IMG/VR virus record: IMGVR_UViG_3300020020_000092
Coordinates: 1-41,285 of that record
Reading direction: 5' to 3' (one strand)
Length of the DNA stretch: 41,285 nucleotides
Source of the DNA: a virus
The notes beneath the pieces were generated by a model. That model did not search any database. It had not been told where the DNA came from and saw only the letters and a list, made by a program, of their open reading frames with translations. Below are positions 1-41,285 of the stretch, piece after piece. Each line of letters begins with the position of its first letter. Position 1 is the stretch's first letter. The translations under genes and the position numbers were made by a program.

Positions 1-57
1 GCCGAGAAGGGGAAACCGATCCGTATCAAATTCCGAAAGACGGTGCGCCGTGGATGA
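1..57 (+). CDS. C-terminal end of an upstream gene (partial)
   Basis: The first 57 bases read as 18 open codons and a TGA, basic and ending in TVRRG. The next gene starts at a GTG inside this end (8-nt overlap), which is the translational coupling seen throughout the window. The next gene also ends in VRRG with the same 12-base sequence, GGTGCGCCGTGG. Too little is visible to assign a function. Confidence 0.5.
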   Translation, partial: AEKGKPIRIKFRKTVRRG

Positions 58-277
58 CCTCTATCGAATGGAAATCGAAATCCTCAAATTAAAAGCATCA
101 ATGGAGCAGGGTATCAAAGCGCTTCGCCTGGCCAATGCACTGTTGTGGTATCTGGCCGGCGAGGACGGCGCACGCGTGCCGGTGCTGGTCCCGCATCTGT
201 GGGCGCCGGATGCCGTGCCGCCGATTAAAGTCGAGGTCGATCATTCGCGCATGAACATCGTGGTGCGCCGTGGCTAA
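50..277 (+). CDS. Small hypothetical protein, 75 aa
   Basis: Not recognised. It starts at GTG within the end of the preceding gene and ends by overlapping the GTG start of the next gene by 8 nt, so it is probably translated by re-initiation. The N-terminal third (about residues 3-30) is a likely amphipathic helix; the rest has short hydrophobic strands, a proline cluster (APDAVPP) and a VVRRG end. There is no signal peptide or metal motif. Its position before a ribbon-helix-helix-like gene suggests an early or regulatory cluster, which is inference only. Confidence 0.6.
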   Translation: MDDLYRMEIEILKLKASMEQGIKALRLANALLWYLAGEDGARVPVLVPHLWAPDAVPPIKVEVDHSRMNIVVRRG

Positions 278-1022
278 GCCTTCACAGAGCACCCGCTACG
301 GGATGAACAAGGTAATCAAGAAGCTGGTGAAGGCCGCGCCCCGGCCCACACCCCCGGCAGCCATCCAGCCAGAGTTCCGGCCGATGACCCAAGACGTGTG
401 GCGGGTCAAGATTCCGAAAATCAAGAAGCTCGGCCCCCGTGGTCCCAAGCCCGTTCGGGAACCGTCCGTCCGGTTTATCATCTCCTTCTCCGCCAGCGAG
501 AAGGACGCCTTGGCACGCACGGCCCAGGCCTTGTGTCTGACCCAGGCGACGTTGGTCCGGTTGGCGGTCAAACGCTTCCTCCGGATGCCGGAAACCGCCC
601 TGCGGCCCCAGGCCCAGCGATTGTGGGACGAGGGCATTCGGCGCGACATGAAACAAATCTCGGCACGCGCGGCCTACGCGTATGCGTGTGCGTTGTTGCG
701 CGAAGCCGGAGATGGGGAACGCCCCTTGAGTATGAAACACCTGGAACACAAACTGGCAGAAGCGATTGCCACCAACACCTACCGCAAAACTAAACGGACT
801 GTGTTGCAGCCCACCGGCCGCAGACGCGTGCCCGGTAATCCGAAAGGCATCAATGGACGACGTGTTCCCGACGTGGCTGCTGTTGCGGGTGCTGGCGGTG
901 TTGCTGATCGTCCTGTCCGCGATGAACATTCTGACACTGTTGATCATGGGACTCCGGCGGCGCGAGTCGTCCCGGCCCCCGGACCCACCCGACGCATTAT
1001 GATTATTCCGAGGAAAGGATAG
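270..1022 (+). CDS. Ribbon-helix-helix-like putative DNA-binding protein
   Basis: A 250-codon ORF starting at GTG coupled to the upstream gene. Residues about 67-105 show a strand (SVRFIISF) followed by two helices with LTQATLVRLAVKRFL. That pattern resembles the ribbon-helix-helix fold of Arc/CopG-type repressors, so a DNA-binding regulator is likely. The first 66 residues are basic and proline-rich. From about residue 194 (base 848) the protein turns into Gly/Arg/Val/Ala-rich sequence with many T-ending codons, while another frame there encodes a GC3-rich membrane peptide. The last ~58 residues may therefore be overprinted or run-on. Function is inferred from the fold pattern only. Confidence 0.6.
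   Translation: MAKPSQSTRYGMNKVIKKLVKAAPRPTPPAAIQPEFRPMTQDVWRVKIPKIKKLGPRGPKPVREPSVRFIISFSASEKDALARTAQALCLTQATLVRLAVKRFLRMPETALRPQAQRLWDEGIRRDMKQISARAAYAYACALLREAGDGERPLSMKHLEHKLAEAIATNTYRKTKRTVLQPTGRRRVPGNPKGINGRRVPDVAAVAGAGGVADRPVRDEHSDTVDHGTPAARVVPAPGPTRRIMIIPRKG
853..1002 (+). CDS. Small single-pass membrane protein (overlaps preceding ORF)
   Basis: A 49-aa reading frame nested in the 3' part of the preceding ORF, in another frame. ATG 853 has a GAAAGG Shine-Dalgarno 5 nt upstream. Residues about 8-33 are strongly hydrophobic (LLLRVLAVLLIVLSAMN and onward), giving one transmembrane helix, followed by RRRE and a proline-rich tail. Almost all third positions are G or C, as in neighbouring genes, whereas the overlapping frame loses that bias here. 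This is good evidence that the nested frame is translated. The role is unknown; holin-like or membrane-anchor functions are possible. Confidence 0.6.
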   Translation: MDDVFPTWLLLRVLAVLLIVLSAMNILTLLIMGLRRRESSRPPDPPDAL

Positions 1023-1025
1023 ACT

Positions 1026-1244
1026 ATGCCCCTGACGATTGATAAAGAGATGTTGCCCCTGACACGGGAGCGATTGTGCCCCCCGTGCTCGCACTGCGGT
1101 AATGCGGACCCGTCGCGCATGACGGTCTGGGCCTCGCGCGATGGCACCAGCTTCAATGGCCGTCCCCGATATGAGTGGGATGGGCGGACGTGGACCTGTT
1201 TGGTGTGTCAGCAGTTGTTTCGCTCGCCCCGGTGGTGGAGGTGA
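1026..1244 (+). CDS. Small zinc-ribbon-like protein, 72 aa
   Basis: The start ATG 1026 follows a good ribosome site (GAGGAAAGG). Cysteines at 18, 21 and 24 and a second pair at 58 and 61 (CLVC) form a CxxC...CxxC arrangement typical of zinc ribbons. The protein ends in RSPRWWR. Small proteins of this kind are common in phage accessory regions and often bind nucleic acid or RNA polymerase, but no family is recognised. The next gene begins 2 nt after its stop codon, so the two are probably co-translated. Confidence 0.65.
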   Translation: MPLTIDKEMLPLTRERLCPPCSHCGNADPSRMTVWASRDGTSFNGRPRYEWDGRTWTCLVCQQLFRSPRWWR

Positions 1245-1246
1245 CT

Positions 1247-1408
1247 ATGACTAAATTAAACCTGTTGTGTGATTATTGCAAGAAACCAATGGAGGACTTC
1301 ATGCAAGTCTCTATCACACGAGATACTGTGACCGGTCAGGAGTGGGTCCATCATTCGGATTGTGCGCCGCCCGACCGCCCCAGAAAGACCCCCGGGGGAC
1401 GGCGATGA
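1247..1408 (+). CDS. Small putative zinc-binding protein, 53 aa
   Basis: The chosen start is ATG 1247, preceded by GGAGG at 1237; an upstream in-frame ATG at 1175 would lie inside the previous gene. CDYCKKP (C8, C11) and HHSDC (H35/H36, C39) give a CxxC...HxxxC pattern consistent with one zinc site. The C-terminus is basic and proline-rich. It is the second zinc-knuckle-like protein in a row. No function is assigned. Confidence 0.6.
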   Translation: MTKLNLLCDYCKKPMEDFMQVSITRDTVTGQEWVHHSDCAPPDRPRKTPGGRR

Positions 1409-1653
1409 GAAATGGATGGGGACCGACCGACGTACGGAAGCACACCTGGTGGAAGTCACGCGGCCATCATCTCCGGATCATCGTGCGTGATGAAGACGTA
1501 ACGGAACGGTGCCGATTCTTCGACGACACCTGCCATCCGCCCGTGGCGGAGTTATTACGACGGACTCCAGAGGGGCATGTCCACATGGATGAAGGCGGCA
1601 TTGTTGCCGTCCAGGTTGAGCACGAATTTACTATCGTGGATACCGCCCCTTAG
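1405..1653 (+). CDS. Hypothetical protein, 82 aa
   Basis: It starts at ATG 1405 in an ATGA overlap with the previous stop, with GGGGGAC as ribosome site. The N-terminus is rich in W/H/K (KHTWWKSRGHH), followed by a short strand (LRIIVRD) and an acidic C-terminal half with strands VAVQVEHEFTIV. No known motif is recognised. Last gene of the first coupled cluster: about 150 non-coding bases with a possible promoter follow. Confidence 0.6.
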   Translation: MRNGWGPTDVRKHTWWKSRGHHLRIIVRDEDVTERCRFFDDTCHPPVAELLRRTPEGHVHMDEGGIVAVQVEHEFTIVDTAP

Positions 1654-1801
1654 TACATACCGCGCGTTTCTATAAGCGCACACGCGCCTATCCGGTGTAA
1701 TCCGGTGGTTGACAACTGGTTCCGGGGTGCCCCATTGTGAATGGGTCATCACGGGGCCAGGGGATAGCCCGGGTCCACTAACCATGAGGATAGGAGACAC
1801 T
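1654..1801 (+). promoter_or_regulatory. Intergenic region with a possible promoter and repeats
   Basis: The longest non-coding gap in the left block. It contains two direct TCCGGTG copies (1691-1697, 1701-1707), a perfect TTGACA (1709-1714) and, 18 nt further on, only a weak -10 match (CATTGT, 1733-1738). A perfect 6-bp inverted repeat CCCATT/AATGGG (1731-1745) overlaps the -10 region and could be an operator. Promoter activity is uncertain because of the poor -10 box. Confidence 0.25.
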
Positions 1802-2287
1802 ATGAAGCGTTTGCTCGTCGCTGCGGCCGTCACGCTGGCTCTACTGGCCGGCTATGACGCCACCACTCGTCACTTCGATTCGGCATCGCCGGATGCCGCC
1901 ATCTCCCAGAGCGCGCAGCGCGACCTGTCGCCGTTGCGTCTCTTCGAGACTCCCCTGGACGCCCAGTCCGAATTTCGCGGCTACCGCAAGACGTTCACCA
2001 CCCAGACCACGACCGGCGCCACCGCCAGTTCCGGACTGATGCGTGGGTATGCCGTGAACCACACGGCGGAACTGATCGTGACGGGCGGTCCCGCGACTTG
2101 CACGTACCGATTGCAGGGCACGGGCGACGGCACGACCTGGTTCAACATTTCGGCTGCGGATTTGACCTGCACCTCAACGACGGTCGGATTCGAGGCGAAC
2201 AAGCCGGTCGCGCAGGTCCGGGGTAACCTATTGACCCTGACGGGCGGCACCACTCCGACGGTCACGCTGAAGTACATCGGTCGATAG
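1802..2287 (+). CDS. Secreted beta-rich protein with signal peptide
   Basis: The start is ATG 1802 with a GGAG site 8 nt upstream; the longer in-frame ORF from 1709 lacks a site and would bury the leader. Residues 1-18 are a clear Sec-type leader: basic MKR, then LLVAAAVTLALLAG. The mature part is Thr/Gly-rich and beta-strand-like, with one cysteine pair (ATCTYR and LTCTST) that could form a disulfide in the periplasm. About 161 aa in total. Function is unknown. An exported protein at the head of a structural block is unusual for a phage. Confidence 0.7.
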   Translation: MKRLLVAAAVTLALLAGYDATTRHFDSASPDAAISQSAQRDLSPLRLFETPLDAQSEFRGYRKTFTTQTTTGATASSGLMRGYAVNHTAELIVTGGPATCTYRLQGTGDGTTWFNISAADLTCTSTTVGFEANKPVAQVRGNLLTLTGGTTPTVTLKYIGR

Positions 2288-2297
2288 GAGGGACGTC

Positions 2298-2951
2298 ATG
2301 ACTGCCCGCGTGGCCAAAAAGCTCGCCAAGCGAAAGGTGAAGCCCCCACTCCCGGGCACGAAGCCGGGATCCTGTGGTGCGCCTCGGAATTCGCCCGAGC
2401 ATCGCGGGGAACCCTGTCGTCGTGCTGCCGGCTACCGTACCGGGCACCCGGGACAGGGCCGGTGTTCGTTACATGGGGGTCAGGCCACCGACCGTTTCGT
2501 GAGCCACGGCATCTACTCCATGGTGACGCATCATCGCGTCTCCGAAGTGTTGCAGCGACTGTCCGAGCAGGAGATGAACGTCATGGATTTGATTCCCGAG
2601 GCAAACGTGCTTCGGGCGTTGACCATCGACTTCATCAATCGCTACGATCAGTTTCAAGACGCACTGATGGCGTGGTATGCCGATCCCGAGTCCAACACGC
2701 GTCCGCGCAAGGTCGTGGACCTGGCGGATGCCTCTCACTTGATTGAATCGATTTCTCGCGTCGTCCATCGGATGCACCAGATCCAGAATGAAGGCGCGAT
2801 TTCACTCGAGACGTTCAAGCGCGTCACCGAGCACATGGGGATCATCGTCGCCAAGTACACGAAAGACCCCGTGGTGCTGCAGAAGATTGAAGACGAATGG
2901 ATGGACCTGGCCCTGGATGCCAAGTCCGCCCCACCCACCCCTGTTGAATAG
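2298..2951 (+). CDS. Small-terminase-like protein with zinc-binding HGG motif
   Basis: Residues 26-61 hold a Cys/His motif (C26, C40, H50, C56, H59) ending in GRCSLHGG. It follows the pattern G-x-P-C-R-x-A-x-G...HPG-x-G-R-C-x-x-HGG that I know from many phage proteins annotated as small terminase subunits or terminase-associated. The rest (residues ~75-205) is mostly helical, as expected for an oligomeric DNA-recognition subunit. A strong AGGAGGG site precedes ATG 2298. Against the assignment, the large terminase lies 7.7 kb downstream instead of adjacent. A general zinc-binding phage protein is the alternative. Confidence 0.5.
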   Translation: MTARVAKKLAKRKVKPPLPGTKPGSCGAPRNSPEHRGEPCRRAAGYRTGHPGQGRCSLHGGQATDRFVSHGIYSMVTHHRVSEVLQRLSEQEMNVMDLIPEANVLRALTIDFINRYDQFQDALMAWYADPESNTRPRKVVDLADASHLIESISRVVHRMHQIQNEGAISLETFKRVTEHMGIIVAKYTKDPVVLQKIEDEWMDLALDAKSAPPTPVE

Positions 2952-2966
2952 CGAGGACATGACATC

Positions 2967-3605
2967 ATGGCGAAAGCAAAGACGAAGGAAGCCGTTACCC
3001 AGGCCCGTGCCGCCCGCAGCCACGACGAGCACGAAGCTCGTAAAAAGGCCAACGCGCCGGTCGAAAAGGCGCGCGAGGTCCGCAAGGCTCACATCGACGA
3101 AGCGACCAAGGCCGAACGGCAGAAGCAGGTCGATCTCCTGGCCGAGGACGACAAGGCCGACAAGAAGGACAAGGAGAAGGTGACGCTGCACGACGGCAAG
3201 CCCGGATCCGGCGCGGGACTCCGCCCGGGGCAGCTGCACGCGCCCAAGTCCAACCCCGGTGCCGCCGCACGCGTGCCGTCGCAGCCGTTGCAGCCCGAGT
3301 CGCTGCAGTCGCACGGCCTGGGCATCCTCTACGACAAGGATCTGGACAACCCCCCCTACGACACCGGCGATCCGCTGGAAACCGACGAGGGGCCGAGCGG
3401 CTCGAATCCGGGCGTCGTGGACAAGGATGCCGAGCGGAAAAAGGCCGAGAAGGCCTCGCCCCGCTTCAAGCAGAACGATCCCGACAATCCGACCATCGGT
3501 GCGGGTGGGCGCAAGGACGCCACCGCCAGCCCGGACCCCATCGGCTCGCGCACGAAAAGCAAGAACAGCGTCGCCGGGGGCAGCAACTCGGGCATCGACG
3601 TCTAG
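2967..3605 (+). CDS. Charged low-complexity protein, 212 aa
   Basis: Residues 1-72 are almost all A/K/E/D/R and predicted helical or coiled coil. The rest is Gly/Pro/Asp/Ser-rich and probably disordered, with DNPPYDTGDP and repeated DPDNP/DPIGS patches. There is no signal peptide, no hydrophobic core and no catalytic motif. It could be a scaffold-like or internal virion protein, but nothing in the sequence proves this. It starts 15 nt after the previous stop with a modest GAGGAC site. Confidence 0.55.
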   Translation: MAKAKTKEAVTQARAARSHDEHEARKKANAPVEKAREVRKAHIDEATKAERQKQVDLLAEDDKADKKDKEKVTLHDGKPGSGAGLRPGQLHAPKSNPGAAARVPSQPLQPESLQSHGLGILYDKDLDNPPYDTGDPLETDEGPSGSNPGVVDKDAERKKAEKASPRFKQNDPDNPTIGAGGRKDATASPDPIGSRTKSKNSVAGGSNSGIDV

Positions 3606-3620
3606 TCTCCCTCGGGCTGC

Positions 3621-3655
3621 GGCCGTTCACCTCCAGCAATGGCGGGTGGACGGCC
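3621..3655 (+). other. RNA hairpin in intergenic gap
   Basis: An 11-bp stem (GGCCGTTCACC with GGTGGACGGCC, one G-T wobble) encloses a 13-nt loop in the 84-nt gap after the charged protein. No U-tract follows, so it is not a standard intrinsic terminator. It may be a processing or mRNA-stabilising element. Confidence 0.3.
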
Positions 3656-3689
3656 GAATCGCCGTTGGATTTACAGATAAGGAGCTGAC

Positions 3690-3995
3690 ATGCAGATGAT
3701 AGGCGTCGCATCAGTCAATGGCCACCGTGTGGAGTTGACACTGGACATTCATGAGGATGATGCCCCGTCGTTGGGGCAGGGTCGTGCTGACGAACGGCTT
3801 CGTGTGTGGATTCAGGCCGAAGCACAGCGGGCAGCGGAAATCGTCGCCGTCGCGTGTAAGGACCGAGTCGAAGAAGACCGGGCACGCACCGAACGCAAGA
3901 GGAATCCCCCCAAGGGCAAACGTGGACCGGACCAGATCGCGTTCGCCGGATCGAAAGAACCGGCCGTGGTCGTGCCGAAAGCGAAGGAGCAGTAG
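3690..3995 (+). CDS. Hypothetical protein, 101 aa
   Basis: It starts at ATG 3690 behind TAAGGAG. The N-terminus (IGVASVNGHRVELTLDI) looks like two beta strands, residues 35-70 are a charged helix rich in A/E/R, and the C-terminus is a lysine/proline-rich disordered tail. No family is recognised. It lies directly before a conserved phage structural-type gene (3-nt gap), which suggests a virion-assembly role by context only. Confidence 0.55.
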   Translation: MQMIGVASVNGHRVELTLDIHEDDAPSLGQGRADERLRVWIQAEAQRAAEIVAVACKDRVEEDRARTERKRNPPKGKRGPDQIAFAGSKEPAVVVPKAKEQ

Positions 3996-3998
3996 TTC

Positions 3999-4442
3999 AT
4001 GGCCAACCTCATGTACAACATTGGCAAGGTCCGGCTCCTGGGCGGAGCGACCTCGGCCATCAACTACGCATCGGACACCATCAAGGCGATGGCCGTGGGC
4101 TCGGGCTATTCGCCCAACGCCGATGACCAGTTCATTGACGCGGGTGGTGCGAACGATCCCGTCGATCACCGGACAGCGGCGACGACAGACCAGACGCTGG
4201 CCAACAAAGTCATTGGCGTCGATACGACGGGCGACTTCGCCTACATCGACGCGGACGATGTGGTCTACACCTCGGTGACGGCGGGACCGGCCATCGAGGG
4301 CATCGTCATCTACAAGGATACGGGCACGCCGACGACCTGTCCGATGATCTGCTACTTGGACATTTCGGTGACGCCGAACGGCGGCAACATCACCATCCAG
4401 TTCGCAGCCCCCGCCAGCGGCGGGATTGCGAAGATGACGTAA
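3999..4442 (+). CDS. Conserved phage virion-associated protein, 147 aa
   Basis: It has the layout of a small protein often seen among phage tail and fibre genes: MANLMYNIGKVRLLGG at the start, a DTIKAMAVGSGY strand, the central DADDVVYTSVTAGPAIEGIV and IVIYKDTG, then VTPNGGNITIQF near the end. The family is beta-rich and generally left unnamed in phage annotations. A role in the virion, probably tail-tip or fibre-associated, is inferred from that recurrence and from its neighbours. No signal peptide. Confidence 0.6.
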   Translation: MANLMYNIGKVRLLGGATSAINYASDTIKAMAVGSGYSPNADDQFIDAGGANDPVDHRTAATTDQTLANKVIGVDTTGDFAYIDADDVVYTSVTAGPAIEGIVIYKDTGTPTTCPMICYLDISVTPNGGNITIQFAAPASGGIAKMT

Positions 4443-4465
4443 CTCGGTTCAATAAGGAGCGAACG

Positions 4466-4993
4466 ATGCAAACGCGACTGTTGTTGGGCATGCTGATCCT
4501 GTGCGGGATGGCTGCCTGTGCCCGTAACCCCAAGCCAACCCCGACACCCACGCCGGTGCAGTCAGCATCGATTGAAATAGAAGCCGAGGCCCTCCCTCGG
4601 CTTCCTTACGTCCCCGCCCCGACCCAGACGCCCCGTCGAGCCACGGCCCCGCTGACCGCTGGAGAGACGGCCCGGGCCAATGATTCGATCATTTGGGACT
4701 ATGCCCCTGGGGAGCTTGCTCTTTTTGGTGTCGTGCGGTTCGAGGTGTGTGTCGAGGATCCTGGGTCGCTCTCCTGTTTACAGGTGACTCCGGATGCGTC
4801 GCGGACAGCGCTTCAACCAGATACGACGCCAGGAATGGAGTCGTTTGCCATGAAACTGCCGGCGTTGACAGTCGGGGCACACGTCATGTCCGTGAAAGCA
4901 TGCGCTTTAAGTGAATGCTCGGATGTGACCACGACTTCGTTTAACTTCTTGGTCAAACCAAAACCCCCCTCTAAAGTCCGTATCGGGCGGTAA
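4466..4993 (+). CDS. Putative lipoprotein with an Ig/FN3-like domain
   Basis: Residues 1-18 (MQTRLLLGMLILCGMAAC) form a type II signal peptide, with C18 as the probable lipidated cysteine; the -3 residue is Met, a tolerated deviation. A proline/threonine linker follows (PKPTPTPTPV). Residues ~75-165 carry alternating strands with cysteines (FEVCVED, LSCLQV, VKACALSECSD) resembling an Ig or FN3-type fold. TAAGGAG lies 8 nt before ATG 4466. A phage lipoprotein could mediate superinfection exclusion or act as a lysogenic-conversion factor; that is inference. Confidence 0.65.
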   Translation: MQTRLLLGMLILCGMAACARNPKPTPTPTPVQSASIEIEAEALPRLPYVPAPTQTPRRATAPLTAGETARANDSIIWDYAPGELALFGVVRFEVCVEDPGSLSCLQVTPDASRTALQPDTTPGMESFAMKLPALTVGAHVMSVKACALSECSDVTTTSFNFLVKPKPPSKVRIGR

Positions 4994-5017
4994 AGGTCAA
5001 CATGTCCATGACCTGAA

Positions 5018-5836
5018 ATGGGCTCACAAGCTTTCACATCGTCGGGCACCTGGCAAGCGCCGACTGGTGTCACTGCTGTCACGGCCGAATGTGTGGGCGG
5101 TGGTGGCGCTGGCGGCGCAGCTACGGGGAACCCTGCCCGGGGTGGCGGGGGAGCAGGAGGTCAATACTCCAAGAAAGCCGCCATCGCGGTTACGCCTGGT
5201 AACAATTACACAGTCACAATTGGCGCAGGTGGCACTTCGACGGCTGGTGCCGTCGGGCCAGGTGGGGACAGTTGGTTCTCGACATCTGGTACAGTCATTG
5301 CCAAAGGGGGTGCGGGTGGAGCACTGTCCACAGGCACGTCCTCAGCAGGTGGGGCCGGAAGTACCACTGGCGGGATCGGTGATACCGTCCGTGCTGGCGG
5401 GTCAGGAGCCGCAGGGACCGCAGGTGGCATTTCAGGAGGTGGCGGCGGCGGGGCGTCCGCGACCACAGGAGGCAGTAACGGTTCCACAGGGACGGGCGGT
5501 GCTGCCGGGACCGGCGCGTTTGCGGATGGTCTAACCTATGCGGGGGCAGGAGCCAACGGCGTCAACACCAATAACGCTGGCACTGCCGGCAATGTTCGAG
5601 GGGGCGGAGGGTCAGGTGGGGCCACGGCCCAGGCAGCAGATCGACTCGGCGGCGGCGGTGGCGCGGGTATTGTTGTTCTGACGTGGACGGATCCGCCGCA
5701 AACCGCGACCCCTACGGCGGCAACGGCTGTGTGGTCCGTGGGTACGCCCACAACACTTGTCAGTTCCTCCAATGTCACTCACCTTCATCTGCGCATGACG
5801 CGCCGTCGCACACCGTATAAGAGGAGACGTTTGTAA
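5018..5836 (+). CDS. Glycine-rich adhesin-like tail protein
   Basis: The N-terminus (FTSSGTWQAPTGVTAVTAECVGGGG) matches the glycine-rich domain common in phage tail fibres and adhesins, where poly-glycine strands form a receptor-binding sandwich. Residues 25-220 hold many Gly runs of 3-7. The C-terminal stretch (PTAATAVWSVGTPTTLV) is one copy of the W-x-x-x-T-P repeat that makes up the large repeat protein 2.6 kb downstream. No good ribosome site precedes ATG 5018; an AAAGG site fits a four-codon leader (5002-5016) that ends one base before this start, so re-initiation is possible. Confidence 0.65.
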   Translation: MGSQAFTSSGTWQAPTGVTAVTAECVGGGGAGGAATGNPARGGGGAGGQYSKKAAIAVTPGNNYTVTIGAGGTSTAGAVGPGGDSWFSTSGTVIAKGGAGGALSTGTSSAGGAGSTTGGIGDTVRAGGSGAAGTAGGISGGGGGGASATTGGSNGSTGTGGAAGTGAFADGLTYAGAGANGVNTNNAGTAGNVRGGGGSGGATAQAADRLGGGGGAGIVVLTWTDPPQTATPTAATAVWSVGTPTTLVSSSNVTHLHLRMTRRRTPYKRRRL

Positions 5837-6282
5837 TGGCTAATATTGGAGTCACGGTCACGACCGAAGGCGAGATCGCTTTGGGTGCGGGTACTGCCAA
5901 GACAATTCTGCAGATTATCGCTCCCGCAAATCAACGATTGAACTTTGACGGGTTCGCCGTCTCATTCGATGGTGTATTGGGCACGGCCGAGCCGGTCAAT
6001 GTCGAAATCTTGCGCCAGACAACTGCCGGCACGATGACCTCTGCAACGGTCGTACGGCGGGGCGCTGGTTCCGAGACGATTCAAACCACAGCACAAAAGA
6101 CCGCGTCCGCCGAGCCGACTGCCGGAGATGTGTTGCGCCGGTACAACATTCATCCCCAGACAGGGGCAGAATTCAAGTTCGACCCCAAGGAAATCGAGAT
6201 TCCTGGTGGTACGCGTCTGGCCATTCGTTGCACGGCCCCTGCTGCTGTCAATGTCACGGCGTTCATGGACGCCACGGAGTAG
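5836..6282 (+). CDS. Conserved phage structural protein, 148 aa
   Basis: It starts at ATG 5836 in a TAATG overlap with the previous stop. The protein is beta-rich, with PANQRLNFDGFAVSFDG, a polar middle, then YNIHPQTGAEFKF and EIEIPGGTRLAIRCTAPAAV near the C-terminus. This pattern recurs in uncharacterised phage virion proteins encoded beside fibres. No catalytic motif or signal peptide. A small accessory virion component is the most likely role; evidence is family resemblance and context. Confidence 0.6.
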   Translation: MANIGVTVTTEGEIALGAGTAKTILQIIAPANQRLNFDGFAVSFDGVLGTAEPVNVEILRQTTAGTMTSATVVRRGAGSETIQTTAQKTASAEPTAGDVLRRYNIHPQTGAEFKFDPKEIEIPGGTRLAIRCTAPAAVNVTAFMDATE

Positions 6283-6285
6283 ATC

Positions 6286-6603
6286 ATGCCCAATACGAAT
6301 CCGCAAGCGATCAGAGTTGCTAACGAGAAAATTCGCGTCGCGGCCGACAAGTTCGGCCAATTGTTCAATTTCATGAAAGCGTTGCAAGCTGAAGCCCAAG
6401 CCGAAGGATGGGTGGCGCTCTTCCCCAACGATGCGGAGCCTGTCGTCGATGGTGCGGTTACGGACGGGCGCACCGTCATCACGAACGCTGACGTTGCTGC
6501 GTTCATTACGCTGGCCGGTGCCTATATCACGTTCATGGAGCAGAGCGCGAACGCGAATCGCAACCTTGCACTGAAAATCGCTGTTAACCCCGAGCGGTTC
6601 TAA
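6286..6603 (+). CDS. Small helical phage protein, 105 aa
   Basis: It begins 3 nt after the preceding stop. Mostly helical: residues 5-42 and 66-95 are amphipathic, separated by a PNDAEPVVDGAVTDGRT turn region. Not recognised. Tight coupling to the virion protein before and the beta-helix protein after suggests an assembly or structural partner of the fibre block. Confidence 0.55.
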   Translation: MPNTNPQAIRVANEKIRVAADKFGQLFNFMKALQAEAQAEGWVALFPNDAEPVVDGAVTDGRTVITNADVAAFITLAGAYITFMEQSANANRNLALKIAVNPERF

Positions 6604-6606
6604 GCC

Positions 6607-7587
6607 GTGGCGACCTATTACGTCGATGGTGCGCTCGGGAACGACAGCAACGCGGGCACCTCGCCAGGCGGTGGCAACGCGTGGGCGACCCTCAGCAAGG
6701 TGGTGACGACGCTGGTGGACGGGGACATCGCCTACGTCAAGGCATCGGCGGTCTACTCCATCAGCGCGGCACTGGCCCCGACCCAAGGCACGTGGGCAGG
6801 CCCCAAGCGCATCATCGGCTACACCTCCACCATTACCGATCTTGGTCGCCCTACGATTCAAGCCACCGCCGGATCGTTCTCGATGTTTTCGTCTGGAGCT
6901 TACGGCGGCTGGTGTTTCGAGAATTTTATTATCGACGGGAACAACCAGACCTCGATTCGTGGGCTGGAGTTCGTCAACTACGGCAACGTCGCTCGTAATT
7001 GCAAGGTGATGAACTGCACGAATTACGGCATCTACGCGCACACCGAGGCACACTCCATCATCGGCTGCGAAGTCACCGGGTGTTCGGGTCAGCCTGCTGT
7101 GCTTGCCCTCTACGGCTGCCCGATTTACGGCTGCTACATCCACGGCAACTCGGCTGGCGGCGCCATCCTCGGTTACTTGGCGGGCATCATCCGTTCGATT
7201 ATCCAAGACAACACCGGCATCGGCGTTGAAGTCGCCAACACAGGAGGGCTTGTCATCGGCTGCTCGATCTACGACAATTCGAGTGACGGGATCAAGATGA
7301 CCAACTTCTGGTTGATGGGGGCAATCCTCAACAACATCATCGTTAGTAACGGAGGTTATGGGCTCAATGCTCCTGGTTTGGCGGTAGGCGTGTCCGACCC
7401 TCGCGTGGACTATAACGCGTTTTTCAACAACTCTTCGGGAGAGCGGAACATCGTCCTCGCAGGGCCGCACGACATATCGCTGAGCGGCATTCCGTTCACG
7501 AACGCCGGAGCGGGAGACTTCACCCTTAACAACACCCTCGGCGCTGGAGCCGCATGTCGAGGCGCAGGCTTCCCCGGTATGATCTAA
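6607..7587 (+). CDS. Right-handed beta-helix protein (tailspike-like), 3' end displaced
   Basis: GTG start 3 nt after the previous gene. The N-terminus YYVDGALGNDSNAGTSPGGG...WATLSK is the usual opening of phage and bacterial parallel beta-helix proteins. Residues ~90-290 show repeating rungs with Asn/Gly/Cys turns (IDGNNQTSIRGLEF, CKVMNCTNYGI, NSAGGAIL, DNSSDGIKMTN). Such proteins bind or cleave surface polysaccharides. The expected terminal motif G-Y-x-DIGALQH is missing because the frame stops at TAA 7585-7587; it appears at once in the next ORF. A short indel has probably split the original end. Confidence 0.7.
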   Translation: MATYYVDGALGNDSNAGTSPGGGNAWATLSKVVTTLVDGDIAYVKASAVYSISAALAPTQGTWAGPKRIIGYTSTITDLGRPTIQATAGSFSMFSSGAYGGWCFENFIIDGNNQTSIRGLEFVNYGNVARNCKVMNCTNYGIYAHTEAHSIIGCEVTGCSGQPAVLALYGCPIYGCYIHGNSAGGAILGYLAGIIRSIIQDNTGIGVEVANTGGLVIGCSIYDNSSDGIKMTNFWLMGAILNNIIVSNGGYGLNAPGLAVGVSDPRVDYNAFFNNSSGERNIVLAGPHDISLSGIPFTNAGAGDFTLNNTLGAGAACRGAGFPGMI

Positions 7588-7594
7588 GATGATC
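7579..7594 (+). repeat. ATGATC duplication creating the gene boundary
   Basis: ATGATC occurs twice (7579-7584 and 7589-7594) separated by TAAG. The first copy ends the beta-helix frame; the second contains the ATG of the next ORF. Removing the 10 bases 7579-7588 would join the frames as FPGMIGYLDIGALQHR, the normal ending of this family. Confidence 0.6.
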
Positions 7595-8362
7595 GGCTAC
7601 CTGGACATCGGCGCACTGCAACACCGGAACGGGCCACAGAGCGCCAACACCGGCTACCTGGACATCGGGGCGCTGCAGCATCGCTCGCGCCTCCGCATCG
7701 TCTCCCGCGTACAAGGTGGAGCCTCGGCCTCCGCCACCTCCGTGGACTCGCCCGTGCAAGCGCATAGTGCAGGCGGACTGCTGGTCGTGCTGCTGACCTG
7801 GTCCGATAGCGCTCCAACCATCAGTACCGTCACTGACCTGGCCGGAAACGCCTACGAACAAGCCGGGACGACCGTTACGCAAGAGGGCAACAAATATGCG
7901 ATCTATTTCAAGGCCAACTGTCTCGGTCATGCCGCCAACGTCGTCACCGTGGCGTGGTCGGGGAGCGTGGCCTACCGGAGCATCGTCGTACTCGAGATAG
8001 CCGGAGACTTCAGCAACACCGGAAGCGCTCTCACTGACACAGCAACCGGCACCGCGATTGGCGGCACCTCCATCGCCTCCGGCACGCTGACGCTGGCGGA
8101 CGACGAGGAAATTATCGTCGCCATCATGGTCGCCAGTCCGACGATCACTGGGGCTGGTGGGTTCTCCCTGACCAACTTCGCCGTCACGGGCGACGCGTCG
8201 AAGTATTTCGCGGACGAATACCAGATCGTTACGGTGGACATGGCGGCACAGGCAACCATCTCGCTGTCGGCCGCGTGGGGCATTCTCGCCGCGTCGTTCC
8301 GTGAGCCCGGAGCGGCACCGTTTTTTGGCGCGGTTATGGCGCGTTGGAGGGCTTGGCGATGA
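7589..8362 (+). CDS. Tail-associated protein with tandem GYLDIGALQHR motif and a beta domain
   Basis: Starts at ATG 7589, one base after the upstream stop. Residues 3-13 and 22-32 are two exact copies of GYLDIGALQHR, normally a beta-helix C-terminal signature. Residues ~42-240 form a beta-sandwich-like domain (DLAGNAYEQAG, GHAANVVTVAW, IVVLEIAG, WGILAASF) clearly homologous to residues ~288-486 of the large S74 fibre at 28638. The same module is therefore used in two fibre-region proteins. It was probably the C-terminal part of a longer beta-helix protein. A carbohydrate-binding role is likely but unproven. Confidence 0.65.
   Translation: MIGYLDIGALQHRNGPQSANTGYLDIGALQHRSRLRIVSRVQGGASASATSVDSPVQAHSAGGLLVVLLTWSDSAPTISTVTDLAGNAYEQAGTTVTQEGNKYAIYFKANCLGHAANVVTVAWSGSVAYRSIVVLEIAGDFSNTGSALTDTATGTAIGGTSIASGTLTLADDEEIIVAIMVASPTITGAGGFSLTNFAVTGDASKYFADEYQIVTVDMAAQATISLSAAWGILAASFREPGAAPFFGAVMARWRAWR
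7595..7684 (+). repeat. Direct repeat encoding GYLDIGALQHR twice
   Basis: Two 33-nt units (7595-7627 and 7652-7684) encode the same 11 residues. They differ only at scattered third positions (for example GGCGCACTGCAACAC against GGGGCGCTGCAGCAT). Synonymous divergence with a fixed peptide means selection has kept the peptide since the duplication. Confidence 0.8.
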
Positions 8363-9876
8363 AGCTGTGGGGACCGCCAGTCTTTCTTCCAGGAACAGGG
8401 GATCAGACCAGTTCCGCAACAGCGGTGACGGCTACCTGGGCTCCTACAACGCCTACCGTTGTACCCGGAGCGGTGTCGGTTACGGCCACAGCCGTCAGTG
8501 CGGCATGGTCCGTTATCGCACCGACTGCGGTTCCTGGAGCTGTCTCAGCTCCAGCTACGGCTGCATCTGGTGTATGGGCGGTTGTTACACCAACTATTCT
8601 GACGGGCGGTACCGCTCCAGCTACGGCTGCGTTCAGTGTATGGACCCCGATTACGCCGACAGTGGTTCCGGGGGCGACGATAAGTGTCGCTACCGCTGCT
8701 ACGGTTGCGTGGTCTCCGGTCACGCCGACGATCATTACAACACATACCGTGGTAGCGACCGCTGCAGCGGTTGTGTGGAGTTCGGTCACGCCGACTATTG
8801 TGCCCGGGGCCACGTCGATTCTTGCCGCTTCAGCCACGGCAACGTGGACGGGGGGTATTCCGACGGTTGTACCGGGTTCCACGGTTGCCGTTCTAAGCGC
8901 CTTAGTTGCGATATGGGCCGTTCTTACCCCCGTGGTGGTGCCCGGGGCCGTTTCGACGGCCGCAAATGCCGCCACGGGCACGTGGAGTGCCTCGACACCA
9001 ACGATCTCGACCGTTGTTTCTGTTAGTGCGACGGCGGCGACAGCCGTTTGGTCTCCAGTTACGCCTTCGGTCAGTTCCGCAGGCAGCACCAACCCTGCAG
9101 CAGCATTGGTGACGTGGACACCCGTCACACCCACGGTAGTTCCTGGCGGGGCCATAACTGCTGCCACGGCCTCGACAGCGGCGTGGTCCGTGATGACACC
9201 CACAGTAATAGCCGTTATTACGATAGCAGCAACAGCGGTATCCGTTGCCTGGGCCATTTCGACCCCGACGGTTATTCCAGGTGTGGCATCGCGCACAGCC
9301 GTAGCTACCACGGCGGTGTGGTCTGTGGTGGCGCCTACTGTTTCGGCCACGATCACGATTGTCGCTACGTCCGTTATAGCGACATGGACGCCGACAACGC
9401 CAACGGCCATTCCTGGTACGGTGGCAGTTTCGGCTACGGCTGCAACCGCTGCCTGGGTTCCGGTGACGCCAACAGTAACGGGCGGGGCCGCAGTACAGCC
9501 TGGAGCAGCAACTGCCTTATGGCAAGTCATTGCCCCGATTGTCACGTCTACGGTAACGCATGTAGCAACGGCTTCGACGGCGACGTGGGCGGCGGTGACG
9601 CCGACAGTTTTGACGGTGACGGTGGTGTTGGGCACTCCGGCACTGGGATTCTGGTCAGTTCAGACGCCTGTCATTGTCACGGGACCAATCAGTATCGATA
9701 CGACTCCGGCTCTGGCGGTGTGGACGGTTGGCGCGACGTCTACGCTGGTTGGGGAGTTGATTCTGGACCCGGGACGGTCCTTGCGCGTGTTGTTGGAAAC
9801 GCGAGTGCTGTCGGTGCGAAAGGAAATCAGGGTTTTGAAAGTTAAATCGGACATTCGTTCGTTGGAGGTGGACTGA
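8359..9876 (+). CDS. Long repeat protein of ~20 W-x-x-x-T-P-T units
   Basis: ATG 8359 (ATGA overlap, GGAGGG site) gives 505 aa; a TTG at 8344 is less likely. After a short head (MKLWGPPVFLPGTGD) the protein is a run of about 20 units of 22-23 residues, consensus A-x-A-x-W-x-x-x-T-P-T-V-x-P-G-A-x-S. Units are rich in Ala/Val/Thr with one Trp each and almost no charge. A charged tail of ~50 residues follows (LDPGRSLRVLLETRV onward). The pattern suggests a beta-repeat stalk or fibre. One further unit ends the glycine-rich adhesin at 5018. No known family is recognised. Confidence 0.7.
   Translation: MKLWGPPVFLPGTGDQTSSATAVTATWAPTTPTVVPGAVSVTATAVSAAWSVIAPTAVPGAVSAPATAASGVWAVVTPTILTGGTAPATAAFSVWTPITPTVVPGATISVATAATVAWSPVTPTIITTHTVVATAAAVVWSSVTPTIVPGATSILAASATATWTGGIPTVVPGSTVAVLSALVAIWAVLTPVVVPGAVSTAANAATGTWSASTPTISTVVSVSATAATAVWSPVTPSVSSAGSTNPAAALVTWTPVTPTVVPGGAITAATASTAAWSVMTPTVIAVITIAATAVSVAWAISTPTVIPGVASRTAVATTAVWSVVAPTVSATITIVATSVIATWTPTTPTAIPGTVAVSATAATAAWVPVTPTVTGGAAVQPGAATALWQVIAPIVTSTVTHVATASTATWAAVTPTVLTVTVVLGTPALGFWSVQTPVIVTGPISIDTTPALAVWTVGATSTLVGELILDPGRSLRVLLETRVLSVRKEIRVLKVKSDIRSLEVD
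8400..9750 (+). repeat. Tandem ~66-69-bp coding repeat array
   Basis: The DNA of the W-x-x-x-T-P-T protein is an array of about 20 diverged units 66-69 bp long. Conservation is at protein level: codons for A, W, T, P and V differ freely between units. Because of the composition, two other frames and the opposite strand stay open for hundreds of codons; these are shadows. Confidence 0.75.
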
Positions 9877-9879
9877 ATC

Positions 9880-10167
9880 ATGCCCATTAAGGTATACGGG
9901 GCCGTGGACCCCAAAGATCCGACCGTTAAGAAAGATTACGGGTTTGATTGGACATCTTGGTTGGAAGGCGACACGATCAGTGATAGTGATTGGGAAATCA
10001 GTGTGGGGACCGTCATCCTCTCGAATCCATCGAATGACACTACGCACACCAAGGTGTGGGTGGAAGGCGGCGTCAACAAAGAACGCGCCATCCTGACCAA
10101 TCGCATCACGACTGCCGGAGGCCGCACGGACGAGCGGTCGTTGTTGATTCCGATTTTGGATATGTAG
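9880..10167 (+). CDS. Conserved small phage protein (fibre/tail adaptor type), 95 aa
   Basis: The sequence has the recurrent phage pattern DYGFDWTSWLEGDTI...W...TKVWVEGG...ILTNRITTAGGRTDERSLLIPI. It is seen in many siphovirus structural regions and is sometimes annotated as a fibre-tail adaptor. It is a beta-rich single-domain protein starting 3 nt after the repeat protein. The adaptor name is family knowledge, not proven here. The position between fibre-type genes and the terminase fits a virion component. Confidence 0.6.
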   Translation: MPIKVYGAVDPKDPTVKKDYGFDWTSWLEGDTISDSDWEISVGTVILSNPSNDTTHTKVWVEGGVNKERAILTNRITTAGGRTDERSLLIPILDM

Positions 10168-10169
10168 AG

Positions 10170-10346
10170 ATGGCAGTGACCCGTCGTACCGTCGTGCTCA
10201 CCGAATGTGGCGTCACCTCCACCGTGATGTCTGTCGGCACCTGTGGTAAGACTTCCCCCAGTGCGCTCCTGGCGGCGGGGTCGGTCCTAGGTTGGGGCGC
10301 GATAGACGCGGGTCACTGCCTCCACCGAGCGCACCTAGGGGAGTAG
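10170..10346 (+). CDS. Hypothetical small protein, 58 aa
   Basis: ATG 10170 begins 2 nt after the preceding stop, with only a weak GTAGAG ribosome site. Third positions are G/C-rich, supporting coding. Four cysteines (TECG, GTCGK, GHCLH) and a Gly/Ala-rich middle are seen. No recognisable domain. A short inverted CCTAGG pair (about 10288 and 10335) lies within it. Confidence 0.45.
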   Translation: MAVTRRTVVLTECGVTSTVMSVGTCGKTSPSALLAAGSVLGWGAIDAGHCLHRAHLGE

Positions 10347-10350
10347 GGAC

Positions 10351-10686
10351 ATGCATATTGTTGGCGCACAAAAGAAACAAGCCGGGTTCGTTCGGAAGGA
10401 TGGCCATTCCTTGGAAGTGGGCGTGGTCGTCGCGTACGTGTTGCCGGGGATCCCGTTTCAGATCCTGGCCCACCGATTCGGTATACAGGTTGAAGGGAAA
10501 TTCCCACTGGTCGATGGCCAGGGGATTCAATTCCTGTGCGATATTCTGGCTCGAGCGGTACGGCACCACGATCATTTGAAAGAATTTGCCGTGGGGGAAA
10601 AACAGACCACCATTCCCGAGATACTGCTCGAGGCTGAAGAAGCACAGTCGGAGGCTCCTCCGGATAAACCGGACACGGTGCAGTAG
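10351..10686 (+). CDS. Hypothetical protein, 111 aa
   Basis: Start ATG 10351 behind GGGGAGTAGGGAC. Residues 1-60 alternate strands (FVRKDGHSLEVGVVVAYVLPGIPFQIL); residues 60-80 form a helix (IQFLCDILARAVRHHDHL); the C-terminus is acidic and proline-rich. Not recognised. It lies directly in front of terL (no gap), a position where other phages often carry a small terminase-linked protein, but it lacks a clear DNA-binding motif. Confidence 0.55.
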   Translation: MHIVGAQKKQAGFVRKDGHSLEVGVVVAYVLPGIPFQILAHRFGIQVEGKFPLVDGQGIQFLCDILARAVRHHDHLKEFAVGEKQTTIPEILLEAEEAQSEAPPDKPDTVQ

Positions 10687-12294
10687 ATGCGGACATTAGG
10701 CCACATCTTAAAAGCCGGAGTCATCCGGCCCCCGCGCCCGGGGACATTGGATATGTCCTCGGCCCGGGCGGGAATTCGTGCGGCCAGCCCGACGTCGGTC
10801 AAAAATCAGCGGATTGCTCGGTGTGAGCATGATTCGGAAGAATTCGCTCGCACCTATCTGAGCCGGCATTTTGACAAACCCTTCTGCGAATTGCATCGCT
10901 ATGTGTTCGGGCGTATCGACGCCGTGTCCCCACCCGAGGGGAAACGCGACGCCCTGATCGCCCCACGTAAGTTTGGCAAGACCACACAAATCAATCTGGC
11001 GCTTCCGCTCCAGGCATTGGCCTACCAGCGAAAGCGATTCGTGTTGTTGATTGGGGAGTCATCGGGTGCCGCTGAAGGCAACCTGGCGACCATCGTGCAG
11101 GAACTGGAGACCAACGACTTATTGTTGGAAGATTTCCCGCACTTGAAACCGGCTGTCGATCCCAAAGGCCAGATGGTCAAGTGGACCGACCGCCAGATCG
11201 TGTTGAAGAATCACGCGACCGTCATGGCCAAGGGTTTGGGTAGCCGGATGCGCGGCGTGAAGTATCGGCATTCCCGTCCGGACCTGGCGATTATCGACGA
11301 TCCGGAATCGCCCGAAACCGCCGATACGTTCTTGAAACGGCGTCGGCACAAGCGGTGGTTCGGCGGCACGTTCCTGGGGTTGGGGGCGACAGGGTGGGAC
11401 ATTTTCGTGATCGGTAACTTACCACATCATGATGCGTTGATCGCGGGACTGGTCAATTCGAAAGAATGGATTGGCAAGATGTTCCGGGCCATCAACATCC
11501 CGAAACGTCAGGACGACCGCTATCCCATCGGCAATACCAAGACAGATGGCACCCCATTGTGGCCCGAGGGATGGCCGATTGAAGCATTAGAGGCGTATAA
11601 ACGTCAACCAGAAGTTGGTGGGCTTGGGTTTGCGCGGGAAATGATGAATGACCCGCGCGAGGAAGAAGACAAGCCGTTCAACCCGTTGACGTTTACCACG
11701 TTTGAGTACACACCCGAGCATCGGAAGTTGTTCGTGACGACGGCCTCGGCCGTGGATCCGGCGGGGGGCACGAACCCGGGCGAATATAAGAAAGGGATCC
11801 GCGACTGGTGCGTCATCGTGTCAGCGGGACGCACCCGCGATGGCTTCATCGATATCTTCGACGTCGAGATGACCAAATTGCCTCCAGATAATCAAATCGA
11901 ATTGTTGCTGGATGTGTATTCCCGTCATCGGACCCGGAAGATCGGGGTCGAAGAAGTCATGTTCAAGAATCTGTACAAGCCGAGTATTACCAAGGCCGCA
12001 CGGCGGCGGTTGCTGTATCCGACGGTCGTAGTGTTAAAATCGCCCAAGGTGAACAAGCAGACGCGTATCCTGGGCATGCAACCGCTGATCATGGACGAGC
12101 CCCGAGTGGTACGATTCGCCAAGCACCTATTCGAGAAGGTGCCGTTGTATTTCGCACAGTTTGATGAGTTCCCGATGACGTTCGACGATGGCCCGGATGC
12201 CACGGAGATGTTAGTTCGGATGTTGGAAAAGGGTGGCACCAAATCCTTCCCGCAAGGTGTGGGTGGGACAAGTTACTGGAAGAGGTCCGCATGA
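10687..12294 (+). CDS. terL: Terminase large subunit
   Basis: DNA-packaging motor: ATPase plus nuclease that fills the prohead and cuts concatemers. The ATPase domain has a variant Walker A, APRKFGKT (92-99), the GSRMRG element (185-190), Walker B DLAIIDD (199-205) and the coupling-type VIGNLPHHD (~241-249). The RNase-H-like nuclease shows its acidic residues at D357 (AVDPAGG), E422/E423 (VEEVMFKNLY) and the DDGPDATEM cluster (500-508). The length of 535 aa is normal. The stop overlaps the portal start (ATGA). The small-subunit candidate is 7.7 kb upstream instead of next door. Confidence 0.95.
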   Translation: MRTLGHILKAGVIRPPRPGTLDMSSARAGIRAASPTSVKNQRIARCEHDSEEFARTYLSRHFDKPFCELHRYVFGRIDAVSPPEGKRDALIAPRKFGKTTQINLALPLQALAYQRKRFVLLIGESSGAAEGNLATIVQELETNDLLLEDFPHLKPAVDPKGQMVKWTDRQIVLKNHATVMAKGLGSRMRGVKYRHSRPDLAIIDDPESPETADTFLKRRRHKRWFGGTFLGLGATGWDIFVIGNLPHHDALIAGLVNSKEWIGKMFRAINIPKRQDDRYPIGNTKTDGTPLWPEGWPIEALEAYKRQPEVGGLGFAREMMNDPREEEDKPFNPLTFTTFEYTPEHRKLFVTTASAVDPAGGTNPGEYKKGIRDWCVIVSAGRTRDGFIDIFDVEMTKLPPDNQIELLLDVYSRHRTRKIGVEEVMFKNLYKPSITKAARRRLLYPTVVVLKSPKVNKQTRILGMQPLIMDEPRVVRFAKHLFEKVPLYFAQFDEFPMTFDDGPDATEMLVRMLEKGGTKSFPQGVGGTSYWKRSA

Positions 12295-13817
12295 AGGCAC
12301 GTATCGCACGCGCCCGTCCGTTGGGGTATGCCAACTTTGGCGAAATCGGCCGAAGCGGTCTGAACCTGTGGGGCGGGGAGATTCGAGAGGAATTCCTTCG
12401 GGAACTCAAAGGTAAGGAATGGCGGAAAATCATCAAGGAGATGAAGGACAACGACCCGATTATCGGGTCGATGCTGTTCGCCGTCTCGATGTTGATTCGC
12501 CAAGCCAAGCCGACGATGAAACCGGCCATAGAGCCGAAGACCACGACGGTTACGACGAAGAAGGGGAAGCGATTCCGGTTGATCAAAGCCACCCCGGATT
12601 CGACGGCCGCGAAAGAGTCAGCGGACTTCGTACAGTCATGTTTCGATGATATGTCTGAGACGTGGGCCGATACGGTGACGGAAATCCTGACCATGTTGCC
12701 TTACGGGTGGGCCTGGCTGGAGACGGTCTACAAACGCCGTGGGGGGCCGTCCCGTGATCCGTCGCAGAATTCGCGGTTCACGGATGGGAAGATTGGCTGG
12801 CGGAAATTGCCGCTGCGGTCGCAGGACAGCTTGAAAAAGTGGGTCATTGACGACACCGGCGGCATTCAGGCCATGATCCAGCAGGTGAAAACGGACCAGG
12901 GTGGAAGCGAGGAAATCACCATCCCGATTCAGAAATCGTTGTTGTTCCGGACCGAGCATCACAAGAACAATCCCGAAGGGAAATCCACCCTTCGGAATTC
13001 GTACCGCCCCTATCATTTCAAGAAGCGCATCGAGGAAATCGAAGGCATCGGCATTGAACGTGATCTGGCCGGGTTGCCGGTCATGATCGCGCCCGAGGGC
13101 ATGGATCTGTGGAATACGAACGATGCGCTGGCCACGCAAGCCCGATCCGAAGCCGAGACAATTGTCCGGTCCATCCGCCGTGACGAACAGGAAGGCGTGT
13201 TGTTGCCGTTCGGGTGGGAACTGACATTGCTGGCGTCGTCGGGCAAACGTAACTTCGACACGACGGAAGTCATCGGCCGCTACAACAACTCGATTGCGAT
13301 GACGATGTTGGCCGACTTCATCATCCTGGGTCACAACAATCGATACGGTTCGTTCGCGCTCTCCTCCAGCAAAACGCACATGTTTGCGGTGGCGCTGGGC
13401 GGGTGGTTGGAGTCCATCGCGTCGGTCTTCAACCGCTATGCCATTCCCCGGCTGTTGGAATTGAATGGCATGGATACCGAGCACCCGCCGATCATGGTGT
13501 TCGAGGATATCGAACTGCCGGACCTGGCGGAACTGGGCACTTACATGTTGAACCTGTCGAAGGCCGGGTTCCAGATGTTCCCGAATATTCCGTTGGAGAA
13601 ACGGTTGATGCAAGCGGCCAGCATGCCGATTGAAGACATGGAGTTCGGACGTGAGCCGAAGCCCGTCGATGGAACCGAAGAACCAAAACCCAGGAGCGCA
13701 TCTGATGTCACCCCCAAACCATCGGCTGGTCGTCCCAAGCCCACGGCCACAAAGAAGAACCGCGAAGATCGTAGCCGCTATCGTGGCCGAGCTCGAGTCT
13801 CGGAGGAACAGTCTTGA
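12291..13817 (+). CDS. Portal protein (Mu gp29/DUF935-like)
   Basis: Forms the dodecameric ring through which DNA enters the capsid and to which connectors bind. The pattern NDPIIGSMLFAVSMLIRQ near residues 54-71, the W-rich LPYGWAWLETVYKRR (~136-150), IPIQKSLLFRTEHHKNNPEGKS and the FKKRIEEIEGIGIERDLAGLPV helix match portal proteins of the DUF935-like group. 508 aa is a normal size. The last ~60 residues are Pro/Lys/Arg-rich, low complexity, and overlap another reading frame. Translationally coupled to terL. Confidence 0.85.
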   Translation: MKARIARARPLGYANFGEIGRSGLNLWGGEIREEFLRELKGKEWRKIIKEMKDNDPIIGSMLFAVSMLIRQAKPTMKPAIEPKTTTVTTKKGKRFRLIKATPDSTAAKESADFVQSCFDDMSETWADTVTEILTMLPYGWAWLETVYKRRGGPSRDPSQNSRFTDGKIGWRKLPLRSQDSLKKWVIDDTGGIQAMIQQVKTDQGGSEEITIPIQKSLLFRTEHHKNNPEGKSTLRNSYRPYHFKKRIEEIEGIGIERDLAGLPVMIAPEGMDLWNTNDALATQARSEAETIVRSIRRDEQEGVLLPFGWELTLLASSGKRNFDTTEVIGRYNNSIAMTMLADFIILGHNNRYGSFALSSSKTHMFAVALGGWLESIASVFNRYAIPRLLELNGMDTEHPPIMVFEDIELPDLAELGTYMLNLSKAGFQMFPNIPLEKRLMQAASMPIEDMEFGREPKPVDGTEEPKPRSASDVTPKPSAGRPKPTATKKNREDRSRYRGRARVSEEQS

Positions 13818-13935
13818 TGGTGATGACGACATGCGTTCTATCACTGTTACAGTCAAGATGATCCAGGGCACGGACGCGCCCCGGGCGGTCATCGTCAACG
13901 TGGAAAGTGAAAAAACCCTAAGCAATTCCGCATAG
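13705..13935 (+). CDS. Small protein overlapping the portal 3' end, 76 aa
   Basis: ATG 13705 has an AGGAG site 8 nt upstream and overlaps the portal gene by 113 nt in another frame; a shorter form from ATG 13831 (34 aa) is the alternative. The first 25 residues are Pro/Arg-rich, then a helix (TAKIVAAIVAELESRR) and a beta part (SITVTVKMIQG, PRAVIVNVES). The part after 13817 has no competing frame and good codon bias, so some product is likely made. Function unknown. Confidence 0.55.
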   Translation: MSPPNHRLVVPSPRPQRRTAKIVAAIVAELESRRNSLDGDDDMRSITVTVKMIQGTDAPRAVIVNVESEKTLSNSA

Positions 13936-13939
13936 GGTT
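13914..13939 (+). promoter_or_regulatory. Inverted repeat overlapping the -35 box (operator candidate)
   Basis: AACCCTA (13914-13920) and its exact complement TAGGGTT (13933-13939) are separated by 12 nt. The right arm shares its last two bases with the TTGACA -35 box, a usual place for a repressor-binding site. As RNA it could also fold as a hairpin closing the upstream operon, but no U-tract follows. Confidence 0.4.
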
Positions 13940-13966
13940 GACACCTTTCCCCCGGGGGCGTATTTT
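13938..13966 (+). promoter_or_regulatory. Sigma70-type promoter before the head genes
   Basis: TTGACA (13938-13943) matches the -35 consensus exactly, with a 17-nt spacer and TATTTT (13961-13966) as -10. Transcription would start near 13973. The upstream side is A-rich (GAAAAAACC). It is the best sigma70-like promoter I find in the window and points into the head operon. Confidence 0.7.
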
Positions 13967-13972
13967 AGATTA

Positions 13973-14076
13973 CGTGCAAGACGGGCCGGAACACCGGCCC
14001 AACAATTAAAAAGTTCGACCGTCAGAAGTGTGGAGGCGGCAGTCGGGTGAGATTCCCGGCTGCCGTCTTTTTTATT
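13973..14076 (+). ncRNA. Structured leader RNA or small RNA, ~104 nt
   Basis: Between a good promoter and a strong terminator lies a short structured RNA with no convincing ORF. Hairpin 1 is GGGCCGG-AACA-CCGGCCC (13983-14000), followed by an A-rich single-stranded part (14001-14016), a linker, and the terminator hairpin. The 5' segment AAGACGG (13978-13984) is exactly complementary to CCGTCTT (14063-14069), the 3' side of the terminator, so a mutually exclusive fold exists. This looks like an attenuator/antiterminator leader for the head genes, or an independent small RNA. No known riboswitch class is recognised. Confidence 0.55.
14033..14076 (+). terminator. Intrinsic terminator
   Basis: A 13-bp GC-rich stem (14035-14047 with 14055-14067, two G-U wobbles), 7-nt loop TGAGATT, then TTTTTTATT. 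A textbook Rho-independent terminator, placed 23 nt before the next gene and about 60 nt after the promoter, so it would stop most transcripts before the head operon unless overridden. Confidence 0.85.
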
Positions 14077-14099
14077 GTGCGGATGAAAGGAGAGACAAC

Positions 14100-14219
14100 A
14101 TGGCAAAGAGTCCGAGTCGTCCCGGTGCAAGTCCGAAGCCGCCGTCCGGTCCGGGAGGTGGAGGTCGTCCTGGCGGCGGTCGTCCGCCGTCGCGCCCGAC
14201 GCCCACGCCCAGCAGGTAG
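14100..14219 (+). CDS. Tiny Pro/Gly/Arg-rich protein, 39 aa
   Basis: ATG 14100 follows AAAGGAGAG with proper spacing. The product is low complexity (Pro, Gly, Arg, Ser), ending in RPTPTPSR, basic and disordered. It is the first gene after the attenuator-like leader and 2 nt from the XkdF-like gene, so it may act as a leader cistron or a nucleic-acid-binding tag. The ribosome site is strong, so translation is likely even though function is unknown. Confidence 0.5.
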   Translation: MAKSPSRPGASPKPPSGPGGGGRPGGGRPPSRPTPTPSR

Positions 14220-14221
14220 TC

Positions 14222-14674
14222 ATGTCCGCAGCCATTCGCATTCGGCAGGACGGCGACGATCTGCTGATTACGTTCGAGCGGACACGGCGCACCAAGATCG
14301 CCAAGTTGGACAGTGATCGCCAGATGGTGTTCGGCTGGGCGAATGTCTGCGTCCGGTGCTCGGGCGAGACGGTCGTGGATTCTCACGATGATACGATTGC
14401 TTCCGAGGATCTGGAATCCGCAGCCTACGAATTCAATCTGTCTTTCCGGGAAACCGGGGAGGAGCACGAGGGCGACGCCAAGGGTCGTTTGATTGAATCG
14501 TTTTTCGTCACCCCAGAAAAGCTCGAGAAGATGGGCTTGAAGAAGACCGCCCTCCCCCGTGGCTGGTGGGTCGGGTTCAAGATCGATGATCCCAAGGCGT
14601 GGCAACGCGTCAAGAAGGGTGATTTGCGGATGTTCTCCATTCAGGGAGTCGCACGCCGGGAGGTCGTGTCCTAA
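14222..14674 (+). CDS. XkdF-like putative prohead protease
   Basis: Similar in layout to the XkdF domain of PBSX-type phages, a putative serine protease acting in head maturation. Visible elements are RQMVFGWANVCVRCSGETVVDSHDDTI (residues ~34-60), GRLIESFFVTPEKLEKMGL (~88-107), LPRGWWVGFKIDD and the C-terminal DLRMFSIQGVARRE with the FSI-x-G serine context. 150 aa fits the domain. It is followed with 1-nt overlap by the acidic scaffold-like gene, the usual protease-scaffold pair. Confidence 0.75.
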   Translation: MSAAIRIRQDGDDLLITFERTRRTKIAKLDSDRQMVFGWANVCVRCSGETVVDSHDDTIASEDLESAAYEFNLSFRETGEEHEGDAKGRLIESFFVTPEKLEKMGLKKTALPRGWWVGFKIDDPKAWQRVKKGDLRMFSIQGVARREVVS

Positions 14675-15642
14675 TGCCACTCCATCGACTGTCGGGATTG
14701 AAACTCAATCGTGTGGACCTGGTACCCGACGGGTCCAATCCGGACGCACATATCGTGCTGTTCAAGGCCAAGAAGGAGGCCAACGTGCCCGCACCGAAGA
14801 AGAAGGTCGCCAAGAAGACCCCCAAAGCCGACTCGCGCAAGAAGTCACAGCAGCGTGGGGAAGACGAGGAAGACGACGAAGAGGAAGACATCGCCCTCTC
14901 GCGGGAGGATGATGACGACGAGGAAGACGAGGACGAGGTCGCAAAGGCCGACGACGACGAGGATGACGACGCCGACGAGGGCGACGAAGACGAGGAAGAG
15001 GAAGAGGAAACCCCTCGGAAGAAGTCGGCCAAGAAGACCAAACCCGCCAAGAAGGTGAAGAAGGCGGCGGCGTCGGACGACGACACCGAAGAAGACGAGG
15101 ATGAGTCCGGCGACGAAGACGTCGTGGACGCGCAGGTGATGAAGTCGTTGCCCAAGGCGGCGCAGACCCTGCTGGCCAAGATGGCCACGTCCCTGTCCGA
15201 CATGCGGAAGACGGCGCGTCGGGCCGAACAGACGGCACTGATCGAGAAGCAGAAGCGGGAATCGCTCGAGTTCATCGAGAAGGCCAAGAAGGACATTCCA
15301 TCCCTGGCCGGCACGAACGAGGAAAAGGGTGCGCTGATCCAGGCGCTCTACTCGGACGAGCCGGTGGCCAAGAAGACCGCCGACGCCATCGTCAAGTTGC
15401 TGAAGAGCGGCGACGCGGCGATTCGGTCGATGATGTCCGAGACGGGCCGTCGCACGGCACGCACCGACGATGAAAGCTCGGCCGTCGATCTCCTCCGCGA
15501 GAAGCGGGACGAGATCATGAAGGCGGACACCAAGCTCACGAAGGAGCAGGCGTTCGAGAAGGCCTGTCAGCAGAACGCGGATCTGTTCAACCAGTACAAG
15601 GTTGAGAAGCGCCGCCGGTCGGTTGACCGGGATTCCCACTAA
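14674..15642 (+). CDS. Acidic scaffold-like protein, 322 aa
   Basis: The N-terminus LKLNRVDLVPDGSNPDAHIVLFK is typical of the protein that follows XkdF-type proteases in phage head operons. Residues ~35-150 are extremely charged: K/A-rich stretches alternate with long Asp/Glu runs. Residues ~155-315 are helical (MKSLPKAAQTLLAKM, RRAEQTALIEKQKR), as in scaffolds that shape the prohead and are then removed. The poly-acidic part is odd and may be a disordered spacer inside the prohead. Starts with a TAATG overlap. Confidence 0.65.
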   Translation: MPLHRLSGLKLNRVDLVPDGSNPDAHIVLFKAKKEANVPAPKKKVAKKTPKADSRKKSQQRGEDEEDDEEEDIALSREDDDDEEDEDEVAKADDDEDDDADEGDEDEEEEEETPRKKSAKKTKPAKKVKKAAASDDDTEEDEDESGDEDVVDAQVMKSLPKAAQTLLAKMATSLSDMRKTARRAEQTALIEKQKRESLEFIEKAKKDIPSLAGTNEEKGALIQALYSDEPVAKKTADAIVKLLKSGDAAIRSMMSETGRRTARTDDESSAVDLLREKRDEIMKADTKLTKEQAFEKACQQNADLFNQYKVEKRRRSVDRDSH

Positions 15643-15669
15643 CCGTCAGTTCAGGAGGAAGAGACAGAC

Positions 15670-16062
15670 ATGGCATACGAAATTCCTGGGCAACTGGTAT
15701 CCTTCCAGGCGGCGGCGGATCTGAGCGGTCATCAGTTCCGTGCCATCAAGTTGGACGCCAATGGCCAGATCGCAGTGATCACGGCCGTCACGGATCGGCC
15801 GCATGGCATTCTCCAGGACAAGCCGGCAGCGGCGGGTCGTGCGGGGGGTGTGATGCTGGACGGTATCAGCAAGATGGTCGGCGGGGCCAACCTGGCCAAG
15901 GGCGACCTCGTGGGCGTGGACAACCAGGGCCGTGCCGTCGCGGTGGTGCCCGGGACCGACACGACCAAGTACATCATCGGCACATGCCTCGAGGACAACT
16001 CGGTGGCGGGTGGCCTGATCACGGTTCAGTTCGACTGCAAGAACCCGAGCCGCGCAAGCTAG
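15670..16062 (+). CDS. Capsid decoration/cement protein (DUF2190-like)
   Basis: A 130-aa beta-rich protein: VSFQAAADLSGHQFRAIKLD, DRPHGILQDKPAAAGRAGGVML, then ANLAKGDLVGVDNQGRAV. This is the layout of phage decoration proteins that bind between capsomers and stabilise the shell. It is placed between the scaffold and the major capsid gene, where decoration proteins normally sit. Strong site AGGAGGAAGAGA before ATG 15670. Confidence 0.75.
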   Translation: MAYEIPGQLVSFQAAADLSGHQFRAIKLDANGQIAVITAVTDRPHGILQDKPAAAGRAGGVMLDGISKMVGGANLAKGDLVGVDNQGRAVAVVPGTDTTKYIIGTCLEDNSVAGGLITVQFDCKNPSRAS

Positions 16063-16067
16063 TCGCC

Positions 16068-16199
16068 ATGTTGCAGCCGTTCACGATCTCCTGGCTGATG
16101 ACACTCCTTCGATTGTTGAAGGGGATGATCACAGCTACGGAGACGTGGCTACGGCAGCAGCAATCACCACCCATCAACAAACCTACTTCGGAGGAATAG
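16068..16199 (+). CDS. Possible small hydrophobic protein, 43 aa
   Basis: A short frame between the decoration and capsid genes. Its first 24 residues (FTISWLMTLLRLLKGMITA) are amphipathic/hydrophobic and might insert in a membrane; the tail is polar. Third positions are mostly G/C, but ATG 16068 lacks a clear ribosome site. The ribosome site of the capsid gene lies inside its end. Confidence 0.4.
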   Translation: MLQPFTISWLMTLLRLLKGMITATETWLRQQQSPPINKPTSEE

Positions 16200-16203
16200 A
16201 CAG

Positions 16204-17157
16204 ATGCCCCAGCCCACATCACAGGATGTGCATGTTGACGAGGTTCTGACGGATCTCGCCATCAGCTACATGCAGTCCCAGGATGTCTTCATTGCGACGA
16301 AAGTGTTCCCGATCATCACGGTCGGGAAGCAGTCCAATAAGTACATCGTATGGGACAAGAATGACTGGTTCCGTGACGAGGCGCAGAAGCGCGCCGACGC
16401 GACGGAATCGGCCGGCAGCGGCTACCGGCTGTCGCAGGACAGCTACTTCGCCGATGTCTGGGCGTTCCACAAGGACGTCGGTTCCCAGGCGCGAGCGAAC
16501 GCGGACGCCGGAATCAACCTGGACAGCGGAGCCGTGCGGTTCGTGGCGCGGAAGATCCTGCTTCGGCAGGAAATTCAGTGGGTCACGGATTTCTTCACGA
16601 CCGGCGTCTGGGCGGTCGATTACTCGGTGCCCGTGCAGTGGAACGACGTGACCTCGGATCCCATCGAGGATTTCGAGTCGCAGGTCGAGATCATGGTCAC
16701 GACCACCGGCTTCCGCCCCAACACGGCGGTCTTCGGCTACCGGGCCTTCCGGCGTCTGAAGAATCACCCGGACGTGCTGGCTCGCCTGTCGTACAACGGC
16801 GGCACGGCGATTCCGGCGCAGGTCACTCCGGCGATGATCGCCGCGATCCTGGGCCTGGAACGCGTGTTCGTCTCCCAGGCAATCAAGGCGACGAACGTCG
16901 AGGGCGAGACGTCGGCCTACTCGTTCACCCACGGCAATCACGTCTGGATGGGATACGTAAATCCCTCGCCGTCACGTGAGGAACCGTCGGCGGGGTACAT
17001 CTTCGCGTGGGACTACGCGGGATACAGCTCGACGGTGAGCGTGGATTCGTTCGAGATCCGCAAGACCAAGTCCACCCGTTACGAGGGTGAGGCTGCCTGG
17101 GATGGCAAGGTCACGGCGGCGGATCTGGGCGTGTTCATGCCCAACGTGGTCGCCTAA
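16204..17157 (+). CDS. Major capsid protein (HK97 fold)
   Basis: Shell subunit of the head. A 317-aa protein in the decoration/capsid position with a strong CGGAGGA site. Pattern elements of HK97-type capsid proteins are FIATKVFPIITVGKQSNKYIVWDK (N-arm/E-loop area), the helix RFVARKILLRQEIQWVTDFF, FRPNTAVFGYRAFRRLKNHPDV, ILGLERVFVSQA in the A-domain, and a strand-rich C-terminus. No fused protease: the separate XkdF-like gene would supply it. Confidence 0.8.
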   Translation: MPQPTSQDVHVDEVLTDLAISYMQSQDVFIATKVFPIITVGKQSNKYIVWDKNDWFRDEAQKRADATESAGSGYRLSQDSYFADVWAFHKDVGSQARANADAGINLDSGAVRFVARKILLRQEIQWVTDFFTTGVWAVDYSVPVQWNDVTSDPIEDFESQVEIMVTTTGFRPNTAVFGYRAFRRLKNHPDVLARLSYNGGTAIPAQVTPAMIAAILGLERVFVSQAIKATNVEGETSAYSFTHGNHVWMGYVNPSPSREEPSAGYIFAWDYAGYSSTVSVDSFEIRKTKSTRYEGEAAWDGKVTAADLGVFMPNVVA

Positions 17158-17185
17158 CGCATCGTAACCTGAAGAGGTGAGCGCT

Positions 17186-17428
17186 ATGATGTGTGTGGTA
17201 ATCAAACCGTTCTTCGGGGCCGGAGTGGACTACATCTCGAATCAACTCGTCGATGGCGCGTTGTTCGGGCGGAAGGAGCAGGTGCTGATCACAACTCGGC
17301 ACCTGCGTCCTGCGACGCCCGACGAGATTGAGAACGCTCGGGAAATCGAAGAAGAGGACGACGACGTACCCCCCGCGCCCAAGCCGAAGAAAAAACTTCG
17401 GTTGAAGGCGCGAAAATCCTCGAGGTGA
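17186..17428 (+). CDS. Small protein after the capsid gene, 80 aa
   Basis: ATG 17186 is preferred (AGAGGTG about 7 nt upstream); a GTG at 17177 would add three residues. Residues 1-45 look like a small beta domain (CVVIKPFFGAGVDYIS, KEQVLITTRHLRPAT). The rest is acidic, then a lysine-rich tail (KPKKKLRLKARKSSR). Small proteins of this kind are common between the capsid gene and the first connector. Function unknown. Confidence 0.6.
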   Translation: MMCVVIKPFFGAGVDYISNQLVDGALFGRKEQVLITTRHLRPATPDEIENAREIEEEDDDVPPAPKPKKKLRLKARKSSR

Positions 17429-17432
17429 ATAG

Positions 17433-17843
17433 ATGGCTTGGACGTATGACGCCAATGCGTTAGACGAGCCGCTCAATGCGGTTCGGATGCTCGTGGGAGA
17501 CACCAACACCAACGAGCAATTGCTGCAGGATGAGGAGATTGAGGCGTTCATCGATATCACCGACTCCAACGTCGCAGCCGCGGCCGCAGCCGCACGAGCG
17601 TTGTCCGCCAAGTATGCCCGCAGCGTCGATAAATGGGTCGGGGATCTCAAGATCCTCGCCAGCCAGAAACAACGCCAATTCTTACGTTTGTATGAACAGT
17701 TGACGCTCCAAGCGTCTTCACATGGCGTTCCATCGGCTGGCGGGATTCGTGTCTCCCAGAAAGAGGAACACGCCGCGAATACGGATCTTGTGTCTCCGGC
17801 CTTTCGTATCGGCATGCACGATCATCTGACGACCGAGGAATAA
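17433..17843 (+). CDS. Head-tail connector/adaptor (gp6-like)
   Basis: Adaptor that docks on the portal ring. The layout is typical: LNAVRMLVGDTNTNEQLLQDEEIEAFI near the N-terminus, an alanine-rich helix (AAAAAAARALSAKYARSVDK), then VGDLKILASQKQRQFLRLYEQL. 136 aa is the usual size. The next connector gene starts directly after the stop, so stoichiometric co-expression is likely. Confidence 0.75.
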   Translation: MAWTYDANALDEPLNAVRMLVGDTNTNEQLLQDEEIEAFIDITDSNVAAAAAAARALSAKYARSVDKWVGDLKILASQKQRQFLRLYEQLTLQASSHGVPSAGGIRVSQKEEHAANTDLVSPAFRIGMHDHLTTEE

Positions 17844-18248
17844 ATGGCGTTCGAGCTTGAATTCCTTGAATTGATGCCGCACATCGTGACGGTCATCCCT
17901 TACACAGGGGAGGATTTCTTCGGAGATCCCGTTTACGATGTGGACAACCCACGCCGCTATCGTGCGCGGATTGTGGGCAAGGGGCTTGCGCTTCGAACCA
18001 AACTGTCTGATCAGGAGACCGTGATTTACGACCTTTACATCGGTCCACGACTCGACGACGATGACCAGATTATCCAAGATTCGAGTGGAGACATCTTCCG
18101 CATCGAAGACAAAATCGTGTTGCCGCCTGACGAGGTCTACACGGACCAAACGCCGCTCATTTTCGCGATTGGGCGCTTCCCCGACGATACGGGGCATCAC
18201 CACACGAAAATCCAGTGTGGGTGGATGTATCACCGACAGGGACAGTAA
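17844..18248 (+). CDS. Head closure/head-tail joining protein
   Basis: A 134-aa beta-barrel-type protein: PHIVTVIPYTGEDFFGDPVYD, YRARIVGKGLALRTKLSDQETVIYDLYIG, DIFRIEDKIVLPPD. This strand pattern and position match head-closure proteins that plug the connector after packaging. It overlaps the next gene by one base (TAATG). Assignment by position and layout; no catalytic residues expected. Confidence 0.65.
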   Translation: MAFELEFLELMPHIVTVIPYTGEDFFGDPVYDVDNPRRYRARIVGKGLALRTKLSDQETVIYDLYIGPRLDDDDQIIQDSSGDIFRIEDKIVLPPDEVYTDQTPLIFAIGRFPDDTGHHHTKIQCGWMYHRQGQ

Positions 18249-18664
18249 TGAGAGTCACACTGATCTTGGAAGGCTCGCCGGCACTGCTGGGCAATATCCA
18301 GCGGTTGCGGTCGGTGCTGACCAGACAAGCAGACCGCTCCGCGTGGAACCAGGCCCAACACCTGTTCTCGCGGACCCGGGCTGTGGTGCCGTACATGGAC
18401 GGTGACTTGTACGATGCGGCGTATATCGCCAACATCTCCCCAGATGACAAGCGTCGTGTGTGGGTGGTGGGCTACGACACGGTAGCGGTCGATTACGCCA
18501 TGACTGTCCACGAGACTCCGGGACGTATGCATCCGACGCGTGGTCCGAGCCGGGAACCGAAGCAGGATCATTTCCTGTCAGAGCCCCGGGACGCAATGGA
18601 GAAGACGTTCCCGAAAACCGTAGCCGAAGAAATGGAAAATGTCCTGAGAGGCATTCGATTCTAG
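18248..18664 (+). CDS. Tail completion/neck protein (HK97 gp10-like)
   Basis: ATG 18248 sits in a TAATG overlap; a longer in-frame ORF from 18215 would run into the previous gene. The 138-aa product shows AWNQAQHLFSRTRAVVPYMDGDLYDAAYIAN, then VWVVGYDTVAVDYAMTVHETPG and a C-terminal helix, the arrangement of HK97 gp10-like neck proteins that join head and tail. The order connector, closure, gp10-like, terminator is the usual one. Confidence 0.65.
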   Translation: MRVTLILEGSPALLGNIQRLRSVLTRQADRSAWNQAQHLFSRTRAVVPYMDGDLYDAAYIANISPDDKRRVWVVGYDTVAVDYAMTVHETPGRMHPTRGPSREPKQDHFLSEPRDAMEKTFPKTVAEEMENVLRGIRF

Positions 18665-18674
18665 GAAGGACGGT

Positions 18675-19085
18675 ATGAGTCTACTTGTAGATATTCAGGG
18701 GTTACTGGTGGCGGGACGTGTTCACCCGACGCTGGGCGTGTTGCCAGGAGTGACGGCCACCATTCAGGGCGGCACGATGAACAATACCCCTGACCGTCTG
18801 GTTGGGCTGTATGACGCGACGGGATTCGAGCCGGAGCGTGTCATGGGCCGGATTGCGGCGGAGAAAATCAATCTACAAGTGTTGGCCCGGGATGTAAAGT
18901 ATTCGGACGCCGAAACATTGGCGCAACAGTGCTTCAACATTCTGGACCAGTTCGTAGGGACGTTGATGCCGACTGGAAAGCAATACAAAGCGATTCTGGC
19001 TCGAACGTCGCCGTTCTCCATCGGAAAGGACGAAAACAACCGCACGACGTTCAGTTGTAATTACGTCGTGACGAAGGAACGCTAA
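18675..19085 (+). CDS. Tail terminator-like protein
   Basis: Caps the tail tube and contacts the neck. 136 aa with a long N-terminal region, then DRLVGLYDATGFEPERVMGRIAAEKINLQVLARDVKYSDAETLAQQCFNILDQFVG. Strand-strand-helix elements of this sort are typical of tail terminator/minor capsid proteins (an RVQV-like strand followed by a helix over AEALA). The position after the gp10-like gene agrees. Its end overlaps the next start (TAATG). Confidence 0.65.
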   Translation: MSLLVDIQGLLVAGRVHPTLGVLPGVTATIQGGTMNNTPDRLVGLYDATGFEPERVMGRIAAEKINLQVLARDVKYSDAETLAQQCFNILDQFVGTLMPTGKQYKAILARTSPFSIGKDENNRTTFSCNYVVTKER

Positions 19086-19315
19086 TGACCGATACCGAAA
19101 TCTTCTTAACGTCGTTGCGAGCATTCCAGCATCAATGTCTGGCGCTGGCGCAGACAATCGAGGTCATCCTCGAGGCCGCTGGTCGTCCCGCATCGACGGC
19201 ATCAGAAGAGTCGGACGTGTGTAAGCACCCGATGGCGCTTCGCATTCCGACGCCCGTCATGGGTCACAAGCATCGGTTTCACTGTAAGGGTTGCGATCAG
19301 GATTTGGAGGGATAG
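19085..19315 (+). CDS. Small putative zinc-binding protein, 76 aa
   Basis: Residues 1-32 are a likely helix (TEIFLTSLRAFQHQCLALAQTIEVILEAA). Residues 46-70 carry C46, H48, H66, C67 and C70 (VCKHPM...HCKGC), enough for one zinc site. An insertion between tail terminator and tail tube genes is unusual. Function is not known; a small morphogenetic or regulatory factor is possible. Confidence 0.6.
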   Translation: MTDTEIFLTSLRAFQHQCLALAQTIEVILEAAGRPASTASEESDVCKHPMALRIPTPVMGHKHRFHCKGCDQDLEG

Positions 19316-19318
19316 CAC

Positions 19319-19588
19319 ATGACGAAAAAGGCAACCGGCGCGCAGAAGCTGTACCGCAATGCGGGAGCCAGCGAGCTGGTCTTCGAAGGACAGGTGATGG
19401 AGCCGGGATCGGAATTCCGGGCCACCCTGACTCCGGAGCACGAACAGCAGCTGTTGGGGGGTGGGCACATCGAGATTCTCGAGGATCAGTCCAAGGCCGC
19501 AGACAAGGCCCAGGCCGATGCCGCCGAATCGGGAACGGATGCGCCCGTCGCGGCCACGGAAGAGTCTGGGCGGAAGCGCCGCTCGTAA
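19319..19588 (+). CDS. Hypothetical protein, 89 aa
   Basis: Begins 3 nt after the previous stop with a TTTGGAGGGATAG site. Residues 10-50 form a small beta domain (KLYRNAGASELVFEGQVMEPGSEFRATLT); the rest is Ala/Glu-rich and ends in RKRRS. Such small proteins sit before the tail tube gene in several siphoviruses and are unnamed. Nothing more specific can be said. Confidence 0.55.
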   Translation: MTKKATGAQKLYRNAGASELVFEGQVMEPGSEFRATLTPEHEQQLLGGGHIEILEDQSKAADKAQADAAESGTDAPVAATEESGRKRRS

Positions 19589-19600
19589 GGGAGGTTACGC

Positions 19601-20323
19601 ATGCCGGGGACAATCCTAACCGACTGCAAAATCTACCTGGGTGGATACAACCTTTCGGGGTTCCACAACAGCATGGCTTTGGAGTACGGTGCGGAGATGC
19701 TGGACGATACAGTGTTCGGCAACGCCGGGACGCGTTCTAACAAGCCGGGAATGAAGACGTTCTCCTTTACCGGAGGGGGTTTTTGGGACTCGACTATGGA
19801 CGCGCCCCTTTTTGCGCGGATCGGCGCAGTTCGGGAAGTCATGTCGTTCGCAGAGGACGGTGATACGGTCGGGGACCGCGCCTATACTGTGCGAGCGGTC
19901 AACGGCAAATACAACCCCTTGAGTGGGGAAGTAGGAGCATTGCTCCCATTCGAGATGGACGCCATGTCTGCCAATTCCCCGCTGGTGCGGGGGGTGGTGC
20001 TGGCGACCGGCTCGAAGGCAACCACCGGCAACGGCGCCAGCGTCAACGTGGGGCTGGTCGGGGCAGGGCAGCGTGCGTACAGCGCCCTGCACGTAACGGC
20101 CATTGCCGCGACCAGCATCATTGTGACAGTCGAGTCCGATGATGCGACGGGCTTCCCATCACCGACAACTCGGATGACGCATACGACGTTCCTGGGGGCC
20201 GGGGCCGTCGGAGCCGATTGGCAGGAGCTGGCCGGCCCGATTGCGTCTGACAACTGGTGGCGGTCGAAGTGGACGATTGTCGGCGGTCCGTTCACCATCT
20301 TCCACGTATTCGGTATTCTGTAG
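19601..20323 (+). CDS. Tail tube protein paralogue 1, with C-terminal extension
   Basis: Residues 1-130 match the next gene: LxxYxxNLSGF...S..L.YxAEMLDDTV.G..GTRSN.PG.K...D..., then NPLSGEVGALLPFEMDAMS. The family forms the hexameric rings of the siphovirus tail tube. This copy has about 100 more residues (~135-240; SKATTGNGASVNVGL to FTIFHVFGIL), possibly an Ig-like decoration on the tube surface. Which of the two copies is the main tube subunit cannot be decided from sequence. Confidence 0.7.
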   Translation: MPGTILTDCKIYLGGYNLSGFHNSMALEYGAEMLDDTVFGNAGTRSNKPGMKTFSFTGGGFWDSTMDAPLFARIGAVREVMSFAEDGDTVGDRAYTVRAVNGKYNPLSGEVGALLPFEMDAMSANSPLVRGVVLATGSKATTGNGASVNVGLVGAGQRAYSALHVTAIAATSIIVTVESDDATGFPSPTTRMTHTTFLGAGAVGADWQELAGPIASDNWWRSKWTIVGGPFTIFHVFGIL

Positions 20324-20342
20324 AGAGAGGGGGTTTCGAGAG

Positions 20343-20762
20343 ATGGCAACGCTCATTTACACGGACGCGTATTTCTTGGTCAACGCCGTCAACCTGTCCG
20401 GGTGGACGCGTTCGTTGACCCTGAACTACGAGGCCGAAATGCTCGACGACACGGTAATGGGGACGACGGGCACGCGCTCGAATCGTCCGGGCCTGAAAAA
20501 CTGGTCCATCGATGCGGAGCTGCTTCAGGATTTTGTCGCCGGTGGCCCCGATGCCACGCTGTTTCCGTTGGTGGGGGCCACCCCCTTCGCCATCGAGATG
20601 CGGCCGACATCGGCAGCGGCCAGCGTCAGCAATCCGAAGTACACCGGCAATGCGGTCTTGGAGACGTATCCGCCGCTGTCCGGAGAAGTTGGTGCCATCG
20701 GCACCATCTCGGCGACGTTCCGCTCGGGAGGCGGGTCGGCGCTCGTGCGCGGCACGGCGTAA
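20343..20762 (+). CDS. Tail tube protein paralogue 2
   Basis: ATG 20343 with an AGAGAGGGGG site; a longer in-frame ORF from 20241 would overlap the previous gene. 139 aa, a minimal tube-type protein: NAVNLSGWTRSLTLNYEAEMLDDTVMGTTGTRSNRPGLK, then PLSGEVGAIGTISATFRSGGG. It is a close paralogue of the preceding gene without its C-terminal extension. A terminator-like hairpin follows, as after abundant structural genes. Confidence 0.75.
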   Translation: MATLIYTDAYFLVNAVNLSGWTRSLTLNYEAEMLDDTVMGTTGTRSNRPGLKNWSIDAELLQDFVAGGPDATLFPLVGATPFAIEMRPTSAAASVSNPKYTGNAVLETYPPLSGEVGAIGTISATFRSGGGSALVRGTA

Positions 20763-20774
20763 TTCGTTCCCAGA

Positions 20775-20808
20775 GAGTGGGGCCGGAATTACCCGGCCTC
20801 ACTCATTT
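20775..20808 (+). terminator. Terminator-like hairpin after the tail tube gene
   Basis: A 12-bp stem (GAGTGGGGCCGG with CCGGCCTCACTC, one G-U) around a 6-nt loop, followed by only ATTT. It lies in the 118-nt gap before the tail chaperone gene. Probably a partial terminator or mRNA 3'-end stabiliser that keeps downstream tail genes at lower level. The weak U-tract limits confidence. Confidence 0.5.
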
Positions 20809-20880
20809 CACTGCTGTGTGAACGCCCGTCTGAAACACGACGCCACTTCACATATGCTCGCGACGGTTAGGAGACTTATC

Positions 20881-21351
20881 ATGTCCGTCTCACGTGTTCC
20901 GATGAAAGCCAAAAAGCCTGCTCGTATCACCACGTCATTCCAAGAATTTGCCCCGTACGAAAACGGGCGTGTCCGAAATCTGAAGTTCGATGTCAACGCC
21001 CTGGCGGACTTCGAACAGGAGACCGGCATGGGGTTCGCCACGTTGATGAAGCAGCGAGCCGTGTTCGCATCCGCCCGGGCGATGCTGTGGGCGGGATTGA
21101 AGCACGAAGACCGCTCGTTGCAGGTCAGCGATGTGGGCGACCTGTTGTCCGACTATCTCCGCGATGAAGACGTCCCCAAAGCCACGCATACCATCGACAC
21201 GATCTTGATGGTCGCGGTGGCCGCTGCCGTTGAACAGGGCGCACTGGGCCGATACGACATGGCCGACGCCGAAGTCGAAGCGACGGCGGATGCCGCTCCT
21301 GGAGGGGCGGACCCAAACGCGCCCGTGCCCGTCGAGGGCGACGTGATCTAG
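20881..21351 (+). CDS. Tail assembly chaperone (lambda gpG / GTA-gp10-like)
   Basis: ATG 20881 with TAGGAGAC; 156 aa. The core KFDVNALADFEQETGMGFATLMKQ...ARAMLWAGLKHEDRSLQVSDVGDLLSDYL is the pattern of GTA-gp10-type tail chaperones that coat the tape measure before tube assembly. The last part (after ~130) is Ala/Pro-rich. A slippery heptamer C-CCA-AAC (21312-21318) lies in its frame, ten sense codons before the stop. A -1 slip there would fuse it to the following ORF, making a 269-aa gpGT-type product (20881-21689). Confidence 0.75.
   Translation: MSVSRVPMKAKKPARITTSFQEFAPYENGRVRNLKFDVNALADFEQETGMGFATLMKQRAVFASARAMLWAGLKHEDRSLQVSDVGDLLSDYLRDEDVPKATHTIDTILMVAVAAAVEQGALGRYDMADAEVEATADAAPGGADPNAPVPVEGDVI
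21312..21318 (+). promoter_or_regulatory. Slippery site CCCAAAC for -1 ribosomal frameshift
   Basis: CCCAAAC is read C-CCA-AAC in the chaperone frame, the canonical X-XXY-YYZ form. The -1 frame is open from 21234 through to 21687. Tail chaperone genes directly before the tape measure use such a slip in lambda (G/GT) and many other phages. Only the slip gives the second ORF a good start. Confidence 0.7.
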
Positions 21352-21383
21352 ACCCGGATGATCCGGGCGATGGACGCAAGGGG

Positions 21384-21689
21384 TTGTGGTGGACCTCATG
21401 GATTCTGAAAGCCGAACCGTTCGCGTACGACCAACTCGAACTGACTCCGGCGGAATTCTGGTCCATGACCCCGCTCGAATACAATCACCTTCGCGAGGGG
21501 TATTACCGGCGCACACGCCGCCATCTCGAGGAATCGGCACGGTGGGTGTGTGTGCTGGTCAATCATTTCCCCATGCGTGGGAAAAACGCCAAGACGTTGC
21601 GAGTGGAGCAACTTATCGGGTATTCACACGAGCAGCAACGAGACATCGATGCGGCTCGGAAAAAGGCCAGAGCGAAAAAAGATAAGTAG
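21384..21689 (+). CDS. Tail chaperone C-terminal part (gpT-like), made by frameshift
   Basis: About 101 residues are open from a poor TTG at 21384, with no in-frame ATG near the start. The sequence WWTSWILKAEPFAYDQLELTPAEFWSMTPLEYNHLREGYYRR carries the EFW-x-MTPxEY pattern common in the second tail chaperone ORF of siphoviruses. It then has a helical part and a Lys/Arg-rich end. With the slippery site at 21312 it would be expressed as a fusion (codons from 21318 on). It ends 10 nt before the tape measure start. Confidence 0.7.
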   Translation: MWWTSWILKAEPFAYDQLELTPAEFWSMTPLEYNHLREGYYRRTRRHLEESARWVCVLVNHFPMRGKNAKTLRVEQLIGYSHEQQRDIDAARKKARAKKDK

Positions 21690-21699
21690 GGCATAGCCT

Positions 21700-24600
21700 A
21701 TGGCTGCGACGGTAATTGGCGATCTGTTCGTTCGCTTGGGTGTCGATGCGACCCAGTTAACCACCGGCCTAACGGCGGCGGAAAAACGACTGGACCGCTT
21801 CGGCACCCAAATGTTTTTTCTCGGCACACGCATCACGGCGGGGATCTCGATCCCCGTCGGGTTGGCGATGGCCAAGATTGCCGAGTTTGGTGGTGGCTTC
21901 GACAAAGCCATGACCGAATCCCTGGCGATCATGCAAAACGTCTCAGAAGAGATGCGGACGGAAATGGAGCGCGTCGCCCAGGCCGTGTCCACGTCCACCA
22001 AATTTTCTTCCAAAGAAGCGGCCGAGGGGTATTACTCCTTGGCATCAGCGGGTCTGGATGCCGCCGCTTCGATGGGCGCGTTGCCCATTGCCGCCAAATT
22101 CGCCCAGGCGGGGGTGTTCGACCTGGCCAAGTCGACCGAGTTTCTGGCCGGTGCCCAAGCGTCGATGGCATCGGGGTTCACGACGTCTGCTCAGAAAGTG
22201 GAGCAGATGGCCAACATCGCGGACGTGTTGACGTTGGCCAACAACCGTGCTCTGGGCACCATCCAAGACTTTGCTGAAGCCTTGACCAACAAGGCCGGTG
22301 CCGCGTTGCGGCAGACGAATAAGTCCGTGGAAGAAGGCGTGGCCGTCCTGGCCGCGTACGCGGAACAGAATATCAAAGGCAAGTACGCCGGCCAGCAATT
22401 GTGGATGGTCATCCGCGATTTGGGCACGTATGCGCTGAAAAATTCCGCCGCGTTCAAGAAGTTTGGCATCGGCGTCTTTGACGCGTCTGGGTCGATGCGG
22501 AACATGGCCGACATTATCGCAGACGTCGAGAAGGCCACGGACAAAATGTCCGACGCGCAACGGGCGTCCATGTTTGTGCAGTTGGGCATTCCCCTGCGGT
22601 CGGTGGCGGCGACCAAAGCGTTGATCGGGTATTCGGACGAGATTCGCAATCATGAAGCCGCGTTACGTCAGGCCGGGGGCACCACCGACGAGGTGTCAAA
22701 CAAACAGATGGCCTCGTTCGAGAACCGGATGAAAGCGTTGGCCCATCAGTTCCAAAATTCCGCCATCGCGTTGTTCAAGTCGTTGATTCCCGCGATTGAG
22801 AATTTCTTTATCCCCGCGATAAAGAAGGCCGCAGAAGTGGTCAACGACTTTGTTAAGGCATTCGACAAGTTACCGACACCCGTCAAGGCATTCGCCTTGG
22901 GGTTGGCGGGAATTGCGGTGGCCATTGGCCCTGTCGTGGCCGGGATCGGTTCGATGACGTTGCTGACGTCTGCTGCCGTGCGTGGTTTCCAGGTCATGGC
23001 GACCAGCATGGGCGCAGCTTCGACCGCGATTGGGTTGACGGTGGGCACGTCCTCTATGCTGACCAAATACCTGACGATGATGTCCCCGGCCGCTGCCGCG
23101 GCCGCAGCCGCCGCATATGACGCCGCCAAAGCCCAAGGCATCATGGGTGCCCACTTGAACCGTGCCGCCACCGCAGCGGCCAATGCCGCCGGATGGCAAG
23201 GCCGCATTACCAATGCTACGGTCGCCGCCAGTGTCGCCCAGGCGCAAGCCAATGGCACGTTCTTGACAGGTGTCGGCGTCATGGGGAAGTTCGGCCTTGC
23301 CGCAGCCGCCGTCGGCGCGGTCGTGTTGTCGGTAAATGCCTATACCAAGGATTGGGGTGAGACACTGAAGTGGTTCACGATCCCCGGCTTTGGATTGGCC
23401 ACGATTATTTCTGACCTGAATGCAAAGCTAATCGAACACGGTGGGGTGTTAGGGGATCTGGCACGCATTGCCCGAGGCACATTCTCCATCATCATGGATG
23501 GCGGGAAAGCGGCGTTTGCCGTATTTGCAGAATATGCCAAGGCGTATATGCAGATCGTGGCCAATGCTTTTGACTCCATGGTGGATGGGATTGTCAAGGC
23601 CATGCTGACGATGGCCAAGGCGATCTCGTATATGCCGGGGGGTGAGACGGCCTCGATCATGATCGTTGGGTTGACGGCTCTTTTACCCAAACTACGTCGA
23701 GAGATTAAAGACACCGCCGACGCAATGGACCGGCTGGCGGGATTCGGCACCTACAAAGGGCCGATGGATTTTCAGAAGGATTTGTTGACCGGCGGGTTCA
23801 AGCCGTGGCAAATGCCCAAGCCCGAGCAAAATCGGTTCGCCAAAGAGACAGGCCCAGCATTCGATCCCCGCGCCTTCGGCATGCCGGATGACCCGGAGAA
23901 ATTAACCGCCGCTCAGAAAGCCGCGAAAAACCTGGCCGACCAATGGCGGGAGAATTCCAAGCAAGTGCAAGCGTTCCGCGATGCGTGGGCATCCTTGACC
24001 GCCGTTGAACGTGCCGATACCCAAGTGTTGGGGCATGCATGGGAAGCGTATGACAAACTCCGGCAGTCCCAGGGTGTGCTGATTCCGCAATTCGAAAAGT
24101 TGTTCGAGAAGCAAATCGAACAGCAGGAGATTACCAAAGCCGTCACGTTCGGGTTGAACGAGTGGGGCGTGGTCTGGTCGGATGCCGCCATCAAAATGGA
24201 GGATAGTGTCGGACAAATGTATCTGGCGCTGACGAATCTTCGCGACAAAGCGTCGTTGGATGCATTTTGGAAGAAGAATGCGACCGCCGTCGAAGAAATC
24301 ATGCCCTTCTACAACCAATTGGACCCCCTGTTGCGCGTCATCGTGGATCGGTACCAGGCGTGGGCATTGGCCACGGCCCGAGCGTCCGGTGCGCTCCAGG
24401 ACCATCAGACCCAGGTCAGCCGGAACATTGGTGATTATCTGGCCGAGACGGCCGCAAAGTTGACGGACGCGCAATCAGAATTGACCTTGTTCTCTAAGTC
24501 ATATCTGGACAAGGAATTGGTTGGGTTGAAAAAAGGCATGGCCCAACAGGAACTGGCGCGCAAACAGTCCTACAACAAACAGTTGGCTTCGTTATCAGCA

Positions 24601-26796
24601 TTCGCGGATAACCCCGTCATGTTCGCGTATGAGATGGCGCGGTTGAAAATCGCTGACGAGAACAACAAGAAAATTTCCCAGGCGGAATATCGGCTGGGGC
24701 TGTATCGCATTGCCCAGAGCGTGGGGGTCAACAAAAAGATCATCGAAGACTTCGACCGCATGTCGGACGAGGTGATCGAGGATATCATTCGTCAGAAGGT
24801 GGCGTGGAACGACCTGTACAACACGATGTCCAAAATGGCCGAGGCCACATCCGCCGTAGGCAGCGCCTTCTCGGCGATGGGGCTGGATTCGTTGGGCACG
24901 ATGCTGTCCGGGGTGGGCGCGGGACTGTCCACGTTCATGAAGGGGGCTGATACCGTCGCCAATGCCGACACCCTGGGCGAGACGATCACGGGGCTGGCCG
25001 GCATGATTGAAGGGGCGATTAAATCGTTCCAAGCGCTGCAAGACGTCGGCTCCAGGGCGTTACGGGCCGTGGGGGGTGCCCTGGCCGGGGCACAGATGGG
25101 CGCGATCATTGGGGGGCCGATAGGGGCCGGAATCGGGGCCATTGTCGGCGGCATCGCCGGGGCATTCATGGCGGATCCTGACTGGAAGATGGTGCAAAAA
25201 ACGGTTAAGTATAAGTGGAACATGTCCGTCACCAAGGAATTGGCCAATCAGATTGATAAGGACGCCGAGGTGCTGGGCGGACACGTCAATGCGATGCTGA
25301 TGCACTTGAACGATATCGCCAACGAGCAGGGCGGTATGTCCGCCGCGAATGTGGGCCAGTGGGCGTTCCGGTTGAAGGAAGTTTTCCCGTTGTTGGAACG
25401 CGGCATGATGGGATCGGCCCAAGCCGCGAAGACGCTGGATGCGTCGTTCGAGTCGTTGACCGCCGCCGGAACCACGACCAACGGTTTCATCGGAGACCAG
25501 ATTCGGGAACTGATTCAGTTGGAACGGCGCTACGAGACGGGCAGTGCGGCCATCCGCGATTTTGTCGATGCCCAACTGGAGCTGATCTCTTCCGGATTCA
25601 ACGATGTCGTCAGCGGGTCGTTCGGCTCTATCCTGCCCGAAGGGTCATTCGACGTGTCCAAATCGTTGAAGAAACAGAAGACCCTAATCGAACAGATTGG
25701 AGAGGTGGGAGAGGTCGTCGCGGAAATCAGTAAAAAGGAGATCAAGACCGAAGCCGATAAGCTGGCATTGATGGCCGCTCGCTTCCAGATGGCGCAGCTC
25801 GAAGCCAACCTCCGCCGGGAGCAATCCCGGTCCCAGGCCGCTGGCCGGCTGATGTCGGACATGGCCGGTCCCAAGGGCCAGGAATCGTTTGATCGCATGG
25901 GCCGACTGGCGCTGGTGACGTTCGATGCCATGATCGGGTCCGGCAGGACGTTCATTGAGACGTTGGACGCCATCGGGCCGTCACTGGACCTGTTGTCGGC
26001 CGCGCAGGACACGTTCGGGTTCGCGTCGTCTGAAGCATTTCAACAGTTGTTGAAGTTCCGCGACTTCTCGGTGGCGAATCCGGAATTGGTCGCGGAGTTG
26101 TCCGGGTTGCAAAACATGATGCGCGGGTTGACGAACCTGGGCTTCATTACGCAGGAGTCGTTCTCGGACCTGGGGGCGGAAGCAACCAGCGTGTTCGAGC
26201 GCATGGTGGCGCAAGGGTTGACCAGCGACGAAGCGCTGCAGATGATGCAACCGACGTTGCAGATGCTGTGGCAGTTGGAGGAGAAATTCGGGTATACCGC
26301 AGACGAGGCCACACAAGCCTTGATTGACCAAGCCGAAGCGAATGGCATGGTCGGTGAGGCGTTCATGTCCGCGAATGACCGGATGATTCTGGGCATCGAC
26401 CGGCTGATTGACCGATTTGACGCGTTCCTGACGCACCTGGGCATCAAAATCCCCAACGCGGCGAATGACGCAGCTACGGCTATCAACGATGCTGGCGCGA
26501 ACGTCGATCCGTGGACCGTCGATGTCAACTACCGCGATTCTGGGTATCCCGGTCCCCGGGACGGCGAACCGGAGCCGGTGCCGTTTGCGGAAGGCGGGAT
26601 TCTTCGTAAACCGATTCTGGCCGGCGAAGCCGGACCCGAAGCCATTATCCCCTTGGACCGGCTGTTCGATGAACTCCGGACACAACAAAAAGCCGACGAG
26701 AGTAGCGGGTACATGCCGGTGTCCGTGCAGATAGACGGCGACACCATCATCAAGACGTTCGTGCGCGTGGCCAAACGGAACGGCTGGGCAAACTGA
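21700..26796 (+). CDS. Tail tape measure protein, 1698 aa
   Basis: Sets tail length and is ejected ahead of the DNA. The N-terminal half has the TP901-type tape measure domain (MTESLAIMQNVSEEMRTEME, EAAEGYYSLASAGLDAAASM, VEQMANIADVLTLANN). A hydrophobic stretch lies near residue 400 (FALGLAGIAVAIGPVVAGIG), and a glycine zipper near 1120-1155 (GALAGAQMGAIIGGPIGAG) could insert in the host membrane. The C-terminus FAEGGILRKPILAGEAGPEAIIPL (~1627-1650) is the usual tape measure end motif. At about 0.15 nm per residue the tail would be near 250 nm, which is an inference. Confidence 0.92.
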   Translation: MAATVIGDLFVRLGVDATQLTTGLTAAEKRLDRFGTQMFFLGTRITAGISIPVGLAMAKIAEFGGGFDKAMTESLAIMQNVSEEMRTEMERVAQAVSTSTKFSSKEAAEGYYSLASAGLDAAASMGALPIAAKFAQAGVFDLAKSTEFLAGAQASMASGFTTSAQKVEQMANIADVLTLANNRALGTIQDFAEALTNKAGAALRQTNKSVEEGVAVLAAYAEQNIKGKYAGQQLWMVIRDLGTYALKNSAAFKKFGIGVFDASGSMRNMADIIADVEKATDKMSDAQRASMFVQLGIPLRSVAATKALIGYSDEIRNHEAALRQAGGTTDEVSNKQMASFENRMKALAHQFQNSAIALFKSLIPAIENFFIPAIKKAAEVVNDFVKAFDKLPTPVKAFALGLAGIAVAIGPVVAGIGSMTLLTSAAVRGFQVMATSMGAASTAIGLTVGTSSMLTKYLTMMSPAAAAAAAAAYDAAKAQGIMGAHLNRAATAAANAAGWQGRITNATVAASVAQAQANGTFLTGVGVMGKFGLAAAAVGAVVLSVNAYTKDWGETLKWFTIPGFGLATIISDLNAKLIEHGGVLGDLARIARGTFSIIMDGGKAAFAVFAEYAKAYMQIVANAFDSMVDGIVKAMLTMAKAISYMPGGETASIMIVGLTALLPKLRREIKDTADAMDRLAGFGTYKGPMDFQKDLLTGGFKPWQMPKPEQNRFAKETGPAFDPRAFGMPDDPEKLTAAQKAAKNLADQWRENSKQVQAFRDAWASLTAVERADTQVLGHAWEAYDKLRQSQGVLIPQFEKLFEKQIEQQEITKAVTFGLNEWGVVWSDAAIKMEDSVGQMYLALTNLRDKASLDAFWKKNATAVEEIMPFYNQLDPLLRVIVDRYQAWALATARASGALQDHQTQVSRNIGDYLAETAAKLTDAQSELTLFSKSYLDKELVGLKKGMAQQELARKQSYNKQLASLSAFADNPVMFAYEMARLKIADENNKKISQAEYRLGLYRIAQSVGVNKKIIEDFDRMSDEVIEDIIRQKVAWNDLYNTMSKMAEATSAVGSAFSAMGLDSLGTMLSGVGAGLSTFMKGADTVANADTLGETITGLAGMIEGAIKSFQALQDVGSRALRAVGGALAGAQMGAIIGGPIGAGIGAIVGGIAGAFMADPDWKMVQKTVKYKWNMSVTKELANQIDKDAEVLGGHVNAMLMHLNDIANEQGGMSAANVGQWAFRLKEVFPLLERGMMGSAQAAKTLDASFESLTAAGTTTNGFIGDQIRELIQLERRYETGSAAIRDFVDAQLELISSGFNDVVSGSFGSILPEGSFDVSKSLKKQKTLIEQIGEVGEVVAEISKKEIKTEADKLALMAARFQMAQLEANLRREQSRSQAAGRLMSDMAGPKGQESFDRMGRLALVTFDAMIGSGRTFIETLDAIGPSLDLLSAAQDTFGFASSEAFQQLLKFRDFSVANPELVAELSGLQNMMRGLTNLGFITQESFSDLGAEATSVFERMVAQGLTSDEALQMMQPTLQMLWQLEEKFGYTADEATQALIDQAEANGMVGEAFMSANDRMILGIDRLIDRFDAFLTHLGIKIPNAANDAATAINDAGANVDPWTVDVNYRDSGYPGPRDGEPEPVPFAEGGILRKPILAGEAGPEAIIPLDRLFDELRTQQKADESSGYMPVSVQIDGDTIIKTFVRVAKRNGWAN

Positions 26797-26797
26797 C

Positions 26798-28627
26798 ATG
26801 GCGGTCTATGATCTGAAAATTAACGGCACGTCCTACAACGCGCTGTACGAGACAATGAACGTCAAGTGGAACGCCAACGGGCGGGACGTGTTGACGTGTG
26901 ATCTGTTGAATACGCCTAACTTCCGTCCCCCGCGAGGGGCGACCGTCAAGCTGTACGAAGACGCCGTGATGATTTTTGAAGGCATGATCGATGTGCCTCG
27001 TGAACAAGGATTTGGCGGGATCGGATGGGCATTGATTGCACCCCAGGTATCCGCCGTCAGTAACGACGCCTATGCCGACCGCCGGTTCGTGTTCCTGACG
27101 TTTCCGACCCAATCATTGAAGGCATGTTTGCTCCAGTTGGAACCGTACCTGACGCCTTACGGCATTACGTTAGATGCCGGGCAAGTCACGGGACCGACGA
27201 TAGTCGGGTTTGCGGTAGATGGCGATTCGTTGTCAGAAGTATTGAACACGTTGTCGGAATCGTCCGGCGGATACGTCTGGGACGTGTTGCCTGGCATGAC
27301 ATTCAAGATGTTCCAACCCGGGGGCACGGCCGCGCCGTTCAACATTGCCGCTGATGGGGACGGCAAGGCCATTGGCGATATCACCGTAGAAGAACCAGAC
27401 AGCGATTACGCCAACCGGATTATTCTGCGATTCTCGGCTTCGGCGCGTCGCGCGTACGCGTTTTTGGAACCGGCGACGAATTTCATAGACGGCGACGAGA
27501 TTGAAATCGGCACGCAAACATACACTTTCCAGGCCACGTTGACTGATAGCTCCGGTAACGTGCAACTGGGGGGATCCATTGATGCCAGTCTGAACAATCT
27601 GATTGCGGCTATTAACGGGGATCCTGGAGGGTCCGGTAGTGCATATGCGGCTTCAACCCCGAAGAACAACAAAGCTGAAGCGTATCTTCGGTTCTCTGGA
27701 TGGCTGACCGCTCAAGCCATCGAACCGGGAGATGATGGTAACAGCATTGATGTTGGCTCGACGAAGATTGATGCGGGATGGTTCGGAGAGGGCGATATCC
27801 CCATCGCTACGATGCAGAATGGTGAAGATGAGTCCCTCACCAATAAAGTCTATGCCAATGATCTGGCCGAGCAAGCCAATCCTCCTGCGGGTCGCGGTAT
27901 TTGGGAGCGTGTCATCGACAAACCCACGGTCTTCGATTACGGGTTGGCCCAGATGTGGGCTGACGCGCATTTGGAGAAGGCACTGGCCGTGCCGAAGCAG
28001 GTGGTTTACACCACGAAAGAGAAACTTATCTATCCAGGCCAGACGCAATCCATTAATTCTTCATTCCGCAATTTGTCGGGCACATTCATCGTGACCGAAG
28101 TAACTGGCAAGATGGTCACGGATTCCGAGATGTGGCGTACCGTGTCAGCCAGTGGCGGCGTCAAGTTACCAAAGCTGTGGACAGAGACGGCCAAAGAAAT
28201 TTTCAAACGGGGGAGCGGCGGGAATAGCAGTAATGGCGGCATCTTGGTTGTCACCACGGGCGGGGGCGGCGGAACTGCTGTGGTCAATGTCGGGCAATTC
28301 ACGCTGGGCGGCTCGCGGGATACGTCACGGGTGACGGGTGCCGGTGTAAAAATGCCAGCGGTAAACGCGAACCGCTTCCATGCCACGACTTCATTTACCG
28401 CAATGGTCTATGCCGAAATTCGATCCCGGTCATCTGGGGTCATCACCAAGGCATGGCTGTACGACGAGACGGCGACGTCTTACATCTCGTTAGGGCAACA
28501 AACGGGTACTTCTGCGGTCGAAATTCCGACGTCTGTTGGCATTATTGCAGGACATAATTATGTGCTGTATCTTGAAGTCGATACAGCGAATGAAGGTGGA
28601 TTTGTTACAGCCGTCTTGGCTGGGTAA
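26798..28627 (+). CDS. Tail hub/baseplate protein with an inserted domain
   Basis: First gene after the tape measure, 1 nt away; 609 aa. Residues 1-220 and ~344-470 look like a tail hub protein (VYDLKINGTSYNALYETMNVKWN, LSEVLNTLSESSGGYVWDVLPGM, WERVIDKPTVFDYGLAQMWAD). Between them, about residues 226-343, sits a separate beta domain (DGDEIEIGTQTYTFQATLTD...GDDGNSIDVGS). That module is common in phage tail proteins and is inserted here in a surface loop. A Gly-rich linker and a C-terminal beta domain (~490-609) follow. Probably central to the tail tip, under the tube. Confidence 0.7.
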   Translation: MAVYDLKINGTSYNALYETMNVKWNANGRDVLTCDLLNTPNFRPPRGATVKLYEDAVMIFEGMIDVPREQGFGGIGWALIAPQVSAVSNDAYADRRFVFLTFPTQSLKACLLQLEPYLTPYGITLDAGQVTGPTIVGFAVDGDSLSEVLNTLSESSGGYVWDVLPGMTFKMFQPGGTAAPFNIAADGDGKAIGDITVEEPDSDYANRIILRFSASARRAYAFLEPATNFIDGDEIEIGTQTYTFQATLTDSSGNVQLGGSIDASLNNLIAAINGDPGGSGSAYAASTPKNNKAEAYLRFSGWLTAQAIEPGDDGNSIDVGSTKIDAGWFGEGDIPIATMQNGEDESLTNKVYANDLAEQANPPAGRGIWERVIDKPTVFDYGLAQMWADAHLEKALAVPKQVVYTTKEKLIYPGQTQSINSSFRNLSGTFIVTEVTGKMVTDSEMWRTVSASGGVKLPKLWTETAKEIFKRGSGGNSSNGGILVVTTGGGGGTAVVNVGQFTLGGSRDTSRVTGAGVKMPAVNANRFHATTSFTAMVYAEIRSRSSGVITKAWLYDETATSYISLGQQTGTSAVEIPTSVGIIAGHNYVLYLEVDTANEGGFVTAVLAG

Positions 28628-28637
28628 GGAGATACAC

Positions 28638-31600
28638 ATGTTTCGGATACTGATATTACTGATGCTGGTTTTACTGTGTGGGGCGCGAGTGTCTGCACAG
28701 ACGGACGAAATCTCCCCGCTCCGGATTTACTTGGGCACGGCGGCATGTGAAATATACCAGGGCAGCGGCACGCCTTCCGGCCATGCAACATGTGCGTTCT
28801 ACATTGATTCTGCGACCGGCGATGTCTGGTCAAAGAATAATTCGGGCGTATGGAAGAAAATCAACACCTACGGCACGGTCACCAGTGTTGGATTAACCGT
28901 TCCATCTGAGTTTTCGGTCAGCGGTTCTCCCGTCACAACTAGCGGCACGTTGGCCCTGTCTTGGGCCAGCCCCGTGACCGTGCCCCACGGCGGCACGGGC
29001 TTAGGCACGCTGACGACGAACGGCGTCCTGTTCGGCAACGGAACGAGCGCGGCGGGGGTCACGAGCGCCGGTGCCTCAAACTCCGTTCTTGCAGCTAGTG
29101 GCGGCAATCCGTTCTTCACCCCGACTCCAACCGTAACGAGCCTCGCTGCGACGACGAGCCTTACGACGCCGCTCATCACGACGTCCAGCGGCGACCTCAC
29201 GATCACGCCTGTTGGCGTGCTGTCTTTGAACCCCACTGGCGGCACCGTGACCGTTCCGAGTGGGAAGGTGCTCGCTACGACCTATGCGAGCGGCTGGAGC
29301 GGAAGCGGCTACACGCTCAACAACGACAGCAGCTTCGCCAGCCAATCGTTCCTTGAAGTGGATCGGCTGTCGGTGCGCGGCATCTTCAACGTCTACGAAC
29401 TGCTCGTCCACCAGATTCGGGCCACGAACGGTTCAATCTTCGTAGCGAACACCGGGACCGTAAAGGCGGTGACCGGAGGGATCGCTCGTGTCAGTGGGGT
29501 GCGAGGTGGCGACGTCGCATCCGGCTCAACTATCACCGCTCCGGCGCAGGTACACACCACCGGCAATCTGGTCACCATCGGGGTGATCTTCCCAGTCGCT
29601 GCGTCGGTATCAAGTTGCGGAGATACCGCCGGGAACACCTACACGCAAGCTGGCAGCACGCTGACGGCGTTTGGCGGCAGCGACAAAATTGCACTCTACT
29701 ACGCCTGGAACATTACCGGGCACGCCGCGAACGTGGTGAGTTGTGCTCTGACCACGCCGGTCATTTACCGCATCTTCGCGGTGGAAGAGTTCAGCGGCGT
29801 CCAGACGAGTAGTGATCCATTCAGTGGCTTCGCTAGTCAGGCGACCACCGGCGTCTCAATCACCTCGGGCACCGTCACAGTCACGGCCCCATCAGAAGTT
29901 ATCATTGCAGTTGGTGGTGGATTCGCAGAGCCTGTGATTCCGGGTGCAGGTTTTACCGGCCAGTCCTTTCCCATCATAGGCGACCCCGGCTACTGGTATT
30001 TCAACGAGTACAAGATAGTCACCGCGAGCGAGGCAGCCACGGCCACACAGCAGTCCGCCGTGGTGTACGGCATCGTAGCCGCGTCCTTCAAGGCAGCGAC
30101 GGTGGCGTCCTACGTTATCGAGACGGAGTCCTCGCACGGCTTCGCTGTCAACGACCTGATTCGCGCGCAGCGATTCACCGGCACCAGCACGTACCAGTCC
30201 GACATGACCGTCACCGCCGTGGCGGACACGACGCACTTCACGGCCACGCTGCGCTCGACCTACAGCCCACCGCAGGCTGGCATGGACTTCGTGCGCCTCG
30301 GCTCGACTTCGGATACCTCGCGTCAGGGCTCGATCTACCTCACCGCCGACGACACCAACGCGCCATACATCAACGTGCTTGGGGGCGTGGCGTCCTTCAC
30401 CGATTGGGGTTCTAGCGCGAAGACCCGCATCCGCATGGGGAACCTCAACGGTTCTTACGGCTATGTGGCGGACACCTACGGACTGGCGGTCGGTGACGCC
30501 GCGAACGCCTGGATCAAGATCGACCCGACGAACGGCGTCCGCATTGGTCACAACACGACAACTTTCGCACAGGTCACGGCGGCGGGTGCGGCGACCTTTA
30601 CCGGGAGCGTTACTGTCACCGGTGGCAACGCAGCGAAGACCGATCTGACGAACGTCACTGGCAACTATGCAACATCCTCAAGCGCTGGTGGCCCAGCGAT
30701 CAGCGCAGCCATTACCAGTGGGTGGCTTGGAGACTCTTCGAACGACGTGACGATCACGAACCTCGGGATCGACGTCGGTAACACCGGAGCGATCAGGGGC
30801 GGGCAGAGCGGCTACAACACCGGCACGGGCTGGTTCCTCGGCTACAGCAGCGGCTACAAATTTTCGATTGGAAATCCGTCTGCTGATTATCTGACGTGGG
30901 ACGGTAACAATATCGCCTTAGTCAGTTCGTCCCTGACGATCAACTCCAGCGGTATTTCACTACTGCCATTCAGCTCGGCAGGATGGGCCAACACGACGTC
31001 CTACTCGTGGTCTGGAGCCACACGAAATCACGGACTCTTTGGCTACGACGCGGGAAGTGGCAGCACTATGGCCATCGACATTCGGTCAGAGTGGACGGGT
31101 GCTGATGGCGGTCGGTTTCCGGAGGTCAACATTGGAGCCTTCAATACGCCGACCGGAGGTGGTCTCACCCAAGACTACGTCCAGATAAACCTTCACGCGA
31201 CTCTGGGACGTGTCTACATGTACTCCATGATCAACGACGTGAACTTTAACTTGATGTCGCTCAGTACGACAGGATTAGAATTATACTGGCCCTTCCATCA
31301 GGACAGCGGGCAGTACATTTATCCCGGCCCGCAGACCGGTTCCGGTCTTGGTAGCTTCCAGACTTCTTACTACCTCGCCTCCCACGCTACCTACGGCCTC
31401 TATACGAACACCGGCCTCGGTACGGTTGGAAGCGTCTACATCGGTTCCGGCGCGAGGTTCTCCTTTACCGGAGACTCCGACACGTACATGGACAACGATT
31501 CTTCTAACCGTCTTCGCTTCGGAGCAGGAGACGTTCGCTTCTTCTGGGACGGCACGCAACTATTCCCCGAAAACAACGGCACGAAGAACCTCGGCGTCAC

Positions 31601-31967
31601 GGCGAACTTCCGCTGGAACACGATCTACCTCATAAACGCACCTGCTGTAGAGTCCGACGAGCGTGAGAAGACGGGAATCATCGACACCCCATACGGTTCC
31701 GACTTCATTCTCAATTTACGGCCTGTGGAATTTTCATGGAAGCGGCCGGAGTGGGGCAAGGATCGTTACCAAGGATTTCTCGCTCAGGATGTGGCAAAGC
31801 TCGCGCCGAAGTTCACCGGCATCGCGTGGGGTGAGGATGGTGTGGCAAGTGGTCTAAGCTACGAGGCGTTCATCGCGCCAATGGTAAAAACGATTCAGGA
31901 ATTGGAAGCAAGGATTCGGGAAATTGAGAATCAATTAAAAGTGATCAAAAACCCCAACAAACACTGA
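28638..31967 (+). CDS. Large tail fibre with S74 chaperone domain and signal peptide
   Basis: ATG 28638 follows TAAGGAG; 1109 aa. Residues 1-20 are a Sec-type leader (MFRILILLMLVLLCGARVSA), unusual for a fibre. Then PVTVPHGGTGLGTLTTNGVL (~112-131), the common fibre repeat; a beta domain at ~288-486 shared with the 7589 protein; long beta-rich shaft; and a C-terminal peptidase S74/intramolecular chaperone domain from SDEREK (S1006-D1007). In that family the Ser-Asp pair cleaves the ~104-residue chaperone after trimerisation. RPVEFSWK, YQGFLAQDV and the terminal coiled coil (KTIQELEARIREIENQL) support this. Confidence 0.85.
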   Translation: MFRILILLMLVLLCGARVSAQTDEISPLRIYLGTAACEIYQGSGTPSGHATCAFYIDSATGDVWSKNNSGVWKKINTYGTVTSVGLTVPSEFSVSGSPVTTSGTLALSWASPVTVPHGGTGLGTLTTNGVLFGNGTSAAGVTSAGASNSVLAASGGNPFFTPTPTVTSLAATTSLTTPLITTSSGDLTITPVGVLSLNPTGGTVTVPSGKVLATTYASGWSGSGYTLNNDSSFASQSFLEVDRLSVRGIFNVYELLVHQIRATNGSIFVANTGTVKAVTGGIARVSGVRGGDVASGSTITAPAQVHTTGNLVTIGVIFPVAASVSSCGDTAGNTYTQAGSTLTAFGGSDKIALYYAWNITGHAANVVSCALTTPVIYRIFAVEEFSGVQTSSDPFSGFASQATTGVSITSGTVTVTAPSEVIIAVGGGFAEPVIPGAGFTGQSFPIIGDPGYWYFNEYKIVTASEAATATQQSAVVYGIVAASFKAATVASYVIETESSHGFAVNDLIRAQRFTGTSTYQSDMTVTAVADTTHFTATLRSTYSPPQAGMDFVRLGSTSDTSRQGSIYLTADDTNAPYINVLGGVASFTDWGSSAKTRIRMGNLNGSYGYVADTYGLAVGDAANAWIKIDPTNGVRIGHNTTTFAQVTAAGAATFTGSVTVTGGNAAKTDLTNVTGNYATSSSAGGPAISAAITSGWLGDSSNDVTITNLGIDVGNTGAIRGGQSGYNTGTGWFLGYSSGYKFSIGNPSADYLTWDGNNIALVSSSLTINSSGISLLPFSSAGWANTTSYSWSGATRNHGLFGYDAGSGSTMAIDIRSEWTGADGGRFPEVNIGAFNTPTGGGLTQDYVQINLHATLGRVYMYSMINDVNFNLMSLSTTGLELYWPFHQDSGQYIYPGPQTGSGLGSFQTSYYLASHATYGLYTNTGLGTVGSVYIGSGARFSFTGDSDTYMDNDSSNRLRFGAGDVRFFWDGTQLFPENNGTKNLGVTANFRWNTIYLINAPAVESDEREKTGIIDTPYGSDFILNLRPVEFSWKRPEWGKDRYQGFLAQDVAKLAPKFTGIAWGEDGVASGLSYEAFIAPMVKTIQELEARIREIENQLKVIKNPNKH

Positions 31968-32064
31968 CGACCAGAAAATTCGTTGCCTTCAATGGGGGTG
32001 CGGGGCGACAATACCTGTGTCGGGCGAGCGCAACCATATACACGGTTTGAATAGGAGAAACAAT

Positions 32065-32364
32065 ATGTCACGGTGGAATGCTCGAATGTTCGTCATCGGT
32101 TTTGTCCTAGCGGGAACGGCGGTCTCCTCCCAGGATCAGAAACCCGCACCCAAGACCGAGGATGTCCCGGTCGTTTCCGAGCAAGACAAACGGGTGTTGC
32201 AGCAGTTACAAGTTGTAGGAGATGGCTTTTCCATGTCCATCGGCGTGCTGCAAGAAAAACTGGATAGCGTTAACGCCGAAAAAATGCGTCAAATCACTCG
32301 CATCACAGCGGCGCATCCGGGCTACGAATTGACTCCCCAGTTGACGTTCGTCAAAAAGAAATAA
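32065..32364 (+). CDS. Small exported protein with signal peptide, 99 aa
   Basis: ATG 32065 behind AGGAGAAA. Residues 1-23 (MSRWNARMFVIGFVLAGTAVSS) look like a signal peptide or membrane anchor. The mature part is Pro/Lys-rich, then a helix (EQDKRVLQQLQVVGDGFSMSIGVLQEKLD). It opens the lysis-region cluster behind the fibre. Possibly a periplasmic partner of lysis or a spanin-type component, but it has no lipobox. Function unknown. Confidence 0.6.
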   Translation: MSRWNARMFVIGFVLAGTAVSSQDQKPAPKTEDVPVVSEQDKRVLQQLQVVGDGFSMSIGVLQEKLDSVNAEKMRQITRITAAHPGYELTPQLTFVKKK

Positions 32365-32382
32365 CATCTCGAGAGAAGAATC

Positions 32383-32685
32383 ATGGACGAGCTGATTTCA
32401 TTGGGCAGCAAGTTAGCCGGGGCAGGCTTTGCCACGCTGCTCTTTATCATTCTCGTCGGCAGTAGGCTGCGTATCTGGCGATGGCAACAAGACTTTGTTG
32501 ATTTGGAGAGTCAACATGTCAAGGATTTGGAGCGAGAGGTACGAGAGTGTAGACGACTAGAAGAGGAGCGTGACTGGTGGAGAGCACAGTGCATGACCGG
32601 ACTTGGAATCGCCGAAACCCAAGCCACGGTTCTTCGCGTCAAAGCAAGCAAGGAGCATCGGAAGTCGGAATCCTCCGACGACTGA
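32383..32685 (+). CDS. Membrane-anchored coiled-coil protein, 100 aa
   Basis: One transmembrane segment at about residues 10-30 (AGAGFATLLFIILVGSRL), then a highly charged helix (WRWQQDFVDLESQHVKDLEREVRECRRLEEERDWW) likely to form a coiled coil. This N-anchor/coiled-coil topology is like inner-membrane spanins (Rz-type), which join inner and outer membranes at the last lysis step, but no partner is certain. Good GAGAGAAG site. Confidence 0.55.
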   Translation: MDELISLGSKLAGAGFATLLFIILVGSRLRIWRWQQDFVDLESQHVKDLEREVRECRRLEEERDWWRAQCMTGLGIAETQATVLRVKASKEHRKSESSDD

Positions 32686-32696
32686 CGAACACAGCC

Positions 32697-32906
32697 ATGC
32701 TATTACGCCTATGGCGGTTCATTATGCGGAGACCCAGTGAAATTCACGAGCGGCGTTTGTCTACCGTGGCGGAGCGGGACGCCTACGATGCCCAGCGGGA
32801 GACGGCTCGGACCGACACGGCCCACGAACGCGTGGAAGTTACGCGTCAATTGAAAGCCTTGAAAGACGAAGCCGAATTCTGGGCCAAACGGGAGCTGAAA
32901 CTATGA
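32697..32906 (+). CDS. Small basic helical protein, 69 aa
   Basis: ATG 32697, no strong ribosome site. A short hydrophobic start (MLLRLWRFIM) and then charged helix (RDAYDAQRETARTDTAHERVEVTRQLKALKDEAEFW). It resembles the coiled-coil gene before it and overlaps the next membrane gene by ATGA. Probably part of the same envelope-acting set. Function not known. Confidence 0.5.
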   Translation: MLLRLWRFIMRRPSEIHERRLSTVAERDAYDAQRETARTDTAHERVEVTRQLKALKDEAEFWAKRELKL

Positions 32907-33400
32907 TGGCGTTCACTATCGGTGTTGCGTCAGGCATCGAGATATTGCAGTTCGTGGTAGCGATTATCGGGTTCGCGCTGGAAGTATGGCGCTTGTTCAT
33001 CGTCGTGGATACGGCATTGGAGGTGGTCGATGCGCCCCCAGAAGACCCGTTGCGATTGATTGCCAAGATTACCGTGCGAGCCCAGATGAACCGAGTGGGC
33101 GCATTGGGCCTGTTGGTCGTGATGGGATTGATTAGTGTGCTGATGCCGCCGCCGCCATGGGAAATGCACCTCCACTCTGAACAGGCATCATTGATTCGCA
33201 TCGGGTTGATGATGCTGACATTGTGGTTAGCGATGGACGCGGCTGTCGATCAACGCCAGCGACATGACTACAAGAATAAAGTCGATAAAGCGTTGAAGGA
33301 TAAAGAAGTACACGAGGTGGCCATAATCGTCAACGGCAAGACCACCGCTCGAGGTACGATGGCGATGGACGCGCCCACAGGGTCGGAGTCAAAATCGTGA
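32903..33400 (+). CDS. Multi-pass membrane protein (holin candidate), 165 aa
   Basis: Starts in an ATGA overlap with GGAG upstream. Hydrophobic segments at about residues 4-35 (IGVASGIEILQFVVAIIGFALEVW), 66-83 (GALGLLVVMGLISVLM) and 97-113 (IRIGLMMLTLWLAMDAAV) give three membrane helices. A charged C-terminal tail follows. Its stop overlaps the GTG start of the endolysin gene, the position where a holin is expected. Holin identity is by context and topology only. Confidence 0.6.
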   Translation: MMAFTIGVASGIEILQFVVAIIGFALEVWRLFIVVDTALEVVDAPPEDPLRLIAKITVRAQMNRVGALGLLVVMGLISVLMPPPPWEMHLHSEQASLIRIGLMMLTLWLAMDAAVDQRQRHDYKNKVDKALKDKEVHEVAIIVNGKTTARGTMAMDAPTGSESKS

Positions 33401-33984
33401 ACGCTTTCGAGATCATCGAACTGATCCTGCTGCACGAGGGCAGCATCTACACCGACGATCCGGCGGATGCCGGGGGGCCGACACGCTGGGGCGTGACGAT
33501 GCCCGTGCTGGCGCAGTATCGACGCGTGCCGGTCACATCCATCACGGCCCGGGATATCCAAACCCTGACCCGGAAGGAAGCGTTTGAAGTCTACCGGTTC
33601 TTGTTTGTGAAGCCGTTTGACCTGCTTCCGGATTCGACATTGAAAGTCAACGCGATTGACATGGGCGTCAACGCCGGAGTTGCCACGTCCGTTCGTCTGC
33701 TCCAGGAAACGGTCGGCGCTCGGGTGGATGGGCTCCTGGGTCGAGAGACGGTGGGGTTGACCAGTCAACGGGAGTGGAATCCGGTCTTCGTGGGCGTCCG
33801 CGTGGCGTATTACGAGAACCTGATTCAACGTCGCCCTGTCAACATCAAGTGGCGGAACGGGTGGCGGAATCGCGCCTTGTATTTCTTGAATCCATCCGTG
33901 TTGTGGTCCGCACGGCCGCTGACCATGCCCGAGCGCAGTGGGCAGCCACGATTTGGATTCACGGGTAAAGCCTACGCAGCATAA
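33397..33984 (+). CDS. Endolysin, GH108-type muramidase with peptidoglycan-binding domain
   Basis: Cleaves the glycan of peptidoglycan at the end of infection. The motif LLHEGSIYTDDPADAGGPTRWGV (residues 11-33) is the GH108 signature; E14 is the probable catalytic glutamate. Residues ~95-165 (NAGVATSVRLLQETVGARVDGLLG, VAYYENL, WRNGWRNRALYFL) fit the associated PG_binding_3 domain. 195 aa is normal. GTG start in a GTGA overlap with the membrane gene. No signal peptide, so release needs the membrane proteins upstream. Confidence 0.88.
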   Translation: MNAFEIIELILLHEGSIYTDDPADAGGPTRWGVTMPVLAQYRRVPVTSITARDIQTLTRKEAFEVYRFLFVKPFDLLPDSTLKVNAIDMGVNAGVATSVRLLQETVGARVDGLLGRETVGLTSQREWNPVFVGVRVAYYENLIQRRPVNIKWRNGWRNRALYFLNPSVLWSARPLTMPERSGQPRFGFTGKAYAA

Positions 33985-33994
33985 GGAGTGCATC

Positions 33995-34696
33995 ATGTTT
34001 GAAGATCGTGGATTTGGACGACTCGCAAAACCGGACGTGCGCGATTACGCCTACCCCATGCGAGCCGTGTTACGCCCCGCGCCCCTCCCGACCAATCGTT
34101 ACTATCAGACCGGCCCTCTTCTGCCGATGGATCAGGGTGGCACCGGCACCTGCGTCGCGCATGCCTGGGTCGCATTTCTGTGTGCGGCATTGATGATGTC
34201 CAAGACGCCGCCCAACGTCTATGACACGTATCGGAAGATCGTCGCCATCGACGAATGGACCGAGAACGATCACGAAGCCACGGCCACCGACATCAGCGTA
34301 CTGCAATCGGGCACGTCCATCCGTGCCGGGGCCAAGCATTTTCAAGATGCCGGGCATTTGAAGTCGTACCTGTGGACGCGTTCCGCTGACGAGGCCGCGA
34401 CGTGGCTGTTGACGGGCCGGGGCACGCTGGTCATGGGCACGAACTGGTACTGGGACATGAGCAACCCGACCGTTGCGGGACTGGTCAACATTGGCGGCGG
34501 ACTGGCCGGCGGACACGCGTATTTGTGCATTGGCTATAACCGCACGACGAAGATGTTTCGATTCCTGAACTCGTGGGGCCGTGCTTTCGGGCAGCAGGGC
34601 CGGTTCTGGATGCGGCATGTGGACATGCAGCGCCTGATTGAAGAAGATGGCGAGTGCTGTGCCGCCGTTGAGCAGTTGATTCCCCCCGTTCGATAG
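33995..34696 (+). CDS. Papain-like (C1A) cysteine peptidase, 233 aa
   Basis: ATG 33995 with ATAAGGAG. All four papain-family catalytic elements are visible: Q47 and C53 in DQGGTGTCVAHAW, H174 in GGHAYLCIGY and N192 in FLNSWG. The N-terminal region (DYAYPMR) is short, and no signal peptide or pro-domain is seen. It lies 10 nt behind the endolysin. It may cut host envelope or fibre proteins or peptidoglycan cross-link peptides, or mature a virion protein. The substrate is unknown. Confidence 0.85.
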   Translation: MFEDRGFGRLAKPDVRDYAYPMRAVLRPAPLPTNRYYQTGPLLPMDQGGTGTCVAHAWVAFLCAALMMSKTPPNVYDTYRKIVAIDEWTENDHEATATDISVLQSGTSIRAGAKHFQDAGHLKSYLWTRSADEAATWLLTGRGTLVMGTNWYWDMSNPTVAGLVNIGGGLAGGHAYLCIGYNRTTKMFRFLNSWGRAFGQQGRFWMRHVDMQRLIEEDGECCAAVEQLIPPVR

Positions 34697-34705
34697 GAGA
34701 TCGTC

Positions 34706-36709
34706 ATGCCACATATCGAGCCGGAATCGTTAGATGCCGCGCACGGGGTGGGCGGCGGCTATGCCTCTATCAACAACGCGGCCTTTGGCATTGGGGGTGT
34801 CGGCGGATGGGCGGATCGTAACTACGTGGCATTCGCCAATGGGCAGGACAACTGGATTGTCTCGCTTTACAATCGCGTGCTGGGGACGGTGGCCCGGGTG
34901 CCGTTTCCCGGGGGCGTGATGCTGGCCACGCCGCCACCCGTACGCCGGATGTTCACGCGCTCATTCAAGCGGTCGATGTCCTATACCCCCGCCAATCTGA
35001 TCTTCGCTGGTGGGGGTCATGTCTCGGCCTGGCTGTCGGGATCCGGGCTGTTCTCTACAACGGACATGCGCGATCCAGACGCGGGATTGCTGGGCATGGG
35101 GCCGGATGCGTCCGTCGCGTTCAAGCCGTCCTACCATGCGGATGGGCCGTCCCGGGTGCGAGAGGTGAACGGCGACCTGTGGACGTTGACGGCGGGACAT
35201 GCCTCGGCCTTGCAATTGCTGGGGGGCCAACGCGCCATCTGGATGGAAGGGTCCATGATTCGCGTTCACAACTTGCCGCCGCCATCCTACTACAGCGCCG
35301 GAGGCGTCTGGGCGGCACGCGCCGTGTTCGTCAACAACGAATGGTGGGTCTGCTATTACTCGGGCACGAAGGGCATCGTGCTGCACCCGTTCGCCTCGGC
35401 CGAACGCGCCTATTCGATTCTTCCCCAGGGAGACGGGTGGCATGCCATCGCCGCCGCAGGGCCATCCACGGTGCGCGTGGTTGTCTCCAAAACAGAGGGT
35501 GAAGGCCCGGGCGATATCTGGGGCTATGACATCGATGTGCGAACGGGCGTCGGCATGCCGCTGCCGTATGGCATCAATGCCGCCGTCAGGCAGTTCCCGT
35601 TCCTATTGATGTCGGAGATTAATCCTCCCGCGCCGGTGCCGATTCCGGTGTTCAACTTTAACTATCCGGTCATGACCGTCCCGTTCAAAGATCCCGAGGT
35701 CGCAGCCGGGACGCTGTATCGGATGGATGACAACAGCCTGGGGATTTACGTCGAGCGTCCAGACGCCATCCCGGGAGCCATTGACCAGGCCGAGCAATAC
35801 GGCATGCGCGTCCTGTGCGGCCATGATGCGCCGGATGTCTGGATTCCTCCGGCATCGTTGCGGCCGTGGGACGTACCGTGCATCGAGCTGTATCGGTTGA
35901 AGTCCGAAACCCTGTTGAGTAGTGTGGACCGCTGGCACACGAACGCGTTAACACTGCTTCGTACGTGGCCGGGGGACATCGGCGTCATCCCCATGTTCTA
36001 CTGCCAGGGAGGGGTGCCGGGGGGTACGCCGCCGGAACTGTGGACCGTGGCCGAGGTGTTGGACGCTCTGTGGCGGGTGTCAGACATCGTGAACATGTCG
36101 CCTCGAATCAAGATTGTCGCGCCGTTCGCGTACCAACGCGGGAACGGCATTACCGCTCACCCAGAATTGATGGACGCGTTCGAGAATTTGAAAGCCGCCT
36201 CGCACGTGTCCGTGGACCTGATGCCTATCGATCCAGCTGGGCCAGTCGAGCCGCCCGACCCAGTTGACCCGCCGCCGACACCAGACACCTTTCCACTCAT
36301 TACTCCAATTGAGGTAACTATGATTCCTTGCACCGTCGCCGTGTTGGGGCCGAATGGCCTGTACGGATCCGTGGACCCGTCCACCAAGAAATTGACCTTC
36401 GAACATCTGGAGGTGAAAGGCAACTGGGAGATGTTTACGTTGGAGAAACCCGATGACCAGGGCCGGTTGCAACTGACGTCGCAGTCGGTGCCCAGCCTGA
36501 TGATCGGCGTCGATGTGACCCAGTACGGGAGCAACGATGTCCGCAAGCTGTTCTACATGACGCCTGTGGTGGACCCGCGTGGCAATTACGAATCGTACTT
36601 CGTCGGCCGCACGCCCAACAAGTTGATCGTAGCCATGATCGAGTACATTCATCAGGGCGTCCGGACCACGCCGTATGCGTCGCCCAACCTGACGGTGATT
36701 GAACTGTGA
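34706..36709 (+). CDS. Large multidomain appendage protein (glycosidase-like), 667 aa
   Basis: Residues ~10-310 have a propeller-like pattern of repeated strands with W and G (GGWADRNYVAF, GDLWTLTAG, GGVWAARAVFVNNEWWVCYYSG). Residues ~325-505 look like an alpha/beta barrel-type part (GTLYRMDDNSLGIYVERP, MRVLCGHDAPDVWIPP, MFYCQGGVPG). A proline-rich linker (~509-525) leads to a beta-rich C-terminal domain (~535-667) of possible trefoil type. No signal peptide. Probably a carbohydrate-active virion appendage; catalytic residues are not certain. Ends by GTGA overlap with the next gene. Confidence 0.55.
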   Translation: MPHIEPESLDAAHGVGGGYASINNAAFGIGGVGGWADRNYVAFANGQDNWIVSLYNRVLGTVARVPFPGGVMLATPPPVRRMFTRSFKRSMSYTPANLIFAGGGHVSAWLSGSGLFSTTDMRDPDAGLLGMGPDASVAFKPSYHADGPSRVREVNGDLWTLTAGHASALQLLGGQRAIWMEGSMIRVHNLPPPSYYSAGGVWAARAVFVNNEWWVCYYSGTKGIVLHPFASAERAYSILPQGDGWHAIAAAGPSTVRVVVSKTEGEGPGDIWGYDIDVRTGVGMPLPYGINAAVRQFPFLLMSEINPPAPVPIPVFNFNYPVMTVPFKDPEVAAGTLYRMDDNSLGIYVERPDAIPGAIDQAEQYGMRVLCGHDAPDVWIPPASLRPWDVPCIELYRLKSETLLSSVDRWHTNALTLLRTWPGDIGVIPMFYCQGGVPGGTPPELWTVAEVLDALWRVSDIVNMSPRIKIVAPFAYQRGNGITAHPELMDAFENLKAASHVSVDLMPIDPAGPVEPPDPVDPPPTPDTFPLITPIEVTMIPCTVAVLGPNGLYGSVDPSTKKLTFEHLEVKGNWEMFTLEKPDDQGRLQLTSQSVPSLMIGVDVTQYGSNDVRKLFYMTPVVDPRGNYESYFVGRTPNKLIVAMIEYIHQGVRTTPYASPNLTVIEL

Positions 36710-37875
36710 GCCTCTACGATGACGTGCCGCTGATCGTGCCGTACGGCGGAAGCAGCGGTGGCGGGTCCATCAGTGGATTTGTCCGTGTCGAGGATGGACG
36801 CTTCCGCAATGATGCGGGATGGCTGGGGGTCCGTGCGCTGACCGAATTCTCCATGCCGTATCTGTGTTCCATCAACCGGCATGATGAGGTCGCACGGCGG
36901 TTGGACCGTGCCGTGGCCACACGGCGGAACTGTGTCCGCTATCTGTTGATGGCCAAATACTTGTTCTCGTTTACGCCGGGTCAGTTCAATTACTGGCAAT
37001 CGATTGAACGCGCTGTGGACATGGCCAATGACCGGGGGCTATATGTCGAGGGGTGCTTGTTTGCCGACGCCCAAGAATTACTTCCCTTCCACCATGACCG
37101 TGTGGCCCTGGTCCGGGAGTATGCTGGGTGGTGCAGTGACCGCCCAGGCGTTATTCCCCAGTTGGCCAACGAACCGTTCAAGAACGGATGGGAGTCCGCC
37201 ACGGACCCCAAGCTGTTGGAGTTGGCCCGTGAATTCGCGGCCATTTACAAGTCACGGCAATTCTCGGTCGGGGATCCGGTGGACTTCGTGACCAGTGAGT
37301 CGGAGGGCCAACCGTTGCGTGGGGAGTTGAACACGCTGGCACGCACGTCGGACATGCTGGTGCTGCACGGGGACCGCCATCATGACCCTGCGCGCTATGC
37401 ACGGTGGGTGGACCATCTGAAAGGATTCACTGACTTCCGTGACGATCCGACCATCCGGCGCTGTGGCCTGTGGCATGATGAGCCGATGGGCATGGCCTCG
37501 GTATTCGTGCCGGGGCGACGGGACAACAGAGCCGAGGCACTGGTGGCAGCGGCGGCATGCACGGCCATCTTCCAGATGGCGTTCACCACGCATTACATCA
37601 GCGAACAGGATGACCTGATCCCCGGGTTAGAGGAGTCGGCGTTCGTGGCGGACATTCCACACGGCCCTGACTGGCAATATATCAATGCTGGCGTGGCCCA
37701 CTCGCCCGTCACGGGGTTTGATGGATTCGAGAAAGTGCGGCCCTGCACGAACGGACGTGAGGCGTGGGCGTGTGCCTACGGGCATCACAAGGGGACGATC
37801 CGGTGGGCGGATGGCTTCACGCCCACACGCGTCTTCAACGGCGCGAACGTCGAAGTCTGGCGAGCCACTAAATAG
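36706..37875 (+). CDS. Putative glycoside hydrolase, clan GH-A-like, 389 aa
   Basis: GTG start overlapping the previous stop. After a Gly/Ser head (~residues 14-24), residues 26-389 look like a TIM-barrel hydrolase. QLANEPF (N155-E156-P157) matches the NEP acid/base motif of clan GH-A, and LWHDEP (E259) is a candidate for the second glutamate. Between them are the strand-helix repeats expected of the barrel (RNCVRYLLM, DRGLYVEGCLFAD, DMLVLHGDRH). It may degrade capsule, slime or cell-surface glycan. Family number not assigned. Confidence 0.6.
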   Translation: MSLYDDVPLIVPYGGSSGGGSISGFVRVEDGRFRNDAGWLGVRALTEFSMPYLCSINRHDEVARRLDRAVATRRNCVRYLLMAKYLFSFTPGQFNYWQSIERAVDMANDRGLYVEGCLFADAQELLPFHHDRVALVREYAGWCSDRPGVIPQLANEPFKNGWESATDPKLLELAREFAAIYKSRQFSVGDPVDFVTSESEGQPLRGELNTLARTSDMLVLHGDRHHDPARYARWVDHLKGFTDFRDDPTIRRCGLWHDEPMGMASVFVPGRRDNRAEALVAAAACTAIFQMAFTTHYISEQDDLIPGLEESAFVADIPHGPDWQYINAGVAHSPVTGFDGFEKVRPCTNGREAWACAYGHHKGTIRWADGFTPTRVFNGANVEVWRATK

Positions 37876-37884
37876 GAGAAAAAC

Positions 37885-38559
37885 GTGAATCGATTGTTCA
37901 ACGAACCAGTGCTCATCGGCGCGGCCATTCGTGCCGTCATCTACGCCGGGATTCAATTCGGGTGGAAAATCTCCATCGATCAACTCGGGGCTCTCATGAT
38001 CGCGGTGGAGGCGGTGCTCGCGGTTGTGACACGCGCACTCGTGACGCCGAATCAACTGGCGGAGGCCCGGGTTGCGGAAGGCCTCAGCCCGACACAGCCT
38101 CGCGATGCGACGGGCGGTCCCCCCAAGATGCCCGTGATTCTGTTGGCGATGGCGTTATCCGGGGCGTTCCTGGTGTCGGCATGCGCGGCCAAGACCACGC
38201 GCCTGCAGACGATGCAGGTGTCGCACGACAGCCTGGCACTGGCCCAGGATTTGGAAGCCCAAATCTGCTGGGGTGTGGGCAGCGTGAAGGACTCGGTCCC
38301 CAATCGGTCTGAATGCTCGACCCCGTTGGCCCAGAAGATTGGGCTGACCCCGGGCCGTCACCAGGCGATTAACTTGCGTCTGGCGCAAGCGTTCACGTTG
38401 CATGCGACGCTGACCAATCAGATGAAGACCGGCATCAATCCGGACTTGTCGGAATTGGCGTCGCTGATCGAAACCATCCTGTCCGAATTGAAGGGGCTGC
38501 AACAGGTGCCCGAAGTCGTGCGCCTGACGGCCACTGTCCAGAAAGCGAAGGTGCAGTAA
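37885..38559 (+). CDS. Membrane protein fused to a lipobox-like segment, 224 aa
   Basis: Residues ~9-55 hold a hydrophobic pair (LIGAAIRAVIYAGIQFG, LGALMIAVEAVLAVVT) followed by RALVTPNQ, like small phage holin-type proteins. At residues 82-100 comes a second leader-like stretch, MPVILLAMALSGAFLVSAC, with VSAC as a lipobox, and then a helical soluble part. An internal start at ATG 38128 would give an independent ~143-aa lipoprotein, but no ribosome site is clear there. Either a gene fusion or two nested products. Possible outer-membrane spanin role. Confidence 0.55.
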   Translation: MNRLFNEPVLIGAAIRAVIYAGIQFGWKISIDQLGALMIAVEAVLAVVTRALVTPNQLAEARVAEGLSPTQPRDATGGPPKMPVILLAMALSGAFLVSACAAKTTRLQTMQVSHDSLALAQDLEAQICWGVGSVKDSVPNRSECSTPLAQKIGLTPGRHQAINLRLAQAFTLHATLTNQMKTGINPDLSELASLIETILSELKGLQQVPEVVRLTATVQKAKVQ

Positions 38560-38560
38560 C

Positions 38561-38776
38561 ATGAACCCACAGGCCATTACCGCTTGGATCATGGTCGCTC
38601 AGACCCTGGCCGGCATCGGCGTCGATATTGCTACGAAATTGAAGGCCATGTTCCGCGTGACCAACCCGTCCATGACCGACGAAGAAATGGACGCCGCCTT
38701 TGACATCATCATCGAGGATGATCGGGTCCGGGCGGCACTGGCCGCGGCCGCATCGCGCCCGTCCAACGAATCGTAG
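38561..38776 (+). CDS. Small helical protein, 71 aa
   Basis: ATG 38561, one base after the previous stop. Residues 5-30 form an amphipathic helix (ITAWIMVAQTLAGIGVDIATKLK), followed by NPSMTDEEMDAAFDIIIEDD and an Ala-rich end. Last plus-strand gene before the convergent junction. No family is recognised. Translational coupling suggests a partner of the membrane protein before it. Confidence 0.55.
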   Translation: MNPQAITAWIMVAQTLAGIGVDIATKLKAMFRVTNPSMTDEEMDAAFDIIIEDDRVRAALAAAASRPSNES

Positions 38777-38785
38777 TCCCAACCG

Positions 38786-38811
38786 CCCCGGGTGCCGTCC
38801 GGTGCCCGGGG
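38786..38811 (+). terminator. GC hairpin right after the plus-strand operon
   Basis: A 7-bp CCCCGGG/CCCGGGG stem with a 12-nt loop, 9 nt after the last plus-strand stop codon. There is no U-tract, so it would act as a transcript-end stabiliser or Rho-linked stop rather than a standard intrinsic terminator. Confidence 0.35.
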
Positions 38812-38824
38812 AACCCCCGCACAT

Positions 38825-38949
38825 CGAAACTAAGGGCCTTTAAGGGGCCATTTACGCGTCCCCGTGGGACGTTCCCCCATGTACGGCCGTTTTGGGCGGG
38901 TTGGGTATGGTCGGACCCCCCAAAATCGCTTAGAAACGAAACTAAGGGG
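38825..38949 (+). repeat. Direct repeat CGAAACTAAGGG, two copies
   Basis: Copies at 38825-38836 and 38937-38948, each followed by a short C/T or G/C stretch ending in TTT (CCTTT and GGCTTTTT). They are 112 bp apart inside the convergent junction and near the shared-arm hairpins. Confidence 0.6.
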
Positions 38950-39114
38950 CTTTTTGCGGTGGTTTGGGGATCCGGTTCGGGCCAATATGGGGACGGGCGG
39001 GGCCGGGAGGGTCGAGGGTTCAGTCCCGACCGTCCCAGCGGGGTAGCGGATAATGTGTGAGGGTATTGCGCCCGTCCCGGCAACAGGGACGACAGAAATG
39101 GGCGCAGGGGAGAT

Positions 39115-39483
39115 TTAGGCTTTCATTTTGAACGAGATCACGCGGCCGGATGACGACGCATGCAAGAAATCCCCCGGCTGGATTCGACCACCGGCTTGTA
39201 ACTCCACAATGTCGCCGTGTGACCGCATCAGGTCGCCCGTGATCATTTGCACGTTGATGCTGTCCCCTTTATCACCGGCGTCCAGTGCAATGCCGACGAC
39301 GGTGCCCTCATGTAATTCTCCGTTATGTGCAACTGTCATCCGCTCCCCCAGTTTGGGGGTGTGTGGATTGGGCCATTCGACAGCTTCGTTCAACAGAGGA
39401 GCAAGTTCCGGCGTAGCTGTCGGCTTCACCAATCCGGCTCCCACGGCAGCGGCAATACTCCCCAGAAATCCACGACGATTCAT
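39115..39483 (-). CDS. Tat-leader protein, 122 aa
   Basis: On the minus strand. Starts at 39483 (ATGA overlap with the gene upstream), with GGGGGTGG before it; longer in-frame ORFs upstream would lie inside the previous gene. MNRRGFLGSIAAAVGAGL is a twin-arginine leader (RRxFL plus hydrophobic core), rare in phage proteins. The mature part is beta-rich (MTVAHNGELHEGTVVGIALD, INVQMITG, GRIQPGDFLHASSSG). Could be an exported accessory or lysogenic-conversion protein. Function unknown. Confidence 0.65.
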   Translation of the reverse strand: MNRRGFLGSIAAAVGAGLVKPTATPELAPLLNEAVEWPNPHTPKLGERMTVAHNGELHEGTVVGIALDAGDKGDSINVQMITGDLMRSHGDIVELQAGGRIQPGDFLHASSSGRVISFKMKA

Positions 39484-39746
39484 GGCCACCCCCATCCCAA
39501 ATGCAGTGTCAACACAACCAGTCCCGCTCGAAGCAACCAACGGAACACGCGTTTCTTTCCCGTCATGTTGCCTTTCACGCCCAGCCATTTCCAGATGTGT
39601 TCGCTTAACGTGGTGACGCCGCCCTTCCGCGCCGCCAGCAATTCGATGATGACAAACGACACCAACCAGATAATCCACAGCCAGGCCCAGATGCTGAACA
39701 CGGCGGCGTCTTGAATAATGTGTCCTTCGCAATCAGGATGCATCAT
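39480..39746 (-). CDS. Two-pass membrane protein (holin-like), 88 aa
   Basis: Two hydrophobic segments: residues ~14-38 (AAVFSIWAWLWIIWLVSFVIIELL) and ~68-86 (VFRWLLRAGLVVLTLHLGW). The segment ELLAARKGGVTTLSEHIWKWLGV between them resembles small phage membrane proteins carrying a TLSEH-W motif, some labelled as putative holins. It overlaps neighbours on both sides by ATGA-type junctions, so the minus-strand genes form one operon. Confidence 0.6.
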   Translation of the reverse strand: MMHPDCEGHIIQDAAVFSIWAWLWIIWLVSFVIIELLAARKGGVTTLSEHIWKWLGVKGNMTGKKRVFRWLLRAGLVVLTLHLGWGWP

Positions 39747-40723
39747 GACTTCTTATCTCCTCTGGGGTGGGCCTCCGGCTCGTCAGGGGGTGCAACACGT
39801 AGCGTCCTGACGAGTTGCGTGACTTCTTCGAGCACTATGCGTGCTGACTCGCCACCGTGGATCGCCAACCACCCGCGCAGGATGGCGTATCCCGGCTTCT
39901 GTATCTCCGCTTCTACGCAATCGAGTAGGGGCGGCTCGTCAGGGGGCGGGGAGGCCAACGCCTGACGCTTGACGTTCGCAGCGAATGCCCTAAGCCATGA
40001 GCGCAGATGATCGCGGCCGGTAGGCATCAACGGACGGCCAAGTTGATACTCCAACTCGTCCATCCAGAAATCCTCGTTGCGTACGCCGGCAGGGGGTGCC
40101 GCGCAGTCGGCACACCACGCTTCTAGTCCGTGATTGCACGGGACACGCGACGGGGGCGGCTCGTCAGGGGGTGCTCCGAGATGCGACGGCGTGCCGAGAT
40201 GCGTCGGGCATTCACCATCTACACACGCTCGGCAGGGAGGCTCGTCAGGGGCGGGCCTCCTACGAGGAATCGGTCGTCCATTTCCGGCAGCTTGTTGAAG
40301 TTCATGGCTACGAACACTCAAGGCTTCACGGCGCTCAGCCTCATTTTGGGGCGGCTCGTCAGGGGGCGCGGGAGCGGATCGCATTACCGCCGACAGAATC
40401 AGCGTGGCCTCGTTCTCCTCAATCGCTTTCGCCGCGTTCTGTAAGGCTCGCCATGGCGCCGCCGCCGCTGTATTTACGCCATCGGCTGGTGATGAATAGA
40501 ACCCACGCACGAATGCAGCGGCTCGACGGACAATAGCCTGTGCCTCTACCGATTTGACAGGAGGCGAGGAGGCGAGTAAAGTCACCGCCCCCACAATACG
40601 CGGAAGACAGCTTCCACACGCACCATCTGGCCGATGGGGGCACCGCTTGCGTTCGGTGATGTTCGCCATAATAGCCGTCGCCTCTACGATCCGCTGAGAG
40701 ACGGGGCGATCCTGTTCATTCAT
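39743..40723 (-). CDS. Modular protein with five PDEP linkers, 326 aa
   Basis: Starts at 40723 with GGAG 7 nt upstream. Five P-x-PDEP/PPDEPP linkers separate short modules. Several are Cys/His-rich and could bind zinc (CPHRPDGACGSC at ~28-39; CRACVDGECPTH; CNHGLEAWCADC). Two others are helical (FWMDELEYQLGRPLMPTGRDHL; EAEIQKPGYAILRGWLAIHGG). Each linker is encoded by an exact GGCTCGTCAGGGG (plus-strand sense). The pattern suggests growth by repeat-mediated insertion of small modules. No overall family is recognised. Confidence 0.6.
   Translation of the reverse strand: MNEQDRPVSQRIVEATAIMANITERKRCPHRPDGACGSCLPRIVGAVTLLASSPPVKSVEAQAIVRRAAAFVRGFYSSPADGVNTAAAAPWRALQNAAKAIEENEATLILSAVMRSAPAPPDEPPQNEAERREALSVRSHELQQAAGNGRPIPRRRPAPDEPPCRACVDGECPTHLGTPSHLGAPPDEPPPSRVPCNHGLEAWCADCAAPPAGVRNEDFWMDELEYQLGRPLMPTGRDHLRSWLRAFAANVKRQALASPPPDEPPLLDCVEAEIQKPGYAILRGWLAIHGGESARIVLEEVTQLVRTLRVAPPDEPEAHPRGDKKS
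39777..40365 (-). repeat. Five dispersed copies of GGCTCGTCAGGGG
   Basis: Identical 13-mers (written in plus sense) at 39777-39789, 39933-39945, 40158-40170, 40239-40251 and 40353-40365. They all code for PDEP-type linkers in the same frame. Spacings of 156, 225, 81 and 114 nt are all multiples of three, so recombination between copies would keep the frame. Confidence 0.85.
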
Positions 40724-41285
40724 TTTTTTCTCCGCTTTACAATCCGAATGGACATGCGGACGGGCCGCGTCAATTCCTCATCCGTTTTATACAGTCCCGC
40801 CTTCTTGATGATCTCCCGAATGTAATCCGATAGTGTCCAGGCCGTCGCATTGCCGTGATGCGGTCCTGTTTTCGTAACAACACGCTTGGCGATATCCAGA
40901 ATCGTCAGATCCTGCATGATGCGCCCGACCGTGGCCACGGGATACCGTGACTTTGCATGAATGTCTGCCGTCGTCATGGTATCGCTGGCCGTGGGACACG
41001 TCAACAGGATGTGTCGCAAGATATCTTCCGTCCGCTGGGGAATCGTATCCAGCATCACCTTTTTCGCGAGCCGATATTCTTCTTTCCCAACGACGGTGCG
41101 TTGCCGGACGAGCGCGAGCGATTGGACGAGTTTCGCGAGTTGTTTACCGAGTCGGCTTCCGACTTCAGCACTTGGGCGAGACGTGATGATGTCGTTTCGG
41201 TAAGTGTCGCGAGTGACTGTGCCACGCATGCGAGCCCCGAAACGCGCAAGTGCAATGATTTGCGTTCGGATGGCATCGGGGATCG
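40720..41285 (-). CDS. C-terminal part of a probable replication/AAA+-type protein (partial)
   Basis: Open to the right edge; ATG at 41229 is probably internal, because the frame continues upstream as PDAIRTQIIALARFGARMRG. Elements such as SRPSAEVGSRLGKQLAKLVQSLALVR and EYRLAKKVMLDTIPQRTEDILRHIL resemble the helical C-terminal lid of ATPase/helicase-type phage proteins. The last ~75 residues look like a winged helix (TTADIHAKSRYPVATVGRIMQDLTILDIAKRV). Overlaps the next gene by 4 nt (ATGA). The catalytic part lies outside the window, so the function remains inference. Confidence 0.55.
   Translation of the reverse strand, partial: IPDAIRTQIIALARFGARMRGTVTRDTYRNDIITSRPSAEVGSRLGKQLAKLVQSLALVRQRTVVGKEEYRLAKKVMLDTIPQRTEDILRHILLTCPTASDTMTTADIHAKSRYPVATVGRIMQDLTILDIAKRVVTKTGPHHGNATAWTLSDYIREIIKKAGLYKTDEELTRPVRMSIRIVKRRKK

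Follow-up and report, generated by a model that had tools for sequence, protein, structure and literature searches.

A conserved 26-nt RNA element fused to an intrinsic terminator ahead of the head genes of uncultured phages: a candidate transcription attenuator

A conserved, uncatalogued (absent from Rfam 15) cis RNA element of 26 nt lies between the portal gene and an XkdF-like protease gene in a virus record from IMG/VR and its relatives. The window, meaning the whole stretch of DNA that was analysed, is this record of 41,285 bases. Across a broad group of uncultured phages the element keeps a constant position in the head operon, where it is joined to the 5' arm of an intrinsic terminator. 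It represents a candidate regulatory RNA family in which the conserved core that would choose between terminator and antiterminator is very small. We lean towards reading the cassette as a transcription attenuator, in which an antiterminator pseudoknot held by a factor would release transcription of the head genes. If so, the timing of packaging versus capsid gene expression would be set by antitermination, and a candidate protein partner is encoded next to the switch. The features of the window are as follows, with element positions 1-26 corresponding to 14014-14039.

10687-12294: large terminase gene, upstream of the portal gene
12291-13817: portal gene, upstream of the cassette
13705-13935, + strand: small gene for a 76-aa protein, out of frame with the portal gene and overlapping its 3' end
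13938-13966, + strand: promoter of the sigma-70 type, TTGACA-17-TATTTT, with a predicted start near 13973
13983-14000, + strand: leader hairpin, GGGCCGG-AACA-CCGGCCC, optional and not conserved
14014-14039, + strand: conserved 26-nt element, YUCGNCCGUCAGARGNGWGGAGRCGG, proposed H-type pseudoknot and antiterminator
14014-14016, + strand: 5' strand of helix S1, UUC (YUC, positions 1-3), pairing with GAA at 14025-14027 (GAR, 12-14)
14019-14023, + strand: 5' strand of helix S2, CCGUC (6-10), pairing with GGCGG at 14035-14039 (GRCGG, 22-26)
14033-14073, + strand: intrinsic terminator, stem 14033-14047/14055-14069, then T6
14222-14674, + strand: XkdF-like head maturation protease gene (Peptidase_S78_2, Pfam E 5e-19)
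after the protease gene: 322-aa protein in scaffold position
between the 322-aa protein and the major capsid protein: cement protein
16204-17157: major capsid protein

The cassette of promoter, short leader and intrinsic terminator sits between the portal and protease genes, the latter being the first recognisable head gene 3' of the switch. A promoter, a structured leader RNA of ~104 nt and a terminator before the head genes had been predicted, and all were located in the sequence. The promoter consists of a -35 box TTGACA (13938-13943), a 17-nt spacer and a -10 box TATTTT (13961-13966). It has 10/12 consensus matches and is the top match within 12 kb. The terminator stem contains 15-16 pairs including G-U pairs, and the T6 tract lies at 14068-14073. 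The 108-nt RNA folded at -49.8 kcal/mol with a z of -5.5 relative to shuffled sequences, mostly because it carries two GC-rich hairpins.

Initial queries of IMG/VR with the portal and scaffold proteins returned no relatives. Relatives in IMG/VR were obtained with a portal protein alignment plus the capsid protein. The closest relative, L008, has a portal protein 72% identical and a capsid protein 82% identical to those of the window, with a promoter and terminator in the equivalent place. Its leader resembles that of the window only in the last part, TTCGGCCGTCAGAAGCGTGGAGGCGGC plus the terminator. A search of the fetched loci that allowed mismatches recovered the element in lineages beyond L008. 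A pattern scan of the whole of IMG/VR with CCGTCAGANGNGNGGAGNCGG then gave 27 contigs. In 22/27, all beyond the window, YTCG precedes the pattern and a terminator-like hairpin is fused to it. The remaining 5/27 lack YTCG and the portal/protease setting and were rejected as background. In two further contigs (L014 and L015) the element has diverged to CUC-AAG-CCGUC-G-GAG-GUGAGAA-GACGG. Among the matches listed in three relaxed scans for alternative S1 or S2 sequences, the L014 type was the sole addition. Absence of conservation in related phages had been named in the original prediction as its refutation; conservation was found in the 22 further contigs and the two diverged ones.

Across 10 distinct forms, 17/26 columns of the element are invariant; conserved proteins are ~43-73% identical between lineages (~27-57% different). 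Exactly one copy was found in each of 17 records searched whole, and the reversed-pattern control gave zero. A leader peptide was rejected, as the variable positions (1, 5, 14, 16, 18 and 23) have no three-base rhythm. Neither the leader nor the element had a relevant match in a phage collection, and no account of the 26-nt element turned up in the open-access literature that was searched. A host search of 379 genomes of one phylum plus five single genomes also gave no match.

The element directly precedes a head gene in every member with enough sequence, and this gene is the XkdF-like protease in all members but two. In one exception, L252, the gene after the element (region 8491-9537, - strand) begins MHNWFRFTKSANVADVFIYDFIGDWIDDYWGFG and contains INSPGGD, which we take to indicate a ClpP-type prohead protease; the XkdF-like match is found slightly further on. 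In the other, L014, the gene after the element was not recognised. One member, L271, has several kilobases of extra genes between portal and element (2350-6981), yet its small gene, promoter, element and protease gene remain together despite the insertion. The inserted region, between the portal and small genes, includes a 927-aa repeat-rich protein.

Promoters of the form TTGAC[AG] plus a -10 box, scoring at least 8 and at most 130 nt upstream of the element, were identified in 9/11 lineages, 8 of them scoring at least 9. Random windows drawn from these loci reached scores of at least 9 in 2-14% of cases and of at least 8 in 9-36%. L264 and L014 have no scoring promoter upstream of the element. 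A stable terminator hairpin is found at the identical register in all members, with a weak U-tract in L257 and L271, and its upper stem shows many compensatory changes among members. Promoter and terminator exceed chance, and the pair recurs in relatives. While the distance from element to terminator is fixed, that from the promoter start to CCGUC varies from about +7 to +80, which indicates that the element works with the terminator and not with the promoter. The leader hairpin is missing in L008 and in the L009 group. In the latter the element starts within ~10 nt of the transcript start and the RNA scarcely exceeds the element plus terminator.

Two helices can be drawn within the element. 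S2, CCGUC:GRCGG, is pairable in 10/10 distinct forms. Its 3' strand doubles as the base of the 5' arm of the terminator, and because both structures need GRCGG, the S2 hairpin and the terminator are mutually exclusive. Position 23 is A or G and its terminator partner switches accordingly (U or C), while the S2 partner is a constant U that fits both. The one variable pair of S2 is thus U-G or U-A, with changes on one side only. S1 has 3 bp and crosses S2 as in an H-type pseudoknot, leaving loops GN, A and GNGWGGA. Covariation of the stems in homologous loci had been proposed as a check; a two-sided change was found in S1, at one pair, and in S2 none. At positions 1 and 14 of S1, a C-G to U-A double change occurs in 3/10 distinct rows (the window, L008 and L024). 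Because a well-supported split in the protein tree separates L024 from the window and L008, two independent origins of this double change are probable. A shuffle control reached the observed level of covariation in 3/500 trials. The covariation is suggestive of a pseudoknot helix, and the element probably forms an H-type pseudoknot. As S1 covaries at one pair and S2 never on both sides, the pairing is supported chiefly by fit and conservation.

Other pairings and repeats had been pointed out in the original prediction. The leader segment AAGACGG (13978-13984) is indeed exactly complementary to CCGTCTT in the terminator (14063-14069), but 8-11% of dinucleotide shuffles of the leader contain a match to the terminator arm of this length. 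This alternative fold is absent from L008 and is probably due to chance. A shorter match, CCGTC at 14019-14023, had been mentioned in passing, and it proved to be the significant one, as it is the 5' strand of S2. The idea of an attenuator or antitermination leader therefore held in kind, with a conserved and syntenic element, but not in the pairing first put forward, since AAGACGG is not conserved. The inverted repeat at the -35 box is present (AACCCTA 13914-13920/TAGGGTT 13933-13939) but not conserved. Its proposed role as an operator found no support, as it overlies the stop codon of the small gene and is not kept in L008.

In keeping with the earlier remark that no known riboswitch class was recognised, no family reached its gathering threshold in a scan of the window with Rfam 15. 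At E≤5 only sub-threshold antisense matches were obtained, SurC (19.6 versus 80 bits) and Guanidine-II (21.8 versus 32), and both identities were rejected because of the low scores and the opposite strand. The Guanidine-II match covers 14146-14191 on the - strand, antisense to a Gly/Pro-rich frame, and probably reflects chance. A tRNA-like fold was sought and none was found. Between the terminator and the protease gene, 14101-14219 holds a short Pro/Gly/Arg/Ser-rich frame (MAKSPSRPGASPKPPSGPGGGGRPGGG...). L008 has a similar low-complexity frame, and none was recognised in the remaining members.

The attenuator layout itself was observed: a promoter, leader and terminator precede the head genes, and a conserved alternative helix uses the terminator arm. 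Antitermination, the pseudoknot geometry and a stabilising factor are what we infer beyond this layout. The sigma-70 promoter immediately after the small gene would initiate a short RNA, which by default would end at the intrinsic terminator some 60-150 nt downstream. The S2 hairpin alone folds at -4.6 to -6.0 kcal/mol and the terminators at -24.6 to -35.2 kcal/mol (members with the whole hairpin folded; the L249 figure is excluded), hence the default state should be off. The element would fold as a CCGUC:GRCGG hairpin, probably an H-type pseudoknot with the YUC:GAR helix added. While the pseudoknot is held, the lower terminator stem could not close beside the U-tract, and polymerase would read through to transcribe the genes for protease, scaffold and capsid. 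Because the S2 hairpin is weak alone, a factor recognising the invariant bases would be required, and given how much more stable the terminator is, the switch would depend on kinetic trapping or on strong stabilisation. Conservation of bases that stay unpaired points to a binder keeping the antiterminator in place during emergence of the terminator 3' arm. This factor is most likely a phage protein. A point against the attenuator reading is that transcription from the portal region may also reach this terminator, which could then act simply as a 3' end.

The best candidate for the partner of the element is the product of the small gene. In nearly all relatives with the element a frame of ~70 aa likewise ends just upstream of the promoter. 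The small gene is present in 31/31 portal-bearing loci with the element (a redundant set), and in only 1/150 portal-bearing loci without the element within 1500 nt. This co-occurrence is partly a matter of shared ancestry. Upstream sequence is short in L252, where no copy of the gene was recognised, and missing altogether in L266. The lone locus with the small gene and without the element is L021 (region ~7500-7800), where a terminator-like hairpin and a promoter with TTGACA follow the gene, with no 26-nt element; this arrangement is a possible variant of the switch. The structure model of the small protein is a confident helix-helix-beta-hairpin (mean pLDDT 85), and comparison with Pfam, PDB, fold searches and the phage collection gave no match. 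More specifically, the ~70-aa protein might be a dedicated RNA-binding antiterminator that grips the 26-nt pseudoknot and so frees the genes for protease, scaffold and capsid for transcription, a tentative idea that we think more probably wrong than right. Under such a scheme the protein, made from the upstream packaging operon, would accumulate and then bind the pseudoknot. If true, tailed phages would have in this protein and the element a new, self-contained switch for the order of assembly.

Other explanations were considered. It is unlikely that the cassette makes a phage small RNA, a free transcript of 65-105 nt that uses its conserved part to bind an mRNA or a protein in trans. Nearly all members do have their own promoter and a strong terminator, and the L009 group makes hardly more than element plus terminator. 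On the other hand, the element is invariably on the same strand upstream of head genes and never elsewhere, its pairing ties conserved bases to the terminator arm, and the sole 12-nt complement elsewhere in the window targets the leader hairpin, which is not conserved. A conserved, promoter-proximal nascent RNA in a phage operon also recalls the mode of the HK022 put RNA (PMC9378689), in which case the folded element would bind RNA polymerase and enable it to resist this terminator and later ones with no dedicated protein involved. We judge this quite improbable, since put has ~70 nt and two stem-loops while the element has 26 nt and a 3' helix that consumes the terminator arm, and a constitutive antiterminator would hardly be expected to have a strong conserved terminator straight after it.

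The highly conserved unpaired GNGWGGA and the compact, pseudoknot-like layout would suit a metabolite or ion riboswitch, with the invariant loop bases as a small-ligand pocket stabilising the antiterminator. Within the searched data, however, the element occurs only before phage head genes and never before metabolic or transport genes, and with no match in Rfam either, the chance of this seems slight. The slimmest chance is given to a plain terminator next to a site in DNA or RNA that is conserved for 3' end formation, packaging or protein binding, with no switching. The terminator is the strongest feature, and the terminase and portal genes are nearby. A DNA site does not explain the fixed overlap with the terminator arm, and the C-G/U-A double change together with the wobble-compatible U in S2 point to RNA base pairing.

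The proposed attenuator resembles several known systems. In LicT/SacY-type antitermination, a conserved hairpin stabilised by a protein overlaps the 5' arm of a terminator and excludes it, upstream of sugar genes. The element hairpin likewise overlaps the 5' arm and excludes the terminator, and its weak fold needs a binder, but its sequence differs, it is probably a pseudoknot, and it precedes phage head genes instead of sugar genes. An H-type pseudoknot bound by a phage protein is found in the T4 gene 32 leader, where it acts on gene 32 translation; the element, probably also an H-type pseudoknot in a phage leader, is proposed to act on a terminator. The HK022 put RNA works in cis, with polymerase as its target and an effect that extends to remote terminators (PMC9378689). 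By analogy both may be conserved nascent RNAs 3' of a phage promoter linked to antitermination, though in size and layout the element is unlike put and it overlaps one terminator. In the Caulobacter gene transfer agent, antitermination by GafYZ helps to activate the head-tail cluster through a palindromic DNA site at the promoter, and a conserved RNA element is not reported in that work (PMC11150451); common to both would be antitermination, inferred here, that switches on a head gene cluster. Lambdoid Q at the late promoter pR' depends on a DNA site lying between the -35 and -10 boxes (PMC6606751). The arrangement of promoter, short leader and terminator ahead of late genes is similar, but here the spacer is not conserved among lineages, as judged by inspection, and the conserved part is the RNA adjacent to the terminator.
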